A stretch of DNA of 64,000 bases from assembly GCA_030744625.1 (NCBI GenBank), contig JASLQF010000041.1, forward strand, positions 1 through 64,000, in the 5' to 3' direction. The notes beneath the pieces are model-generated. The model was not told the DNA's origin. It worked only from the letters and a program-made list of their open reading frames with translations, and ran no database searches. Numbering within the stretch: position 1 is the first letter of the stretch; every line of letters starts with the position of its first letter. The stretch is from Rhodospirillales bacterium. GTDB lineage: Bacteria; Pseudomonadota; Alphaproteobacteria; Rhodospirillales; JASLQF01. Of the stretch, positions 1 through 64,000 are shown in pieces. Position numbers and translations under genes: made by a program.

Positions 1-216
1 GTGAACTCGGAGAGCCGCCCTTCGGGTCGCGTTTCCCGCTTCCTCGGGGGCCGCGGGGGCGCCCCCCGCAGTTGCAATCGGGGGGACACCCCCCGGTGGC
101 CCCCCGGGGCGTCAGGCGCGCTTGCCGATGGGTTGGCATCGCCGGCGCGCGCCTTCCTGCCGAGGAAGCGGGAAACGCGATCGTATGGGTATCATATGCC
201 TGATCCAGGACACTAA
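1..216 (+). repeat. Dispersed double-hairpin repeat element, copy A (left part outside window)
   Basis: Non-coding. The right end carries the family terminal repeat (TCGTATGGGTATCAT followed by TGATCCAGGACACTA), matching the ends of the copies at 49592-49861 and 59538-59807. Internally, 29-48 (GTCGCGTTTCCCGCTTCCTC) pairs with 162-182 (GAGGAAGCGGGAAACGCGA) to form the right-hand hairpin seen in the other copies. The left terminal repeat would lie before base 1. The last bases read CTAA where the other copies have CTAG. The ribH start codon follows within 2 bp, so the ribH ribosome-binding region lies inside the element. Short reading frames through it are GC artefacts. Confidence 0.75.
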
Positions 217-217
217 G

Positions 218-667
218 ATGGACGGCACTCCCCATGTCCTCATCGTGGAGGCCCGTTTCTACGAAGATATCGCCGACGAGCTGGCGCGGGGCGCATGCGA
301 GGTCCTCGATAAGGCCGGAATCGCTTATACGCGCCTTCCCGTCCCCGGGGTATTCGAAGTGCCGGCCGCCACGCTCCTCGCCCTGGGCTCGGCGGCGGGG
401 CGCTACGCGGGGGTCATCGCGCTGGGCTGCGTGATCCGCGGCGAAACGGACCACTACGAGCATATTTGTCGGCAAGCGAGTCGCGCCCTCATGGACATTT
501 CACTGGATCCCGGCCTGCCCCTCGGCTTCGGTATCCTCACTTGCGAAACACTGGAACAAGCGGCGGTGCGCGCCGCCGTCGATAAGAAAAACAAGGGCGC
601 CAACGCCGCCCAGGCGTGCCTGAGGATGATGGAAATAAAGAATTCCGCGGCCCCTGGGTCCTCATGA
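218..667 (+). CDS. ribH: 6,7-dimethyl-8-ribityllumazine synthase
   Basis: Condenses 5-amino-6-ribitylaminouracil with 3,4-dihydroxy-2-butanone 4-phosphate, the penultimate step of riboflavin synthesis (family knowledge); cytosolic oligomer. The 149-aa length is typical. Family motifs are visible: GVFEVP near residue 44 and GCVIRGETDHYEH at 70-82, in which His79 corresponds to the catalytic base, then GLPLGFGILTCETLEQA and an NKG motif. I chose ATG 218 because it gives a normal N-terminus (MDGTPHVLIVEARFY); longer frames run into the repeat element. The stop overlaps the nusB start (ATGA), so ribH-nusB-thiL form one operon. Upstream rib genes presumably lie before the window. Confidence 0.95.
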   Translation: MDGTPHVLIVEARFYEDIADELARGACEVLDKAGIAYTRLPVPGVFEVPAATLLALGSAAGRYAGVIALGCVIRGETDHYEHICRQASRALMDISLDPGLPLGFGILTCETLEQAAVRAAVDKKNKGANAAQACLRMMEIKNSAAPGSS

Positions 668-1212
668 CTTCCGTGGAAGCCTCCAGCGCTCGGCGGCGCC
701 GGGGGGAAGCCCCCGACAGGGCACGCGCCACCGCCCGCCTGGCCGCCGTTCAGGCGCTCTACGAACTGGAGATGGCGGGCGCGCCCACGGACGCGGTGCT
801 CGCCGAGTTCCTCAATGACCGCTGGCGCCCGGCGCCCGGCGGCGAGGAAGCGGAAGCGGAAGGCGATCTTGCCAAGCCCGACGAAGCGTTTTTTTGCGAA
901 CTCGTGCGCGGGGCCACGGCACGCCATGACGAGATAGGCCGAATGATCGGCGAGGCTCTCTCCGGCGGCTGGACCCTGGAACGCCTTGAACCCCTGATAC
1001 GGACCATCCTCAAGGCTGGAACCTATGAGCTACTGGCACGCCCCGATATCCCGGTCAGGGTCGTCATCACGGAATACGTGGAAGTCGCCCACGCCTTTTT
1101 TGCCGGCAAGGAGCCGGCACTGGTCAATGGCGTGCTGGATCGGCTGGCGCGTACCCTGCGCCACGACGAGTTGGAGACGACGCCAGGTGAGCGAACGACG
1201 GAAACCCGGTGA
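664..1212 (+). CDS. nusB: Transcription antitermination factor NusB
   Basis: RNA-binding helical protein that works with NusE(S10) in rRNA antitermination complexes (family knowledge). The 182-aa product has the N-terminal signature RATARLAAVQALYELEMAG and the C-terminal VVITEYVEVAHAF ... FVNGVLDRLA-type helix (here ALVNGVLDRLAR). It carries an acidic insert around residues 60-80 (GGEEAEAEGD). ATG 664 overlaps the ribH stop by 4 bp. The last 26 bp overlap the start of thiL, as expected of a translationally coupled operon. Confidence 0.93.
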   Translation: MTSVEASSARRRRGEAPDRARATARLAAVQALYELEMAGAPTDAVLAEFLNDRWRPAPGGEEAEAEGDLAKPDEAFFCELVRGATARHDEIGRMIGEALSGGWTLERLEPLIRTILKAGTYELLARPDIPVRVVITEYVEVAHAFFAGKEPALVNGVLDRLARTLRHDELETTPGERTTETR

Positions 1213-2182
1213 GTTCGAGCTCATCGAACGGTATTTCGCGCCGTTGTCGGCGAGCCAGCCGGGTGCCTTCGGTCTGACCGACGACGCCGCCGTACTCGAA
1301 ATCGCGGCCGGCCGGCGATTGGTTTTTTCCATGGACACCCTGGTTGCCGGCGTCCACTTCCCCAAAGACGAACCGGCGGAGACGACCGCCGCCAAGCTGC
1401 TCAGGGTCAACCTTTCGGATCTCGCGGCCATGGGCGCCGTTCCCCTGGCCTATACCCTCTCCACGGCGCTGCCGGAAAGCGTCGATAGCGGCTGGCTGGA
1501 AGGGTTTGCCCGCGGCCTCGCCGTCGATCAGGAGGTTTTCGGAATCACCATGGTCGGCGGCGACACGGTGGCGACGTCCGGGCCCCTGACCCTGACCCTG
1601 GCCGCCCTCGGCACGGTGGGGGAGGGGGGCGAGCTGAGGCGCGCGGCGGCCCAGCCGGGCGACTTCGTTTACGTGTCCGGCACCATCGGCGACGGCGCGC
1701 TCGGGCTTCTGGCGCGGCGCGGCGAGCTCGAGACAGTGGCACCGGACGAGAGATCATTCCTCGTCGAGCGCTATCGCCGGCCGGAGCCGCGCCTCGAACT
1801 CGGTCAACGGCTGATCGGCCTGGCCCACGCGGCGATCGACGTTTCCGACGGTCTGCTTGCCGACCTCGGCCACGTTTGCCGGGCGTCGGGCGTCGACGCC
1901 GCCATTGATGTGCCGCGCCTTCCCCTGTCGCCGGCGGCACGCGCCGCGCTGCGGGCCGATCCTCGACTGATCGAGCGAATACTCACGGGCGGCGACGACT
2001 ATGAATTGCTTTTTACCGCGCCGCCCCGGGTACGTGCCGCGATGGCGACGCTTGCCGACGAAGCCGGCGTGGCGGTGACGGCGATCGGCGAGATCGCCGG
2101 TAACGGCACCGGCGTGGTGCGCGTATTGGATACCGAGGGAGGAGAGATCACCTTCGAGAGGCCCGGCTACAGTCACTTTTAG
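1187..2182 (+). CDS. thiL: Thiamine-monophosphate kinase
   Basis: Phosphorylates thiamine monophosphate to thiamine pyrophosphate with ATP (family knowledge). The 331-aa length fits the family. Visible motifs: the metal-binding GLTDDAAV near residues 29-36, SMDTLVAGVHF at 48-58, NLSDLAAMGA, a glycine-rich GGDTV, SDGLLADLGH and the C-terminal GGDDYELLF. I chose GTG 1187, which overlaps nusB by 26 bp and yields a standard GEFELIERYFAPL N-terminus; no in-frame ATG lies nearby. ThiL often follows nusB in proteobacteria. No TPP riboswitch is visible upstream. Confidence 0.93.
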   Translation: MSERRKPGEFELIERYFAPLSASQPGAFGLTDDAAVLEIAAGRRLVFSMDTLVAGVHFPKDEPAETTAAKLLRVNLSDLAAMGAVPLAYTLSTALPESVDSGWLEGFARGLAVDQEVFGITMVGGDTVATSGPLTLTLAALGTVGEGGELRRAAAQPGDFVYVSGTIGDGALGLLARRGELETVAPDERSFLVERYRRPEPRLELGQRLIGLAHAAIDVSDGLLADLGHVCRASGVDAAIDVPRLPLSPAARAALRADPRLIERILTGGDDYELLFTAPPRVRAAMATLADEAGVAVTAIGEIAGNGTGVVRVLDTEGGEITFERPGYSHF

Positions 2183-2273
2183 GGGTAGCAAACGACGCCC
2201 TCATGGTGGGGCTTTGCAGAGACCCGCGAACCCTTGATAATGGCTCGCAGCGATTGGGGAAAGATCAACGGCC

Positions 2274-2771
2274 ATGAAGAAGCTGGTGATCATACTGGCT
2301 GTTCTCATGATGGTCGCCGGGGGGGCGGTGAGCGTCATGAAGACCATGGAGCTCGGGCCCTTCGCCCCCGAGGACGTAGCCGAAGGGGAGGGACAGGGGG
2401 AAGGCAGGCCGGCAGCGAGGCAGTCGCAGGACGAACCACCGCGTTTCGTCGACGTGGAGCCCCTCAACATTCCGGTGTTTCATGGGGAGCGCGTCGCCAC
2501 GACAGTCCAGATTCAGCTCAAGCTCGAAGCCATCGGCGAGGAAAACGAAAAAGAAATCATCCGCTTGCTTCCCCGTATCGCCGATGCTTTCCTGCGCGAT
2601 ATGCACGCCTTCATTCCGCGCCTTCTCAAGAAGGAACAGCAAATCAAGGTGCCCATCATCAAGAAGCGGCTGCAAATAATCAGCGAGCGGTTGGTTGGTC
2701 CCAACCTCATCCAAAACATCCTGGTGCAGTCGGTATCCGACAGTTCGCGCGGCACCCGCCGAAAAAAATGA
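2274..2771 (+). CDS. Membrane-anchored FliL-like protein
   Basis: 165 aa. One N-terminal membrane segment (about residues 4-22) is followed by a Gly/Glu-rich linker (about 30-50) and a soluble domain. The domain ends in a regular pattern (LPRIADAFLRDMHAF, ... IIKKRLQIISERL ... IQNILVQSVSDS) that resembles the FliL/stomatin-like fold, in which a strand is followed by helices ending in a short hydrophobic strand. No flagellar genes are nearby, so a flagellar role is not supported by context. It lies between thiL and hppA. The C-terminus is basic (RGTRRKK). The FliL relation is a pattern-level inference. Confidence 0.6.
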   Translation: MKKLVIILAVLMMVAGGAVSVMKTMELGPFAPEDVAEGEGQGEGRPAARQSQDEPPRFVDVEPLNIPVFHGERVATTVQIQLKLEAIGEENEKEIIRLLPRIADAFLRDMHAFIPRLLKKEQQIKVPIIKKRLQIISERLVGPNLIQNILVQSVSDSSRGTRRKK

Positions 2772-3019
2772 CCGAAAGGCAAGCTCGCCGGGCGGCGGAG
2801 CGGCACCCTGCCAAGTGGCTTGGTACGCCTCGGCACGGTCCTGAACGATGGCCGCCGGAGAGGCGTCATCCGGCCGCAGACACGGGTTGCCTTGGCGAAG
2901 GGATTCTGGCATTTTCGCCGGCGGTTTTTCCTGCCATCAACCTGTTCGGCGCTTGACGAAGAAGACGGCGGCCGGCCGGACTTTCCCGACAAATCACAAC
3001 CGCAAGGGGTTACTCGAGC

Positions 3020-5113
3020 ATGTCCAACCTGTTCCAACTGGTTATCGCCTGCGGCGTTCTGGCGCTGCTTTACGGACTTTACGCCATTCGCTCGGTGCTG
3101 GCGTCACCGGCGGGAACGGAGCGCATGCAGGAAATCGCCGCGGCCATTCAGGAAGGCGCGCGCGCCTACCTCAATCGCCAGTACCGCGCCATCGCCATCG
3201 CCGGCGTCGTCATCGGGGTTCTCCTGGGTCTGCGCCTTGGCATGTCCGTGGCCGTCGGATACTTCATCGGCGCCATCCTCTCCGGCGCCGCCGGATATAT
3301 CGGCATGAATGTCTCGGTGCGGGCCAACGTACGAACCGCCGAGGCGGCGCGCGCCAGTGGCCTGGCCGGCGGCCTGGACATCGCCTTCAAGTCCGGCGCC
3401 GTCACCGGCATGCTGGTCGTCGGCCTGGCGCTGCTTGGGGTCGCGGTCTACTACATGATTCTGCTCTCCATGATCGACGCCGGATCGGAGGAGGGTTTGC
3501 GCCACATCCTCGAATCCCTCATCGCCCTCGGATTCGGAGCCTCGCTGATTTCCATATTCGCGCGGCTTGGCGGCGGCATCTTCACCAAGGGCGCCGACGT
3601 CGGCGCCGATCTCGTCGGCAAGTTGGAAGCCGGCATTCCCGAGGACGACCCGCGCAATCCCGGCGTCATCGCCGATAATGTCGGCGACAACGTCGGCGAC
3701 TGCGCCGGCATGGCCGCCGACCTGTTCGAGACCTACGTCGTGACCATCGTCGCCACCATGTTGCTGGGCGCCATCTTCTTCACCGGCGAGGCCCGGGAAA
3801 TAATGATGGTGTTTCCCCTCGTCGTCGGAGCCGTGTGCATCGTGGGGTCGGTGGCAGCGACGTTTTTCGTTAGGCTCGGCGCGTCCAACAGCATCATGGG
3901 AGCGCTGTACAAGGGTTTCCTCGCCAGCGCCGTGATCTCGGGCGTGCTCATTGCCCTGGTGATCGCCTGGCTGATGGGATTCGACGCGACCTATGACATG
4001 GGCGGGCGGGCCATTACCGGCACGCAGCTGTTCGTGTGCACCTTGATCGGCCTTGGCGTTACCGGGCTCATCGTCTGGATCACCGAATACTACACCGGCA
4101 CGGACCACCGGCCGGTCAGGCAGATCGCCCAAGCCTCGACCACGGGACACGCCACCAACGTCATCCAGGGCCTGGCTATTTCCATGGAGGCGACGGCGCT
4201 TCCGGTGATCGTCATTTGCGCCGGTATCGTCGCCGGCTACATCGCCGCCGGCATCTTCGGCCTCGCCATTGCCGCCACCACGATGCTGGCGCTGGCCGGC
4301 ATGGTGGTGGCGCTGGACGCCTTCGGCCCGGTCACCGACAACGCCGGCGGCATCGCCGAGATGGCCGATCTGCCGGAAGACGTGCGCAAGACCACCGACG
4401 CTCTCGACGCGGTCGGCAACACCACCAAGGCGGTGACCAAGGGATACGCCATCGGCTCGGCCGGCCTCGCGGCGCTGGTCCTTTTCGCCGCCTATACCGA
4501 GGATCTCGCCTATTACTTCCCCGACGTGAAGGTCACCTTCGTGCTGCAGGACCCCTACGTGGTGGTCGGACTCTTCATCGGCGGCCTGCTGCCGTTTCTG
4601 TTCGGGTCCATGGGCATGATGGCGGTGGGCCGCGCCGGCGGTGAACTGGTCGAGGAGATCCGCCGCCAGTTCCGGGAAAACCCCGGCATCATGGAGGGCA
4701 CGTCGAAGCCCGAATATGGCACCTGCGTCGACATGCTCACCAAAACGGCCATCAGGGAGATGATCGTGCCCTCCATGCTGCCCATCTTCGCGCCCGTCGT
4801 TATGTACGGGGCCGTCGTCACCATCGCCGATCAGGCGGCGGCCTTTTCGGCACTGGGAGCGATGCTGCTGGGCACCATCGTCACCGGCCTGTTCGTGGCC
4901 ATTTCCATGACATCCGGTGGCGGCGCCTGGGACAACGCCAAGAAATACATCGAAGACGGCAATCACGGCGGCAAGGGCTCGGACGCGCACCATGCCGCCG
5001 TCACCGGCGACACCGTCGGCGATCCCTACAAGGACACCGCCGGCCCGGCCATCAACCCGATGATCAAGATCATCAACATCGTGGCCATCCTGATGCTGGC
5101 CATCCTGGCCTGA
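3020..5113 (+). CDS. hppA: Membrane-bound proton-translocating pyrophosphatase, K+-independent type
   Basis: Couples pyrophosphate hydrolysis to H+ export across the inner membrane. At 697 aa with about 16 hydrophobic segments, it has the family's usual size. The catalytic loop is intact: [11 protein letters not shown] (190-200), IPEDDPRNP, and [19 protein letters not shown] (219-237). The residue that separates K+-independent from K+-dependent enzymes is Lys470 in GNTTKA, which indicates the K+-independent H+ pump. A second substrate-binding cluster, [18 protein letters not shown], is at the C-terminus. ATG 3020 follows AAGGGG at 3003-3008. A 248-bp gap before the gene holds nothing I recognise. 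Confidence 0.96.
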
Positions 5114-5159
5114 CCGAATCAGCGTCCGGGGTCTTTATGAAATAGAGGGCGGCGCCAGC

Positions 5160-5609
5160 CTATTGGCCGAAGTTGCCGAAATTACCGAGGATTTGCTCGA
5201 AGAAGGTCAATTTCTTGCCCTCGGTCGGGGTGACCCGGTCAACGGGCTCGATCCGGCGCCCTTCCTCCAGGCCGATGGTCCTGATCTCGGAGACCTTGCC
5301 TTGCCGGTCGAACGCGACGACGACGACGCGGCGTTCGCGGACCTTGGGCTCGAAAAAAGCGACGGTTTCGGTGCGCTGACTGATGTAGTACCAGATCTCG
5401 TTGTCAAAAATGGCCGTGCTGGATGGAGAGCCCAGGATTTCAGCGACCTCGACGCGGCCGTGCCGGCCGGGCTCGATTTGCGCCAGGCGCTCGGCGTCGG
5501 CCGAATTCCCCCGCGTCGCCACGCGCGGCGCGCAGGCGAGGAGGACCGTGGCCAAGATGGCGACGGCGACTACCCGCCACGACGAATTTGAGCGAAGATT
5601 TCGACCCAT
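5160..5609 (-). CDS. bamE: Outer-membrane assembly lipoprotein BamE (SmpA/OmlA family)
   Basis: Small lipoprotein of the BAM complex that folds beta-barrel proteins into the outer membrane (family knowledge). 149 aa from ATG 5609, chosen because it gives a lipoprotein signal: basic MGRNLRSNSSWR, a hydrophobic core, then the lipobox LLAC. The SmpA/OmlA domain follows: VEVAEILGSPSST, then DNEIWYYIS, then a strand RRVVVVAFDRQGKV. The C-terminus ends in a Phe/Gly-rich tail (FFEQILGNFGNFGQ). Divergently transcribed from the cytochrome bc1 chaperone gene, with about 140 bp between. Longer upstream frames lack signal features. Confidence 0.9.
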   Translation of the reverse strand: MGRNLRSNSSWRVVAVAILATVLLACAPRVATRGNSADAERLAQIEPGRHGRVEVAEILGSPSSTAIFDNEIWYYISQRTETVAFFEPKVRERRVVVVAFDRQGKVSEIRTIGLEEGRRIEPVDRVTPTEGKKLTFFEQILGNFGNFGQ

Positions 5610-5748
5610 GTGTTCCGGCCTTGCTGCCCTCGCCAGACGACGCGACCGTCGCGAGTTCCTTACGATGGAGTAAACAAAACATGGCACCCACCGCGACGCC
5701 TTGTCAATTGCCGCCGCGCGCCGCCACGGCACGCCTCGAGGCAATGCC

Positions 5749-6327
5749 GTGAAGCTCGGCCGATTGTTCCGCCGCCCGCGCTGGCGCGCCATCGCCCACG
5801 AACTTTATGCCGCCATCGTGCTTCAGGCACGCCGCCCGGAGTTCTACGTGCGTTGCGCGGTCCCCGATTCGCCGGATGGCCGCTTCGACGCGATCGCGCT
5901 GCACGCGTTCCTGGTCTTGCGCAGGCTCAAGCGCGACCATGCCCGCACCGAGCAATTGGCGCAGACGCTATTCGACATTATGTTCGAGGACATGGACCAG
6001 AACCTACGGGAAATGGGCGTCGGAGACCTCGGCGTCGGCAGGCGGGTCAAAGCCATGGCCCAGGCCTTTTATGGGCGCGCCGCGGCCTACGAAGCGGCGA
6101 GCGCCGGCGACGATGCCGCGTTGGGCGAGGCCCTCCGGCGCAATCTCTATCGCGGTACCGCGCCCGGCGACGACGACGTGGCCGCCGTAGTCGCCTACAT
6201 GCGTCGGGAGGCCGCCGCGCTCGACGCTCGCGACATCGAGCGCTTGATCGAGGGGGACCTCCACTTCGGCACGCCGCCCGGGGCCAATCCGGCGGACGGA
6301 GAGACCACCGGCGAGATTCCGTCGTGA
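5749..6327 (+). CDS. Ubiquinol-cytochrome c chaperone family protein (CBP3-like)
   Basis: 192 aa from GTG 5749; a longer TTG start at 5701 is possible. It carries the signature of the CBP3/ubiquinol-cytochrome c chaperone family: ARRPEFYVRCAVPDSPDGRF, then FLVLRRLK, LAQTLFDIMFEDMDQNLREMG and VGRRVKAMAQAFYGR. In mitochondria the homologue assists cytochrome b assembly into complex III; a similar role in the bacterial bc1 complex is inference. The stop overlaps the yceD start (GTGA). In alphaproteobacteria it commonly sits between bamE and yceD, as here. Confidence 0.88.
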   Translation: MKLGRLFRRPRWRAIAHELYAAIVLQARRPEFYVRCAVPDSPDGRFDAIALHAFLVLRRLKRDHARTEQLAQTLFDIMFEDMDQNLREMGVGDLGVGRRVKAMAQAFYGRAAAYEAASAGDDAALGEALRRNLYRGTAPGDDDVAAVVAYMRREAAALDARDIERLIEGDLHFGTPPGANPADGETTGEIPS

Positions 6328-6899
6328 ACGCCCGGCCCTTACCCGAGTTCTCCCGGCCCCTGCTGGTGGCCGACTTCGACGAGGACAAGACGGTCCGGCG
6401 AATCGAGGCCGATACCGGGGAACGCTCGGCCCTCGCCGAAAGGTTCGGGATCGTCGCGCTGGACAGCCTGAGCGCCACGGTTTCCCTCCATACGCAACCG
6501 GGACGTGGTGTCGTGCGCGTCCACGGGGAATTCAGCGCCGAGGTCGTTCAAACCTGCGTCGTCACACTGGAGCCGCTATCCACCCGCCTACATGCGGCCT
6601 TCGAGCGCCTTTACGGCCCGGAAGAAGAAGGCTCGGAGGCGAGTACGTCGGCACCCGACGGGCCGGAGCACGCCGTGATCGGACCCGACGCCGAAGAGCC
6701 CCCGCAGCCGTTCGTCGATGGCGCCATCGATATTGGAGAAGCGGTTGCCGAGCAGTTGGCCATCGAGTTGGATCCCTTTCCCCGCGCCCCCGGGGCAGTC
6801 TTCCAGGGATTTTCGAGCGAATCGGACGATGACCGCGAGGCGGGCGGAGAGCGCCGCCCCTTCGCCACCCTGAAGGACCTCATGGGCAAAACGGAATAA
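6324..6899 (+). CDS. yceD: YceD family protein (DUF177)
   Basis: 191 aa from GTG 6324, overlapping the preceding stop. YceD proteins are encoded immediately upstream of rpmF across bacteria and are linked to 23S rRNA/large-subunit biogenesis (family knowledge). Visible hallmarks are the RCVVTLEP-type strand (here QTCVVTLEPLST), an acidic central region and the C-terminal block EAVAEQLAIELDPFPRAPG followed by RPFATLKDLMGK. The second conserved Cys of many YceD proteins is absent from the C-terminal block. Neighbour rpmF follows after 87 bp. Confidence 0.88.
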   Translation: MNARPLPEFSRPLLVADFDEDKTVRRIEADTGERSALAERFGIVALDSLSATVSLHTQPGRGVVRVHGEFSAEVVQTCVVTLEPLSTRLHAAFERLYGPEEEGSEASTSAPDGPEHAVIGPDAEEPPQPFVDGAIDIGEAVAEQLAIELDPFPRAPGAVFQGFSSESDDDREAGGERRPFATLKDLMGKTE

Positions 6900-6986
6900 T
6901 TGTATTCCCGACTTGCCCAGTCCTGTATTCTTGGATATGAAGATGCCGCCCACGGACGGGCCACTCCGTATCGAAAGTACAAGACA

Positions 6987-7172
6987 ATGGCTGTTCCCAA
7001 GAAAAAAATCTCAAAATCGCGCCGCGACCAGCGCCGCGCCCATGATGCACTAAAGCCAGGGGTGTACGAAGAGTGCCCGGAATGTGGTGAGCTGAAGCGC
7101 CCTCATCATGTCTGTCTCGCCTGCGGACAGTATAACGGCCGCGAAGTCGTCACTGCGGAAGACGCCGCTTAA
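6987..7172 (+). CDS. rpmF: 50S ribosomal protein L32
   Basis: 61 aa with the classic start [20 protein letters not shown]. Two CxxC pairs (CPEC and CLAC) flank a short basic loop, so this is the zinc-binding form of L32. ATG 6987 is preceded by AAGTACAAGACA, a weak Shine-Dalgarno. The gene lies between yceD and plsX, the conserved bacterial order rpmF-plsX-fabH. Confidence 0.97.
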
Positions 7173-7218
7173 TCCGTATACCATTGTTTCCAGGGGCCTC
7201 GGACTTTTGAAAGAACGC

Positions 7219-8253
7219 GTGACCCTATCCATCGACGCCATGGGCGGCGACAACGCGCCGCGCGTGGTCGTTGCCGGAATCGACATTGCCCGCAAACGGT
7301 TGCCAGGCGTGAAATTCCTGCTGTTTGGCGATCAATCGCGCCTGGAGCTGCTGTTCGAGGCGCATCCCAAGACCCGGGACATCTGCGAAGTGCGCCACAC
7401 CACCGACGTCGTCACCAACGACGCCAAGGCGGGAGTGGCCTTGCGATCGGGGCGCAACTCGAGCATGCGTCTGGCCATCAACGCGGTCGGCGAGGGCGAG
7501 GCGGCGGGCATCGTTTCGGCGGGCAATACCGGCGCCCTCATGGCCATGGCGAAATTCGTGCTCAAGACGCTGCCGGGAATCGACCGCCCGGCCATCGCCA
7601 CCTATTTCCCTACCATGCGCGGGGAAAGTGTCATGCTCGACCTTGGTGCCAACGTGGAGTGCGACGCCGACAACCTGGTGCAGTTCGCCGTCATGGGCGA
7701 GGTCTTCGCCCGCCACGTGCTGGGGCTCGAGCAGCCCTCCATCGGCATCCTCAACATCGGCGCCGAGGACCTCAAGGGTAACGAAGCCGTCAAGATGGCA
7801 AGCTCCACCCTGCAAGCCAGTCCGTTGCCCATAAAGTTCCACGGATTCATCGAGGGCGACGACATCGGTGCCGGCATCGTCGATGTCGTCGTCACCGACG
7901 GTTTCACCGGCAACGTCGCCCTGAAGACGGCGGAGGGCACGGCCAACCTGTTCAAGCATTTCCTCAGGCTGTCCCTCAACGAGTCCTTGATGACGCGGCT
8001 CGCCGCCCTGCTGGCGAAACCCGCCCTGGAAGCCTTCCGCGCCCGCTTGGACCCGCGCCGCTACAACGGTGCCATGTTCGTCGGGCTCAATGGCATCTGC
8101 GTAAAAAGCCACGGCGGCACCGATGAGCTGGGTTTCGCCCATGCCATCGAAGTCGCCGTCAATCTGATAACGCGCGGCTTCAACGAAAAGATCAAGGAGG
8201 ACCTCGGTCATCTGGCCGACGAGTCCGCCGAGGCCAAGACGGCGGCGCTCTGA
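7219..8253 (+). CDS. plsX: Phosphate acyltransferase PlsX
   Basis: Makes acyl-phosphate from acyl-ACP for phospholipid synthesis (family knowledge). 344 aa. The family start [17 protein letters not shown] follows GTG 7219; TTG 7207 is an in-frame alternative. Other conserved blocks: [51 protein letters not shown], and [12 protein letters not shown] followed by [12 protein letters not shown]. The stop overlaps the fabH start by 1 bp (TGATG). Confidence 0.95.
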
Positions 8254-9248
8254 TGACCATGACTTCGCAGATCGTCGGCTGTGGCGCCTACCTGCCCGAG
8301 CGCGTTGTCGACAACGATGAACTCTCCAAGAGGGTGGACACCACCAACGAGTGGATTTTCTCGCGAACCGGCATCCGCGAGCGGCGTATCGCGGCCGATG
8401 GCGAGCTGACTTCCGACCTCGCCTTCGAGGCCAGCAAGAAGGCACTGGAGAGTGCCGGAATCGGGGCCGACGAGGTGGACCTCATCGTGCTTGGCACGAC
8501 GACGCCGGATAAGACCTTTCCCGCCACCGCGACCGCGGTTCAGAGAATGCTGGGGCTCAAGAACGGCGCCGCTTTCGACGTCCAGGCCGTGTGCTCCGGC
8601 TTCATATATTCGCTCGCCGTCGCCGACAACTTCGTGAAGGCGGGCCAGGCGCGCACCGCCCTGGTCATCGGCGCCGAGACGTTTTCGCGGATTCTCGATT
8701 GGGAGGACCGTGCCACCTGCGTGCTGTTCGGCGACGGCGCCGGGGCCGTCGTCCTGCGCGGCAGCGAGGCGGAGGCGGCGGGGCCGGACGGCCACGGGCG
8801 CAACAGCGCGCGAGGTATTCTGTCTACCCACCTGCACTCGGACGGCCGGTATAGCGATTTGCTTTACGTGGACGGCGGGCCGTCCTCGACACGAACGGTC
8901 GGCCATGTGCGCATGCGGGGCCGCGAGGTATTTCGCCACGCCGTCTCCAACCTTTCCGCCGTCATCGAGGAAGCCTTGGACGCCAACGGCATGCAGTCTT
9001 CCGACATCGATTGGGTGGTGCCCCACCAGGCCAACAAGCGGATTCTCGACGCCACCGTGCGCAAGCTCGGGCTACCGCCGGAGAGGGTGGTGACAACCCT
9101 AGAGCGCCATGCCAACACGTCGGCCGCGTCCGTCCCCCTGGCCCTCGACGAGGCCGTCCGCGACGGCCGCGTGCAGCCGGGCAATCTGGTGCTTTTGGAA
9201 GCCATGGGCGGCGGCTTTACCTGGGGTGCGTGCTTGATTCGGTGGTGA
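8253..9248 (+). CDS. fabH: Beta-ketoacyl-ACP synthase III
   Basis: Condenses acetyl-CoA with malonyl-ACP to start fatty acid synthesis (family knowledge). 331 aa. The catalytic triad is intact: Cys114 in AVCSGF, His258 in VPHQANKR and Asn288 in RHANTS. Other blocks: [15 protein letters not shown] near residue 38 and the C-terminal [13 protein letters not shown]. Translationally coupled to plsX. A 137-bp gap then precedes ihfA. Confidence 0.96.
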
Positions 9249-9385
9249 GCGCAAGATCCGCCGGGAAACTTCGGCGCCGCATCAAAGAGTTCCGGCATCC
9301 CTTTGATATTGACGGATTTATTACACAGCGCTAGGCTTGGGCGCGATCACAAGAAATCAATGGCGGCAATTGGTGGCGGGGCGGC

Positions 9386-9688
9386 ATGACAGGAAGCACA
9401 ATTACGCGCGCGCAACTCAGCGAGGCGGTGTATCGCGAGGTCGGTCTTTCGCGCAACGAATCGGCGGAACTGCTGGAAGCGGTCCTCCGTCAGGTCTCCG
9501 ATGCGCTGGCCCGCGGGGAGTCGGTGAAGATTTCGTCCTTCGGCAGCTTTTCCGTGCGCCGCAAGGAGCAGAGAATCGGGCGCAATCCGAAAACCGGCGA
9601 GGAAGTCCCCATTCTGCCCCGCAAGGTTTTGGTTTTTCGCCCCTCCCAGGTCCTGAAAAGCCGGATCAACGAAAGAGGTGTGGCCTGA
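9386..9688 (+). CDS. ihfA: Integration host factor subunit alpha
   Basis: 100 aa of the HU/IHF DNA-bending fold. Visible family signatures are [18 protein letters not shown], the central [20 protein letters not shown], and the beta-arm [20 protein letters not shown], in which the arm-tip proline is present. The start ATG 9386 lies 137 bp after fabH. The partner ihfB is not in the window. The MerR-type gene follows after 9 bp, an arrangement common in alphaproteobacteria. Confidence 0.93.
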
Positions 9689-9697
9689 GGCGGCGTA

Positions 9698-10150
9698 ATG
9701 ATGATGGCGCAAGCTCCGCAGCGCAAATCCACGGAAAGTCTGGGTAGTCCCGGCGAGAAATCGGCCGCGGCCTTCCGAACCATCAGCGAAGTCGCTTCCG
9801 AACTCGAGTTGCCGCAGCACGTACTGCGTTTCTGGGAGTCCAAATTCCCCCCTGTCAGGCCCCTGAAGAGGGGAGGCGGGCGCCGCTACTACAGGCCCGA
9901 GGACGTGCGCCTGCTGCGCCGCATCAGGGATCTGCTGTACACGGAAGGCTATACCATCCGCGGCGTACAAAAGCTGCTCCGCCAGAACGGCGCCAAGGCG
10001 CTGACGACGAGCCGTGGCCCCGGCGCCGCCGCGGCTCCAGCCGCCGCGGCGGCGCCGGCCGGGCTCGACGCGCACCAGCGCGCCGAGTTGCGGGCCGTCC
10101 TCGCCGAGCTCGAGGAACTGCGCGATCTTCTCGGCAAATCCCGCCACTAG
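9698..10150 (+). CDS. MerR family transcriptional regulator
   Basis: 150 aa. The MerR winged helix-turn-helix occupies residues about 28-98: [22 protein letters not shown], then the wing [36 protein letters not shown]. An Ala/Pro-rich linker (about 108-125) leads to a short C-terminal coiled-coil helix ([17 protein letters not shown]). There is no metal-binding cysteine, so it is not a metal sensor of the MerR/CueR type. Its ligand is unknown. Co-transcribed with ihfA (9-bp gap). Three ATGs in tandem at 9698-9706 leave the exact start open. Confidence 0.85.
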
Positions 10151-10239
10151 GGTCTTATCGAAACGATCGCATTCTGGCCTTGCGCCGCCATTGTCTGGCA
10201 CCGCCGGGGCGCGTATATTCGAGCCCGCGAGCCATCCAC

Positions 10240-10316
10240 CGGAGCGTGGCGCAGCCTGGTAGCGCACTACACTGGGGGTGTAGGGGTCGCTGGTTCAAAT
10301 CCAGTCGCTCCGACCA
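10240..10316 (+). tRNA. tRNA-Pro (anticodon GGG)
   Basis: 77-nt cloverleaf: the acceptor stem CGGAGCG pairs with CGCTCCG, with discriminator A and an encoded CCA. The anticodon stem is CTACA/TGTAG around the loop CTGGGGG, which gives anticodon GGG for CCC codons. The T-arm GGTTCAAATCC is canonical. A strong stem-loop begins 8 bp after the CCA. Confidence 0.97.
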
Positions 10317-10323
10317 TTAAACA

Positions 10324-10355
10324 CAAGGGGTTGGCCGGAAACGGCCGGCCCCTTG
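10324..10355 (+). terminator. 14-bp stem with GAAA tetraloop downstream of tRNA-Pro
   Basis: The stem left arm is 10324-10337 (CAAGGGGTTGGCCG) and the right arm is 10342-10355 (CGGCCGGCCCCTTG), with two G-T pairs and loop GAAA. The following sequence, AACCTTTGGG, has only a short T run, so this is a plausible but not classical intrinsic terminator for the tRNA transcript. Confidence 0.55.
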
Positions 10356-10475
10356 AACCTTTGGGTGAGACCTGAAACCCGATCCCGCCGGCGGCAAGGC
10401 CGCATCGGTCCTTTCCCCGACCGCCGTTTGGGCTAACATGGAATCCGCCATCAAACGACGGACCAGGAGCACCCC

Positions 10476-11630
10476 ATGACGGAACACCGCCTCGGCATCA
10501 TCATGAACGGCATCACCGGGCGCATGGGGGCCAACCAGCATCTGGCCCGATCGATCATCGCCATCCGCGACGCCGGCGGCCTCGCCCTGGACGGCGGCGA
10601 CCGCGTCATGCCCGATCCCATCCTGGTCGGCCGCAACGAGGACAAGCTGCGCCGCCTCGCCGGGTCCCACGGCATCGAACGTTGGACCACCGATCTCGAC
10701 GGTGCCCTGGCCGATCCCGGCGACACCCTCTTCTTCGACACGGCGACCACGGGCGGGCGGGCCGAGCTGCTGCGCAAGGCCATTGCCGCCGGCAAGCATA
10801 TCTATTGCGAGAAACCGGTGGCGGCCAACCTGGCCGACGCCCTCGACGTCGCCGGCCTGGCGGCCCGCGCCGGGATCAAGAACGGGGTGGTGCAGGACAA
10901 GCTCTTCCTGCCCGGCCTGCGAAAGCTCAAAACGCTGATCGACGGGGGCTTCTTCGGGCGCATCCTCTCGGTGCGCGGCGAGTTCGGCTACTGGGTGTTC
11001 GAGGGCGACGAAGAGCCCGCCCAACGGCCGAGCTGGAACTACCGGGCGGCGGACGGCGGCGGCATCATCCTCGACATGCTGGCCCACTGGCGCTACGTGC
11101 TCGACAACCTGTTCGGCGAGGTCGAAAGCGTCAGTTGCCTGGGCGCCAACCACCTGGACAAGCGTTGGGACGAGGCGGGCCAGCCCTACGACGCCGATGC
11201 CGACGACGCCGCCTACGCCACCTTCCGGCTCAAGGGCGGCACCATCGCCCACATCAACAGCTCGTGGTGCGTGCGGGTGCGCCGCGACGACCTGCTGACC
11301 TTCCAGGTGGACGGCACGCGGGGCTCGGCGATGGTCGGTTTGCGCCGCTGCTTCATCCAATCCCTCGCCGATACGCCATTGCCGGTGTGGAATCCGGACG
11401 TCGAACAGCCCATCGACTTCCGCGACGACTGGCAGGAGGTGCCCGACCCCGAGGTGCCCTACGACAACGGCTTCAAGGCGCAGTGGGAGGCCTTCATCCG
11501 TCACCTCTTCGAGGACGCTCCGTTCCCGTGGACCCTGCTGGAGGGCGCCAAGGGCGTCCAGCTCGCCGAGGCCGGCCTCGAGAGCTGGGCCGAGCGGCGC
11601 TGGGTCGACATCGAGCCCCTGGTACCTTGA
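10476..11630 (+). CDS. Gfo/Idh/MocA family NAD(P)-dependent oxidoreductase
   Basis: 384 aa. N-terminal Rossmann domain (LGIIMNGITGRMGANQHL near residues 5-22, an unusual nucleotide loop). The catalytic motif of the family, YCEKPVAANL, is near residue 110 and includes the EKP lysine. A C-terminal alpha/beta domain follows (RGEFGYWVFEGDEE, ADGGGIILDMLAHWRY). Such enzymes oxidise sugars, inositols or related polyols; the substrate cannot be read from sequence. A good Shine-Dalgarno (CAGGAG) precedes ATG 10476. The stop overlaps the following isomerase start (TGATG), so the two act in one pathway. Confidence 0.85.
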   Translation: MTEHRLGIIMNGITGRMGANQHLARSIIAIRDAGGLALDGGDRVMPDPILVGRNEDKLRRLAGSHGIERWTTDLDGALADPGDTLFFDTATTGGRAELLRKAIAAGKHIYCEKPVAANLADALDVAGLAARAGIKNGVVQDKLFLPGLRKLKTLIDGGFFGRILSVRGEFGYWVFEGDEEPAQRPSWNYRAADGGGIILDMLAHWRYVLDNLFGEVESVSCLGANHLDKRWDEAGQPYDADADDAAYATFRLKGGTIAHINSSWCVRVRRDDLLTFQVDGTRGSAMVGLRRCFIQSLADTPLPVWNPDVEQPIDFRDDWQEVPDPEVPYDNGFKAQWEAFIRHLFEDAPFPWTLLEGAKGVQLAEAGLESWAERRWVDIEPLVP

Positions 11631-12475
11631 TGGCGGGCGGGTTGCGCGACCTCTCCACCGACAGTGCCCTGTTGTCCCTCAACACGGCGACGGTGCGCGC
11701 CCAGTGGTCCCTGCGTCAAGCCATCGAGGGCTGCGCGCGCCACGGTATCGGCGCCATCGGGCCGTGGCGGGACAAACTGGCCGAATGCGGCATCGACGAG
11801 GCGGCGCAACTCATCGCCGGCCACGGCCTGCGCGTCACCGGCCTGTGCCGGGGCGGCACGTTCCCGGCCGCCGACGAGGCGGGCCGCCAGGCGGCGCTCG
11901 ACGACAACCGGCGCGCCGTCGACGAGGCCCTGGCCATCGGCGCCGAATGCCTGGTGCTGGTGGTCGGCGGACTGGCGCCCGGCTCCAAGGACCTGGGCGA
12001 CGCCCGCGCCCAGGTGCGCGACGGCATCGGCGCGCTGTTGGAGCACGCGCGCAGCGCCGCCATGCCGCTCGCCGTCGAGCCCCTGCACCCCATGTACGCC
12101 GCCGACCGCGCTTGCGTGAACACCATGGCCCAGGCCAACGACCTGTGCGACGACCTGGGCCCGGGCCTGGGCATCGCCGTCGACGTCTACCACGTGTGGT
12201 GGGACCCGGACCTGCGGCGCCAGATCGACCGCGCCACCGGGCGCATCCTCGCTTTCCACGTCTGCGACTGGCTGGTGCCGACCCGCGACCTGGTCACCGA
12301 CCGCGGCATGATGGGCGACGGCGTCATCGATATCCGGCGCATCCGCGGCTGGGTCGAGGCGGCCGGCTATTCCGGGTGCTGCGAGGTTGAAATCTTCTCC
12401 GCCCTCGACTGGTGGAAGCGCGACGCCGACGAGGTTCTGGCCACCTGTATCGAACGCCACCGCACCGTCGTCTGA
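11630..12475 (+). CDS. Sugar phosphate isomerase/epimerase (xylose isomerase-like TIM barrel)
   Basis: 281 aa. AP-endonuclease-2 fold signatures include LSLNTATVRAQWSLRQAIEG at the start, ECLVLVVGGLAPGSKDL in the middle, LAVEPLHPMYAADRA with a metal-ligand Glu, and AVDVYHVWWDPDL with Asp and His ligands. HVCDWLVPTRD and CEVEIFS at the end supply the remaining ligands. It belongs to the IolE/IolI/hydroxypyruvate-isomerase-like superfamily. Translationally coupled to the upstream dehydrogenase, suggesting a catabolic dehydrogenase/isomerase pair for an unidentified sugar or polyol. Confidence 0.82.
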   Translation: MAGGLRDLSTDSALLSLNTATVRAQWSLRQAIEGCARHGIGAIGPWRDKLAECGIDEAAQLIAGHGLRVTGLCRGGTFPAADEAGRQAALDDNRRAVDEALAIGAECLVLVVGGLAPGSKDLGDARAQVRDGIGALLEHARSAAMPLAVEPLHPMYAADRACVNTMAQANDLCDDLGPGLGIAVDVYHVWWDPDLRRQIDRATGRILAFHVCDWLVPTRDLVTDRGMMGDGVIDIRRIRGWVEAAGYSGCCEVEIFSALDWWKRDADEVLATCIERHRTVV

Positions 12476-12495
12476 GGCCGCCGCGACACTCACCC

Positions 12496-13287
12496 TTACC
12501 CGGCATCGCCGGCGCAGCGGAAGCCGACCATGTCGAGGCCGATGTCGGGCGGATTGCCGTGACGGTAGGAGACGCGCAGGCAATAGGGGTCGTTTCCCCA
12601 CCCGCCGCCGCGCAGGGCCACCCAATCGCGGCGCCCCGGATAGGGGCTCGCCGTCCACTCCCACACGTTGCCGGCCATATCGGAAAGCCCGAACGGCGAG
12701 ACGCCCGAGGGGAAGCTTCCAACCGGCGCCGTCCGTTCATAGCCGTCCGCGTCGTCGGCGGCGCAGCAGCGCACTGTACCGAAATTAGCGCGGCGGCCGT
12801 CGGCCCGCGGCGGCTCGTCGCCCCAGGGATAGCGGCGGCCATCGGTGCCACGGGCCGCGAACTCCCACTCGGTGTCGCTCGGCAGCCGCCCTCCGAACCA
12901 GTTGCAAAACGCCTCCGCGTCGCCGGCCGAGACCTGCACGACAGGATGATCGGGGTTTCCGGCGTAGGCGTCTCCGGGGCCATGGGGGTGACGCCAATCG
13001 GCCCCCGGCACGCGCCGCCAGCGGGTCGTCCAGACGTAGCCGCCGGCCGCGCTCTCGGCGTCGGTGACGTGGCCGGTGGCGGCGACGAAGGCCGCGAATT
13101 GCCGATTGGTGACCTCGAACCGCATGAGCCGGAAGGCCTTCACGAAGACCATGCGCGGCGCTTCATCGAGCTCCCCGGTGGCGTCACCGATGATGAAGTT
13201 GCCGCCGGGTATGTCGACATACGCCTGTTCGCCGCCCGCTGCGAGGGCGGAACCTGCCACCCCGACGGCGAGCCAGATGAAGCCCAC
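12496..13287 (-). CDS. Secreted formylglycine-generating-enzyme-like (SUMF1/FGE-sulfatase domain) protein
   Basis: 263 aa. An N-terminal signal peptide (MGFIWLAVGVAGSALAAGG) is followed by a full FGE-sulfatase domain: YVDIPGGNFIIGD, FEVTNRQFAAFV, HPVVQVSAGDAEAFCNWFGG, RLPSDTEWEFAARGT, FGLSDMAGNVWEWTAS, LRGGGWGND, and the end GFRCAGDAG. Many such bacterial proteins are not true formylglycine enzymes but ligand-binding or egtB-like members, and no sulfatase gene is in the window. Two adjacent cysteines (RCCAADD) sit in the middle. Its function is open. Confidence 0.82.
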   Translation of the reverse strand: MGFIWLAVGVAGSALAAGGEQAYVDIPGGNFIIGDATGELDEAPRMVFVKAFRLMRFEVTNRQFAAFVAATGHVTDAESAAGGYVWTTRWRRVPGADWRHPHGPGDAYAGNPDHPVVQVSAGDAEAFCNWFGGRLPSDTEWEFAARGTDGRRYPWGDEPPRADGRRANFGTVRCCAADDADGYERTAPVGSFPSGVSPFGLSDMAGNVWEWTASPYPGRRDWVALRGGGWGNDPYCLRVSYRHGNPPDIGLDMVGFRCAGDAG

Positions 13288-13312
13288 GGCCGCGCCGCGG
13301 GTCCACGCGGGT

Positions 13313-13651
13313 CTATAAATCTTCCAGCCCGATTTCGTCGTGAATTTGCGTTAATTCGGAGATCAACCGGTCTTCCTCTTCCACGTCCATGTCGAACTCG
13401 ACGGCGAAGAGGTCGTCTTCCGGCGTGCGCGACACGCGCGCCGCGAAGGTGCCGAAGTCCTCTATATCGACCTCGACGGGGGTACCGCTCTCCATATCCG
13501 TCTGCGGCTCGATGGCGGCGCCGGAAGCCGAGATGTCCATGAGTGCGCCGTCGTGGTCCTGATCGGCGCTCTTTGTGCGCGCTGCCTTGCGGACGCGGTA
13601 GCGCGGGTGGCGGCGTTTTTCGTCGCCCGTTCCGTCCGAGGTCGATGCCAT
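13313..13651 (-). CDS. PilZ domain protein
   Basis: 112 aa. Both c-di-GMP-binding motifs are visible: the RxxxR motif in KRRHPRYRVRK and the [D/N]xSxxG motif in DISASGA. The C-terminal half is strongly acidic (VEFDMDVEEEDRLISELTQ) and probably helical. I chose ATG 13651 because GGGGAGG sits 7 bp upstream and the longer frame has an atypical N-terminus. As a single-domain PilZ it likely acts as a c-di-GMP-responsive adaptor; its partner is unknown. It lies 26 bp from the FGE-like gene on the same strand. Confidence 0.85.
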   Translation of the reverse strand: MASTSDGTGDEKRRHPRYRVRKAARTKSADQDHDGALMDISASGAAIEPQTDMESGTPVEVDIEDFGTFAARVSRTPEDDLFAVEFDMDVEEEDRLISELTQIHDEIGLEDL

Positions 13652-13815
13652 GGCCAAACCTCCCCGCATCAACTGCACGGCTCCACGGTACACCGGCTTC
13701 GCGCAAAGAAAAAGCCCATCGATAAATTGTGGCGATGCAGACGGCCTTTCTCGGCGTTGACCTTTGCGGGAGTGCTGGTAGCATGGCGGAAACAAAGGCT
13801 TAGCGGAGACCAATT

Positions 13816-14829
13816 ATGAAAAGCGGCCCCACCATGATCAAGTGGCCGTTACTCGGCGTCGTCGTGACGTGGATTGCCGTCTTCGGCTGGCTTGAGCTGG
13901 CACGCCCCGACCCCCACGCGGATATGCGCACGACGCGCGAGCAAGAGAAGCTCGACCAGAAGATCAAGGATTGCCGCGGCTCATACTCCCAACGTTACGA
14001 TTGCAAGTCCGCCCACATCCGCGATCACGATGTGCGGAATTTCAATAGGTGGACGAAGAAGCTCGGTCTGGTCTTCGCACCGCCCCTGACCTTGTTCGCA
14101 TTTTATGTCGGGTTCATTATTATCCGGGAAAGGAAGGCCGAGGCGGGCCGCCGGGAACGCAGAGTCAAGCGCATCGAAAAAGAAAAGGAAGAGTCCCGCA
14201 TCCGCGCCATCGAAGAGGGGAAGCGGCGCTCCGAGGAAGCGCGCAAGAGAGCCGAGGAGAAAAAGCGCAAGAAGGAAGAACGCAAGCGCCAGATGGAGGC
14301 CGAGATGGAGGGGGGGCTGGAGAGAGAGTTCTCGGAGAAAGTCCCGGAGAAGGCCCTGGAGAAGGCCCTGGAGAATACCCCTGAGGAGACTCCGAAGAAG
14401 GACCCCGAAAAAGCCCCCGAGACGGCCCCCGCGCAAGCGAGCGCGAAGAGCGAGCCCCAGCGGAGCCGGGTGCTGCTTATCGACGACGATGCGGCAGAGG
14501 TCGAGGCGGTGACCAAGAACCTCGCCGAAAGCGACGTTGGCGTGGCTCACTTCCCCGACATGGAACATGCCCTTGCGGAGTTCGCCAAGAGCGGTGGCGA
14601 TTTGGTCATCACCAACGTCCTCATGGGGGGAATGGGGGGGCTCGAGGGGATCAAGAAGCTGCGTCAGTTGCGCTCCGATATAAAAATCATCGCCATCTCG
14701 GGCGGCGTCGCGGACATGACGCCAGAGACCGTTCTCGCCGCGGCCAAGAAGATGGGGGCGGACGGAGTAATGGCGAAGCCCCTCGATGTGGACAAACTGC
14801 GGGATATGGTCCTGGGGCTCCTGGGTTAG
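13816..14829 (+). CDS. Membrane-anchored degenerate receiver-domain protein with coiled coil
   Basis: 337 aa, not recognised as a named family. Two membrane segments (about 8-27 and 86-103) enclose a 58-residue extracytoplasmic loop with two Cys (53, 63). A charged Arg/Glu/Lys coiled coil (104-170) and an EK/P-rich linker with the repeat EKALEKALEN lead to a C-terminal CheY-like receiver (218-337). In the receiver, the acidic cluster (Asp223-225), Ser295 and Lys321 are retained. The phospho-acceptor is Asn267 (DLVITNVLM) where the family has Asp. It probably cannot be phosphorylated normally and may act as a locked scaffold. GGAG precedes ATG 13816. Confidence 0.75.
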   Translation: MKSGPTMIKWPLLGVVVTWIAVFGWLELARPDPHADMRTTREQEKLDQKIKDCRGSYSQRYDCKSAHIRDHDVRNFNRWTKKLGLVFAPPLTLFAFYVGFIIIRERKAEAGRRERRVKRIEKEKEESRIRAIEEGKRRSEEARKRAEEKKRKKEERKRQMEAEMEGGLEREFSEKVPEKALEKALENTPEETPKKDPEKAPETAPAQASAKSEPQRSRVLLIDDDAAEVEAVTKNLAESDVGVAHFPDMEHALAEFAKSGGDLVITNVLMGGMGGLEGIKKLRQLRSDIKIIAISGGVADMTPETVLAAAKKMGADGVMAKPLDVDKLRDMVLGLLG

Positions 14830-15135
14830 CCGCCATAGGCGGGCCATCGCGCGCAATCCGTGGAAAGCGCAAAAAAAAGGGCCGGGAGATCCGGCCCCAG
14901 GAGGGTCTTTTTGAGGGAAGGGAGGATCCACATCGGTAAATCCATCCAATGTCCGCATCCTGACAGAATCAATCGGCGCCGGCTGTGACCGCCGTCACTG
15001 ACGGCAATTTTATTGCATTTTATTTACGGGGTGCGAACGGGTCCGGCGATGACCACGCCTTGGTTTCGATTGTCACCTTCGGCCAAATGAGCGATCCTTG
15101 CGGCGCCCGATCACCGGAGCCACCAGGAGTAACCC
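14830..15135. other. Intergenic region of 306 bp with one hairpin
   Basis: No reading frame with coding character. It holds the hairpin described at 14871-14897, and AT-rich sequence around 15005-15030 that may contain the promoter of the downstream gene. Nothing else is recognised. Confidence 0.5.
14871..14897 (-). terminator. Intrinsic-terminator-like hairpin oriented to the minus strand
   Basis: The plus strand reads eight A, then GGGCCGG-GAGAT-CCGGCCC. On the minus strand this is a 7-bp GC stem followed directly by eight T, the classical intrinsic terminator shape. On the plus strand the nearest T run is 10 bp beyond the stem, so it could serve the upstream gene only weakly. No minus-strand gene lies between here and 15667, which makes the orientation odd. 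Confidence 0.55.
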
Positions 15136-15486
15136 ATGGGCGAGAAAAAAGACGATTACCACGATTTGCTCGACCAAACGCGCTTTTTGGGAGAGATCGA
15201 ACAAGGCGTTCGCCTCGCCAACCGGGAGATTATCCAAGCCGCAATTCCCGACCTGACCAAGGACGCCATTCTCACACTCGCCGTAGTGGTCGGGAGGTTG
15301 CGAGCGCGCTATTTGAAGGTCGCCTTCGGGCTCAGCGTCAACGAAGAAGGGGAAATTCCCAATACGGCGGACATCGCGGAAGTCCGCAAGCGCCGGGAAA
15401 ACTTCGAGGAAGCCCGCGACGCGTTCGAGGCACTGCGCCACGCCATAGAAAAAGGCTACACCAACGTCCGCGATAGCGCTGATTAG
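15136..15486 (+). CDS. Hypothetical protein, predicted all-helical
   Basis: 116 aa, family not recognised. Composition and hydrophobic periodicity suggest a soluble all-alpha protein with no signal peptide or membrane segment: an acidic/basic N-terminus (MGEKKDDYHDLLDQTRFL), a hydrophobic helix (DAILTLAVVVGRLRARYLKVAF) and a C-terminal amphipathic helix (REN FEEARDAFEALRHAIEKG). AGGAG lies 8 bp before ATG 15136, supporting translation. It stands alone between a 306-bp gap and a minus-strand gene. Confidence 0.65.
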   Translation: MGEKKDDYHDLLDQTRFLGEIEQGVRLANREIIQAAIPDLTKDAILTLAVVVGRLRARYLKVAFGLSVNEEGEIPNTADIAEVRKRRENFEEARDAFEALRHAIEKGYTNVRDSAD

Positions 15487-15667
15487 AAGCCGCCCCAGCA
15501 AACCTCGAATTTACTCTCAAGCCCGCGGTGGCGGCGTCGGCTCACCTTGCGCATCGAAGTCGAACCGGTGGTCGCGGCCGGCGCCGCGCCGGCGTTCGAT
15601 TCCAAACCGCAACAAGCGCCACCTGCATGTGCAGTTGGCCGGCATGCGGAGGTAAAATCAGCTGTGT

Positions 15668-15946
15668 TCAGCGTTCTGCCTTCAAGGCACGGCGCCCCGT
15701 TTCGGTCAGCTTGCAGACCAGCCAGTCCGGCTTTATGGGATTGTCGAACCACGGCTCGGCCCAGCCCTTTTCCATACAACTGCGAACCGTGCGCTTGCTG
15801 ATGCGCTGGCCGTTGCCGTCGAAAAGCGGCAGCTTGCCGCCCGGTTGGTCCAGCCCGCGTCGCAGCCAGCGGCGCTGGGGCAGCGATGGCTGGGCTTCGG
15901 CCCTTTCTCCGTGCGGCGAATTTTCCGCGTGCGTTGTTTCATCCAT
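15668..15946 (-). CDS. Small winged-helix-like hypothetical protein
   Basis: 92 aa from ATG 15946; a longer start at 16051 would run across the cutA start and is less likely. The C-terminal half (RISKRTVRSCMEKGWAEPWF, then PDWLVCKLTETGRRAL) has the look of a winged-helix domain with a recognition helix and a 'LTETGR' wing end, as in many small alphaproteobacterial proteins of unknown role. The N-terminal part is charged and probably disordered. Divergent to cutA. No function is assigned. Confidence 0.6.
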   Translation of the reverse strand: MDETTHAENSPHGERAEAQPSLPQRRWLRRGLDQPGGKLPLFDGNGQRISKRTVRSCMEKGWAEPWFDNPIKPDWLVCKLTETGRRALKAER

Positions 15947-16043
15947 GGCCACCAGCCCCGACGGGACGACGAAAGTGGTGCCATGGTAAGGTAGTTTCAG
16001 GGCTCGGCCAAGCCCGGTCGCCGCCCAACGGGGAGGGGTAACC

Positions 16044-16358
16044 ATGTCCACGGTGATGATTTACGTTACCGCCGGCTCGCGCGCCGAAGCGGCGATGATC
16101 GGCCGTACGATCGTCGAGGAACGGCTAGCCGCTTGCGCCAACGTGGTGCCTGAGATCGCGTCGTTTTATTGGTGGGAAGGCACCGTACAGGAAGACAGCG
16201 AGGCCTCGCTCATCCTCAAGACGCGGCGGGAATTGACGGAAAATGTGATAAGCCGCGTCAAGGAACTGCATAACTACGACTGTCCGTGCGTGGTTTCGTT
16301 CCCCATCGCGGACGGTAACAAGGAGTTTTTAAACTGGGTTATTAAAGAAACTTCATAA
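16044..16358 (+). CDS. cutA: Divalent-cation tolerance protein CutA
   Basis: 104 aa. Trimeric ferredoxin-like fold protein of the CutA1 family. Hallmarks: an early strand (VMIYVTAGSRAEA), IVEERLAACANVVPEIASFYWWEG, then EASLILKTRRE and the C-terminal block HNYDCPCVVSFPIADGN followed by FLNWV. ATG 16044 has GGGGAGGGG 5-13 bp upstream. CutA was named for copper tolerance, but its biochemical role is unsettled. Convergent with the receiver gene at 16377. Confidence 0.93.
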   Translation: MSTVMIYVTAGSRAEAAMIGRTIVEERLAACANVVPEIASFYWWEGTVQEDSEASLILKTRRELTENVISRVKELHNYDCPCVVSFPIADGNKEFLNWVIKETS

Positions 16359-16376
16359 CACATTAAAAATAACAAT

Positions 16377-17300
16377 TTATTTGTTACGTACGGACGCCGA
16401 AATCTTTCGGGCGATCGCCTCCGTGTCCTCCTTCACGTCGAAGGTCTTTTCAATGGCCTTGGCGATATTGGGCAGGAGCTTGAGGTCCTTTGCCTGCGCC
16501 GCGCCGCCGCTCGCGGCGATGGATTCGACCACGGAAAGCAGGGTATCGCAGAGTTCGGAAATATAGAGATACTTGGTGCCGACCAGTCGGCGGCTGGTAT
16601 CCTCCGCCACGAACTTGAGCTGATCCACGTGGTCCTTCACCGATTGGTCGAAGGTGCCCGACTCGTAGGCGGGGACGATCAGTTCCGTGAGGACGCCGAT
16701 CTGCACGGCGTACCTTTCCAGCTTCCGCAAGTTGATTTGGGCGATGGCATCCGCCATAGCCTTCTGGTCGAGGGCGATATCCTTCGTGCCGGTGGCCTTG
16801 GCACGTAGCGGATTGGGCACCTCGACGCGCGGAATCGTATCCTCTCGGTCCGACGTCTTGCGGCGGTCGGGACCCACGTAATCGGTGGTCACCACAAAGG
16901 GCTTGCGCGCCTCGATCAGCAGTTTGATACGGTCGATCAGGCGACCCGCGGAAACAGGCTTGGGAACTAGATCGTCGGCTCCCGAGCCAATGATACTCTT
17001 CACCAGTTCGGGGGTCGGGTTGTAGCTCAAGGCCATGACCGGGAGGAACGGGTTGGTGCCTACAACTTGATGCCGCATCCCATGCAAGAACTCGCTAAAT
17101 TCGCCGTCGGCCAGATCGGCCTCGCAGATCAGCAGGTCGGGCATCCTGACGGCGAACTGCTCAGTAACGTCGGCCAGGGTCGTTCCCAGGCGAAACTCCC
17201 GAAAACCGTTGTTTTTCAATACCATCCGGAGGGTATCGCGGGAGCCGGTATCGGGATCGATCAACATGGTTTCGATCTTGTCGAATTGAAACCTTTTCAT
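16377..17300 (-). CDS. CheY-like receiver protein with Glu in place of the phospho-acceptor Asp
   Basis: 307 aa. An N-terminal receiver (about 9-130) is followed by a helical C-terminal region of unrecognised type. Asp15/Asp17 (MLIDPDTGSR) and Lys114 (LVPKPVSAGR) mark the receiver pocket. At the phospho-acceptor position the gene encodes Glu60 (PDLLICEADLADG), a change that often mimics the phosphorylated state. The middle contains a YVGPDRRK motif, seen in several alphaproteobacterial receiver proteins. The C-terminus (190-307) is a likely helical bundle with no DNA-binding motif visible. Standalone on the minus strand, between cutA and ispDF. Role unknown. Confidence 0.75.
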   Translation of the reverse strand: MKRFQFDKIETMLIDPDTGSRDTLRMVLKNNGFREFRLGTTLADVTEQFAVRMPDLLICEADLADGEFSEFLHGMRHQVVGTNPFLPVMALSYNPTPELVKSIIGSGADDLVPKPVSAGRLIDRIKLLIEARKPFVVTTDYVGPDRRKTSDREDTIPRVEVPNPLRAKATGTKDIALDQKAMADAIAQINLRKLERYAVQIGVLTELIVPAYESGTFDQSVKDHVDQLKFVAEDTSRRLVGTKYLYISELCDTLLSVVESIAASGGAAQAKDLKLLPNIAKAIEKTFDVKEDTEAIARKISASVRNK

Positions 17301-17324
17301 GTGCCGCCAGTCCTTAGTTTTTGT

Positions 17325-18488
17325 TTATTCGCTTGCGTTTGCGGGCGGTAGCCGCACGGTCGCCACCGCCTGCGCGGCGATTCCCTCGCCGCGGCCGAGG
17401 AAACCAAGGCGTTCCGTGGTCGTTCCCTTGACACTCACGCGCCCGCCATCAATGCCGAGGATTTCGGCGATGCGCCCGGTCATCGCGGCGCGGTGGGGCG
17501 CCACCCTCGGGTGCTCGCAGATCAGCGTCAGGTCGAGGTTGACCAGCGTGCCGCCTTGCGCCGCCAACAACGCGCCGGCGTGGCGCAGGAATGTATCCGA
17601 GGGGGCATCGCGCCACGCCGCCTCGCCGGGTGGAAAATGGCTGCCGATGTCGCCGGCGCCGATGGCGCCCAAAATAGAATCGGTCAAGGCGTGCAGCCCC
17701 ACGTCGGCGTCCGAGTGGCCCTCGAGGCTGGACTCGAAGGGGATGGCTACGCCGCACAGCATCAGGCCGTCGCCGGGAACGAAACGATGAACGTCCAACC
17801 CCATGCCGGTGCGCACCTCGCCAGCCCCCATCAGGGCGTCGGCGCGCCGCAGGTCGTCTTCGGTGGTCATCTTGACGTTATCCTCGCCGCCCTCCACCAA
17901 TGCCACGCCGAGTCCCGCCTTTTCGGCGACCGCGGCGTCATCGGTCAACTCGAGACCCGAAAAACGCCGGTGCGCCGCCAGGATGTCGGGAAAACGGAAG
18001 CCCTGGGGAGTTTGCACCCGCCACAGTCCCTGGCGGCTCACCGTTTCGGCGACCCGCCCATCGGCTTCGCGCTTCAGGGTATCGCGGACCGGCACCGCGG
18101 GAACGGCCCCCGGCGTTGCGTCGAGGGCCGCCAGAGTGCGCGAGATAAGGGACTCTGTGACGAAAGGGCGGGCGGCGTCGTGAATTAACACCCGTTGCGG
18201 GGCGCGCCCTTCCAGGCTCTCCAGGCCGAGACGCGCCGAATCCTGGCGACTTGCCCCTCCGGCGACGGGCTCCAGGAGATCGAGGCCGTCGCTTGCCGCG
18301 TCGAACAGGGCCCGGTCGTCCGGGTGGATGACCGTGCGCACCGCCTCGATTGCCGGGTGGGCGACGAAGGGCAGGATGGCGCGGCGCAACACGGGTACGC
18401 CGCCCAACTCCCTGTATTGCTTGGGCAGCGCGCCGCCAAAGCGCCGGCCCCGCCCCGCCGCAACCACGAGGGCGATACATCCGGTCAT
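17325..18488 (-). CDS. ispDF: Bifunctional MEP cytidylyltransferase / MECDP synthase
   Basis: 387 aa combining two steps of the MEP isoprenoid pathway, a fusion typical of alphaproteobacteria and some epsilonproteobacteria. The IspD half (about 1-225) has VVAAGRGRRFGGALPKQYRE and IHDAARPFV. The IspF half (about 230-387) has the metal site GLDVHRF, EGHSDADVGLHALTD and GDIGSHFPPGE. I chose ATG 18488 because a strong GGGGGAGGA precedes it; longer frames are not conserved-looking. Divergent from the CcsA-like gene. Confidence 0.95.
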   Translation of the reverse strand: MTGCIALVVAAGRGRRFGGALPKQYRELGGVPVLRRAILPFVAHPAIEAVRTVIHPDDRALFDAASDGLDLLEPVAGGASRQDSARLGLESLEGRAPQRVLIHDAARPFVTESLISRTLAALDATPGAVPAVPVRDTLKREADGRVAETVSRQGLWRVQTPQGFRFPDILAAHRRFSGLELTDDAAVAEKAGLGVALVEGGEDNVKMTTEDDLRRADALMGAGEVRTGMGLDVHRFVPGDGLMLCGVAIPFESSLEGHSDADVGLHALTDSILGAIGAGDIGSHFPPGEAAWRDAPSDTFLRHAGALLAAQGGTLVNLDLTLICEHPRVAPHRAAMTGRIAEILGIDGGRVSVKGTTTERLGFLGRGEGIAAQAVATVRLPPANASE

Positions 18489-18662
18489 GCAATCCTCCCC
18501 CAATACCCTTATTCTAGCCAACACCGACCACCCTCCGAAAACTAGTTCGGCGGAGGGGACTTGCCAAGCGCCGCGTCGGGCGCGAAGGTGCGCATGCGAG
18601 AGCGGGGGGGCCACCCGCCCGGAATACGGCCACGGGGCAAACACCGGGATACAGTCCGCTTC

Positions 18663-19460
18663 ATGACAGATAACCTGATATTCAGCCTTTCGGCCCTTGT
18701 CGCGCTGCTGCCGTCGGCTTTCCTCGGCTGGCGTCGCGACCGCAGTCGGGACGGCATCTACTGGGTCCTGCTCGCGGTGGCGGTGGCGGGACCGCTTGCC
18801 TGGGCCATGGCCCAGACGTCGGGGTCATGGCGCACGGGACTGTCGACCACGCTGTGGGTGACCATCGCCGTCACCATGGCCGTCTTCGCCGTCCTTGCCG
18901 GGGCAACCCGCAAGGCGTGGCAACTGACCATGTTGCTGGCCCCATACATGCTGATCGTCGGTATCCTCGCTACCATATGGCAGCACGCGCCGGAAAAACC
19001 CTTGGGCGACGCTCCCGCCGGTTGGATCGGCGTCCACATCGCCTTCTCGGTGATGACCTACGCGCTGGTTACCATCGGCGCCATAGCGGCGCTCGGCGCC
19101 TTCCTCCAGGAACGCGCCCTGAAAGCCAAGAAACCTACCGCCATGACGCGGCTTCTGCCGTCGGTGGCGGATTGCGAAATTCTGCTCGTCCGCCTGCTCA
19201 TCGCCGGCGAGTCCGTGCTCGCCCTGGGCCTGGCAACGGGCATGGCCGTCCAGTACGGGGAAACCGGCAGGTTGTTGGTCTTCGACCACAAGACCATCTT
19301 GACCGTAATGGCGTTCGCCGTCATCGGCGGACTTCTGATCGCCCATTTCCGCAGCGGGATGCGTGGCCGCAAGGCGGCTCGGCTCGTTCTCCTCGCCTAT
19401 CTGCTGCTGACACTGGGCTATCCCGGGGTAAAGTTCGTCACCGACGTCTTGATGAGTTAG
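18663..19460 (+). CDS. CcsA/YpjD-like membrane protein (cytochrome c biogenesis family)
   Basis: 265 aa with about eight hydrophobic segments. The order and spacing match the YpjD/CcsA ('cytochrome c assembly protein') group: IFSLSALVALLPSAFLGW at the start, WIGVHIAFSVMTYALVTIGA in the middle (conserved His), FLQERALKAKK, and FDHKTILTVMAFAVIGGL near the end. No CcsB or Ccm genes are adjacent. The family is implicated in heme or inner-membrane functions, but many members are uncharacterised. ATG 18663 was chosen over longer frames because it starts directly into the first membrane segment. Confidence 0.8.
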   Translation: MTDNLIFSLSALVALLPSAFLGWRRDRSRDGIYWVLLAVAVAGPLAWAMAQTSGSWRTGLSTTLWVTIAVTMAVFAVLAGATRKAWQLTMLLAPYMLIVGILATIWQHAPEKPLGDAPAGWIGVHIAFSVMTYALVTIGAIAALGAFLQERALKAKKPTAMTRLLPSVADCEILLVRLLIAGESVLALGLATGMAVQYGETGRLLVFDHKTILTVMAFAVIGGLLIAHFRSGMRGRKAARLVLLAYLLLTLGYPGVKFVTDVLMS

Positions 19461-19479
19461 AAGGCCGAGATTCGCCAGT

Positions 19480-19537
19480 TTTGCCTGGAAAACAGGCAAA
19501 GGCGGTGTTAATAGTTCGCTTGCCTATTAAGTAGGCA
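19480..19537 (+). promoter_or_regulatory. Two operator-like dyads upstream of dusB-ntrBCYX
   Basis: Dyad 1, 19480-19500: TTTGCCTG-N5-CAGGCAAA, perfect over 8 bp per arm. Dyad 2, 19521-19537: TGCCTA-N5-TAGGCA, perfect over 6 bp per arm. Both share TGCCT-N7-AGGCA, and their centres are 39 bp apart, ending 23 bp before the dusB ATG. The architecture (paired dyads, 5-bp spacer) resembles enhancer or operator sites for a dimeric regulator such as NtrC, but the half-site differs from the TGCACC type of the enteric NtrC box. No sigma-54 -24/-12 motif is evident. Confidence 0.5.
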
Positions 19538-19559
19538 TGGGAATCGGATCCCTCCCTCC

Positions 19560-20642
19560 ATGTTTTGTCGTTCCAAGGCCATGCAAATCGGTCCCATTCG
19601 CCTGGAATCACCGGTATTTCTGGCCCCCATGTCGGGGGTCTCCGACATGCCTTTCCGGCGTCTCGTCAAGAGGTTGGGGGTCGGTCTCGTCATTTCCGAG
19701 ATGATCGCCAGCCGGGCGATGATCCACGAAGCGCGAAAGACGCTACGCATGGCGGCGGTGGGCGCCGAGGAATACCCGATGGCCGTGCAACTTGCCGGCT
19801 GCGATCCCCAGGTCATGGCGGAGGCGGCAAGACTCAACGCCGACAGGGGAGCCGCCCTCATCGACATCAACATGGGCTGCCCGGTCAAGAAGATCGTCAA
19901 CGGCCATGCCGGGTCGGCCCTCATGCGCGAGGAGGGGCTCGCCGCCAGGATATTGGAGGCGGTGGTCGCCGCCGTCGACCTCCCCGTCACCCTCAAGATG
20001 CGCACGGGCTGGGACGACGAAAGCCGCAACGCCCCGAAACTGGCCCAAATCGCCGAGGCGAGCGGCATTCGAGCGGTCACCGTGCACGGCAGGACGCGCT
20101 GTCAATTCTTCAAGGGCCGCTCGGACTGGCGTTTTATCCGCCAGGTAAAGGAAGCCGTGCGCATCCCGGTCGTCGCCAACGGCGACGTATGCACCTTCGA
20201 CGACGCCCAGCGCATTCTGGACGAGTCGCGAGCCGACGCCATCATGATCGGCCGCGGCTCCTATGGGCGCCCGTGGTTCCCCAACCAGATCCGCCACTTC
20301 CTGGCGACGGGCGAGCGCCTTGACGATCCGCCGTTGAGTGAGCGGCTGGCCATAGTCCACGAGCATTACGACGCCATTCTCACCCTCTACGGCACCCATA
20401 CCGGCGTGCGCATGGCGCGCAAGCACCTGGCTTGGTACAGCAAGGGACTGCACGGCTCGGCCGAGTTCCGCGCCCGGGTCAACCAGGCCGAGAACCCCGA
20501 CGACGTACGCCGTATGCTGAATGATTTTTACGGGCGCCACATGGACCGGATGGACCCCGCCAGCGCGAAGCCGGAGCATCGCTCTCGCCTCCGCGAAGCT
20601 CGCTTCGGCGAGCCAAGCGGGGTCGCCGAAGGCAGGGCGTGA
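19560..20642 (+). CDS. dusB: tRNA-dihydrouridine synthase DusB (NifR3)
   Basis: 360 aa, or 353 aa if ATG 19581 ([13 protein letters not shown]), which aligns better with the family, is used. An FMN-dependent enzyme reduces uridine to dihydrouridine in tRNA. Visible: [26 protein letters not shown] with catalytic Cys107, [31 protein letters not shown] and the FMN loop [12 protein letters not shown]. The C-terminus extends about 30 aa past the usual end. First gene of the conserved nifR3-ntrB-ntrC operon, with a 1-bp overlap to ntrB. Confidence 0.93.
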
Positions 20643-21760
20643 TGGGCGAATCCGCTACGACCGTACGGGCGACGGCATGGCCGCGCCAAGCCGATGCGGA
20701 ATCGATCCTCGATGCCCTGACGTCGGCGGTGGTCACGGTGGACGCCAACAACGTCATCGCACATGTCAACAGCGCCGGCGAGCAACTCTTCAAGGGCAGC
20801 CTGGCTCACCTGCGCGGCCGGTCCCTGGATGATTTCCTGCCCGGCGACAGCCCGCTTCTCGCCCTCATCGACCAGGCCCGCGCGGGCGGTGCTCCGGTTC
20901 TCGAACAAGGCCTGACTATTTCCTCGCCGCGCATCGGGGAACACACGGTCAACGTCCAGGCGGCGCCGCTTACCGAGGAAGCGGGAAGCGTGGTGCTCGC
21001 CCTGCACGAACGCGCCATCGCCGAATCCCTGGGCCGCCAGTTCACCCATCGCGGCGCCGTGCGCTCCGTCTCCTCCATGGCCGCCATGCTGGCCCACGAA
21101 GTCAAGAACCCGCTGTCCGGGATTCGCGGCGCCGCCCAACTCCTCGAGGAAGGCGTATCCTCCGAAGACCGCGCGCTGACCAAGCTTATTCGAGACGAGA
21201 CGGACCGTATCTGCCGACTGGTCGACCGCATGGAGGAATTCTCGGAGAGCGCTCCCTTGGAGCGCCACCCCGTGAACATTCACGAGGTCCTCGACCGGGT
21301 GCACCGTTTGGCGAAAAGCGGATTCGCCCACCACGTCCGATTCGCGAAGAACTACGACCCGTCCCTTCCGGCGGTGCCCGGAAGCCGCGATCAACTGGTC
21401 CAGGTGTTTCTCAACCTGGTCAAGAACGCCGCCGAGGCGGTCCCCGAGAAGGACGCGGAAATCTTCCTCGACACGGCTTACCGGAGCGAGGTACGCATCG
21501 CAGTCCCGGGGAAGGGGAGCCACGCCCACCTCCCCCTAGTGGTCACCGTCAGGGACAACGGAGGGGGCATTTCCGACGACGTGCGGACGCACCTCTTCAA
21601 TCCCTTCGTCACTACGAAAGCCAAGGGTGGCGGGCTGGGACTGGCCCTGGTCGCAAAAATTGTCGACGATCACGGAGGTACTATCGAGTTCGACAGCGTG
21701 TCCGGCCGCACCGAGTTCCGCGTCCTGCTTCCGGCGCGGACGGAAACGGAAACCGGGTGA
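20642..21760 (+). CDS. ntrB: Nitrogen regulation sensor histidine kinase NtrB
   Basis: 372 aa soluble kinase of the nitrogen two-component system, which senses PII state and phosphorylates NtrC (family knowledge). A PAS domain (about 20-125: [20 protein letters not shown]) is followed by the H-box [20 protein letters not shown] with His near residue 152. The N-box [15 protein letters not shown], the G1 box [10 protein letters not shown] and the G2 box [12 protein letters not shown] complete the kinase. ATG 20642 overlaps the dusB stop; GTG 20639 is an alternative. The stop overlaps ntrC. Confidence 0.95.
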
Positions 21761-23196
21761 TGACAGCTCCCACCATTCTTGTCGCCGACGACGACAGCGC
21801 CATCCGCAGGGTGCTCAGTCAAGCCCTGGGGCGCGCCGGGTACGAGGTCCGCGCCACCGGCAACGTCTCGACGCTGTGGCGCTGGGTCAACGAGGGCCAG
21901 GGCGACCTCGTGGTTACGGATGTGGTAATGCCCGATGGCAGTGGATTAGACCTAGTTCCACGCATCCGCAAGGTCCGCCCCAAGTTGCGCGTCGTCGTGA
22001 TGAGCGCCCGTAACACCCTGTTGACGGCGATCAAGGCCACCGAGCGCGGCGCCTTCGAATACCTTCCCAAGCCCTTCGATCTCAATGAGCTGATCAACGT
22101 CGTCGGACGCGCCCTGGAGACGCCGCGCTCCAATGCCGCCGATGCCGCAGGGAACGCAACGCCGGACGAACGGCTGCCGATTATCGGGCGCTCGCCCGCC
22201 ATGCAGGACATTTACCGCACCCTGGCCCGCCTGATGCCGACCGATCTCACCGTGATGATCGTCGGCGAGTCGGGGACCGGCAAGGAACTGGTGGCGCGCG
22301 CCCTGCACGACTACGGCAAGCGTCGTAACGGCCCGTTCGTCGCCATCAACATGGCCGCCATCCCGAAAGACCTCATCGAGAGTGAACTGTTCGGCCACGA
22401 AAAAGGTGCTTTTACCGGCGCCACGACACGCGGCACCGGGCGCTTCGAGCAGGCCGAGGGCGGTACCTTGTTCCTCGACGAGATTGGGGACATGCCGCCG
22501 GAAGCGCAAACCCGGCTGCTCCGGGTCCTCCAGGACGGCGAGTACACGCTCGTCGGCGGGCGCGCGTCGATCCGGGCCAATGCGAGAATAATCGCTGCCA
22601 CCCACCGGGACTTGCGGCAGCTGATAAGGCACGGGCTGTTCCGCGAGGATCTCTTTTACCGCCTCAACGTGGTCCCCATCAGCCTGCCTCCGCTGCGCGA
22701 ACGCACGGACGACATCCCCGAGTTGGTAAACCATTTTATGGCCCGGGCGGTGGACGAGAACCTGCCGTTGAAATCGATCGACGACGACGCCATGGAACGC
22801 CTAAAATCGTATCATTGGCCCGGAAACGTGCGCGAGGCGGAAAATCTGGTGCGACGGTTGGCGGCGCTGTACCCCGAGGAAACCATTACTCTGAAGGGCA
22901 TAGAAGCGGAACTCGCGGAAACCTCGCCGGAGTTGGCCGAGACCGGCGGCAATGGCCTGTCCCATTCCGTGGAACGCCACCTGAAGACCTATTTCTCGGC
23001 GCATGGCGAGACGCTTCCCTCGTCGGGCCTTTACGGGCGCGTTTTGCGCGAAGTGGAACGCCCCCTCATTAGTCTCACCTTGTCGGTGACCCAGGGCAAC
23101 CAGATCAAGGCGGCCGAGGTCCTGGGCCTTAACCGCAACACCCTGCGCAAAAAGATACGCGAACTGAACATCCCCGTGGTGCGAGGAAGTAAATGA
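21760..23196 (+). CDS. ntrC: Nitrogen regulation response regulator NtrC
   Basis: 478 aa sigma-54 activator. Receiver with Asp54 ([12 protein letters not shown]) and the DDD acidic cluster near residues 10-12. AAA+ domain with Walker A GESGTGKE, an intact GAFTGA loop ([13 protein letters not shown]) and Walker [15 protein letters not shown]-terminal Fis-type helix-turn-helix [19 protein letters not shown]. The DNA-binding domain and sigma-54 contact loop are complete, so it can activate sigma-54 promoters. Coupled to ntrB (1-bp overlap) and to ntrY (4-bp overlap). Confidence 0.97.
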
Positions 23197-25493
23197 GCGT
23201 TGCCGCCGATACGCCGAGCCGTTCGATAGGCAAATTCCGCTCCTGGGCGCGGCGGGTCGGGCTCGAGCGCAAGCTCGCCTATGGGCTGGTGGTGGTGGCG
23301 GTGGGATCGGGTTTGGCCACGGTGGCCACCATGACCGGACCGTCGGCCCTGGCCCCGGAGCCCCTAACCATTCTCATTCTCCTCTATGTCGACGCCGCGC
23401 TCCTTTTCCTGCTTGGCATCGTGGTGGCACGTCAGGTCATTCACGTGTGGATCGAGCGGCGCCAGGGGTTGGCGGGTTCGCGCCTCCACATACGCCTCGT
23501 CGTGCTGTTCAGCCTGGTCGCCGTCACTCCGGCGATACTGGTCGCCATTTTCTCGGGTCTTTTTCTAAACTTCGGCGTGCAGGCCTGGTTCAGCGAGAGG
23601 GTGCGCACGGCGCTCAACGAATCCGTTGCCGTCGCCACCGCCTATCTCTACGAACACAAGCAGAGTATTCGTTCCGACGCCTTGGCCATGGCCAACGACC
23701 TCAACCGGGACTCGCCGTTTCTTGCCGGTAAGCAGGCCCGCTTCAACCAGGTGCTGACCACCTTGGCGGCATTGCGCTCGATGCCCGAGGCGCTGGTCGT
23801 GGACAGCCGCGGCCGGGTGCGCGCCCGTGCGCCGCTCAGCCTGTCCCTGGAATTCAGTCTCGTCCCGCAGAGTGCCCTCGACAAAGCCCGCCGAGGCGAA
23901 ATCATCGTCATGACCAGCGACAATGACGACCGGGTGCGCGCCATCGTCAAACTGGATCGGTTTGTCGACGCCTATCTCCTGGTCGGCCGTTTCGTCGAGC
24001 CGCGCGTACTCGGGCACATGGCGCGTACCAAACAAGCGGTCACCCAGTACCAGATGCTCGAGGAGCAGAGCAAGGGGCTCCAGATTTCGTTCGTCATGAT
24101 TTTCGTGGTGGTGGCCCTGCTTCTGCTTCTCGCCGCGGTTTGGCTGGGTCTCACCTTGGCCACCCAACTGGTACGCCCCATAAGCGGCCTCATCGGCGCG
24201 GCGGAGCGAATTCGTAAGGGAGACCTTTCCGTGCGCGTCGAGACAAACGATACCGGCGACGAGGTCGAAAACCTGAGCCGCGCCTTCAACCGCATGACGA
24301 GCCAACTCGAAAACCAGCGCGGAAGCCTGGAGACGGCAAACCGCCAGCTCGACGAGCGGCGGCGCTTTACGGAAACGGTTCTCTCCGGCGTGTCGGCCGG
24401 CGTCATCGGCCTCGACGCGGCCGGCAACATCAACCTTCCCAACCGCTCGGCCTCGGAACTGCTGGTTACCGATCTCGGGCAGCGTATCGGCGAAAATCTG
24501 GCCGATACCGTGCCCGAGATGGCGGGGCTGCTCAAGGAAGTCATGGATCGCCCCGAGCGCCTCCGTCAATCCGAAATCAAGCTGCTGCGCCAACGGCACA
24601 TGCGCAATCTCTTGGTGCGGATCGCCGCCGAGCGTCTAAGCGGCGAGATCGTCGGCTACGTCGTCACCTTCGACGACATTACCGAATTGCTGTCGGCGCA
24701 GCGCAAGGCCGCCTGGTCCGACATCGCGCGGCGCATCGCCCACGAAATCAAGAACCCCCTGACACCCATTCAGCTTTCGGCGGAAAGGCTGAAACGCAAG
24801 TACATGAAGGAAATCAAGACCGAACCGGAGGTTTTCTCGACGTGCACGGACACCATCGTCCGCCAGGTGCAGGACATCGGACGCATGGTGGACGAATTCT
24901 CTTCCTTCGCGCGCATGCCCCAGGCGACGCTGAAGCCCGAAAATCTCGTCGAAATCTGCCGTCAGACGGTATTTCTGGAACGCAACCGTCACCCCGATAT
25001 CTCCTTCGAGGTCGACCTTCCCGACGCGCCCCTGCGCGTGAACTGCGACAGCCGACAGATCGGCCAGGCGGTGACCAACATTCTGAAAAACGCCGCCGAA
25101 TCCATTACCGGGCGGTGCGCCGCCTCGAGCGGCGATCCGGCTGGTCACATCCGTTTCTCCCTGGGCAAGGAGTCCACGCCGGTCGGCGAGAACATTCTGG
25201 TCGTGGTCGAGGACGACGGCCTCGGCCTGCCCAAGGAGCATCGGGATCGCCTCATCGAGCCGTACGTGACGACCCGCGAAAAGGGTACCGGCCTGGGCTT
25301 GGCAATGGTCAAGAAAATCATGGAAGATCACAGCGGCGATCTGGTGCTCGAGGATCGGGAGGAGGGCGGCGCGCGTGTCTCTCTCGTGTTCATGCAAGCC
25401 GACGAGCCGGCTTCCCGGGGGAACGACGACGCGGAGGACCGGGAATCCGACCCCATGAAGGTGGCAACCGAGATTCTAGCCCATGGCTCATGA
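23193..25493 (+). CDS. ntrY: Sensor histidine kinase NtrY
   Basis: 766 aa membrane kinase. Three hydrophobic segments in the first 125 residues and a fourth near 305-325 flank an extracytoplasmic sensor region. HAMP follows ([19 protein letters not shown], then [13 protein letters not shown]), a PAS domain near 390-490, then the H-box [20 protein letters not shown]. Catalytic boxes are present: [23 protein letters not shown] and [12 protein letters not shown]. NtrY pairs with NtrX in nitrogen, redox or envelope control in alphaproteobacteria. Overlaps ntrC by 4 bp and ntrX by 11 bp. Confidence 0.95.
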
Positions 25494-26889
25494 CATCCTG
25501 ATCGTCGATGACGAAGCCGACATTCGCCTGCTCACCTCGGGAATCCTCGAGGATGAAGGTTACGAGACCCGCGTCGGCGCCGATGCCGCCTCGGCGTTGG
25601 CGGAACTCGAGGCGCGTCGGCCCAGCCTCGTGCTCCTGGACATTTGGTTGCAGGGAAGCGATCTCGACGGTCTGGAGCTTTTGCGCATCATCAAGAAGGA
25701 ACACCCGCCCGTTCCCGTGATCATGATCAGCGGCCACGGGACCATCGAATCGGCGGTCACCGCCATCAAGGACGGCGCCTACGACTTTATCGAGAAGCCC
25801 TTCAAGTCGGACCGGCTGCTGCTCATGATCGAACGCGCCATCGAGGCGGCCCGCCTGCGCCGCGAAAACGAGGAGCTCCTGCTGCGCGCCGGCGGCGAGG
25901 TCGAACTCATCGGAACCTCGCCCGCCATCACCCAGGTACGCCAAGCCATCGAGCGGGTGGCACCGACCAACAGCCGCGTCCTCGTCACGGGTCCGGCGGG
26001 CTCGGGCAAGGAGGTGGTGGCCCGCATGCTGCACGCCAAGTCGAGCTACGCCGCTGGACCGTTCGTGGCCGTGAACTGCGCGACCATGGGACCGGACCGC
26101 ATGGAAATCGAACTGTTCGGGACCGAAACCCCGGTCGACGACGGCGAGGGCCAACGCAAGGTCGGCACCTTCGAGCAGGCCCACACGGGCACGCTCTTTC
26201 TCGACGAGGTCGCGGACATGCCCTTGGAAACCCAAGGCAAAATCGTTCGGGTGCTTCAGGAACAGACCTTCGAACGGGTGGGGGGAAGCACCCGAATCGG
26301 TGTCAACGTCCGGGTTTTGGCGGCGTCGAGCCGCGACCTGACGGCGGAACTCGAGGCCAACCGCTTTCGCGAGGACTTGTATTACCGCCTCAACGTGGTG
26401 CCCATCGAAGTGCCTCCCTTGCGCGATAGGCGCGTCGACATTCCACCGCTCGCCCGTCACTTCATGCGGCGCGCCGCCGAGGCGGCGGGCCGGGCTCCCA
26501 GGGTCATCGGCGAGGACGCCATGGCGGCCCTCCAGGCCCACGACTGGCCGGGAAACGTGCGCGAGTTGCGCAACGTCGTAGAACGCATACTGATCATGGG
26601 CCCGGGAAACTCAGACGAACCCATCGGCGCCGACATACTGCCGGGAGACATGAACGGCGCCGCGGGGACCGATATGATCTGGGAACAAGGCAGCAAGGTC
26701 ATGGGTCTGCCACTGCGCCAGGCGCGAGAGATATTCGAGCGCGAATATCTAATGAACCAGGTCTCGCGCTTCGGGGGCAACATCTCGCACACGGCCGAAT
26801 TCGTGGGCATGGAGCGTTCGGCGCTGCACCGCAAGCTCAAGGCGCTCGGCGTCCAAGTCGGAGAGAGGCAGCGCCGCGTCGGCAACTGA
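25483..26889 (+). CDS. ntrX: Response regulator NtrX (GAFTGA-less)
   Basis: 468 aa, NtrC-like layout. Receiver with Asp53 (LVLLDIWLQG) and Lys in FIEKPFK. AAA+ domain with a Walker A variant GPAGSGKE and Walker B GTLFLDEVADMP. C-terminal Fis helix-turn-helix (GNISHTAEFVGMERSALHRKL). Where NtrC has the sigma-54-contacting GAFTGA loop, this protein has ELFGTETPVDDGEGQRKVG, so it probably does not activate sigma-54 promoters. Loss of the loop is a known feature of alphaproteobacterial NtrX. Follows ntrY directly; trkA begins 53 bp downstream. Confidence 0.93.
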   Translation: MAHDILIVDDEADIRLLTSGILEDEGYETRVGADAASALAELEARRPSLVLLDIWLQGSDLDGLELLRIIKKEHPPVPVIMISGHGTIESAVTAIKDGAYDFIEKPFKSDRLLLMIERAIEAARLRRENEELLLRAGGEVELIGTSPAITQVRQAIERVAPTNSRVLVTGPAGSGKEVVARMLHAKSSYAAGPFVAVNCATMGPDRMEIELFGTETPVDDGEGQRKVGTFEQAHTGTLFLDEVADMPLETQGKIVRVLQEQTFERVGGSTRIGVNVRVLAASSRDLTAELEANRFREDLYYRLNVVPIEVPPLRDRRVDIPPLARHFMRRAAEAAGRAPRVIGEDAMAALQAHDWPGNVRELRNVVERILIMGPGNSDEPIGADILPGDMNGAAGTDMIWEQGSKVMGLPLRQAREIFEREYLMNQVSRFGGNISHTAEFVGMERSALHRKLKALGVQVGERQRRVGN

Positions 26890-26942
26890 GATTGCCGCCG
26901 GGGTTTTCGGCCCTAGCGATATAACGCAAGGATTTCAGCACC

Positions 26943-28319
26943 ATGAAGGTCATCGTCTGCGGCGCCGGACAGGTCGGGTTCAATATCGCCCGCTATTTGG
27001 CCCTCGAGGGCAACGACGTTACCGTCATCGACCAGCGGCCCGACCTGGTGCGCCGCATCAGCGACGGTCTCGATGTCCAGGGCATCGTCGGACACGCCTC
27101 GCACCCCGACATCCTGGAAAAGGCGGGCGCCGAGGACGCCGACATGATCATCGCCGTCACCCATGCCGACGAAGTCAACATGGTGTCCTGCCAGATTGCC
27201 CATTCCATATTCGACGTGCCCACCAAGATCGCCCGCGTGCGCGACCAGGGCTATCTGCAACCCATCTGGGCCAATCTGTATACCCGGGACCACATGCCCA
27301 TCGACGTCATCATCTCGCCGGAAATCGAGGTGGCGCGCGCCGTGACCCGCCGCCTTCAGGTGCCCGGCGCCTTCGAGATGATTCCCCTCGTCGATGGCAA
27401 GGTGAAGCTCCTGGGCGTGCGCTGCGACGAGGAGTGTCCGATCGTCAACACGCCGCTGCGCCAGCTCACCCAGCTATTCCCCGAACTCGACATGATCATC
27501 GTCGGCATCCTGCGCGACGACCTTCCCATCGTGCCTTCGGCCGACGATCAGATGCTGCCCGGCGACGAGGTCTATTTCGTGGTCGACAGCGACCAGGTGG
27601 CGCGCGCCATGGCCACCTTCGGGCACGACGAACCGGAGGCGCGCCGCCTTCTCATCTTCGGCGGCGGAAACATCGGCCTCTTTCTCGCCCGCGAGATCGA
27701 ACGCAATCACCCCTGGGTCAACGCCAAGGTCATCGAAATGGACCCGGACCGCGCCGAGTTGGCGGCCAGCGAACTGGGCCGCACGGTGGTGCTGCACGGT
27801 GATGTGTTGGATTCCGACATCCTCGAGGAGGCCAACGTCGCCGCCACGGAAACCGTGGTCGCCGTGACCAACGACGACGAGACCAACATCCTCGCCTCGC
27901 TTCTGGCCAAGCGCTACGGCTGCCAACGGGCCGTTACGCTGGTCAACAAGGGCACCTACGAGCCATTGGTGACCAATCTCGGCATCGACGTGGTCGTCAG
28001 CCCGCGCAACATAACGGTGTCGACCATCCTGCAGCACGTGCGGCGGGGGCGTATCCACTCGGTGCATACCCTGCGCGAGGGCTTCGGCGAACTCATCGAG
28101 GCGGAGGCCATGGAAACGTCGCCGCTGGTGGGCTCGCCGATCAAGGACGCCAAGCTGCCCTCCGGCGTCATGCTGGGGGCCATCGTGCGCCAGGGCGAGA
28201 TGGTCGTCCCCCACGGCGATACGGTGGTCCAGGCCAACGACAGGGTGGTGCTGTTCGCCGCCAAGGAATCCATCCGCAAGGTCGAGAAGCTGTTCTCCGT
28301 GCGGCTCGAGTATTTTTAG
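26943..28319 (+). CDS. trkA: Trk system potassium uptake regulatory protein TrkA
   Basis: 458 aa peripheral membrane NAD-binding regulator of Trk/Ktr K+ channels. Two tandem RCK units: the first begins MKVIVCGAGQVGFNIARYLA, the second RRLLIFGGGNIGLFLAREIE. Each is followed by a TrkA-C subdomain (CPIVNTPLRQLTQLFPELD, and SPLVGSPIKDAKLPSGVMLG). The channel subunit (TrkH/TrkG) is not in the window. The position just after ntrYX is conserved in alphaproteobacteria. Confidence 0.95.
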   Translation: MKVIVCGAGQVGFNIARYLALEGNDVTVIDQRPDLVRRISDGLDVQGIVGHASHPDILEKAGAEDADMIIAVTHADEVNMVSCQIAHSIFDVPTKIARVRDQGYLQPIWANLYTRDHMPIDVIISPEIEVARAVTRRLQVPGAFEMIPLVDGKVKLLGVRCDEECPIVNTPLRQLTQLFPELDMIIVGILRDDLPIVPSADDQMLPGDEVYFVVDSDQVARAMATFGHDEPEARRLLIFGGGNIGLFLAREIERNHPWVNAKVIEMDPDRAELAASELGRTVVLHGDVLDSDILEEANVAATETVVAVTNDDETNILASLLAKRYGCQRAVTLVNKGTYEPLVTNLGIDVVVSPRNITVSTILQHVRRGRIHSVHTLREGFGELIEAEAMETSPLVGSPIKDAKLPSGVMLGAIVRQGEMVVPHGDTVVQANDRVVLFAAKESIRKVEKLFSVRLEYF

Positions 28320-28331
28320 AACGGGGGGAGC

Positions 28332-29192
28332 ATGTCTCGCATCGCATACGTCAACGGCCGCTACGTGCCGCACGCGCACGCCGCCGTCCATATCGAGGAC
28401 CGGGGCTATCAGTTCGCCGACGGGGTGTACGAGGTCACCACCATCCACGGCGGTAGGTTCATCGACGCCGACGGGCACCTTGACCGCCTGGAGCGCTCGC
28501 TGGCCGCGTTGCGCATGGCGCCCCCCATGTCGCGGCGCGCCCTCAAGGCGGTGATGCGCCAGATGATGCGCCGCAACCGGATCGTGAACGGGCTCGTCTA
28601 CCTGCAAGTGACGCGCGGCGTCGCCCGCAGGGACCACCCTTTTCCCGAGGTCTCGACCAGCTCTCTCGTGCTCACGGCCCGTCATACGCCGCCCTTCGAC
28701 GCCGCGGCGGCGGGCGGGGTCGACGTGATCACCCTGCCGGACACCCGCTGGAAGCACTGTGACATAAAATCCGTGGCGCTTCTCGCCAACGTGCTTGGCA
28801 AACAGGAGGCACGCGACGCCGGCGCCTACGAGGCGTGGTTGGTGGACGACGCGGGCTACGTCACCGAGGGCACCTCGTCGAACGCCTGGATCGTCACCGG
28901 CGCCGGAGAGTTGCTGACGCGTCACGCCGATTCGGCGATCCTCAACGGCATCACCCGTCAGGCGTTGTTGGGACTGGCCGCTGACGAAGGTATCGAGTTC
29001 GCCGAACGCGCCTTCACGGTGGCCGAGGCGCACGCCGCCAGAGAGGCGTTCCTGACCAGTTCCACGTCGTTCGTAAAACCCGTGGCGCGCATCGACGGCC
29101 ATGCCCTCGGCAACGGCCAGCGGGGACCTCTGACCAGTAGAATCGCCGCCTACTACGCGGAACACCTGGACGCCCCGGGAAGCGCCGCGTGA
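28332..29192 (+). CDS. dat: D-amino-acid aminotransferase (PLP fold type IV)
   Basis: 286 aa. Fold-IV signatures are clear: AYVNGRYVPHAHAAVHIEDRG at the start, FADGVYEVTTIHGGRF, HLDRLERSLAALRM, and the Schiff-base Lys146 in WKHCDIKSVALLANVLGK. VTEGTSSNAWIV and LNGITRQALL bind the cofactor phosphate. The RGVARRDH segment matches D-amino-acid transaminases better than branched-chain ones. Likely supplies D-Ala/D-Glu for peptidoglycan or uses D-amino acids. The HAD gene overlaps its stop (GTGA). Confidence 0.88.
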   Translation: MSRIAYVNGRYVPHAHAAVHIEDRGYQFADGVYEVTTIHGGRFIDADGHLDRLERSLAALRMAPPMSRRALKAVMRQMMRRNRIVNGLVYLQVTRGVARRDHPFPEVSTSSLVLTARHTPPFDAAAAGGVDVITLPDTRWKHCDIKSVALLANVLGKQEARDAGAYEAWLVDDAGYVTEGTSSNAWIVTGAGELLTRHADSAILNGITRQALLGLAADEGIEFAERAFTVAEAHAAREAFLTSSTSFVKPVARIDGHALGNGQRGPLTSRIAAYYAEHLDAPGSAA

Positions 29193-29872
29193 GCGAGGTG
29201 GCGGGCCGTTCGGACGGCGCTGGCGCGGTCCAGCCGAGAGCCGTCCTTTTCGACTGGGACAACACGCTGGTCGACACATGGCCGACCATCCACGAGGCGA
29301 TAAACGCCACGCTCACCGCCTTCGGCTTTGATGCCTGGACCTACGAGGAGACGCGCCAGCGGGCGCGACGCTCCCTGCGCGACAGTTTTCCGCCCATTTT
29401 CGGAGAGCGCTGGAAAGAGGCCCGCAAGCTGTTCTACGACCGCTTCGCGGCCATCCACCTGGAGGGCCTGCGGCCCCACCCCGGCGCCCAGGAAATGCTC
29501 GGCCAGTTCAAGGACGCCGGCCTCTATCTCGGGATCGTCAGCAACAAGAACGGCGCCTATTTGCGCGCCGAGGTGGCGCACCTCGCCTGGGACGGATATT
29601 TCGAGCGCGTCGTCGGCGCCCTCGATGCGGACCAGGACAAGCCGGACCCGGCACCCGTGGAGATGGCGCTGGCCGGGAGCGGCATCCAATGCGGCGCCGA
29701 GGTGTGGTTCGCCGGCGACACGGAAGTCGACCTGGAATGCGCCCACAACGCCGGCTGCGTGCCCGTCCTGGTGCGCGCGGAAGCGCCGAAACCCCGGGAA
29801 TTCGGCCCCTTTGAACCGGTTTGGCACGTCGAGGACTGCCTGGCACTTTGCAAGCTCATTGGGAGGTTGTAA
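29189..29872 (+). CDS. HAD-family hydrolase (phosphoglycolate-phosphatase-like)
   Basis: 227 aa. Motif I is FDWDNTLVDTW with nucleophile Asp, motif II is IVSNKNGAYLRAEV, motif III Lys lies in DQDKPDPAP, and motif IV is WFAGDTEVDLECAHNAG. A helical cap between motifs I and II (about 45-95) places it in the Gph-like subfamily. Metabolite specificity cannot be read. GTG 29189 overlaps the dat stop. This dat-HAD pair before hfq is a conserved arrangement in Rhodospirillales-type genomes. Confidence 0.85.
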   Translation: MSEVAGRSDGAGAVQPRAVLFDWDNTLVDTWPTIHEAINATLTAFGFDAWTYEETRQRARRSLRDSFPPIFGERWKEARKLFYDRFAAIHLEGLRPHPGAQEMLGQFKDAGLYLGIVSNKNGAYLRAEVAHLAWDGYFERVVGALDADQDKPDPAPVEMALAGSGIQCGAEVWFAGDTEVDLECAHNAGCVPVLVRAEAPKPREFGPFEPVWHVEDCLALCKLIGRL

Positions 29873-29974
29873 GCTGTCCCGGACCGGCGTCCAACAGGGA
29901 GCCCGAAACTAACGGGAAATAGCGCCGTCGGTCCGCTAGGGAACGCCTTAACTAAAAAAAGAAGGATGATGGCC

Positions 29975-30250
29975 ATGTCCCCCGAAAAAACGCAAAACGT
30001 TCAGGATGTGTTTCTCAACCACATCCGCAAGAACAAAACACCGATCACGATATTCCTGGTCAACGGAGTCAAGCTGCAGGGAATCGCCACGTCGTTCGAC
30101 AACTTTTCGGTGCTGTTGCGCCGCGACGGGCACACCCAACTCGTGTACAAGCACGCCATCTCGACGGTGATGCCCTCGGTGCCCATCCAGCTGTTCGAGC
30201 CTGACAAGGAAGCGGCCGCGGAAAGCGTCGTAGAAGAAGTAGCCGAATGA
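29975..30250 (+). CDS. hfq: RNA chaperone Hfq
   Basis: 91 aa Sm-like RNA chaperone. Sm1 and Sm2 are intact: [40 protein letters not shown] and [13 protein letters not shown] (the YKHA Sm2 motif). I chose ATG 29975 ([10 protein letters not shown]) because AGAAGG then sits 9 bp upstream; two earlier in-frame ATGs at 29966 and 29969 abut the Shine-Dalgarno. A short acidic tail follows the core. hflX begins 1 bp after the stop. Confidence 0.96.
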
Positions 30251-30251
30251 A

Positions 30252-31625
30252 TTGAGCCGCAATCCTGGGACGCGGGCCACATCGCCCGCCAAGAATAACG
30301 GCACCGAACGCTGCATCGTCGTCCACCCGGTCGTCAAGAAGGGGCCGAGGGGGCAGCGCGCCGCGGACGACCGTCTGCTCGAAGCGGTGGGACTCGCCGA
30401 AGCCATCAACCTCCATGTCGTGCACGCCGCCGTGCTCAACGTTCCCCGGCCACGTCCCGCCACGTTGCTGGGCCGGGGCGCCGTGGACAGTCTCGGCGCG
30501 CTGATCGCCAGCGGGGAGAATGCCAGCGGGGAGAATGACGGCGACGCCGGCGGCCCTCGTGTCGGGCTGGCGGTGATCGACGCGCCGTTGACGCCGGTGC
30601 AGCAGCGCAACCTGGAACGCGCCTGGCAGTGCAAGGTAATCGACCGCACCGGCCTCATCCTGGACATCTTCGGCGCCCGCGCCAGCACGCGTGAGGGAAA
30701 ACTGCAAGTGGAGTTGGCGGCGCTGACCTACCAGCGCTCGCGCCTGGTGCGTACCTGGACCCACCTGGAGCGCCAGCGCGGCGGCTTCGGGTTCCTGGGC
30801 GGTCCCGGGGAAACCCAGATCGAATCCGACCGCCGCCTCATCGGCAAACGAATCACCCGCCTCAAGCGCGACCTGGGCAACGTCAAGCGCACGCGGCAAT
30901 TGCACCGCGCGGCGCGGCGCCGCGTGCCCTATCCGGTGATCGCCCTGGTGGGCTACACCAATTCCGGCAAGTCGACCCTGTTCAACGCACTGACCCGGGC
31001 CGGGACACGGGCCGAGGACAAGCTGTTCGCCACCCTCGATCCGACCATGCGCGGCCTCGACCTGCCGTCGGGACGCACCGCCATCCTGTCCGACACGGTG
31101 GGTTTCATCTCTGCTCTGCCGCACGAGTTGGTGGCCGCCTTCCAGGCGACCCTGGAGGAGGTGTGCGAGGCCGACATCATCGTCCACGTGCGCGATGCCG
31201 CGCACCCCGACAGCACCGCCCAGAAGGAGGACGTGCAGGGAGTATTGCGCACCCTCGGCCTCGAGGAGGCCACCGAGGGCGGCATCGTCGAGGCTCTCAA
31301 CAAGATCGACCTGCTGACGCCGGAAGAGCGGCACATCCTTGCCAATCGGACGCCGCGCGGCAACGTGGCGGCGGTGCTCATTTCGGCATTGACGGGGGAG
31401 GGGTGTTCACGCCTCATCGAGGTGCTGGACCGGCGCACGGCGGACAACTGGCCGCTCCTCGACGTCTCCATCGGCCTCGAGGACGGCGCCGGGCTGGCTT
31501 GGCTCTACGACCACGGCGAGGTGGTCGAACGCCGCGACGGCGACGACGCCATCCACCTCAAGGTGCGCATGAACCCGGCCAACGCCGAGCGCCTGGCGCG
31601 GCGTCTCGGGCAACAGGTGCATTGA
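30252..31625 (+). CDS. hflX: GTPase HflX
   Basis: 457 aa ribosome-binding GTPase. The N-domain ends with LQVELAALTYQRSRLVRTW and GGFGFLGGPGETQIESDRR. The G domain has P-loop GYTNSGKSTLFNAL, switch II DTVGFISALPHELV and NKIDLL. The start is TTG 30252, with no closer ATG that keeps the HPVVKK strand. A 15-bp direct tandem repeat at 30507-30536 encodes ASGEN twice in the N-domain. Following hfq directly is the standard proteobacterial order. Confidence 0.93.
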   Translation: MSRNPGTRATSPAKNNGTERCIVVHPVVKKGPRGQRAADDRLLEAVGLAEAINLHVVHAAVLNVPRPRPATLLGRGAVDSLGALIASGENASGENDGDAGGPRVGLAVIDAPLTPVQQRNLERAWQCKVIDRTGLILDIFGARASTREGKLQVELAALTYQRSRLVRTWTHLERQRGGFGFLGGPGETQIESDRRLIGKRITRLKRDLGNVKRTRQLHRAARRRVPYPVIALVGYTNSGKSTLFNALTRAGTRAEDKLFATLDPTMRGLDLPSGRTAILSDTVGFISALPHELVAAFQATLEEVCEADIIVHVRDAAHPDSTAQKEDVQGVLRTLGLEEATEGGIVEALNKIDLLTPEERHILANRTPRGNVAAVLISALTGEGCSRLIEVLDRRTADNWPLLDVSIGLEDGAGLAWLYDHGEVVERRDGDDAIHLKVRMNPANAERLARRLGQQVH

Positions 31626-31668
31626 TAGAATGGCGGTTGCCGCAGTGGCGGTGGATAAGGATTAAGCC

Positions 31669-31697
31669 TTGCCCGTCGAACGGTCTACTAGTAGAAA
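31669..31697 (+). promoter_or_regulatory. Candidate promoter for the small gene at 31738
   Basis: TTGCCC at 31669-31674, a 17-bp spacer and TAGAAA at 31692-31697 form a plausible sigma-70-type promoter. The first palindrome (31684-31695) overlaps the -10 box, so a bound repressor would block it. Inferred by eye; no other evidence. Confidence 0.35.
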
Positions 31698-31724
31698 TTT
31701 CCGTGAACTGCTCTACTAGTAGAG
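31684..31724. promoter_or_regulatory. Twin perfect palindromes, probable operator
   Basis: Two copies of CTACTAGTAG inside longer perfect palindromes: 31684-31695 (TCTACTAGTAGA) and 31711-31724 (CTCTACTAGTAGAG). Centres are 28 bp apart, just under three helical turns. They lie 14 bp upstream of the next start codon and overlap the candidate promoter. Spaced identical palindromes of this size suit a small dimeric repressor. Confidence 0.6.
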
Positions 31725-31737
31725 AAAGGAGGGCCCC

Positions 31738-32007
31738 ATGGCCACCGCCGAGGCGCAGAAGAAGTGGCGCGACAAGCACCGCTTCGTCAAACGCCAGCTC
31801 AACGTGATGACCGGCAAGCGCGTGCATCAGTATCTCGGCGAGATCGCCGGCCAATTCGACCTGCGCGGCAAGGGCGAAGCCGTCACCTTCGCCGCTTTCG
31901 TCACCAAGGCGCTGGCCCAGCACGCCGAGTTCGACCGCCACGCGGCGCGCATGCTCGAGGACTTCGCCGACATCTACCACCGCGACCGGGACATCTACGC
32001 CCTATGA
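31738..32007 (+). CDS. Small ribbon-helix-helix-like putative regulator
   Basis: 89 aa, family not recognised with certainty. The central region reads as strand-helix-helix: VKRQLNVMTGKRV, then HQYLGEIAGQFDL, then VTFAAFVTKALAQHAEF, the order and size of a ribbon-helix-helix DNA-binding fold. A basic N-terminus (KKWRDKHRF) precedes it, and an acidic helix follows (RMLEDFADIYHRDRD). AAAGGAGG sits 5 bp before ATG 31738, so translation should be strong. The twin palindromes just upstream suggest it represses itself. The stop overlaps the phosphatase start (ATGA), so both are one transcript. Confidence 0.65.
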   Translation: MATAEAQKKWRDKHRFVKRQLNVMTGKRVHQYLGEIAGQFDLRGKGEAVTFAAFVTKALAQHAEFDRHAARMLEDFADIYHRDRDIYAL

Positions 32008-32822
32008 AGACCCCGCCAGCGCTGCCCCTCATCGAGGCCGTCGACGCCATCATCCGCGGCGTCGCGGCGGACGAGATCATGCCGCGTTTCCGCGCGCTGG
32101 CGGACCACGAAATCACCGAAAAGAACCCGGGCGACATCGTCACCTCCGCCGACTTCGAAGCGGAGGCACGCCTCACGGAAGCGCTTGGCCTGCTGGTGCC
32201 GGGCAGCGCCGTGGTCGGCGAGGAGGCGGCGGAGGACGACCCCGGCATCCTGCGGGCGCTCGGCGGGGAGGCGCCGGTGTGGCTCGTCGATCCCCTCGAT
32301 GGCACCCGCAACTTCGCCGAGGGCCGCAAGTGCTTCGCCGTCATCGTCGCCTACTGCCGGGGCGGCGAGACCCTCGCCGGGTGGATTCACGATCCCATCG
32401 CCGACGTTACCATCTGGGCGGCGGCCGGGGAGGGGGCGTGGATGGCGGGAGAGCGCCTCGCCGCCGCCCGTCCGGTGCCCATCGCCGGCATGCGCGGCTC
32501 GCTCGGGCGCAAGTTCCGCAAGCGCTTTGAGAAGAGCCGCACCGGTGACGTGCCCGCCTCCATGACCAGGGTCGGGTGCGTCGGCCGCGAGTACATGGAC
32601 CTGGCCCGCGGCCGATTGCATTTCGCCCAGTACGCCCAGCGCCTCAAACCCTGGGACCACGCCGCCGGCGTGCTCCTGCACCGCGAGGCCGGCGGCTTCA
32701 ACGGGCTCACCGAGGGGCGCGGCCCCTACCATCCGGCACCGCGCATCCAATACGCGAGCCTTCTGCTTGCCCCCGACAAATCGGCCTGGGACAGCCTTCA
32801 CGCCGTCCTCGCCGGCGGTTAA
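32004..32822 (+). CDS. Inositol monophosphatase family protein
   Basis: 272 aa. Metal-dependent phosphatase of the IMPase/FBPase/CysQ superfamily: GDIVTSADFEAEARLTEAL, GEEAAEDD with the metal Glu pair, WLVDPLDGTRNFAEG (the DPxDGT signature), and WDHAAGVLLHREAGG near the end. Candidate substrates are inositol-1-phosphate, histidinol phosphate or PAP; no neighbour decides. Translationally coupled to the small RHH-like gene. Confidence 0.87.
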   Translation: MKTPPALPLIEAVDAIIRGVAADEIMPRFRALADHEITEKNPGDIVTSADFEAEARLTEALGLLVPGSAVVGEEAAEDDPGILRALGGEAPVWLVDPLDGTRNFAEGRKCFAVIVAYCRGGETLAGWIHDPIADVTIWAAAGEGAWMAGERLAAARPVPIAGMRGSLGRKFRKRFEKSRTGDVPASMTRVGCVGREYMDLARGRLHFAQYAQRLKPWDHAAGVLLHREAGGFNGLTEGRGPYHPAPRIQYASLLLAPDKSAWDSLHAVLAGG

Positions 32823-32860
32823 TATGCCCAACCGAAACGACCACTGAGGAGGACCCATAA

Positions 32861-33733
32861 ATGGCCACCAAGGCAGCCTTCATAGGCCTCGGCGTCATGG
32901 GATATCCCATGGCCGGACATCTCAAAAAGGCCGGACACGACGTCACCGTCTACAACCGCACCGCGGCCAAGGCTGAAGCCTGGGTCAAGGAATACGGCGG
33001 CGCTTCCGCCACGACGCCGGCGGCGGCGGCGGCGGGCGCCGATATCGTCTGCGCCTGCGTCGGCAACGACGACGACCTGCGCAGCGTCGTCTACGGCGAC
33101 GACGGGGCCTTCGCGGGGATGGAAAAGGGCACCGTCTTTGTCGACCACACCACGGCCTCGGCCATCGTCGCCCGCGAACTCGACGCCGCCGCCGGGGACG
33201 CCGGCTTCGGCTTCCTCGACGGGCCGGTCTCGGGCGGCCAGGCGGGCGCCGAGAACGGCGTGCTGACCATCATGGTGGGCGGCGAGGAGAAGGACTTCGC
33301 CAAGGCCGAGCCGGTGATTTCGGCCTACGGCCGGGCGGTGACCCTGATGGGCCCCGCCGGGTCCGGCCAATTGACCAAGATGGTCAACCAGATCTGCATC
33401 GCCGGGCTGGTCCAGGGTCTGTCGGAGGGCCTCAACTTCGCCGTCAAGGCGGGGCTCGACGCCAAGCTGGTGGTCGACGTCATCTCCAAGGGTGCCGCCC
33501 AGTCCTGGCAGATGGAAAACCGCGGCGAGACCATGATCGACGACAAGTTCGAACATGGCTTCGCCGTCAATTGGATGCGCAAGGACCTCGGCATCTGTCT
33601 CGAGGAATCGCGCAAGAACGGGGCGCGCCTGCCCATGGCCGCCGTGGTCGATCAGTTCTATGCGCAGATCCAGGATCGCGGTGGCGGGCGCTGGGACACC
33701 TCGAGCCTGATGCGCCTGCTGACCACGCCGTAG
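32861..33733 (+). CDS. NAD(P)-dependent beta-hydroxyacid dehydrogenase (3-hydroxyisobutyrate dehydrogenase-like)
   Basis: 290 aa. N-terminal Rossmann signature GLGVMGYPMAGHLKKAGHD. Substrate-binding signature GPVSGGQAGAENGVLTIMVG near residues 122-141. A catalytic Lys (GQLTKMVNQ) is followed by the family's C-terminal helical domain (NWMRKDLGICLEESRK). It belongs with 3-hydroxyisobutyrate, tartronate-semialdehyde or glyoxylate/succinic-semialdehyde reductases; specificity is not readable. GAGGA precedes ATG 32861. The following FAD monooxygenase gene is broken. Confidence 0.87.
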   Translation: MATKAAFIGLGVMGYPMAGHLKKAGHDVTVYNRTAAKAEAWVKEYGGASATTPAAAAAGADIVCACVGNDDDLRSVVYGDDGAFAGMEKGTVFVDHTTASAIVARELDAAAGDAGFGFLDGPVSGGQAGAENGVLTIMVGGEEKDFAKAEPVISAYGRAVTLMGPAGSGQLTKMVNQICIAGLVQGLSEGLNFAVKAGLDAKLVVDVISKGAAQSWQMENRGETMIDDKFEHGFAVNWMRKDLGICLEESRKNGARLPMAAVVDQFYAQIQDRGGGRWDTSSLMRLLTTP

Positions 33734-33752
33734 CGGGCGGCGGGGGTGGAGG

Positions 33753-34478
33753 ATGCCGGAGTACGCTGACGCGCCACCCCCCGTCCTCATCGTCGGCGGC
33801 GGTATCGGCGGTCTGGCCGCCGCCTTGGCGTTTTCTCGCAAGGGCATCGCGTCGCTGGTGCTCGAACAAAGCGCCGAGTTTGGGGAGATCGGGGCCGGCA
33901 TTCAGCTCGGCCCCAACGTTTTCCGCATGTTCGAGCGTCTCGGCATCACCGAGCAGGCAAGTGCCACCGCCGTCTTCGTCAAGCACCTCATCATGATGGA
34001 CAGCCTGAGCGGCGACGAGGTCACGCGGGTGCCGCTCGACGACGCCTTCCGCGAACGCTTCCAATACCCCTACGCGGTGATCCACCGGGCCGATCTCCAC
34101 GGCGCCCTTTTCGCGGCGTGCCAAGAGTCCGACCTGATCCGCCTGGAGACCTCGCGATCGGTCAGCGGTTTCGAGGAAACCGGCGATGGCATTTCGGTGA
34201 GGACCGAGGACGGCGCCACCTTCGCCGGCGGCGCGCTGATCGGCGCCGACGGATTGTGGTCCACGGTGCGCTCCCGGATGTTCGACGAGGGCCCACCCAT
34301 AACGTCGGGGCACATCGCCTATCGCGCCGTTTTGCCGATCGACGAGGTTCCCGAGGACATGCGCTGGGACGCCGCGACGCTGTGGGCGGGGCCGCGGACG
34401 CATCTCGTCCATTACCCGCTGCGCAACTGGAAACTTTTCAATTTGGTCGCCGTGTTTCACAGCGACAAGAACGTCGAG
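33753..34478 (+). pseudogene. FAD-dependent aromatic monooxygenase (3-hydroxybenzoate 6-hydroxylase/salicylate hydroxylase-like), 3' truncated
   Basis: About 241 aa of a normally ~400-aa enzyme. The FAD dinucleotide motif VLIVGGGIGGLAAALAFSRKG, the GAGIQLGPN loop, VIHRADLHGALF and the GADGLWSTVR motif are intact. Reading stays normal through LFNLVAVFHSDKNVE, where family members continue with the second FAD motif (GDAAHP). Instead, from about 34478 the frame enters the 3' end of an unrelated minus-strand gene and yields Ser/Arg-rich nonsense to 34778. The GDAAHP region is absent from the window. An inactive remnant left by a deletion or inversion; an assembly join is the alternative. Confidence 0.75.
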
Positions 34479-35104
34479 AAACCGGGAGTCGTGAACGCAG
34501 CCGCGTTGTCCTCGGACCACAAATTCCTGACATCGTCGTCTTCCATGATCCTCTTGCGGAAGGCGTCCGGGTCGCGAAAGACTCGAGGGTATTGTTCAGC
34601 GGCCGTCTTCAGTTCGAATGTTCCCCGTTCGGCCCAATACATGGGCAGATCGACGGGGTGGACGTTCCATATATCCTCGGCGTCCAGCATGGCGATTTTG
34701 AACTTCGATCCCCGTTCGATTTCGTCGCCGAGGACGGACGCCGCGGTGCCATCGTCGGAATCCCATATCAGCCCGTAGTTTCGCCGCAGCCGCCATTGGT
34801 GAACCTCGTAGCGCGACTTGGGCATTACATAGAGTCCGTCCGCGATCCCCGCGCCGTAACTACAAAAGATGTCGCCGGCGCTGGTGTAGCAGAAGGACAC
34901 GTTGGCGTAGGGTTTGCCATCGTAGATGGAAAGGTGTCGGGAGTCCGACATCGCCCAAAAGTGCCGGTCCTTGATGACCACATGAGGCAGGTCGTACGTC
35001 TCGCTGTGCCGGGGATCGTTACTGGGGATGGCGGGATCGGGAACCATGAACGTCCTCAGGGAATGGCCGTCGAGGACCTTACGGATTATTTCCTCATTCT
35101 CCAT
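34457..35104 (-). CDS. Hypothetical protein, orphan, possibly 3' altered
   Basis: 215 aa, not recognised. ATG 35104 has GGGAGGG 7 bp upstream. The protein is soluble, rich in Asp/Tyr/Trp (VIKDRHFWAMSDSRHLSIYD, then YEVHQWRLRRNYGLIWDSDD), with no signal or membrane segment. GC is visibly lower than in neighbours, which suggests acquisition. The last residues (GFSTFLSL) are read from the antisense of the truncated monooxygenase gene, so the native C-terminus may be lost at the junction near 34478. It lies downstream of the broken VOC gene on the same strand, with a 129-bp gap. Confidence 0.55.
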   Translation of the reverse strand: MENEEIIRKVLDGHSLRTFMVPDPAIPSNDPRHSETYDLPHVVIKDRHFWAMSDSRHLSIYDGKPYANVSFCYTSAGDIFCSYGAGIADGLYVMPKSRYEVHQWRLRRNYGLIWDSDDGTAASVLGDEIERGSKFKIAMLDAEDIWNVHPVDLPMYWAERGTFELKTAAEQYPRVFRDPDAFRKRIMEDDDVRNLWSEDNAAAFTTPGFSTFLSL

Positions 35105-35233
35105 CACGCGACCCTCCCCGGAAGACACATCGCCGATCCACCTGGACCTCGAATACACTGAACCTAGGGCAAAACGGGAGTCTCATTGGGGTGTTCGAGC
35201 TAGAATTCCAGCGTGTCCCGAAGGATTTGCTGT

Positions 35234-36278
35234 CTAACTCCGCATCCACGCACCACCCCAGAGATTGAGCGTGCGTTCCTCGTGCGCCCATTGGCGCGGC
35301 GGCATGTGGCGGTGCATGAGTTCGATTTCGGCCGATATCTCAACCTTGTTGCCGTCCGGGTCCTCGACCATGATGAACAGGTTGTTATTACCACTTCCCC
35401 GCTATCCCGCGCCCCCCTTCATTCTGTCCCTCGAAATTAATTCTGTCCCTCGCGGCGAGGGACAGGGGTTTTTGCTATGTTCGAGGGACAAGATGACGCG
35501 AAATGGCCGGACATGGCGGGACAAGTCCAGTTTTCGAGGGACAAGGTGGCGGAACTCTGCGGTTTTAACCTATCAGGTTGTTGCCCGGCCCATGGCGTCC
35601 CGGACCCCAGAATATGGGCACCTCCAGAGCCGCGAAGTGGTCCGCCCAGTCGCGGATGTCATTCCAGTCCCGGGCCTCATAGGCGTGGTGGTCGGGGCGC
35701 GACTCGGGGGCGCGGAACACGGCGAAGCTGTGGTGCTCGGGGTCGGAGCGCAGGAAACACGCGGTAACCTCGCCGCCCTCGTCAAGCACCCGGTCCGACA
35801 CCACGAAGCCCAGCGCGTCGGCGTAGAACGCCGTCATCGGGCCGATCCGCGTGCTGGCGACGACCACGTGCTGGAGCCGCCCGGCCAGCCGGTCGACGCG
35901 GCTAAGCACCTCGGCGGGCTCCGCCGCCACGCCGAAGACGACGCCCCGGCCGTCCGGATCATGCACCATGAAGGCGTCCTCGGCGAACAGCGGCGTCGGC
36001 GAGGGCGCCAGGTTGAGCCCGCCGGCCCGGACCTGATCGCGGAAGTCGTCAAGGCTCCCGGTGTTTTCCAGGGCGAAGGCGGAAAACGCCAGTTCCGTCT
36101 CGCCGCCGCCGATGAGAAGGCGGCGCTCGCCGCCGGCCATCAGCCACAGGCCGTCGCCGAGTTCCCGTGGCTCCATGCCCAGACAATCGCGATAGAACGT
36201 CACCATCGCCTCGGGCTGTTTCGAATCGTATCGAAGGTGATGCAGCCGCGCCGGCCACGGCCCGGTCCACTGGCTCAT
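35234..36278 (-). pseudogene. VOC-family extradiol dioxygenase-like gene split by an insertion
   Basis: The 5' part (36278 to about 35574) encodes two VOC modules: MSQWTGPWPARLHHLRYDSK, LQHVVVASTRIGPMTAFYAD and HHSFAVFRAPESRPDHHAYE, ending GPGRHGPGNNL. The 3' part (from 35386 to the stop at 35234) continues FIMVEDPDGNKVEISAE, then NLWGGAWMRS. Between them lies a 187-bp insert flanked by the 9-bp direct repeat CAGGTTGTT. Removing insert plus one repeat (196 bp) restores one 282-codon frame with the canonical PGNNLF-VEDPDGN join. As it stands, translation ends 3 codons into the insert (LIG-stop). GGGAGG precedes ATG 36278. Confidence 0.85.
35387..35573. mobile_element. 187-bp non-autonomous insertion with TGTCCCTCG repeats
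   Basis: Bounded by the 9-bp direct repeats at 35378-35386 and 35574-35582. It contains five copies of TGTCCCTCG: two direct (35425-35433, 35444-35452) and three inverted (35456-35464, 35482-35490, 35535-35543). Copies two and three form a hairpin with 10-bp arms at 35443-35465. There are no open reading frames and no perfect terminal inverted repeats. Such hairpins with 'TGTCCC' arms recall REP-type elements mobilised in trans by RAYT (IS200-like) transposases; that link is an inference. Confidence 0.7.
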
Positions 36279-36370
36279 GGTTGCCTCCCTATTCCGAGCC
36301 TTCCAGGAACGCCGGATTCGTGCGAAGGTCCGTTTCGCGGAGCCCACGCCCCCGCAAGAAGGATATGGTC

Positions 36371-36763
36371 ATGGCAAAGGACCCCAGGTTCAAGCGCTTA
36401 GAATTCGAACCGGGCACAATAATCATCGAAGAGGGGAAAGAGGGCGAGGCTGCCTACCTCATCACCAAGGGCACCGTCGATATTCGCACAGGCATGAGAA
36501 GCGACAACCCCCAGACCTTGGCCACCCTGGGCGCGGGGGATGTTTTCGGCGAATTGGCCATGTTCGATGGCGTCCCTCACATCGCGGCCGCGGTGGCGGT
36601 CGAGAAGACGGTCGTGTCCTCGATGTCGAGAAAGGAGTTCGGCGCGCGGGTCAAGAAGATGGATCCCGTGCTCAGGGGCGTCGTCATGCAGATGGTCGGC
36701 CGCACGCGCCGCATGGCGGAAAACCTGAACAAAAGCAAGGAGCGGCCCGACTGGTACGACTGA
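36371..36763 (+). CDS. Cyclic-nucleotide-binding-domain (CAP_ED) protein
   Basis: 130 aa, a single cNMP-binding beta-roll: FEPGTIIIEEGKEGEAAYLITKG, then the phosphate-binding cassette GDVFGELAMFDGVPHIAAAV. The cassette Glu is present, but the Arg that normally binds the cyclic phosphate (PR[A/S]A) is His (PHIA), so cAMP/cGMP binding is doubtful. A C-terminal helix (RMAENLNKSKERPDWYD) has no helix-turn-helix. I chose ATG 36371, with AAGAAGG 8 bp upstream. Divergent from the VOC pseudogene. Confidence 0.82.
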   Translation: MAKDPRFKRLEFEPGTIIIEEGKEGEAAYLITKGTVDIRTGMRSDNPQTLATLGAGDVFGELAMFDGVPHIAAAVAVEKTVVSSMSRKEFGARVKKMDPVLRGVVMQMVGRTRRMAENLNKSKERPDWYD

Positions 36764-36778
36764 CGCCGGCGGCTCTAC

Positions 36779-37393
36779 CTAGCGTAACACCATGACCAGC
36801 TCGGGCGCCCGATCGAAGAGGCTCTTGACCTTCCAGACGTAGAGCTTCTGGTTGGAGCCGGGGACCTTGGTCTCCTTGGCGGCGTTGTGTTTGACGACGC
36901 GGCCGTCCGTCTTCACCCTGAGCTCGCCATCGATACCCAATCCCATATCGGTGAGCCGTTGGGCATCGCTCTTCTTGACCATGGTGCCGCGCAGGGTCAC
37001 CTGGCCACTTTTCTTGATGTACGAGATGCTGAACAGGGTCGCGTTGCGGCGCACGAAGGTAACCATCGGGCTGCGGAACAGATCGCCCGATTTCTCCCAG
37101 TGGACCTTGAAGACGCCGTTCTTGAAATACTTGGCCTCCTTGGTCGCCGAATCGCGCTTCAGGTCCTTGAGGATCCGCTTCGATTCTTTCCTTTCCTTTT
37201 TCTTGGAGAGCTTGCCCTTCCTCAGCTTGTCGAAAAACGGCACCCAGGCCAGATAGCCGTCGAAAATGATGCTGTAATAACCTCTTTTGGAGAGCTCTAT
37301 TTCGGCGTCGAAGCGCAGCGGCAGATAGCAGCCGCTCAAGACGGCCGCCAGAAAGGCGGCGGCCAGCAAAACCTTGAGCGCGCTAAACCTCAT
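36779..37393 (-). CDS. Lipoprotein of unknown function
   Basis: 204 aa. The signal and lipobox are clear: MRFSALKVLLAAAFLAAVLSGC, cleaving before Cys22. The mature part begins YLPLRFDAEIELSKRGYYSII, a beta-strand pattern, followed by a Lys-rich segment (about 58-82) and alternating strands to the end. I see no known domain. Longer in-frame sequence upstream lies in the ubiD gene region and has no signal. The 17-bp gap to the ubiD gene, upstream on the same strand, suggests co-transcription. Confidence 0.72.
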   Translation of the reverse strand: MRFSALKVLLAAAFLAAVLSGCYLPLRFDAEIELSKRGYYSIIFDGYLAWVPFFDKLRKGKLSKKKERKESKRILKDLKRDSATKEAKYFKNGVFKVHWEKSGDLFRSPMVTFVRRNATLFSISYIKKSGQVTLRGTMVKKSDAQRLTDMGLGIDGELRVKTDGRVVKHNAAKETKVPGSNQKLYVWKVKSLFDRAPELVMVLR

Positions 37394-37410
37394 GGCGAAT
37401 TCCGCCAGCC

Positions 37411-38823
37411 TCACAGGTAATCCTTGAGGAAGACCTTGCCCCAGTTCTTGGGCCATGTCACCTCGAAGTCGGAGGCGTCGTGACGCGTCTTGACGGTGGC
37501 GTCGATGCCGATCTTGCCGACCAGGCGGTGCGGGAAATGGTCGGGCAGGGGCTCGGCCGACGGATCGAAGCCGGCGCCCCGCGTGGCCGGCACCACGAAA
37601 AGGTCGCGCGATGGGTCGCAGCGCGTGATGACGGCGAGCCACACCTCGTTGGGGCTGTTGATGTCGGTGTCGGGGCTGATGGCGATCACCCACTTGGTGT
37701 TCATCCACGGCGAGCCCATGGTCTGCATGAGGGCGTCGTTGACGACGCCGGGGCGGTTGTGCTCGATCTGGATGACGACGCCGGCGGCGCCCATCCACAT
37801 GGGGAACTGCACGTCGTGGACGGTAATGCCCATCTCCGTGAGCCGGTTGTGGATGACCGCCTCGTGGCACAGGCGCGGCAGGGTCTGGTGGTCGGTCTCG
37901 GGGCAAGCCTGGTGGTTGCGGTAGATGGGCTTGTCGGCGCGCATGGTGATGGCGGTGACACGCATCTCGGGCATCTGCTGGACGCGCGGGATGAAGGTGA
38001 GCGCCGGTCCCGGGCCCTGGCCCTCGTCGAAAAGCTCGGTCAGGTTGACGTGGCCCTCGACGATGATCTCGGCGTTCGACGGCACGCGCAACGGCACCGT
38101 CTCGCAGGGCACCATCGGTATGGGATAGCCCAGCACGTTGCCCACCATCTCGAGCTCACCGTGGCTGTCCATGTGCAGGCCCGAGAAGTTGCCGATGATC
38201 TCGTAGGCCGGATGCATGCCGAAGATCACCGCGATCGGCATCTCCTTCATTCCGCGGTCCCGGTACTTCTGCATGATGGTGGGGGCGTGGCGGTTGATGA
38301 AGCTGATGACACCCCTTTGCGGCTCCAGGACCATGATGCGCGCGTGGGTGTAATTGTAGAACCCGGTGTCCGGGTCCTCGATGATATGGGCCGCCGTGAT
38401 GTAGGCGGCGCCGTCGGTGTCCGAGTGCCAGGGCACCGGTAACTTCGTCCAATCCGCGTCCTTGCCGGTGAGGATGACCTCCTTGACCGGCCCCGTCTCC
38501 ACGTCCTCGTAGCCGGCGGGTGGCTCGCGCAGGGCGCGCGCCAGGGTCTTCAGATAATCCCCTTCACCGACGCCGAGACAGCGCGCCTGGTCGCGGCGCC
38601 TGGTGACCAGCATGTCGCACATGCGGTAGCCGGGGTACTCCTTGATGTTGTCGAAGATGATGGGACCCTGGCTCTGGGCGGTGAGCGCCCCGATGTCGTC
38701 GATGGCGACGGGCTTCTCGACGACGGTGAGGACGTCGCCGTTGGCCTCCAGCCATTCGCGCAGGTCGGTGGGCTGGTTCTTGCGTGACGCACTGACCTCG
38801 GCCTTGGCGGTCGACGTGGACAT
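37411..38823 (-). CDS. UbiD-family (prenylated-FMN) decarboxylase
   Basis: 470 aa, the usual UbiD length. Signatures: LREWLEANGDVLTVVEKPV near the N-terminus, PIIFDNIKEYPGYRM, WHSDTDGAAYITAAHIIEDPDTG, NYTHARIMVLEPQRGVISF, IAVIFGMHPAYEIIGNFS, and AEIIVEGHVNLTELFDEGQG. The last replaces the common EGPFGE loop, so the substrate pocket differs from canonical UbiD. WVIAISPDTDINSPNEVW near the C-terminus is a metal/cofactor-region block. Activity needs prFMN from a UbiX partner, which is not in the window. The substrate is probably an aromatic or alpha,beta-unsaturated acid. Confidence 0.85.
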   Translation of the reverse strand: MSTSTAKAEVSASRKNQPTDLREWLEANGDVLTVVEKPVAIDDIGALTAQSQGPIIFDNIKEYPGYRMCDMLVTRRRDQARCLGVGEGDYLKTLARALREPPAGYEDVETGPVKEVILTGKDADWTKLPVPWHSDTDGAAYITAAHIIEDPDTGFYNYTHARIMVLEPQRGVISFINRHAPTIMQKYRDRGMKEMPIAVIFGMHPAYEIIGNFSGLHMDSHGELEMVGNVLGYPIPMVPCETVPLRVPSNAEIIVEGHVNLTELFDEGQGPGPALTFIPRVQQMPEMRVTAITMRADKPIYRNHQACPETDHQTLPRLCHEAVIHNRLTEMGITVHDVQFPMWMGAAGVVIQIEHNRPGVVNDALMQTMGSPWMNTKWVIAISPDTDINSPNEVWLAVITRCDPSRDLFVVPATRGAGFDPSAEPLPDHFPHRLVGKIGIDATVKTRHDASDFEVTWPKNWGKVFLKDYL

Positions 38824-38932
38824 GGGCTGCGTTCCCCCTGGTAAGCATTATAATGGCTGAATACTGGTCCTCTGGCGCCTCATCATAATCGAAACACGTC
38901 AGGCGGCAAAGCGGTGAGCCGGGCAGGGGGCC

Positions 38933-39757
38933 TTATTCCCCGGCCTTGGTGCGTTGCCAGTGGGCCTCCTTCTCGGCGAGGCTGGTGCCTTCCAAGGTGG
39001 CGCCCTCGGTGGTCAGCATTTCCTCCATGCGCCGGAACCGGGTTTCGAACTTGACGTTGGCGTGGCGCAGCGCCGTCTCCGGGTCGATCTTGAGGGCGCG
39101 CGCCAGGTTGACGCAGGTGAACAACAGGTCGCCGACCTCGTCGGTGAGGCGGGCGGGATCGGCGCCAGGCACCATTTCCGCCCGCAGTTCGCCGATTTCC
39201 TCGTTCAGCTTGTCGACCACGTCGGCCGGCCCGTCCCAGTCGAAGCCGACGCGCGCCGCGCGCTTCTGAAGCTTGAGGGCGCGGGTGAGGGCGGGGAGCG
39301 CCACGGCGACGCCGGCCAGGGCGCTGGTGGCTTCCTTGCCGCCGGCCCCGGAATTGCTGCGCTCGTCGGCCTTGAGTTCCTCCCAGGCCATGGTCTGGGT
39401 TTCGGCGTCGTCGATCTTCAAGTCGCCGAAGACGTGCGGGTGGCGGCGTACCAGCTTGCCGCAGATGGCGGCGGCCACGTCGTCGAATCCGAACAAACCG
39501 GCCTCGCGCGCCATCTGGGCGTGAAAGACCACCTGCAGCAGCAGGTCGCCGAGCTCGTCGACGAGGCCCACCATGTCCTGGCGCTCGATGGCGTCGGCCA
39601 CCTCGTAGGCCTCTTCGATGGTGTGCGGCGCGATCGAGGCGAAGTCCTGTTCGACATCCCACGGGCAGCCGCCGTCCGGGTCGCGCAGGCGCGCCATGAT
39701 GTCCAATAAGCGGTCGATTCCGCTTCCTTGTGCCTCAGAACCCATGTCAAATCTCAT
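38933..39757 (-). CDS. mazG: Nucleoside triphosphate pyrophosphohydrolase MazG
   Basis: 274 aa from ATG 39757; ATG 39745 is equally possible. Two MazG domains. The first is the catalytic-type LLDIMARLRDPDGGCPWDVEQ, HTIEEAYEVADAIE, then the ExxE/ExxD metal sites VDELGDLLLQVVFH. The second is RVGFDWDGPADVVDKLNEEIG, then LTDEVGDLLFTCVNLARAL. The protein hydrolyses NTPs to NMP and PPi, cleaning damaged nucleotides and lowering (p)ppGpp-type signals in some bacteria. Separated by about 110 bp from ubiD; divergent to the methyltransferase gene. Confidence 0.92.
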   Translation of the reverse strand: MRFDMGSEAQGSGIDRLLDIMARLRDPDGGCPWDVEQDFASIAPHTIEEAYEVADAIERQDMVGLVDELGDLLLQVVFHAQMAREAGLFGFDDVAAAICGKLVRRHPHVFGDLKIDDAETQTMAWEELKADERSNSGAGGKEATSALAGVAVALPALTRALKLQKRAARVGFDWDGPADVVDKLNEEIGELRAEMVPGADPARLTDEVGDLLFTCVNLARALKIDPETALRHANVKFETRFRRMEEMLTTEGATLEGTSLAEKEAHWQRTKAGE

Positions 39758-39861
39758 GATGAATTGGCGGGAAGAGGGGACACGATGCCCCATTTATGGT
39801 CTTTCTAGACCCGCGTGACGCTGATAGCACGTTCCACCGAGGCAATCGAGAGGATCGGTTC

Positions 39862-40587
39862 ATGTTGACGACCTTACTCGTCGTTTCAAACCTGGTAGTC
39901 GCCGTCGCCCTGATACTGGCGCTGCGTGAGATTCAGCGTCGCCGGGAACGGCGAAAACTGCAGGGTTTGTTCGGTCCCTGGCCGATCCGAAAGGTCGACG
40001 TCGACCAATTCGATTCCCGGTTTGCGCTGGGCGACCTCGGGCCTTCGAAGGACAGCGAAATCCGGTTCGTGCCGACCTATCACGTACCGGAGGGCATCGG
40101 CGACTTCGAGACCTGGGTGATCTGCAATCTGGCGAAGGATGCGCGGACGATTTTCGAATTCGGGACGGGAACGGGGAAGACCACCTACCTCCTGGCCCTG
40201 AATTCGCCGCCCGAAGCCCGCATCACGACGTTGACGTTGCCCATGGCCGAACAGGGCCACCAGGGCCGCTTCTATTACGAGGGTAGCGAGGTTGCAGGCA
40301 AGATCGAGCAGCAATTGGCGGATAGCAAAACATTCGATGAAGCACCGCGAGAGGCGGCTTTCGACCTCGTTTTCGTGGATGGAGGACATACCCGATCCTA
40401 TGTCGAGAACGACAGCCGCAAGGCGCTTCGCATGGTCAAACCCGGTGGCTTCATCATTTGGCACGACTATCTGGGCCGCCGTGTGAAGGACGTGTTCGAG
40501 GTCCTCAACGAGCTGAGCCGGGAGGTCGACCTCGTACATTTGGCGAATACGTCCTTCGTCGCCTACCGCGCGCCACCGCGGGAGTAG
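39862..40587 (+). CDS. Membrane-anchored class I SAM methyltransferase (Methyltransf_24-like)
   Basis: 241 aa. One N-terminal membrane segment (MLTTLLVVSNLVVAVALILA), then a basic stretch (REIQRRRERRK). The SAM-binding motif I FEFGTGTGKTTYLLAL is followed by motif IV FDLVFVDGGHTRSYVEND and MVKPGGFIIWHDY, the layout of O-methyltransferase/cephalosporin-hydroxylase-like enzymes. GAGAGG lies 8 bp before ATG 39862. The membrane anchor and the glycosyltransferase downstream suggest surface polysaccharide or lipid modification, which is inference. Confidence 0.8.
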   Translation: MLTTLLVVSNLVVAVALILALREIQRRRERRKLQGLFGPWPIRKVDVDQFDSRFALGDLGPSKDSEIRFVPTYHVPEGIGDFETWVICNLAKDARTIFEFGTGTGKTTYLLALNSPPEARITTLTLPMAEQGHQGRFYYEGSEVAGKIEQQLADSKTFDEAPREAAFDLVFVDGGHTRSYVENDSRKALRMVKPGGFIIWHDYLGRRVKDVFEVLNELSREVDLVHLANTSFVAYRAPPRE

Positions 40588-40710
40588 TCCTAGATAAAGG
40601 GGGAGGCACACGGGTCGGCCTGTCCAAATGGTGCGCCGTCACCGGATTGTCGCATAATATATGTTATGTAAAATTTCAATGTTCTGTTTCATTACAACAC
40701 GATACACTTC

Positions 40711-41835
40711 CTACTTCCCATGGAACTTGCGTATCGCAGCATGGTAAACGGCGAGCGTTTCGGCCATCTTGGCGTCCAGGGTCAGGTGCGCCTCGGCGAA
40801 GCGCCGGGCGCGCGCCGTAACCGCCCTCGCCCCCTCGCGGTCGTCGAAAATTTGCAAGAGCGCGTCGGCGTAGCCGACGGCGTCGCCGGGCTCGACCAGC
40901 CAGCCCGTGTCGCCGGGCACGACGAGCTCGGGCACGCCGCCGATGCGGCTGGCCACAACCGGCGTTTCGCAGGCAAACGCCTGGGGAACCGCCCGCGACT
41001 GGCCCTCGACGGCGACGGAAGTGACGCACAGCGCGTCCGAGGCGCGGGTGATGCGCGCCACGTCGTCCCGGTAGCCGGTAAAGATGACGGAATCCTGCAG
41101 GCCGTGGGTATCGGCGCGGGCGCGCAATTTCGCCTCGTAGCCCTCCTGGGTGCTGATTCCGGCGCCGACGATGAGACACACCACGGGCCGGCCACGCTCC
41201 TTGAGGATGGCGGAGGCGTCGATGAGGTTCTCCTGCGCCTTGTCGCCGCGCAGCATGCCAACCACCGAAACCACGGGTAAACCCCCGGAAATGGCGAATT
41301 CCCGCCGAATTTCGGCGCGCTCGGCGGAACGCCCCGAGGTATCGAAGAACTCGTCGCCGGCCCATTCGCCGACCACCGTCACGCGCTCCGGCCGGCAAAG
41401 CCCGGCGGCCACGATGCCGTCCTTGATGCACCCGGCCGTGGCGATGGCGTGATCGCAGCCCCAGCCCCACTGCAAGCGCCGGTGCGCCTTGCCCTTGAGG
41501 GCCTGAGAGACGTGCCGGCTGCGGATCACCGGACACAGGGGGCGCGCGAACGCCAAGGTCACCGCGTCGCGGCTGCCGTGGCAATCGGCGACGTCGATGG
41601 CCCGCTCGCGGACGAGACGGCGCGCCCCCATGATGGCGCGCGGGTTGTAGTGGCCGCGAAACCCCACCGCCACGGCCTCCAGGCCCCAGGCCCGGGCCCG
41701 TTCCATGATGGCGCTGCCCGGCTTGGCGGCAAGCACGGACTCGTGGCCGTGGTCGTTGAGCCAGCGCATCTGCTCGAGCGCCCGGTACTCCTGGCCGCCC
41801 CAGTTGATGCTTGATTCCGTGTGCAGGACCCGCAT
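40711..41835 (-). CDS. Glycosyltransferase family 4 protein
   Basis: 374 aa of the GT-B fold. The N-terminal domain begins RVLHTESSINWGGQEYRALE, with the glycine-rich nucleotide-sugar acceptor loop. The C-terminal domain has VVSVVGMLRGDKAQENLIDA and the donor-site block EGQSRAVPQAFACETPVVAS. The catalytic Glu-x7-Glu motif is not canonical here: Gln replaces the second Glu region (AVPQAFA). It likely builds surface polysaccharide or glycolipid. The MBL hydrolase gene lies 18 bp away in the same orientation. Convergent with the methyltransferase. Confidence 0.82.
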   Translation of the reverse strand: MRVLHTESSINWGGQEYRALEQMRWLNDHGHESVLAAKPGSAIMERARAWGLEAVAVGFRGHYNPRAIMGARRLVRERAIDVADCHGSRDAVTLAFARPLCPVIRSRHVSQALKGKAHRRLQWGWGCDHAIATAGCIKDGIVAAGLCRPERVTVVGEWAGDEFFDTSGRSAERAEIRREFAISGGLPVVSVVGMLRGDKAQENLIDASAILKERGRPVVCLIVGAGISTQEGYEAKLRARADTHGLQDSVIFTGYRDDVARITRASDALCVTSVAVEGQSRAVPQAFACETPVVASRIGGVPELVVPGDTGWLVEPGDAVGYADALLQIFDDREGARAVTARARRFAEAHLTLDAKMAETLAVYHAAIRKFHGK

Positions 41836-41853
41836 GGCGCCTCCGCAGTCCGG

Positions 41854-42639
41854 CTAAGAGCCCGCCGCCGCCTCGATGACCATGCCATCATAGGCGACCT
41901 CGACGCCATCGGGCAGCCGGGCGCCCAGCTCTTCGTGGTCGAGAAGGCTGCTCAAGTGGGTGAGGACGGCGCGCCGGGGCTTGACGCGGGCGATCCACTC
42001 CAGCGCCTTGTCGACGTGGGCATGGGTCGGGTGCGGGGTATCGGCCAGGGTGCCGATGATCCACGCCTCGACACCGTCGAGGGCGGCGAAAGACGCTTCC
42101 GGCAAATCCACCACGTCGGTCGAATAGGCCACCGCACCGAAGCGGTAGCCCATGGTCTTCATCCCCCCATGGTCCTGCTCGAAGGCCGTGATCCTCATGC
42201 CGGCGACCGCGAAGGTCTGCCCGGCGGCGATCTCGTGGGGCACCAGCGAGGGCTTGTAGCGTACCGTCGCGTCGCGGTCCGAGGGCGAGAACACATAGGG
42301 GAAGCGCTGGCCGATCTCGGCCAGGGTGGCGGCGTCGCCATAGGCGTCCAAGGTTGCGTCCATGGCCCGGTTGATGGCGCGCAGGTCGTCGATGCCGTGC
42401 ACGTGGTCGGCGTGAATATGGGTGTAGAGCACGGCGTCAAGCCGCTTGACGCCGGCCGCCAGCAGCTGCTGGCGCAGGTCGGGCGAGCTATCGACCAGCA
42501 CCTGGACGCCGTCGTCCTCGACCAGGATGGAGGGCCGGAGACGCCGGTTCTTGGGGTTTTCGGGGTCGCACCTGCTCCACCCCCAGTCGATGGCCGGCGT
42601 GCCGCTGGACCCCCCCGACCCGAGGATGGTCACGCGCAT
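41854..42639 (-). CDS. MBL-fold metallohydrolase (PhnP-like)
   Basis: 261 aa. Begins MRVTILGSGGSSGTPAIDWGW, then PSILVEDDGVQVLVDSSPD, and the metal motif THIHADHVHGID (HxHxDH). The later metal residues are in AYSTDVVDLP and VLTHLSS. Position and shape match the PhnP/Lactamase_B_2 group (cyclic phosphodiester or related hydrolysis). In alphaproteobacteria this gene often follows tatD and metG, as here across a 370-bp gap. I chose ATG 42639; longer frames have no conserved start. Confidence 0.87.
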   Translation of the reverse strand: MRVTILGSGGSSGTPAIDWGWSRCDPENPKNRRLRPSILVEDDGVQVLVDSSPDLRQQLLAAGVKRLDAVLYTHIHADHVHGIDDLRAINRAMDATLDAYGDAATLAEIGQRFPYVFSPSDRDATVRYKPSLVPHEIAAGQTFAVAGMRITAFEQDHGGMKTMGYRFGAVAYSTDVVDLPEASFAALDGVEAWIIGTLADTPHPTHAHVDKALEWIARVKPRRAVLTHLSSLLDHEELGARLPDGVEVAYDGMVIEAAAGS

Positions 42640-42874
42640 GGGTCGGCCTCGCGCAGGCTGGCGCGGCCCGCCTCTTGCCCGCATTGAGGGACCATTTCGA
42701 ATGATGACATTATGTCAGCATTTGTCATCATTTCCGTTCCCCGTCGCCGGTGGCGCGGTGGGAGACGGCGTTGGAGGTCGACATGGATCGTCTTTCCCGG
42801 TGTCGAGACAAACAGCAATGAGGATCATGGAATGCCACCAAAGTCAAGAACAAAAATAGAACATTCGTGGGGAG

Positions 42875-43014
42875 AATTAAAGGGAATTAAAGAATTAAGG
42901 TGACATGATACTTATTTCATGGTGTGGATTTGGCAGGGGTGTGCGCGGCGAGCAGAGGCAATTAAGTATCATGTCACCTTAATTCCCTTAATCTGTCACC
43001 TTAATCCCTTTAAT
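42875..43014. repeat. AT-rich inverted-repeat element at the tatD 3' end
   Basis: Part of a 370-bp stretch (42640-43009) with no gene. A perfect 22-bp inverted pair occurs at 42893-42914 and 42963-42984 (arm core GGTGACATGATACTTA). Outer direct/inverted copies of ATTAAAGGGA and TTAAGGTGACA extend it to about 43014. The spacer is 48 bp. Nothing coding is visible. The right end contributes the TAA stop of tatD (43010-43012). The motif resembles REP-like elements moved by RAYT transposases; that is inference. Confidence 0.65.
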
Positions 43015-43798
43015 CCTGAACGGGGCGCGCCGCCTTGGCGAACAGGCGGAAGAAGTTGTCGGTGGTGGCGCCGGCCAGCGCGTCCGGCTCCTCTCCCCTC
43101 GCCTCGGCCAGGGACGCCGCCGTGTGGGCGACGAAGGCCGGCTCGTTGCGCTTGCCGCGCCTGGGCACGGGCGCCAGGTAGGGCGCGTCGGTCTCGACCA
43201 GCAGCAGATCGGCGGGCACGCGGCGCGCCACGTCGCGAAGCGCGTCCGCCTTGTTGAAGGTGACGATGCCCGAAAAAGACACGCCGAGGCCAAGCTCGAC
43301 GGCGCACTCGGCCACCGCCGGGCCCGCCGTGAAGCAGTGGATGAGGCCGGGAAAGGCGCCCTCGGCGTGCTCTTCACGGAGGATCGCCATTGTGTCGTCG
43401 TCGGCGTCGCGGCAATGGACGATGAGCGGAAGCCGCGCCTGGCGCGCCGCCGCGATATGGACGCGAAAGCTCCGCCGCTGGTCCTCGCGGGGGCTGTGTT
43501 CGTAGTGGTAATCGAGGCCGGTCTCGCCGAAGCCCACCACCTTGGGGTGGCGGGCCATACGCACCAGGTGCTCGGCCGTGACCTCGGGCTCGTTGGCCGC
43601 CTCGTGGGGATGGATGCCGACGCTGCACCAGACGTTGTCGTAGCGCTCGGCTACCGCCAACACGGCATCGAAACGCGTCACGTGGGTGCAGATGGTGAGC
43701 ATGCCCCCTACCCCGGCCTCGCCGGCGCGCGCCACCACGTCGTCGAGCTCGTCGGCGAAGTCGGGAAAGTCCAGATGGCAGTGGCTGTCGACCAGCAT
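43010..43798 (-). CDS. tatD: TatD family metal-dependent deoxyribonuclease
   Basis: 262 aa. TIM-barrel hydrolase with the metal ligands His6/His8 (DSHCHLD), Glu92 (FGETGLDYHY), His129 (IVHCRDADDD), His154 (LIHCFTAG) and Asp204 (VETDAPYLAPVP). The C-terminus (FFRLFAKAARPVQD) is normal in length; its TAA lies in the repeat element. ATG 43798 overlaps the metG stop (ATGA). TatD acts in DNA repair/3'-5' exonuclease work and quality control (family knowledge). Confidence 0.93.
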   Translation of the reverse strand: MLVDSHCHLDFPDFADELDDVVARAGEAGVGGMLTICTHVTRFDAVLAVAERYDNVWCSVGIHPHEAANEPEVTAEHLVRMARHPKVVGFGETGLDYHYEHSPREDQRRSFRVHIAAARQARLPLIVHCRDADDDTMAILREEHAEGAFPGLIHCFTAGPAVAECAVELGLGVSFSGIVTFNKADALRDVARRVPADLLLVETDAPYLAPVPRRGKRNEPAFVAHTAASLAEARGEEPDALAGATTDNFFRLFAKAARPVQD

Positions 43799-45351
43799 CA
43801 GGACGCCTCGTCCTCGGCGAAGCGCGGGAACAGGGCCGCCGGCTCGGGGAGCGCCACGCCGGCCACCAGCGCGCCCTCGGGGCCGAGGTCGGTGAAGGCG
43901 CGCTTGCCGTCGTCGACGCCCACCTGGTCCAGCAGGCGCGCCGCCGCGCCGGGCATGAACGGCTGGGCGAGGATGGCCAGGTGGCGGATCACCTCGGCCA
44001 GCACGTAGAGCACGCTTCCCATGCGCTCCGGGTCGTCCTTGCGCAGCGCCCACGGCGCCTGGTGGTCGACGTAGGCATTGGCGGCGCGCACCACCGCCCA
44101 CAGGGATTCCAACGCCTCGTGGAAGGCCTGTTCGTCCATGTGCGGCGAAATCGCGCCGTAGAGGCCGTGGGCGGCGGCGAGCAGCGCCTCGTCATCGCCC
44201 GTGGCGGCCCCGAGCGCCGGTACGCGGCCATCGCAGTTCTTGTTGATCATGGACAGCACACGCTGCGCCAGATTGCCGAAATCGTTGGCCAGATCGCCGT
44301 TCATGCGATGCACCATGGAGGCGTGCGAGAAGTCGCCGTCGTTGCCGAACGGCACCTCGCGCATGAGGAAATAGCGCACCGGGTCGAGCCCGTATTTTTC
44401 GACCAGTTGAAGGGGATCGATGATGTTGCCCAGAGATTTGGAGATCTTCTGTCCCTCGTTGGTCCACCAGCCATGGGCGAAGACGCGCCTCGGCGGCTCC
44501 AGGCCCGCCGCCATCAGGAAGGCCGGCCAGTAGACGGCGTGGAAGCGCACGATGTCCTTGCCCACCATGTGCAGATCGGCCGGCCAGTAGGTGGCGTAGT
44601 CGCCGCTTGCCGTCTCGGGATAGCCGGCGGCGGTGATGTAGTTGGTGAGGGCGTCGAGCCACACGTACATGATGTGTTGGTCATCGCCGGGCACCGGCAC
44701 GCCCCATTTGAAGCTGGTGCGGGAAACAGACAGGTCCCGCAGGCCGCCCTTGACGAAGCTGATGACCTCGTTGCGCCGGCTCCTGGGCGCGATGAACGCG
44801 GGGTTGCTCTCGTAAAGGTCGAGGAGCCTGTCCTCCCAGTCCGACAGCCGGAAGAAGTAGCTGGGCTCCTCCACCCACTCCACCTCGGCGCCCGAGGGCG
44901 CCGTCTTCTTACCGTCGGCGCCGTCGCTCAGCTCATCCTCGGCGTAGAAGGCCTCGTCGCGCACCGAGTACCAGCCGGCGTAGGTGCCGAGGTAGATGTG
45001 CCCGTTGTCGTCGATGCGGCGCCACAATTCCTGGCAGGCCACCGTGTGGCGTTCCTCGGTGGTGCGGATGAAGTCGTCGTTCGAGTAGTCCATGACGCGG
45101 CCCAGGTCGCGGAAGTTGGCCGATACCTTATCGGTGAAGGCCCGCGGATCCATGCCCGCGTCGCGCGCCGATTTCTCCACCTTCTGGCCGTGCTCGTCGG
45201 TGCCGGTGAGGAACTTCACGTCGTATCCGTCGAGGCGCTTGAAGCGGGCCAGCACGTCGCACGCCAGGGTCGTGTACGCGTGCCCGATGTGGGGCACATC
45301 GTTGACGTAGTAGATCGGCGAGGTGAGGTAGAAGCGCTCGGGCTCGGCCAT
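43798..45351 (-). CDS. metG: Methionyl-tRNA synthetase
   Basis: 517 aa. Class I synthetase with HIGH at residues 21-24 (VPHIGHAYTT) and KISKS for KMSKS (GQKISKSLGNIID). TGTDEHGQKVEKSA and the AYVDHQAPWALRKDD anticodon block are clear. There is no C-terminal dimerisation (EMAP-like) domain, so it is the short form. ATG 45351 begins MAEPERFYLTSPIYYVN. Sits between holB and tatD, the conserved tmk-holB-metG-tatD order. Confidence 0.96.
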   Translation of the reverse strand: MAEPERFYLTSPIYYVNDVPHIGHAYTTLACDVLARFKRLDGYDVKFLTGTDEHGQKVEKSARDAGMDPRAFTDKVSANFRDLGRVMDYSNDDFIRTTEERHTVACQELWRRIDDNGHIYLGTYAGWYSVRDEAFYAEDELSDGADGKKTAPSGAEVEWVEEPSYFFRLSDWEDRLLDLYESNPAFIAPRSRRNEVISFVKGGLRDLSVSRTSFKWGVPVPGDDQHIMYVWLDALTNYITAAGYPETASGDYATYWPADLHMVGKDIVRFHAVYWPAFLMAAGLEPPRRVFAHGWWTNEGQKISKSLGNIIDPLQLVEKYGLDPVRYFLMREVPFGNDGDFSHASMVHRMNGDLANDFGNLAQRVLSMINKNCDGRVPALGAATGDDEALLAAAHGLYGAISPHMDEQAFHEALESLWAVVRAANAYVDHQAPWALRKDDPERMGSVLYVLAEVIRHLAILAQPFMPGAAARLLDQVGVDDGKRAFTDLGPEGALVAGVALPEPAALFPRFAEDEAS

Positions 45352-45403
45352 CGCTCGTCTCTCCCGGGGCGTTAGAGTGAATGGACCGAACCGTCCCCGC
45401 GCT

Positions 45404-46534
45404 TCAGGACCGCGCCACCTGATCCAGGGCAAGGAAGGCGTTGAGGAACACCTGCTTGCGGTCCAGGTTGGCGCCGCTGGCCCGCGCCACGAGGCGGTTG
45501 ATCTTTTCCCACACCTCCAGCCATCGATCAAGGGCGGCGGCCGGCGCCAGGCGCTCCATCAGCGCCCGCTCGGCGGCCGACGCGCCGGCCGGCGCCTGTC
45601 CCCGGGCGGCGAACAGGACGAGGCGGCCGAGCCACCGGCAGAGGAGGTCGGTCGCCGTAACGAACGCCTCCTCGGCGCCGGACCGCCCGACGCGGTCGCC
45701 AAGGGCGTGCAGCGCGCCGATGTCAAGCCGGCCCAGCGTCTCGAGCAGGGCGGCCATCTCGCGGTAGAGCCCCACTCCCCCTTCGTCGGACAGCACCAGG
45801 GCGCGCCCGATGCTGCCCTCGGCGAGATCGACCAGGGCGGCCCTGTCCCCGGCCGGCAGGTCCGGCCGGTAGGCCGTCAGGAGCGCCACCATTTCGTCGT
45901 CCGCCAGGGCCTGCAGGACGAGGCGCCGGCAGCGCGAGACGACGGTCGGCAACAGGCGCCCCGAGGCATGGCTGACCAGGATGATCAGCGCCCGCGCCGG
46001 CGGCTCCTCGAGGACTTTGAGCAGTGCGTTGGCGGCATTGCGGTTCATCTCGTCGGCGGCATCCACGACCACGGCGCGCCAGCCGCCTTCGGCCGGTGTC
46101 AGGCTCATGACGTCGCCGATGGCGCGCACGTCGCCGACGACGATCTCCGAGCGCCGCTTGCCGGTCTTCTCGTTGATGCTCCGTTCGACGGCGAGGAAAT
46201 CCGCGTGGCCGCCCGAGGCGACGCGCCGGAAGACCGGATCTTCGGGGTCCAGATGCAGGCCGTCCGGGGAAGCCGGTGCCAAGGCGTCGCCAAACAGGCC
46301 ATCCCCGCCGCCGCTCTCCCTGCCGTGGGCCAGCACGAAACGGGCGAACCGGTAGGCCAGGGTCGCCTTGCCGATGCCGCGCGGCCCCGTCAACAGCCAG
46401 GCGTGGGCCAGCCTGCCGCCGTTGTAGGCGTCGAGCAGGGCACGCTCGGCCGTCGCGTGCCCCCGCAAGTCCGGGTTCTCGCGGGGCGGCGGGGCGGCGT
46501 CCACGATATCGTCCGCTACGGTGGCGCCGCTCAT
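45404..46534 (-). CDS. holB: DNA polymerase III subunit delta' (HolB)
   Basis: 376 aa clamp-loader subunit. AAA-like ATPase core with Walker A GPRGIGKATLAYRFA and the family blocks WRAVVVDAADEMNRNAANAL and LEEPPARALIILVSH, followed by a sensor region (LLPTVVSRCRRL). The zinc cysteines of the gamma/tau type are lacking, as is common in alphaproteobacterial HolB. C-terminal helices (about 250-376) are the usual collar. ATG 46534 overlaps the tmk stop. Confidence 0.9.
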   Translation of the reverse strand: MSGATVADDIVDAAPPPRENPDLRGHATAERALLDAYNGGRLAHAWLLTGPRGIGKATLAYRFARFVLAHGRESGGGDGLFGDALAPASPDGLHLDPEDPVFRRVASGGHADFLAVERSINEKTGKRRSEIVVGDVRAIGDVMSLTPAEGGWRAVVVDAADEMNRNAANALLKVLEEPPARALIILVSHASGRLLPTVVSRCRRLVLQALADDEMVALLTAYRPDLPAGDRAALVDLAEGSIGRALVLSDEGGVGLYREMAALLETLGRLDIGALHALGDRVGRSGAEEAFVTATDLLCRWLGRLVLFAARGQAPAGASAAERALMERLAPAAALDRWLEVWEKINRLVARASGANLDRKQVFLNAFLALDQVARS

Positions 46535-47169
46535 GGCCAGTCCACCCCCAGGCGTTCGCCGACCACGGCGCGAATGGCCGCCTGCACCGCGTCGATGGCG
46601 CCAAGCGCATCGATGACGGCACAGCGTTCGGGCTCGCGCCTGGCGATGTCCAGGAAGCCGTCGCGAAGGCGCCGGTGGAACTCCGCGTCCATGCGCTCGT
46701 AGCGGTCTTCTCCACCGGATTTGGCGGTGGCGCGCCCGAGCCCGGTCTCGACGGGAAGATCGAGGACCACGGTAAGATCGGGCGTCATGCCGCCGATCGC
46801 CAACTCATGGAGTCCGGCCATCGCGTCGCGGCCGAGACCCAGGCCGTATCCCTGGTAGGCCATGGTCGAGTCGGCGAAGCGGTCGCACACCACCCAGCGC
46901 CCGGCGTCGAGGGCGGGCTGGATGGTCTCCTCGAGGTGTTGGCGCCGCGCCGCCACATGCAGAAGCGCCTCGGTCATGGGGTCCCAGCGCTCGACGGCGC
47001 CCTCGACGAGCAGGCTGCGGATTTGCTCGGCGCCCGGCGCGCCGCCCGGCTCGCGGGTAACGGTCACGTCCTTGCCCGCTTCCCGCAAGCCCTCCGCCAG
47101 AAGGGCGGCCTGAGTGGACTTCCCGGTCCCCTCCCCGCCTTCCAGGGTAATGAACTTGCCACCCGCCAA
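46531..47169 (-). CDS. tmk: Thymidylate kinase
   Basis: 212 aa. Phosphorylates dTMP to dTDP. P-loop GGEGTGKSTQAALLAE, then REPGGAPGAEQIRSLL, VVCDRFADSTMAYQGYG and PDLTVVLDLPVETG; the LID-type ARATAKSGGEDRYER is compatible with the bacterial type. The only plausible start is TTG 47169 (LAGGKFITLEGGEG), with no good in-frame ATG. The stop overlaps holB. Lies 45 bp downstream of dac. Confidence 0.94.
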   Translation of the reverse strand: MAGGKFITLEGGEGTGKSTQAALLAEGLREAGKDVTVTREPGGAPGAEQIRSLLVEGAVERWDPMTEALLHVAARRQHLEETIQPALDAGRWVVCDRFADSTMAYQGYGLGLGRDAMAGLHELAIGGMTPDLTVVLDLPVETGLGRATAKSGGEDRYERMDAEFHRRLRDGFLDIARREPERCAVIDALGAIDAVQAAIRAVVGERLGVDWP

Positions 47170-47214
47170 GGGATTACCGCCCGTTATGAGGCCACAGGTG
47201 AGAACATGGGCGCC

Positions 47215-48402
47215 TCAACCCGACACCCCCCAAAGGATGTAGTTCAGCACCGCCCCGAGACGCCCGAACAGCCCCAGCCTTTCGACGTTCTCGCCGGCCA
47301 CGAGGCGTGCTTCGACGGGCTCCTGGTCGGGCGCCGTCACCACCAGCCTGGCCAACGGCTGGCCCTCGGCGATGGGGGCCGGAACGGGGCCTTCGAAGGT
47401 GATCGCCACCTTCATTTTGCGACGCGCCTTGCGCGGCATCGTGATGACCAGGCCGCTCTCGATGACCAGGGGCACGGTCTGGCTCTTGCCGAGCCAGACC
47501 TCGGCTTCCGACACCGTGTCGCCGGCCTGGAACAGCGCGTAGTTGTTGAATTCGCGGAACCCCCACTCGAGGAGCCGTTCCGATTCACGGCCCCGCGCCT
47601 TCTTGCTGGGCAAGCCGTGGACGACCAGGACGAGGCGGCGCTCGCCGCGCTTGGCGGAAGCGGCAAGTCCGTACCCCGCCTCTTGGGTGTGGCCCGTCTT
47701 CAGCCCGTCCGCCCCCATGTTCTTGTACAGAAGCGGGTTGCGGTTGCCTTGGCGGATACCATTGTAAATAAAGTTTTTTTCCCCGTAGTAGCGGTAATAC
47801 TGGGGGAAGTCCTCGACCGTGCGCTTGACCAGGGTGGCCAGGTCCCGCACCGTCGAGACGTGCCCCGGATCGGGCCAGCCGGTGGCGTTCTTGAAGGTGG
47901 TGGCTTCGAGTCCCAGTTCCTGGCCGCGGCGGGTCATGGCGGCGGCGAATTTCTCCTCGCTCCCGGCCAGGGCCTCGGCAAGGACGATGCAGGCGTCGTT
48001 TCCCGATTGCACGATGACGCCACGCAGAAGGTCTTCCACGCCGACCCGCGTACCGGGCTCGAGAAACATGGTGGAGCTGCCGCTCTTGGCGCCGCCCTTG
48101 CGCCAGGCCGTCTCGCTGACGCGGAACTTGTCGTCGAGGGACAGGCTGCCGTCGCGCAACCTCTCGAAAACCATGTACACGGTCATCATCTTGGTCAGGG
48201 AGGCGGGCATGGTGGGCTGGTCCGCGCCTTTCTCGAAAAGCACGGCGCCCGTTTCCATGTCGAGGAGTATGGCCTCGCGGGAGATGGTTTCGGTCGCCGC
48301 GGCCGGAAGCGACGGCATTCCAGCCACGATCAGGCCGAGGAGGCCCACCACAAACTGGACGATGCGGCGATGCCGGAAGACACGCGAAAAGGCAACCATC
48401 AT
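47215..48402 (-). CDS. D-alanyl-D-alanine carboxypeptidase (PBP5/6-like)
   Basis: 395 aa. Signal peptide of about 37 aa (RIVQFVVGLLGLIVAGMPSL). Penicillin-binding motifs are intact: SLTK with Ser68, SGN at 133-135 and KTG at 235-237. The second domain (about 280-370: LFQAGDTVSEAEVWLGKS) matches the DacA/DacC PBP5-C domain. A short C-terminal hydrophobic helix (GAVLNYILWG) probably anchors the protein to the inner membrane. Trims peptidoglycan pentapeptides (family knowledge). Confidence 0.93.
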   Translation of the reverse strand: MMVAFSRVFRHRRIVQFVVGLLGLIVAGMPSLPAAATETISREAILLDMETGAVLFEKGADQPTMPASLTKMMTVYMVFERLRDGSLSLDDKFRVSETAWRKGGAKSGSSTMFLEPGTRVGVEDLLRGVIVQSGNDACIVLAEALAGSEEKFAAAMTRRGQELGLEATTFKNATGWPDPGHVSTVRDLATLVKRTVEDFPQYYRYYGEKNFIYNGIRQGNRNPLLYKNMGADGLKTGHTQEAGYGLAASAKRGERRLVLVVHGLPSKKARGRESERLLEWGFREFNNYALFQAGDTVSEAEVWLGKSQTVPLVIESGLVITMPRKARRKMKVAITFEGPVPAPIAEGQPLARLVVTAPDQEPVEARLVAGENVERLGLFGRLGAVLNYILWGVSG

Positions 48403-48543
48403 GGGAATCGACTCATCGTTTCGATTATCTCCCTAAGTACACGGTCATCGCTTTCAGGACCAGAGGACTGCCCGGCTTGATATTCGGCGAATGGGGCAAG
48501 TCCGTGGCCGCCCCGTCCCCGCCCCGGCCCCAGGGGTGCGCCG

Positions 48544-49533
48544 TCACTCGATGACGACGCGGGCATCGGAATACCCTGCCCCGATTACCATATCCAATAC
48601 CTTGTCCGCCTCTTCCACGGTGGCCAGCGGACCGACCCGCACGCGGAACAGGTCACGGCCGCCAATGAGTTCCTGGTAGACCTTGACGCGGCCCACGGGG
48701 GCAAGGATAGCACGCACGCGGTTGGCGTTCTCGAAGTGCCTGTAGGCGCCGGGCTGAATGAACAGTTCCGTGGCGCCAACGGCAACCACGGACACGTCGC
48801 CGGAGACGATTGCCGATGGGCCGGCATCGGCTGCCGGCGGCGGCACCCCGGCCGGTCTTATGGCCACCCTGTCCGCCGCGTTCTCCTTTGGCGCAGGGGC
48901 CGCCTTGGCGCCGGGCACCGGTTCCAGGGCTTGGCTGGTTACCGGGGCCTTGGGCAGGCGCGCCACCGTAATCGGCGTCCCCACGTCGGCCAGGGTGACC
49001 TCGCCGTTGAGGCGCGCCGCCAGGATGCGGCTCTCGCGGGCCAGGATCTGGACGCGCACCTTGGCCGTCCCCGCCCTTTCGAAACCCAGAAGTTGCGCCG
49101 AGCGCCGCGAGGCATCGACGATACGTCCACGGGCGAAGGGCCCGCGGTCGTTGACGCGCACGACGAGGCTGCGCCCATTGTCGAGATTGGTTACGCGCAC
49201 GATGCTCGGCAACGGCAACGTGCGGTGCGCCGCGCTCAGCCCGTTCATGTCGTAAATCTCGCCATTGGCGGTGGGACGGCCGTGGAACTTCGCCCCATAC
49301 CACGAGGCGATGCCGGTTTCGTCGTAATCGTAGTCCACCGACGGGTAATACCACGCGCCGCCGATTTGATAGGGGTCGCCGATCTTGTAGGTGCCCCTGG
49401 GCGGACTTTTTTCTTGAGGCTTGGAAACGTTGACGACCCGTTTCGCCGTATGCACGATGAGCCGTGTCTCGGCGCAGGCCGACAGCACGACCGCCCCGAC
49501 GGCGACGATCAGCCAACGCCCGAACAGAGACAC
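48544..49533 (-). CDS. rlpA: Septal ring lytic transglycosylase RlpA (lipoprotein with SPOR domain)
   Basis: 329 aa. The lipoprotein signal MSLFGRWLIVAVGAVVLSAC puts Cys20 at the anchor. RlpA double-psi barrel (about 73-165): GIASWYGAKFHGRPTANGEIYD, then VRVTNLDNGRSLVVRVNDRGPF and RIVDASRRSAQLLGF, with the catalytic Asp. An Ala/Pro linker (about 215-245) leads to a C-terminal SPOR domain (FIQPGAYRHFENANRVRAIL, then FRVRVGPLATVEEADKVL) that binds denuded glycan at the septum. Separate transcription unit; the 270-bp repeat lies just upstream. Confidence 0.92.
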   Translation of the reverse strand: MSLFGRWLIVAVGAVVLSACAETRLIVHTAKRVVNVSKPQEKSPPRGTYKIGDPYQIGGAWYYPSVDYDYDETGIASWYGAKFHGRPTANGEIYDMNGLSAAHRTLPLPSIVRVTNLDNGRSLVVRVNDRGPFARGRIVDASRRSAQLLGFERAGTAKVRVQILARESRILAARLNGEVTLADVGTPITVARLPKAPVTSQALEPVPGAKAAPAPKENAADRVAIRPAGVPPPAADAGPSAIVSGDVSVVAVGATELFIQPGAYRHFENANRVRAILAPVGRVKVYQELIGGRDLFRVRVGPLATVEEADKVLDMVIGAGYSDARVVIE

Positions 49534-49591
49534 TCGATCTTCCCCCTTACGGCCAACATTTAGTATGTGGAAGCAATTTCGTGCCAGTTAT

Positions 49592-49861
49592 CTAGTGGCT
49601 TGTATCATCTAAATTGTACCCATACGACGGCGTTGCGAGGTTTCCGGCTAGGAGCGCGCCGCGCCGTGGTGCCAACCCACCACAAGCAGCGCGCGACGAC
49701 GTCCGGAAGCCTCGCAACGCCGCCCCGCGGGTCGCTTTTCCCGTCCCCTCGGGGCGTCGGAAAGGCGTGCCGATGGGCTGGCATCGCCAGCACCATCCCA
49801 CCTACCGAGAGGACGGGAAAAGCGATCGTATGGGTGCAATTTAGATGATACAAGCCACTAG
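49592..49861 (+). repeat. Dispersed double-hairpin repeat element, copy B (complete, 270 bp)
   Basis: Ends in CTAG on both sides. The terminal repeats (49592-49626 and 49828-49861) are 35-34 bp inverted copies with one mismatch (TTGTACCC versus TTGCACCC). Two internal hairpins follow: the left (CGGCGTTGCGAGGTTTCCGG) pairs with CCGGAAGCCTCGCAACGCCG; the right (TCGCTTTTCCCGTCC) pairs with GGACGGGAAAAGCGA. It fills most of the 332-bp gap between rlpA and mltB, 4 bp from the mltB stop. It has the same orientation as copy A. Confidence 0.82.
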
Positions 49862-49865
49862 TACT

Positions 49866-50855
49866 TTAACCGCCGCCTATGCGCTCAGCAAGGGAGCCGA
49901 CGGCAAGCGCGAAAAAAGTCGACCGGTTCCATTTCAAAATAGCTTTGTAATTGGCATAGACGAGGAAGGCGGGACTCCCCGGCCCCTCGGCCAGAACCAG
50001 GGAGGCTCCGAGGTCTCGTTTCGGAAGATCGCCGCCATCGGCGCGGCGCACGCCGAGGCCTTGCCATTCGCTGAGACGCTTGCGCACCTTGAGGCTGGCG
50101 AGGCCGGCATCGAAGCCCGCGGGCAGTCTTACCGGGCGGCCCCAGGTCTGGTCGCCCTTCCACCCGACGCCCGCCAGGTAGTTGGCGGCGGAGGCGAAAA
50201 CGTCCGCCTTGGTGTTCCAGATGTCCTTGCGCCCGTCGCCATCGTAATCGACCGCGTAGGCGAGAAACGAGGACGGCATGAACTGGCTTTGCCCCATGGC
50301 GCCGGCCCACGATCCGGACATCTTGGCGAGTTTTATGTGGCCCCCGTCGAGGATCTTGAGGGCGTTTATCAGCTCGCCTCGGAAATAGGCGCTGCGCCTG
50401 CCGTCGTAGGCCAGGGTGGCCAGGGCGTGAATGACGGGAAAGCCTCCGGTGAGGCGGCCGAAGTCGCTCTCGATGCCCCAGAAGGCGACCAGGAAGCGGG
50501 GCTGAACACCGAACTTGGCGCCGACTTCGTCGAGGAGGGCGCGATTTTCGCGCAGCAACCGGCGTCCCTTTTCGACCCGGGCGGCGGGAACCACCCGGTC
50601 CATGTACTGGCGGTATGTCAGGGTGAACTCGGGCTGCTTGCGGTCCAACTCCACCACTCGCGGCAAGAGCTTGAGGGCGCCCAGCGCCGACTTGAGCGTC
50701 GAAGGCCGAATGCCCCGGGCCTCGGCTTCCCGGTGTAATTCCTCCACCCATTTCTGGAAGGGGACCGTTCCCCCCGCCGCCGGTTGGACAAGGACAAGGA
50801 GTCCAGCGACGACACCGGAGAGAAGGCGCCAGGGGCGCATCTGCGATTCCACCAT
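49866..50855 (-). CDS. mltB: Lytic murein transglycosylase (MltB family)
   Basis: 329 aa from ATG 50855 (MVESQMRPW); ATG 50840 would start at MRPWRLL. A signal peptide (LLSGVVAGLLVLVQPAAG) ends near residue 28 with no lipobox Cys, so this is a soluble or periplasmic form. The MltB catalytic domain follows: VAFWGIESDFGRLTGGFPV with catalytic Glu129, YFRGELINALKI, and GSWAGAMGQSQFMPSSFLAYAVDYDGDG-type motifs (the GQ(S)QFMPS block). The end is YNYKAILKWNRS-like (here ANYKAILKWNRSTFFALAVG). It cleaves peptidoglycan strands. Its last codons lie next to the repeat element. Confidence 0.92.
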   Translation of the reverse strand: MVESQMRPWRLLSGVVAGLLVLVQPAAGGTVPFQKWVEELHREAEARGIRPSTLKSALGALKLLPRVVELDRKQPEFTLTYRQYMDRVVPAARVEKGRRLLRENRALLDEVGAKFGVQPRFLVAFWGIESDFGRLTGGFPVIHALATLAYDGRRSAYFRGELINALKILDGGHIKLAKMSGSWAGAMGQSQFMPSSFLAYAVDYDGDGRKDIWNTKADVFASAANYLAGVGWKGDQTWGRPVRLPAGFDAGLASLKVRKRLSEWQGLGVRRADGGDLPKRDLGASLVLAEGPGSPAFLVYANYKAILKWNRSTFFALAVGSLAERIGGG

Positions 50856-50920
50856 CAAGGGATGCCCGATTGCCGAGGTCCTCCGCCTTTTCTGCCACAC
50901 CGCCGGCGCGCCGGCAATCG

Positions 50921-51718
50921 TCAACCGCCGGGGCCGGGGAACAGGCTGTCCGACCGCCCCGTCACCCAATAGACCACGAGACCCACCCACTCGTGCAGCC
51001 AAATCGAGGTATGTCCCATGCCACGGCCGAGGCTGAACCTCAAATCCGTTTGGTAACGGCCTTCCGTCGCGAACGAGACGGGATAGGCGATGACCTTCCA
51101 TCCGGCCTGGCGAAAGACGCCGACGGCGCGCGGGATGTGAATGGCCGAGGTGATGAGAACCCACACCTCGTCCGGCGCCGGCTCCACAAGCCGCTTGCTG
51201 AACACCGCGTTCTCGAACGTGTTGCGGGACTGGTCCTCGAAGACCACGTCGCGGCCCGCAAGCCCCAACTTGTCCAGGAACGGCCGCAGGTAATCGGCTT
51301 CCTTCAAATCCTGCTTCAACGGGTTTCCCGAGCCCCCGGTGAACACCAGCCTGGCCGCCGGGTAGCGCCGCGCCAGGAGCGCGAATTCGGTCAACCTTTC
51401 GGCGCCGGGGCCGACCGAAGTCTGGCCGCGCGCCTTGCTGACGAACTGGTTGACGATGCCGCCCAGTGAAATGATGCCATCGACTTTTTCGGGTAATGCG
51501 GGAGAGACCTGGAAGCGGTTTTCCAACGCCACGATGGGCCACGTCACGACCGGCAGGGTCGCCATCGCGAGCGCCAATAGGGCAGTCACCGTCATGACCC
51601 ACCTGGCCCCACGCCGCCACCGCGTCCACAGCAACACCGCGCCCAGGCACAAAACGATGAGCAGGATATTGGCTGGTTGAACCACAACCCCGAATATCTT
51701 GGAGGCCCAGAAAAACAT
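50921..51718 (-). CDS. YdcF-family (DUF218) membrane protein
   Basis: 265 aa. Two N-terminal membrane segments (about 9-28 and 37-57), then the DUF218/SanA-like domain: VDGIISLGG, LVFTGGSGN, EADYLRPFLDKLG, VVFEDQSRNTFENAVFSKRL and VWVLITSAIHIPRAVGVFR. The family is linked to cell-envelope functions and vancomycin-type permeability in some bacteria (family knowledge). The likely active-site Asp/Asn residues are present. I chose ATG 51718; upstream sequence has no Met of note. Divergent to the mutase-like gene. Confidence 0.85.
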   Translation of the reverse strand: MFFWASKIFGVVVQPANILLIVLCLGAVLLWTRWRRGARWVMTVTALLALAMATLPVVTWPIVALENRFQVSPALPEKVDGIISLGGIVNQFVSKARGQTSVGPGAERLTEFALLARRYPAARLVFTGGSGNPLKQDLKEADYLRPFLDKLGLAGRDVVFEDQSRNTFENAVFSKRLVEPAPDEVWVLITSAIHIPRAVGVFRQAGWKVIAYPVSFATEGRYQTDLRFSLGRGMGHTSIWLHEWVGLVVYWVTGRSDSLFPGPGG

Positions 51719-51838
51719 GCTCCGGTCATAGACGCTCGCGCCACGCCGCGCAACACGTCGCATGGCGATTGGGCTTGGACCGGAGGCCGGCCTCGGGCAC
51801 ACTTCGGGGCAAGCCGCGAAGGCAACGGCGAAACGGGC

Positions 51839-53656
51839 ATGGAAAAGGCCGGGAATTCGGAAATGGGCGCGTTTGAACCGCTAAAGCGATCCGCCATCCT
51901 GCCCGAGCCCGAGTTGCCCGACGCCGCCGCCCTCATGGCCGAGGGGCGGAAACTGGCGAAAACCGTCGCCGTCGGACCGTCGCCGTTCCTCGAGGCCAAC
52001 GGCGTCGCTTGCGAGATCGCCTACAAGGAGCGCCGCGTCGCCGAGGGCGCCGTCATGCTGCACGCCCAGATCGGCTACCGCAGCCTGGAGAAGAGCCGCC
52101 GCGCCTACGGTGAAATCCACCAGCGCCTCGCCGCCGCCCACTACGGGCTCGACCGCTACGGCATCTGCCTCGACTGGTCGATGGGCTATGCGCCCGCCGA
52201 CCGCCCCGGCATGCCGCGCGGCACCGGCCTCATCCTGGACGAGCCCGAGGACTTCGCCCGCCTCACCTCCGAGGCCCCGGTCGCCTCCCATTTCGGCGAT
52301 TTCGTGCTGGGCACTCCGGCGGCGCTCCACAACACGGCGGCATCGCTGGCCGCCGGATCGACGGCGATCGGCAACCTCGGCCAGTACTTCACCTTCCGCA
52401 TGCCCCATTGGAACGACGACGTGACGACCACCGCCGAGACCCTGAAGGCGCTGGCCCTGGCGGCGGCGCAGCCGGTCGATATCCTCATCCATTCGAACCT
52501 GGACGACGGGTTCGCCGCCGTCTTCCACGACCTGGCGTGTTCGCTGGGCGCCGTTCTCCTGGAGCGCCACATCGTCGAGGATCTGATCGGCGGGCGCATC
52601 GGCCACTGCTATGGGCACATGTTCTCCGACCCTCTTGCCCGCCTCGCCTTCCAGCGCGCCCTGGCCCGCGGAGCCGAGGCGCCGGGGACCATGGTCTACG
52701 GCAACACCACCGCCTTCGTCGCCGACGAGGCCGAGAACTACGCCAGCCTGGCGTCCTACCTGCTCGTCGATATCATCGCCCAGCGCACCCTGCCCTCGGG
52801 CCACGCCATCAACCCGGTGCCGGTGACCGAGGCCAAGCGCATCCCGGAAATCGACGAGATCGTCGACGCCCACCTGTTCGCCAACCGCCTCGTCGAGAAG
52901 GCCGGTGGTTTGGGCCGGCTCGTCGACACCGAGGTGGCCGAGGCGACGGCGACGCGCCTGGTGGAGGGAGGCGAGCGCTTCAAGGAGCGGGTGCTGGCCG
53001 GTCTTGCCGAGGCCGGCATCGACGTCGCCAACCCCTTCGAGATGCTGCTCGGCCTGCGCCGCGTCGGCGCCCGGCGCCTCGAAGAGCTGTTCGGTCCCGG
53101 CCGCGCGGACGCGGCGCGTCCGCGCGGCCGGGCGCCGGTGGTGCAAGCCACCACCTTCGTGGAACTGCAAGAGAACGCGGCGCAACATCTGGCGGCCATC
53201 GACGAAGCGGCGCGCGGCGCCATCGCGGCGGCCGACCTGGCCGCCTGTGTGGCCACCACCGACGTCCACGAATACGGCAAGATCCTGGTCGAGAACGTGC
53301 TCGGCGGCCTCGGCGTGCGCATGATCGATGCCGGGGTGAGCACGGACCCCGACGTCCTCGCCGACAAGGCGCTCTCGGGCGGCGCCGACTTCATCGCGCT
53401 CAGCACCTACAACGGCGTGGCGCTCGACTACCTGCGGCGCCTGCATGGCGAGATGGAGGCGCGCGGCTTGCGCCTCCCCGTCTTCATCGGCGGCAAGCTC
53501 AACCAGATACCGGACGACAGCAACACCAGCCTGCCCGTCGATGTCAGTGCCGAGCTCGAGGCGGCCGGCGCCGTCGCCTGCGGACAGATCGGCGACATGC
53601 TGGAACACCTGGCCCGCATGGCGGCGGACAGGGACCGGGGGCGCGGTGGCGCATGA
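51839..53656 (+). CDS. Fused cobalamin-dependent mutase-like protein (barrel domain + B12-binding domain)
   Basis: 605 aa. The large N-terminal part (about 60-410) reads as a TIM-barrel of the methylaspartate/glutamate-mutase E type: LDWSMGYAPADRPGMPRGTG, LGTPAALHNTAASLAAGSTAI, FTFRMPHWNDDVTTTAETLK. The C-terminal part (about 470-590) is a B12-binding Rossmann domain with the base-off motif DVHEYG (Asp475-x-His477-x-x-Gly480), IALSTYNG and FIGGKLNQ. E and S modules fused in one chain are unusual. The substrate is not inferable. ATG 51839 or 51863 may be the start. Coupled by ATGA overlap to the next two genes. No cobalamin riboswitch is visible upstream. Confidence 0.75.
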   Translation: MEKAGNSEMGAFEPLKRSAILPEPELPDAAALMAEGRKLAKTVAVGPSPFLEANGVACEIAYKERRVAEGAVMLHAQIGYRSLEKSRRAYGEIHQRLAAAHYGLDRYGICLDWSMGYAPADRPGMPRGTGLILDEPEDFARLTSEAPVASHFGDFVLGTPAALHNTAASLAAGSTAIGNLGQYFTFRMPHWNDDVTTTAETLKALALAAAQPVDILIHSNLDDGFAAVFHDLACSLGAVLLERHIVEDLIGGRIGHCYGHMFSDPLARLAFQRALARGAEAPGTMVYGNTTAFVADEAENYASLASYLLVDIIAQRTLPSGHAINPVPVTEAKRIPEIDEIVDAHLFANRLVEKAGGLGRLVDTEVAEATATRLVEGGERFKERVLAGLAEAGIDVANPFEMLLGLRRVGARRLEELFGPGRADAARPRGRAPVVQATTFVELQENAAQHLAAIDEAARGAIAAADLAACVATTDVHEYGKILVENVLGGLGVRMIDAGVSTDPDVLADKALSGGADFIALSTYNGVALDYLRRLHGEMEARGLRLPVFIGGKLNQIPDDSNTSLPVDVSAELEAAGAVACGQIGDMLEHLARMAADRDRGRGGA

Positions 53657-54468
53657 CCGCCAGTATCGGCATCATCGGCGTCGGCCACTTGGCGGGCTAT
53701 CTGGTCGAAGGCCTGAGGCGCGCCGGCGACGGCCCGGTCATCGTGCTCTCGCCGCGCAACGCCGGGAAATCCCGCGTCCTGGCCGAACGATTCGACGCCC
53801 GCGTCGCCGCCGACAACGCCCACGTGGTCGAGGAGGCCGACACCGTCATCCTGGCGACGCGCCCCGCCCAGGCCGTGCAGGCGGCCGCCGGGCTGCCGTG
53901 GCGTGCCGGGCAAGTCTTGATCTGCGTCGCGGCGGGCATTCCGCTGGACGCCCTGGCCCCGGTCGCGGGGCCGGCCACGGTGGTCCGCGCCATGCCCATC
54001 TCGTGCGCTGCCATCGGCGAAAGCCCGACGTCTCTCTATCCCGACGGCCCCGAGGCGCGTGCCTTGTTCGAGCGCCTCGGCCCCGTCCACGCGCTGCCCG
54101 ACGAGACAAGCTTCGAGGCGGCCAGCGTGCTCGGCGCTTTCTATGGCTGGGTCTACGCCATGCTGGCCGAGGTGACGGCGTGGACGGAAGGCCACGGCGT
54201 GCCGTCCCGGACGGCCCGCGACCTGGTCGCCGAGACGGCGCGCGGCGCCACCGGCATGATCCTCGACCGCCCCGGCGAGAGCCTCGCCGCCATGCTGGAA
54301 ACCCTGCGCACGCCGGGTGGCATCACCAACCGCGGCCTCGAGGTGCTCGAGGAGAAAGAGGCCGTCACGGCCTGGGGCGCCGCCTGCCGGGCGGCGCTCG
54401 AACGCACGCGGCAAAACGCGGCCAAGGAACCGAACCGAGCGCAACGCAACCAGGAGAGAGAATTATGA
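53653..54468 (+). CDS. Pyrroline-5-carboxylate reductase-like NAD(P)-binding protein
   Basis: 271 aa. The N-terminal nucleotide loop GIIGVGHLAGYLVEGLRRAG fits the ProC superfamily, as do ADTVILATRPAQAVQAA, ICVAAGIPLDAL, VRAMPISCAAIGES and the dimerisation helix block ETARGATGMILDRPGESL with LRTPGGITNRGLEVLE. The last (TPGGTT-type) signature is close to ProC. The true substrate may be another cyclic imine. Start and stop codons overlap the neighbours (ATGA), so all three genes act together. Confidence 0.78.
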   Translation: MTASIGIIGVGHLAGYLVEGLRRAGDGPVIVLSPRNAGKSRVLAERFDARVAADNAHVVEEADTVILATRPAQAVQAAAGLPWRAGQVLICVAAGIPLDALAPVAGPATVVRAMPISCAAIGESPTSLYPDGPEARALFERLGPVHALPDETSFEAASVLGAFYGWVYAMLAEVTAWTEGHGVPSRTARDLVAETARGATGMILDRPGESLAAMLETLRTPGGITNRGLEVLEEKEAVTAWGAACRAALERTRQNAAKEPNRAQRNQEREL

Positions 54469-55661
54469 CCGAGGCGAAAAACACGAATTCCATAATCCCG
54501 GCGCCACCCCGCGGCTTTCCCGAAGCCGAGTTCGAGGCGCGCCTGGCCCGCGCCCAGCGTTTGATGGCGGAGCGCTCTGTCGATGGGCTTCTGCTCATGA
54601 CCGAGCCCGAGGTGAGGTATTTCTCGGGGTTTTTCACTCAGTTCTGGCAAAGCCCGACACGTCCCTGGTTCCTGGTCGTGCCGGCAAGCGCCAAGCCGAT
54701 TGCCGTGATCCCCGAGATCGGCGCCGAGTGCATGGCGCGCACCTGGATCGACGACATCCGCACCTGGTCGTCGCCCCACCCCAGCGACGACGGCGTGTCA
54801 CTGTTGAAAACCACCCTGACGGAAGTGGCCGGCGCCACCGGGCGCATCGGCATACCGATGGGCCGGGAAACCAATCTCCGCATGCCGCTGGTCGACCTGG
54901 AAGAAGTGCGCGGTGCCCTTTCCGGCGTCGAGTTCGTCGATGCCACCGACATCATCCGCGCCCTGCGCATGATCAAGAGCGAGGCGGAGATCGCCAAGAC
55001 CAGGCACATCTGTTCCATCGTCTCGGATGCCTTCGAGGCCCTGCCCACCTTCATCCACACCGGCATGACCGATATCGACGCCTTCCGGACCTTCAAGATA
55101 GAGATCCTCGGCCGCGGCGCCGACGACGTGCCGTATCTGTCCGGCGGCGCCGATGCCGGCGGATACGGTGACATCATCTCGCCGCCGTTCGGGCGCGTCA
55201 TCGCCGAGGGGGACGTGCTGATGATCGACACCGGATCGCTCTTCGACGGGTATTTCAGCGATTTCGACCGCAATTATGCCTTCGGCCATGCCACCGACGC
55301 GGCACGGCGCGCCTACGACGTGATCTATCGCGCGACCGAGGCCGGGCTGGAGGCGGCGCGTCCCGGCGCCACCGCGACCGACGTCTTCCATGCCATGGAG
55401 GACGTGCTGCAGGCCGGCGGCTCGCTGGGCAGCGACGTCGGCCGCCTGGGCCACGGCCTCGGCATGCATTTGACCGAGTGGCCCTCGAACACCGCGACCG
55501 ACGGCACCGTCCTCGAGGCGGGCATGATCCTGACCCTGGAACCCGGCATGAGCTTCGCGCCGGGCAAGGTGATGGTCCACGAGGAAGACCTGGTCATCCG
55601 CGAGGCCGGGCCTGAACTCCTGACCCGCCGCGCGCCGCCGGAGTTGCCGATCATCGGATGA
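54465..55661 (+). CDS. M24 (pita-bread) metallopeptidase-fold enzyme
   Basis: 398 aa. The creatinase N-terminal domain (about 1-160: RYFSGFFTQFWQSPTRP) is followed by the M24 catalytic domain. The metal ligands are Asp255 (MIDTGSLF), Asp266 (YFSDFDRNY), His330 (GRLGHGLGMH), Glu in LTLEPGM and Glu in HEEDLVIRE, all intact. Family members include Xaa-Pro peptidases, creatinase, ectoine hydrolase (DoeA) and the DMSP lyase DddP, so its role with the mutase and P5C-like gene is open. AGGAG precedes ATG 54465. Convergent with soxG (11-bp overlap). Confidence 0.82.
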   Translation: MTEAKNTNSIIPAPPRGFPEAEFEARLARAQRLMAERSVDGLLLMTEPEVRYFSGFFTQFWQSPTRPWFLVVPASAKPIAVIPEIGAECMARTWIDDIRTWSSPHPSDDGVSLLKTTLTEVAGATGRIGIPMGRETNLRMPLVDLEEVRGALSGVEFVDATDIIRALRMIKSEAEIAKTRHICSIVSDAFEALPTFIHTGMTDIDAFRTFKIEILGRGADDVPYLSGGADAGGYGDIISPPFGRVIAEGDVLMIDTGSLFDGYFSDFDRNYAFGHATDAARRAYDVIYRATEAGLEAARPGATATDVFHAMEDVLQAGGSLGSDVGRLGHGLGMHLTEWPSNTATDGTVLEAGMILTLEPGMSFAPGKVMVHEEDLVIREAGPELLTRRAPPELPIIG

Positions 55662-56346
55662 GGGAGCGCACCGCCTCCAAGCCCACCGGGCGGCCGCCGA
55701 ACTCGCGCGCCGCGTCGGCGAGGCAATGCCACATGTAGCGCGCCGAGGCGCTGTCCCCCAACAGGTGGAAGGCCGGCACCGCCCCCAGGTCGTCGCGCAC
55801 GACGATGGCATTGGTGCGCGCTACCGAGGTCTGGGCGACGGCGTGGTTGGAGAACTTGTCGGGCCTGAGGTCGACGCCGCACACCTTGGCGAACATGGTC
55901 GCCGCGTGCTCGCCCGTTACCAGGAACCAGAACGCGCCGTCGCGCCTCGGCACCGGCCAGAAGGCGCTGGCAACCGGGGTCCAGGCGGCGTCCAGCCGCG
56001 CGCAGATCGCCTCCCCTTCGCCCAGACCGTCGAGGACCAATACCTCGCCGGGCGCCAACTTCGCGGCCAGGGCGCCATCGGCTTGGCGGACGGCGTGGTT
56101 GGACGCCTCGCCGATGGCAATGCCCTGGGCGGCCAGCCAGTCGACGGCGCCATCGCCCTTGAAGCCGGTGCGCGGCAACGGCGACAGGTCGGCAATCCCG
56201 AGGGAGGAAAGCGCTTGTGTCTCGTCGTCGCCGGCATAGTGCGCCGCCACCTCGGCGTCGCCGACGGCGACGAAGCGGGCGCCGGCGGCCTCCAGCTCGC
56301 GGTAGATGAAGCTGCGTCGCGGGGGCCGGGCAACCTGTCCGTCCAT
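55651..56346 (-). CDS. Sarcosine oxidase gamma subunit-like protein (SoxG/MgdD-like)
   Basis: 231 aa. Distal member of the sox-type cluster. It has the GcvT-like fold pattern of SoxG: an early IADLSPLPRTGFKGDGAVDWL block, VLVLDG, FWFLVTGEHAATMFAKVCGVDL, and NAIVVRDDLGAVPAFHLLGDS near the C-terminus. Identification relies partly on neighbours. ATG 56346 (MDGQVARPP) lies 2 bp after the soxA stop. The longer upstream frame is within soxA and is not used. Overlaps the convergent M24 gene by 11 bp. Confidence 0.75.
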   Translation of the reverse strand: MDGQVARPPRRSFIYRELEAAGARFVAVGDAEVAAHYAGDDETQALSSLGIADLSPLPRTGFKGDGAVDWLAAQGIAIGEASNHAVRQADGALAAKLAPGEVLVLDGLGEGEAICARLDAAWTPVASAFWPVPRRDGAFWFLVTGEHAATMFAKVCGVDLRPDKFSNHAVAQTSVARTNAIVVRDDLGAVPAFHLLGDSASARYMWHCLADAAREFGGRPVGLEAVRSLIR

Positions 56347-56348
56347 GC

Positions 56349-59252
56349 TCACAGCTCCTGGCGCTGGTTGTCGGGGTCGTAGAAGGGCACCGGCACGACC
56401 TCGGCCGCGATGAGGCGCCCCCCCGGCCCCTTGATGTGGAAGGTGGACCCGACCTCGGCCTGGTCGGGGGCCACGTAGGCGAGCCCGATGACGCGGCCCA
56501 ATGCCGGCGAGCGCACAACCGACGTGACGCGGCCGACGATTTCGCCGGCGCGCACCGTCAGGTGGCATTCCTCGGGCAGCGGGCCGGAGCCATTGGCAAG
56601 CGCGAATCCGACCAGCCGGCGCGTAATGGGGCGCGCCGTCTGTATCTCGATGGCGCGCTTGCCGACGAAGAAGGGCTTCTTGCCGCTCACCGCCCACCCC
56701 ATTTCGGCCTCATGGGGGTGGGTCAGGCCGTCGGTGTCCTGGCCGATGATGATGTGCCCCTTCTCGAGGCGCAGAAGGCGCTGCGCCTCGACGCCGAAGG
56801 GCCGGATGCCGGCCTCCCTTCCCGCTTCCACGAGGGCGTCCCACAGGACCTCGCCGAAGGCCGCCGGGGCATGGATCTCGTAGCCCAACTCGCCGACGAA
56901 ACCGACGCGCAGCAGGCGTACCGGGATGCCGGCGACGGTACCGTGGCGCACCCCCATGTAGGGAAAGGCTTCGGCGGAAAGATCGACGTCCCGGGTAATG
57001 CGTGACAGCACGTGGCGCGACTTGGGCCCGGCGATGTTGACGCCGCACCAGGCGGCGGTGACGTTGGAGATGTCGACGGCGAGGCGCCACTGGGCGTTGT
57101 ACCACAGCATGTTCTGGTAGACGCCGTCGGCGCCGCCGGTGGTGGCCGTCACGTAGTAGTGGTCCTCGGCGAAGCGGCAGGCGACGCCGTCGTCGACGAT
57201 GGCGCCGGAGGGGTCGGTCATGAGGGCATAGCGGCCGCGCCCCACCTGTTGTTTCTTGTAGGCAAATGTGTACATGCGGTTCATGAACTCGGCCGCGTCC
57301 GCCCCCCGCACCTCGATGCCGCCGAGGGTGGAGACGTCGATGATGGCGACGTTGGCGCGCACCGCCGTCGCCTCTTCGACGATGCATTCGTCGCGCCGCT
57401 CGGGCGGCCCGTAGAAGGCGGGGCGCCACCACAGCCCGGCCACCATCATGCGCGCCCCGGCCTCGACGTGGCGGTGGTGCGCGGGCGTCAGGCGCTCCGG
57501 GTTGAAGGAACGCCCGGCGAGCACGCCGAAGGTCTCGGGCAAGGCCGGCGGGCGCACCGTGGTGGTCCCCATTTCGGCTGGTGGCCGCCCCCTCGCCCGC
57601 GCCGCCAGACGCACGGTGGCGAGCGCCGACTGGCGCCCCTGGCTGGGACCCATGCCGGAGGTGGAATAGCGCTTGAGGAGCTCTATTTCCTCGAAGCCGT
57701 CGGCCACCGCGTTCTCGATGTCGGCGACCACCAGGTCCTCGTCGAAGTCCACGAACTCCTTGCCCTTGGGGTGCGGGAATATGGGCCACGGATGGTTGAC
57801 GCCGACGTCGCCGCGGCCGTTGGGAAACTTGGGTTCGGCGCGCCCGTCGAAACCTCCGGCGGCGGCCGCCGCCCACCCCGCGAAGCGCCCCTCGGCGATC
57901 ACCGCGTCGAGATCATGGGCGCCACCCACCGCGCCGGCGACGTGCATGCCAGGCGGTATGCGGTCGGGGCGCAATGTCGCCGTGGCCTCGTCGTAGGCCA
58001 GCTTGGCGCCGGCGTGGCACAGCAAAGCCGCCGTCGGCGCGTAGCCCACCGACACGCAGACCAGGTCGCAGTCCACGGTGAAGGAGGCGCCCCGGCATTC
58101 GCCCTGCCCGGTGATCTCGGCCATGCGCACGCCAGCCACGCGCTTCTTGCCCAGGCCCTCGAAAACAGTGTGGCCGGCGACGACGCGCAGGCCGCGCGCC
58201 AGGGCGGCGTCTTTCATTTCCGAGGACGGCGGATCGGGGCGCAGGTCGGCGACGGCGGCGACCTCGATGCCGGCGTCGAGCAGGTCGAGCGCCACCCCGT
58301 AGCCGTGGTCGTTGGCGGTGGCCACCACGGCGCGCCGTCCCGGCGCCACCGCGTAGAGGCGCATCAGGCGCTGCGCCGCCGAGCCCAGCATGATCCCCGG
58401 CAGGTCGTTGTTGCGGAAGACCATGGGCTGTTCGAAGGCGCCGGCGGCGACCACCACCGTGTGCGCCCGCACCTTGTACAGCCGATTGCCGTGGACCACG
58501 GCCAGCCAGTTGTCTTCGTAAAGGGCCTCGGCCACGGCACCCGTGTAGACCTTGAGGCGGGGATGGTTTTTCGCCGCCCGCACCAGTTCGTCGCGTACCC
58601 GGCCGGCGCGTTCCCCGGCGGCGTCGAAGCGGGCGTAGTTGAGGGCGCCGCCGGGCGCCGGCTGGTCGTCGAAGAGCATGACCTCGGCGCCCGCCGCCGC
58701 CGCCTCGATGGCCGCCGACAACCCGGCCGGCCCGCCACCGACGACGGCGACGTCGCAAAAAAGGTACATCTTGTCGTAATAGCCGTGTGGCGCCTCGGCG
58801 TTGACCCGGCCCAGCCCGGTGAGGCGGCGCACCACCCCTTCCCACAGCTTCCACGCCCCCTTCGGCTTGTAGAAGGCCTTGTAGTAGAAGCCGACCGGCA
58901 TGAAGGGCGCCAAGCGTTCGAGCAACGCGGCGCGGTCGTTGCCCAGGCTGCCTGAATAGTTCTGCCCGCCGACGGCCAGCCCCTCGGACACCGGCACCAC
59001 GTCGGCCAGGGCGTTGGGCTCATCGGCGAGTTGGACCAGGGTGTTGGCGTCCTGCCCGGCCATGGTGAGGACGCCGCGCCGGCGGTGGTACTTGAAGGAG
59101 CGCGAAAGCGTCGTCACCCCGGCGGCCATCAAGGCGCTGGCCACCGTGTCGCCGGCCAGGGCCGGGTGGGCGCGTCCCTCGAAGGTGAAGGTTTGGGCCT
59201 CGGCGCGGTCGACGAAGCGGCCGAAGGGCTCGGGAAGGCGCCCGGCCCTCAT
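56349..59252 (-). CDS. soxA: Sarcosine oxidase alpha subunit-like protein (SoxA/MgdC-like)
   Basis: 967 aa, the usual alpha-subunit length. The N-terminal Fer2_4-like domain (about 1-105) begins FVDRAEAQTFTFEGRAHPAL; SoxA lacks an iron-sulfur cluster. An FAD/NAD domain follows, with CDVAVVGGGPAGLSAAIEAA near residue 170 and the second loop VVVAAGAFEQP. The C-terminal half (about 560-967) is a GcvT-like tetrahydrofolate-binding domain (STLGGIEVRGADAAEFMNRM, RVGFVGELGYEIHAP, LRLEKGHIIIGQDTDGLTHP). ATG 59252 overlaps the soxD stop. Demethylates sarcosine or N-methylglutamate, passing C1 to folate (family knowledge). Confidence 0.9.
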   Translation of the reverse strand: MRAGRLPEPFGRFVDRAEAQTFTFEGRAHPALAGDTVASALMAAGVTTLSRSFKYHRRRGVLTMAGQDANTLVQLADEPNALADVVPVSEGLAVGGQNYSGSLGNDRAALLERLAPFMPVGFYYKAFYKPKGAWKLWEGVVRRLTGLGRVNAEAPHGYYDKMYLFCDVAVVGGGPAGLSAAIEAAAAGAEVMLFDDQPAPGGALNYARFDAAGERAGRVRDELVRAAKNHPRLKVYTGAVAEALYEDNWLAVVHGNRLYKVRAHTVVVAAGAFEQPMVFRNNDLPGIMLGSAAQRLMRLYAVAPGRRAVVATANDHGYGVALDLLDAGIEVAAVADLRPDPPSSEMKDAALARGLRVVAGHTVFEGLGKKRVAGVRMAEITGQGECRGASFTVDCDLVCVSVGYAPTAALLCHAGAKLAYDEATATLRPDRIPPGMHVAGAVGGAHDLDAVIAEGRFAGWAAAAAGGFDGRAEPKFPNGRGDVGVNHPWPIFPHPKGKEFVDFDEDLVVADIENAVADGFEEIELLKRYSTSGMGPSQGRQSALATVRLAARARGRPPAEMGTTTVRPPALPETFGVLAGRSFNPERLTPAHHRHVEAGARMMVAGLWWRPAFYGPPERRDECIVEEATAVRANVAIIDVSTLGGIEVRGADAAEFMNRMYTFAYKKQQVGRGRYALMTDPSGAIVDDGVACRFAEDHYYVTATTGGADGVYQNMLWYNAQWRLAVDISNVTAAWCGVNIAGPKSRHVLSRITRDVDLSAEAFPYMGVRHGTVAGIPVRLLRVGFVGELGYEIHAPAAFGEVLWDALVEAGREAGIRPFGVEAQRLLRLEKGHIIIGQDTDGLTHPHEAEMGWAVSGKKPFFVGKRAIEIQTARPITRRLVGFALANGSGPLPEECHLTVRAGEIVGRVTSVVRSPALGRVIGLAYVAPDQAEVGSTFHIKGPGGRLIAAEVVPVPFYDPDNQRQEL

Positions 59253-59527
59253 GTCGCGAAGTCCTGGCGCTCGGCAAAGACTTCCGAGGCCGGATAGGTG
59301 CGCAATATCTCGTCGCTGCGGGTGTCGCGCTCGGCGATGAACCAATACGACGTGGGCGCGTGCATCCACCATTCGCGCACCACGCCGGCCGTGTTGTTCT
59401 CGAGGAACACGTAGTCGGCCCATGCGGCGTCCGCCGCCCCCGGCGCCGGCATGGCCTCGACCTCGCCGCCGCACACGAACTCCGAGATGTTGCGCGGCCC
59501 GTTGAGGGGACAGTTCATGATCTTCAC
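59249..59527 (-). CDS. soxD: Sarcosine oxidase delta subunit-like protein (SoxD/MgdB-like)
   Basis: 92 aa from GTG 59527, chosen because GGAGAG lies 5 bp upstream and the start (MKIMNCPLNGPRNISEFVCG) fits the family; ATG 59518 would give 89 aa. The delta signature is YVFLENNTAGVVREWWMH, then WFIAERDTRSDEI. The usual zinc CPxCG motif is degenerate (CPLNG). The stop overlaps soxA (ATGA). The 270-bp repeat element lies immediately upstream, between soxD and soxB. Confidence 0.85.
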   Translation of the reverse strand: MKIMNCPLNGPRNISEFVCGGEVEAMPAPGAADAAWADYVFLENNTAGVVREWWMHAPTSYWFIAERDTRSDEILRTYPASEVFAERQDFAT

Positions 59528-59537
59528 GAGCGCTCTC

Positions 59538-59807
59538 CTAGTGCCCTGGATCATACAAATGATACCCATACGATCGCGTTTCCCGTTTCCTCGGCAGGAA
59601 GGCGGGCGCCGGCGTTGCTGGAGCTTTGTCAAGCGGGGCTGACGCCCCGTGGGGGCGGGAAACGCGTCCCTTCGGGCGGCCTTCCGAGCCCCCCGGCGTC
59701 GTTGCGTGGCGCTTGTGATGCGACAGCATCACGGCGCGCCACGCGCCTAGCCGGATGAACTCGGAAGGCCGTCGTATGGGTATCATTTGTATGATCCAGA
59801 ACACTAG
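59538..59807 (-). repeat. Dispersed double-hairpin repeat element, copy C (complete, 270 bp)
   Basis: Reverse orientation relative to copies A and B. CTAG at both ends. The terminal repeats (59538-59572 and 59773-59807) are inverted over about 35 bp with two mismatches (GGATCATACAAATGATACCC is shared in one strand sense). Internal hairpins use GCGTTTCCCGTTTCC/GGCGGGAAACGCG and CGGCCTTCCGAG/CTCGGAAGGCCG. It lies inside the glnT-soxBDAG unit; the CTAG at the soxB side provides the soxB TAG stop (59804-59806), and the other end sits next to the soxD Shine-Dalgarno. Confidence 0.82.
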
Positions 59808-61045
59808 TGCCCGACCGAGGCGGCGCCGCGCTCGCCGACCTGCTCGAAGCTCTGGAAGCGATCCAGGCGGAAGGGGCTCAGGATGTCCGGCTGGCGCCCC
59901 GTCGCCAGGCATTCGGCCATGCGCTTGCCCGATACCGGCGTCGCCTTGAAGCCCCATGTCCCCCAGCCGGCGTCGATGTAGTAGTTGTCGATTTCGGTCA
60001 GCCCCATGACCGGGCTGAAGTCGGGCGTCATGTCGGCCATGCCGGCCCACTGGCGCATGACCTTGACGCGCGCCAGGAAAGGGAAGAGCTCCAGAATGTG
60101 GGCGATCAGGCCCTCCTTGAACTCCAGGGTCGAGCGGTTGGCGTAGAGGCCGTAGGGATCGGTCGAGCCGCCCATGACCAGCTCGCCCCTGTCCGACTGG
60201 CTGACGTAGACGTGCAGGCTGCCCGACACCACGATGGGATCGAGGAAGGGCTTGAGGGGCACCGACACGCAGGCCTGCAGGGGCACCGTGCGGATGGGAA
60301 GCTTGATCCCCGCCATCGCCGCCACCACCGAGCTCGACCCCGCCGTCGCCTGCAGGACCAGACCGGCGCCGATGGTGCCGCGCGTCGTCTCGACGCCCGT
60401 GACGCGGCCATTGGCGCGTTGGAAGCCGGTGACCTCGGTCTTCTGGTGAATCTCGACGCCGCGCCTCCAGGCGCCGTGCCCGTAACCCCAGGCCACGGCG
60501 TCGTGGCGCGCGATGGCGCCGGGCGGATGGTAAAGGGCGCCCATCACCGGATAGCGCGCGTCCTGCCCGAGATGAAGCTCGGGGCACAGCTTGGCAAGCT
60601 CGGCCGGGAAGACGAGTTCCGAGGCGACGCCCAGGTGCTTGTTGACCTCGGCCCGCCAGCGCATGGTGCGCAGCGCCGCGTCGGTGTGGGCCAGGGTCAG
60701 GTGGCCACGCTCCGAATAGAGAATGTTGAGGTCGAGCTCGCCCGACAGGTCCTGGAACAGCCGGCAGCTCTCGTCATAGAACCTGACGCCTTCCGGCGTC
60801 AGGTAGTTGGCGCGCACGATGGCCGTGTTGCGCCCGGTGTTGCCGCCGCCGACGTAGCCCTTGTCGAGAACGGCGACGTCGGTGATGCCGTGGTCGCGGG
60901 CCAGGTAGTAGGCGGCGGCCAGCCCGTGCCCACCGGCGCCGACGATGACGATGTCGTAGGAATCCTTAAGCTCGGTGACGGCCGGCAGGTAGCGGCGCGC
61001 CGGGTAGTGGCGCCGAAAACCGTATTTCAAGAGGCCGAACGGCAT
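59804..61045 (-). CDS. soxB: Sarcosine oxidase beta subunit-like protein (SoxB/MgdA-like)
   Basis: 413 aa. FAD-dependent amine oxidase. Begins FRRHYPARRYLPAV-like N-terminal helix, then the dinucleotide motif DIVIVGAGGHGLAAAYYLAR. Other blocks: RNTAIVRANYLTPEG, the substrate region ADMTPDFSPVMG and the FAD C-terminal loop YYIDAGWGTWGFKATPVSGK, all of the SoxB subfamily. The C-terminus (VGERGAASVGH) ends at the TAG contributed by repeat copy C; length is near normal, so function is probably kept. Second gene of the operon after the GS-like gene (69-bp gap). Confidence 0.9.
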   Translation of the reverse strand: MPFGLLKYGFRRHYPARRYLPAVTELKDSYDIVIVGAGGHGLAAAYYLARDHGITDVAVLDKGYVGGGNTGRNTAIVRANYLTPEGVRFYDESCRLFQDLSGELDLNILYSERGHLTLAHTDAALRTMRWRAEVNKHLGVASELVFPAELAKLCPELHLGQDARYPVMGALYHPPGAIARHDAVAWGYGHGAWRRGVEIHQKTEVTGFQRANGRVTGVETTRGTIGAGLVLQATAGSSSVVAAMAGIKLPIRTVPLQACVSVPLKPFLDPIVVSGSLHVYVSQSDRGELVMGGSTDPYGLYANRSTLEFKEGLIAHILELFPFLARVKVMRQWAGMADMTPDFSPVMGLTEIDNYYIDAGWGTWGFKATPVSGKRMAECLATGRQPDILSPFRLDRFQSFEQVGERGAASVGH

Positions 61046-61114
61046 GCTCTCTCCCGCCGGCCGGCGCCGCCCTCCATGGGAGGGACCGCCGGACGCCGGG
61101 TCCCTTGGGCGTCG

Positions 61115-62422
61115 TCAGCAATCGAGGGTGTTCTTCCTCTCCCACGCCGACGGGTGGCTCATGAAGTCGTTCCAATCCTGCATCCTGAGCTTCAGGTAGC
61201 TCTGCACCACCTCCTTGCCGAAGGCGTCGCGCAGGATCTTGTTCTTCTCCATGAGGCGCAGCGCATCGAGCAGGTTGAGCGGCAGGCGCTTGACGCGGCG
61301 CAGGCGCCCGCCTTCCTCGTACATGTTGATGTCGAGCCGCTCGCCGGGGTCGCGCTTCTCGGCGACGCCGTCGAGGCCGGCGGCCAGCACCCCGGCTTGC
61401 ATCAGGTAGGGATTGGTGGAGCCATCCATGAGGCGCAGCTCGAAGCGCCCGGCGTCGGGGATGCGCACCATGTGGGTGCGGTTGTTGCCGCCATAGGTGA
61501 CGGCGTTGGGCGACCAAGTGGCGCCCGACGCCGTGACCGGCGCGTTGATGCGCTTGTAGCTGTTGACGGTGGGGTTGAAGATAGCGCACAGCGCGTCCGC
61601 CGAATGCATGATGCCGCCTAGGAAGTGGTAGCCCATCTTGGAGATGCCGACATCGTCCTTGCGGTCGTGGAACAGGTTGCGGCGCCCCGCCTTGTCCCAG
61701 ATCGAAACGTGGGCGTGGCAGCCGTTTCCGGTCAGTCTGTCGAAAGGCTTGGGCATGAAAGTTGCCCTAAAACCATGCTCTTCGGCGATGCTTTTAACCA
61801 TATACTTGAAGAACGCGTGCTTGTCGGCGGTGCGCAGGCAGTCGTCGTATTCCCAGTTCATCTCGAACTGGCCGTTGGCGTCCTCGTGGTCGTTCTGATA
61901 GGGCTCCCAGCCGAGTTCGATCATGCTGTCGCAGATGGCGCTGATGACGTCGTAGCGGCGCATCAGGGCGGACTGGTCGTAGCAGGGCTTGGGCTGGATA
62001 TCGAGGGGATCGGAGATGGCCTCGCCGTCCGGCGCGATCAGGAAGAACTCGCACTCGACGCCGGTCTTCATGCGCCAGCCCTTCTTGGCGGCGCGCGCGA
62101 TCTGGCGCTTGAGGACGATGCGCGGCGAGGCCTCGACCTCGACGCCGTCCATCCACAGATCGGCGGCCAGCCAGCCCACCTCGGGCTTCCACGGCAACTG
62201 GATCAGGCTCTCCGCATCGGGAATGGCGAACATGTCCGGGTGGGCCGGGGTCATGTCGAGCCACGCCGCGAAGCCGGCGAAGCCGGCGCCCTCCTTTTGC
62301 ATGGCGCCGATGGCGCGCGCCGGCACCAGCTTGGCGCGCAGGACGCCGAACATGTCGACGAAATTGATCAGGAAATACTTGATGCCTTTTTGCTTGGCGA
62401 CTCGCGCCAGATCGACGGCCAT
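61115..62422 (-). CDS. Type III glutamine synthetase (GlnT) / gamma-glutamylmethylamide synthetase (GmaS)-like ligase
   Basis: 435 aa. Glutamine-synthetase fold: KYFLINFVDMFGVLRAKLVP and GAGFAGFAAWLDM in the N-terminal domain. The catalytic domain has GVECEFFLIAPDG, NDHEDANGQFEMNWEYDD, GCHAHVSIWDKAGR, and NSYKRINAP with TYGGNNRTHMVRIPDAGRFE for ATP and substrate. No adenylylation loop (NLYDLP-type) is visible. In some alphaproteobacteria this paralogue is gmaS, which makes gamma-glutamylmethylamide for methylamine use next to mgd (sox-like) genes; elsewhere it is glnT. GGGGGAGG precedes ATG 62422. First gene of the operon; a 187-bp divergent gap to the cyclase probably holds both promoters. 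Confidence 0.85.
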   Translation of the reverse strand: MAVDLARVAKQKGIKYFLINFVDMFGVLRAKLVPARAIGAMQKEGAGFAGFAAWLDMTPAHPDMFAIPDAESLIQLPWKPEVGWLAADLWMDGVEVEASPRIVLKRQIARAAKKGWRMKTGVECEFFLIAPDGEAISDPLDIQPKPCYDQSALMRRYDVISAICDSMIELGWEPYQNDHEDANGQFEMNWEYDDCLRTADKHAFFKYMVKSIAEEHGFRATFMPKPFDRLTGNGCHAHVSIWDKAGRRNLFHDRKDDVGISKMGYHFLGGIMHSADALCAIFNPTVNSYKRINAPVTASGATWSPNAVTYGGNNRTHMVRIPDAGRFELRLMDGSTNPYLMQAGVLAAGLDGVAEKRDPGERLDINMYEEGGRLRRVKRLPLNLLDALRLMEKNKILRDAFGKEVVQSYLKLRMQDWNDFMSHPSAWERKNTLDC

Positions 62423-62609
62423 CTCTGCCTCCCCCCTCAATCGGTTCGATACGATAAGATTCGTTTCAAGCGCGCCTCTTATATACGCTTTCCGGCGGCG
62501 GCGACTAGTGTGTGCACTCATAAACAAGAGACGCAGCCACGCGATAAATGACAGACACGACGACGTGCAATAAGTTAACCTCCCGGCGGGGAGCGAAACC
62601 TACGCGCAA

Positions 62610-64000
62610 ATGTTGCTGTTGGACCCGATGCCGGACGAATCCATCACTCGTAAATTGACCGCCATACTCTACGCCGACGTGGCCGGGTACAGCCGGCTTA
62701 CGGGTACCGACGAGGTCGGCACCCATAAACAGTTGTCGGCCGCACTCAACCTGATCTCGGGGCGCATCGAGGAGGCCGGCGGGCGCGTCGTCCACTACGC
62801 CGGCGACGCGGTGCTGGCGGAGTTCCAAAGCGTCGTCAAGGCGGTTGAGACGGCGGTCGGCATCCAACGCCGACTGGCCGAGGATGGCGCCGGCATCGCC
62901 GACGACAAACGCCTGCGCTTCCGCATCGGCGTCAACCTCGGCGAGGTGATCGTCGACCGGGACGACATTTACGGCGACGGGGTCAATGTCGCGGCAAGGC
63001 TCGAAAGCCTCGCCGAGCCCGGGGGCGTCAACGTCTCGGGCGCCGTCTATGAGCAGGTCAACGGCAAGCTCGACGTGGGCTTTGAGGACATGGGCGCCCA
63101 GGAAGTCAAGAATATCGCCCAACCGATTCATGTATATCGCATTCTGAGTTCGGTGCCGGCCCCATCCGCCGACGGCGAGGAAGCTGCTGCCGCCGGGAAG
63201 ACGGCAGCGCCCAAACCCGCGGTCGCCGAGAAACCCTCCATCGCCGTCCTGCCCTTCGACAACATGAGCGCCGATCCGGAGCAGGAGTTCTTCGCCGATG
63301 GCCTGACCGAGGATATCCTCACTCAATTGTCCCGCTTCAGCGGGCTATTGGTCATTTCGCGCACCTCCACCTTCGCCTACAAGGGAAAGTCCGTAACGGC
63401 CAGGGACGTGGCCCGTGAACTGGGCGTCCGCTATGTGGTCGAGGGCAGCGTCCGCAAGGCCGGCAACCGTGTGCGGGTGACGGTGCAGTTGATCGACGGA
63501 ACCAATGACCGCCACGTCTGGGCCGAGCGTTATGACCGCGACCTGGAGGACATATTCGCCATCCAGGATGCCATAACGGCGGCCATCACGGCGACGCTGC
63601 CGGGGCGCATCGAGGCGGACAGCCATGATCGGGCCCGTCAGATACCGACCGACAACATGCAGGCCTATGAATGCGTTCTTACCGGCAAGGTCCTCCACCA
63701 CCGCTCGAATCGTGACGACAACAAGGAGGCGCTTCGCCTTCTGGAGCGCGCCATAGCGCTGGATCCCGGTTATGCCCACGCCCGCGCCTGGCGGGCCTGC
63801 GTCCTCGGCCAGTCATGGGTTCACGGTTGGATCGATGGCGATCAAGATGTCCTTACTCGTGAAATAGAGGCCGAGCTGGAACGGGCCCTGGCACTGGATG
63901 AAAACGATGCCGACACCCATCGCATTCTTGCCGCGATCAACATCACGCGGCACGATTTCGAGCGGGCGCTCGTGCATCAGGAAAAAGCGCTTCGCCTGAA
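62610..64000 (+). CDS. Class III adenylate/guanylate cyclase with TPR repeats (3' end outside window)
   Basis: At least 463 aa, open at the window edge. The cyclase domain (about 14-180) has the metal Asp in AILYADVAGYSRL and the second metal motif GGRVVHYAGDAVLAEF, then FRIGVNLGEVIVDRDDIYGDG and VNVAARLESLAEPGG. A linker leads to a TolB/FlgO-like segment (PSIAVLPFDNMSADPEQEFF, then ADGLTEDILTQLSR). Then TPR-like repeats (EALRLLERAIALDPGYAHAR; RALALDENDADTHRILAAI). The layout is typical of soluble cAMP cyclases in Rhizobiales and Rhodospirillales. The start is ATG 62610 or 62628; no clear Shine-Dalgarno. Confidence 0.87.
   Translation, partial: MLLLDPMPDESITRKLTAILYADVAGYSRLTGTDEVGTHKQLSAALNLISGRIEEAGGRVVHYAGDAVLAEFQSVVKAVETAVGIQRRLAEDGAGIADDKRLRFRIGVNLGEVIVDRDDIYGDGVNVAARLESLAEPGGVNVSGAVYEQVNGKLDVGFEDMGAQEVKNIAQPIHVYRILSSVPAPSADGEEAAAAGKTAAPKPAVAEKPSIAVLPFDNMSADPEQEFFADGLTEDILTQLSRFSGLLVISRTSTFAYKGKSVTARDVARELGVRYVVEGSVRKAGNRVRVTVQLIDGTNDRHVWAERYDRDLEDIFAIQDAITAAITATLPGRIEADSHDRARQIPTDNMQAYECVLTGKVLHHRSNRDDNKEALRLLERAIALDPGYAHARAWRACVLGQSWVHGWIDGDQDVLTREIEAELERALALDENDADTHRILAAINITRHDFERALVHQEKALRL

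Follow-up and report, generated by a model that had tools for sequence, protein, structure and literature searches.

An orphan insert of 187 bp, flanked by a 9-bp target-site duplication, in a VOC/extradiol dioxygenase-like gene of a Rhodospirillales bacterium

What kind of DNA divides an extradiol dioxygenase-like gene into two parts with a perfect 9-bp repeat on either side, and how did it get there? The question is raised by a stretch of 64,000 nt from a Rhodospirillales draft genome (hereafter, the window), in which an initial annotation, made from the letters alone, had described a VOC dioxygenase gene split by a recent, transposition-like insertion. We have compared this locus with intact homologues, searched for relatives of the inserted DNA and for enzymes that might have moved it, and weighed the ways in which it may have arrived.

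A dioxygenase-like gene interrupted at a duplicated site

The interrupted gene lies on the minus strand, and its parts are arranged as follows (all coordinates are those of the window unless a contig is named):

35574-36278, minus strand: 5' part of the VOC / type I extradiol dioxygenase-like gene; 235 codons (MSQWTG...GPGNNL), then I, G and a stop in the insert
35574-35582: first copy of the target site, CAGGTTGTT; codons NNL on the minus strand
35387-35573: insert, 187 bp; 55% G+C (window, 66%), non-coding, single copy, no relatives found
35378-35386: second, duplicated copy of the target site, CAGGTTGTT
35234-35377, minus strand: 3' part of the split gene, FIMVEDPDGNKVEISAE...WMRS-stop; severed from the start and carrying the predicted metal ligand E248

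By direct reading, both copies of CAGGTTGTT are perfect, as had been claimed; they start 196 bp apart, with 187 bp between them, and on the minus strand the site reads AAC AAC CTG, giving the in-frame codons N-N-L. The interrupted frame opens with the ATG at 36278, passes through GPGNNL into the two insert codons for I and G, and ends at a TAA at 35565-35567. The interval 36278-35234 measures 1045 bp, and taking out 196 bp leaves 849 bp, or 283 codons with the stop counted (282 aa), whereby the frame is restored, in agreement with the earlier arithmetic, and the two-domain VOC/extradiol-dioxygenase gene is whole again.

Homologues were sought in 100 genomes, the window's own and 99 more from its order, with same-family genomes absent from those drawn. 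Two of the others, both from other families of the order (L090 and L091), carry intact full-length homologues in 291-aa open frames, with 52% and 49% identity, and the joined protein aligns with them from end to end, without a gap at the junction between GNNL and F. Because the homologues run over this junction gap-free, the empty site can be taken as exact and the 9-bp repeat as a real duplication. The same 187 bp within an intact, longer gene of a relative would have spoken against an insertion; the opposite is seen, in homologues that do not have the insert. On plasmids, too, homologues are common, with 37-44% identity and at least 96% of the query covered; the majority bear the annotation 'VOC family protein'.

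The repeat also stands out by count. CAGGTTGTT is the sole 9-mer repeated at a distance of 196 in the 64-kb window, where the other distances sampled give a mean of 1.4 per 64 kb (~2e-5 per position), and the chance of a 9-mer repeat falling within a few bases of the homologue-defined break is roughly 1e-4 to 3e-4. On these comparisons, we read the repeat as a true target-site duplication made on insertion, not a chance repeat; sequence and homologues agree on a gene split by a 187-bp insert with such a duplication. The perfect repeat and an open frame with no other lesion make a recent, if undated, insertion plausible.

The identity of the interrupted enzyme is clearest in the joined protein, which matches the Pfam Glyoxalase profile (PF00903) with 95.9 bits over its full length (1-121 of 121), as befits a VOC / type I extradiol dioxygenase, while the 5' part reaches 77.9 bits over positions 1-105 of 121. 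Its closest solved structure is 3b59 (1.4e-22), named a glyoxalase/bleomycin resistance protein/dioxygenase, and another near structure is catechol 2,3-dioxygenase, 1mpy (1.8e-11). In the joined protein, H137, H197, and E248 are invariant among the homologues and match, in position and spacing, the 2-His-1-Glu iron ligands of catechol 2,3-dioxygenase, although where the second His falls in the alignment with 1mpy hangs on one gap. The main product of the interrupted gene has 237 residues (235 native and two foreign), is missing the C-terminal 47, and does not hold the complete ligand set. It is expected to be inactive because E248, a predicted Fe(II) ligand, sits in the detached 3' part; judged from sequence, the gene is probably dead.

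A separate lesion lies close by. At ~34453-34467, ~0.9 kb from the insert, an abrupt junction truncates two convergent genes together. One is a flavin hydroxylase gene (33753-34778, a 341-residue frame) whose homology stops at about residue 238 and whose match to 4bjy, a 424-residue probable salicylate monooxygenase, extends only to chain residue 234. The other, a minus-strand gene at 34457-35158, is a paralogue of one at C14:11678-12334 in the same genome (88% identity in DNA, 80% in protein), without the last ~30 residues; the duplicated stretch proper pairs window 34468-35119 with G000:C14:11683-12332 (L104) over 652 bp at 88% identity. The protein encoded by this stretch is uncharacterised and has no Pfam match; another two genomes of the order have weak homologues, and plasmids yielded none. 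The junction at ~34467 is likely a deletion between the two convergent genes, with misassembly as the alternative, and the area around the split dioxygenase appears to be decaying as a whole.

A repeated, folding insert without known relatives

The longest frame within the insert is short and no recognisable protein is encoded, in support of the earlier claim that it has no transposase of its own. TGTCCCTCG is present in five exact copies, both strands counted, within a strong fold-back, against a maximum of two copies of any 9-mer in 500 shuffles of the insert. A longer unit of ~19 bp (CGYCAYCTTGTCCCTCGAA) is repeated in direct orientation on the left side and in inverted orientation on the right, and the interior is laid out as follows:

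35398-35520: long imperfect fold-back, with the repeats nested inside
35419-35452, plus strand: two direct copies of TTMATTCTGTCCCTCG, 19 bp apart (repeat family D4)
35441-35473, plus strand: terminator-like hairpin with a T run, a consensus match only (two found, 1.2 expected)
35480-35551, minus strand: two inverted copies of the 19-bp form CGYCAYCTTGTCCCTCGAA, 53 bp apart (families D2 and D3; inverted repeats I1 and I2)
35518-35525: degenerate third copy, GGGACAAG, between the two inverted CGYCAYCTTGTCCCTCGAA copies

Folding of the whole insert gives z-scores of -3.65 (plus strand) and -4.25 (minus strand) as RNA and of -2.57 as DNA (plus strand), a strength that follows in part from its own inverted repeats; matches such as the terminator-like hairpin are expected by chance. 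The TGTCCCTCGAA repeats lie ~30-38 bp in from the ends of the insert. No end-aligned terminal inverted repeats were found: the 30-bp ends score 9.0 against a shuffle mean of 9.7, with 608 of 1000 shuffles scoring at least as high as the insert.

The genome search for further copies that the initial annotation had proposed found 35387-35573 in its own place and nowhere else. Three partly overlapping samples, of 100 relatives, 317 genomes from the order, and 385 from the class, were searched with the insert by BLAST and gave no convincing match, the hits being ~16-40 bases long and, where viewed in context, resembling G+C-rich coding sequence; a search of plasmids and phages in distant mode found no relatives. 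In Rfam, no family came near its threshold and no known structured RNA or group II intron was matched, the sole two matches, each far short of its gathering score, being whalefall-1 (16.4 bits against a cut-off of 37) and mir-3121 (15.6 against 108). When 84,980 species genomes were scanned for motif pairs, 33 loci came up, where ~26 are estimated by chance; six of these have at least two copies of TGTCCCTCG, and the five that were read out are local repeats unrelated to the insert. Four motif-pair scans of viral contigs yielded four loci, from one pattern alone and none related, and a covariance model of the fold-back, run on 372 genomes of the class, had the insert itself as its sole match. 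A literature search for the insert motif returned no mobile-DNA paper; by title, the papers concern animals and cell culture and presumably contain primer sequences. With one copy in the genome, no relatives in these searches, and no terminal inverted repeats, the word 'element', by which the insert had been described, claims more than was found.

As a side observation, TGTCCCTCGAA-like units spaced by 18-23 bp occur at L073:7600-7700, L068:5645-5685, L061:7249-7296, and L052:2050-2085, in unrelated bacteria (Porticoccaceae, Opitutaceae, Rhodococcus, and Syntrophaceae). The second copies at these loci exceed chance, and no common element is seen among them.

Among known systems, MITEAba12 with ISAba12 is the nearest documented parallel. 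MITEAba12, 113 bp long, disrupts hns, where it is accompanied by a 9-bp duplication, and is ascribed to ISAba12 acting in trans (PMC6382973); the insert is likewise short, non-coding, and gene-disrupting, is flanked by a 9-bp duplication, and brings no transposase. MITEAba12, however, exists in many copies and has 16-bp terminal inverted repeats in common with a co-resident IS (PMC6382973), neither of which was found for the insert. The label of MITE is not justified, with terminal repeats, multiple copies, and a parent IS with matching ends all missing, whereas small size, the lack of coding capacity and of a transposase, and the perfect target-site duplication are present; most likely, the insert works like a MITE insertion. 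Palindromic non-coding DNA is also the substance of REPs, CGTC-tagged repeats, and Rickettsia palindromic elements, and CGTC palindromic repeats, commonest in Alphaproteobacteria, have no dedicated transposase (PMC3733652). A CGTC stands before one hairpin arm of the insert, but REPs are 20-40 bp long and high-copy by definition (PMC3733652), and a single copy of 187 bp fits neither REP nor CGTC repeats in size or number.

How the insert may have arrived

We think it probable that a transposase cutting with a 9-bp stagger put non-autonomous DNA of 187 bp into an extradiol-dioxygenase-like gene that was intact until then. Such an enzyme would open the target by a staggered cut, the 187-bp donor would be joined by strand transfer, and repair of the two remaining single-strand gaps would leave CAGGTTGTT duplicated. 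A DDE-type transposase, of the kind that generates 9-bp duplications, may have acted in trans, its source element lying outside this incomplete assembly or having been lost since. Transposition is favoured by the exact 9-bp flanking repeat at the homologue-defined junction; the gap-free alignment over the join and the gain in Pfam score on joining suggest the same, as do an insert composition unlike the window average, with no recognisable protein, and internal repeats and a fold-back above shuffled controls. Against it stand the missing terminal inverted repeats, the lack of a second copy or of any relative in the sampled genomes, plasmids, and phages, and the lack of a matching transposase among the families searched, in an assembly that is ~88% complete.

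Those families were DDE_Tnp_1, rve, and Transposase_mut. The DDE_Tnp_1 search gave one partial gene at a contig start (G000:C20:1-660, L107), which in our reading is IS5-type; its visible end is unlike the ends of the insert, and it probably belongs to an IS that broke the assembly. The rve search gave one domain fragment at a contig end, with ends unrelated to the insert, and no Transposase_mut was found in the genome. The assembly comprises 69 contigs, with 87.8% completeness and 4.2% contamination, and incomplete draft assemblies of this kind often lack repeated elements.

The inward-arranged TGTCCCTCGAA repeats may be protein-binding sites of the sort found in multi-site transposon ends, an idea that is weak because they sit ~30-38 bp inside the insert ends. 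The ends of Tn7, Mu, Tn402, and IS21-type elements similarly present ~20-bp repeats inward from both sides, but at or very near their tips and typically with duplications of 4-8 bp, whereas the insert has its repeats 30-38 bp in from the ends and a duplication of 9 bp. The repeats as the tips of an IS21/Mu-like element were rejected on the ground of that distance from the duplication. That the insert represents, as the first member seen, a new family of small mobile elements, without terminal inverted repeats but with inward internal TGTCCCTCGAA repeats and 9-bp duplications and moved by a transposase of another source, we consider distinctly unlikely.

The main rival to transposition is that stray DNA was captured while a double-strand break with 9-nt overhangs was being repaired; fill-in and end joining would then duplicate the 9 bp, and neither a transposase nor a mobile element would be needed. 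A single-copy insert for which no terminal repeats, relatives, or parent transposase were found agrees with such capture, and we nonetheless consider it unlikely: an exact 9-bp duplication with both junctions free of loss or addition usually results from transposition, end joining tends to trim or add bases, and an interior so full of repeats and so prone to fold would be odd in random filler. Very improbable, in our judgement, is an artefact of assembly or binning; although the genome is metagenome-derived, with the fragmentation, completeness, and contamination given above, and a second abrupt junction lies 0.9 kb off at ~34467, a false join would not keep the gene halves in order, restorable in frame, and flanked by a perfect 9-bp duplication. 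The least credible reading is a cassette-type insertion by a tyrosine recombinase at a site of the integron or Xer type, with the repeat as the core of recombination. It would accord with the fold-back of single-stranded DNA and the short inverted motif pairs, but no Rfam match is near threshold, inspection by eye finds no paired GTTRRRY / RYYYAAC core sites at the junctions, and a 9-bp core adjoining no inverted arms would be atypical.

What the insertion means for the bacterium

The insertion event is in itself ordinary, and its sole notable point is the orphan status of the insert. It provides a clean case of probable gene inactivation by a tiny insertion, with the exact empty site known, in a bacterium represented by a draft genome. 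If copies appear in related strains, the internal repeats together with the 9-bp duplication could identify the transposase responsible; at present, the insertion mainly documents the decay of one aromatic-degradation gene.
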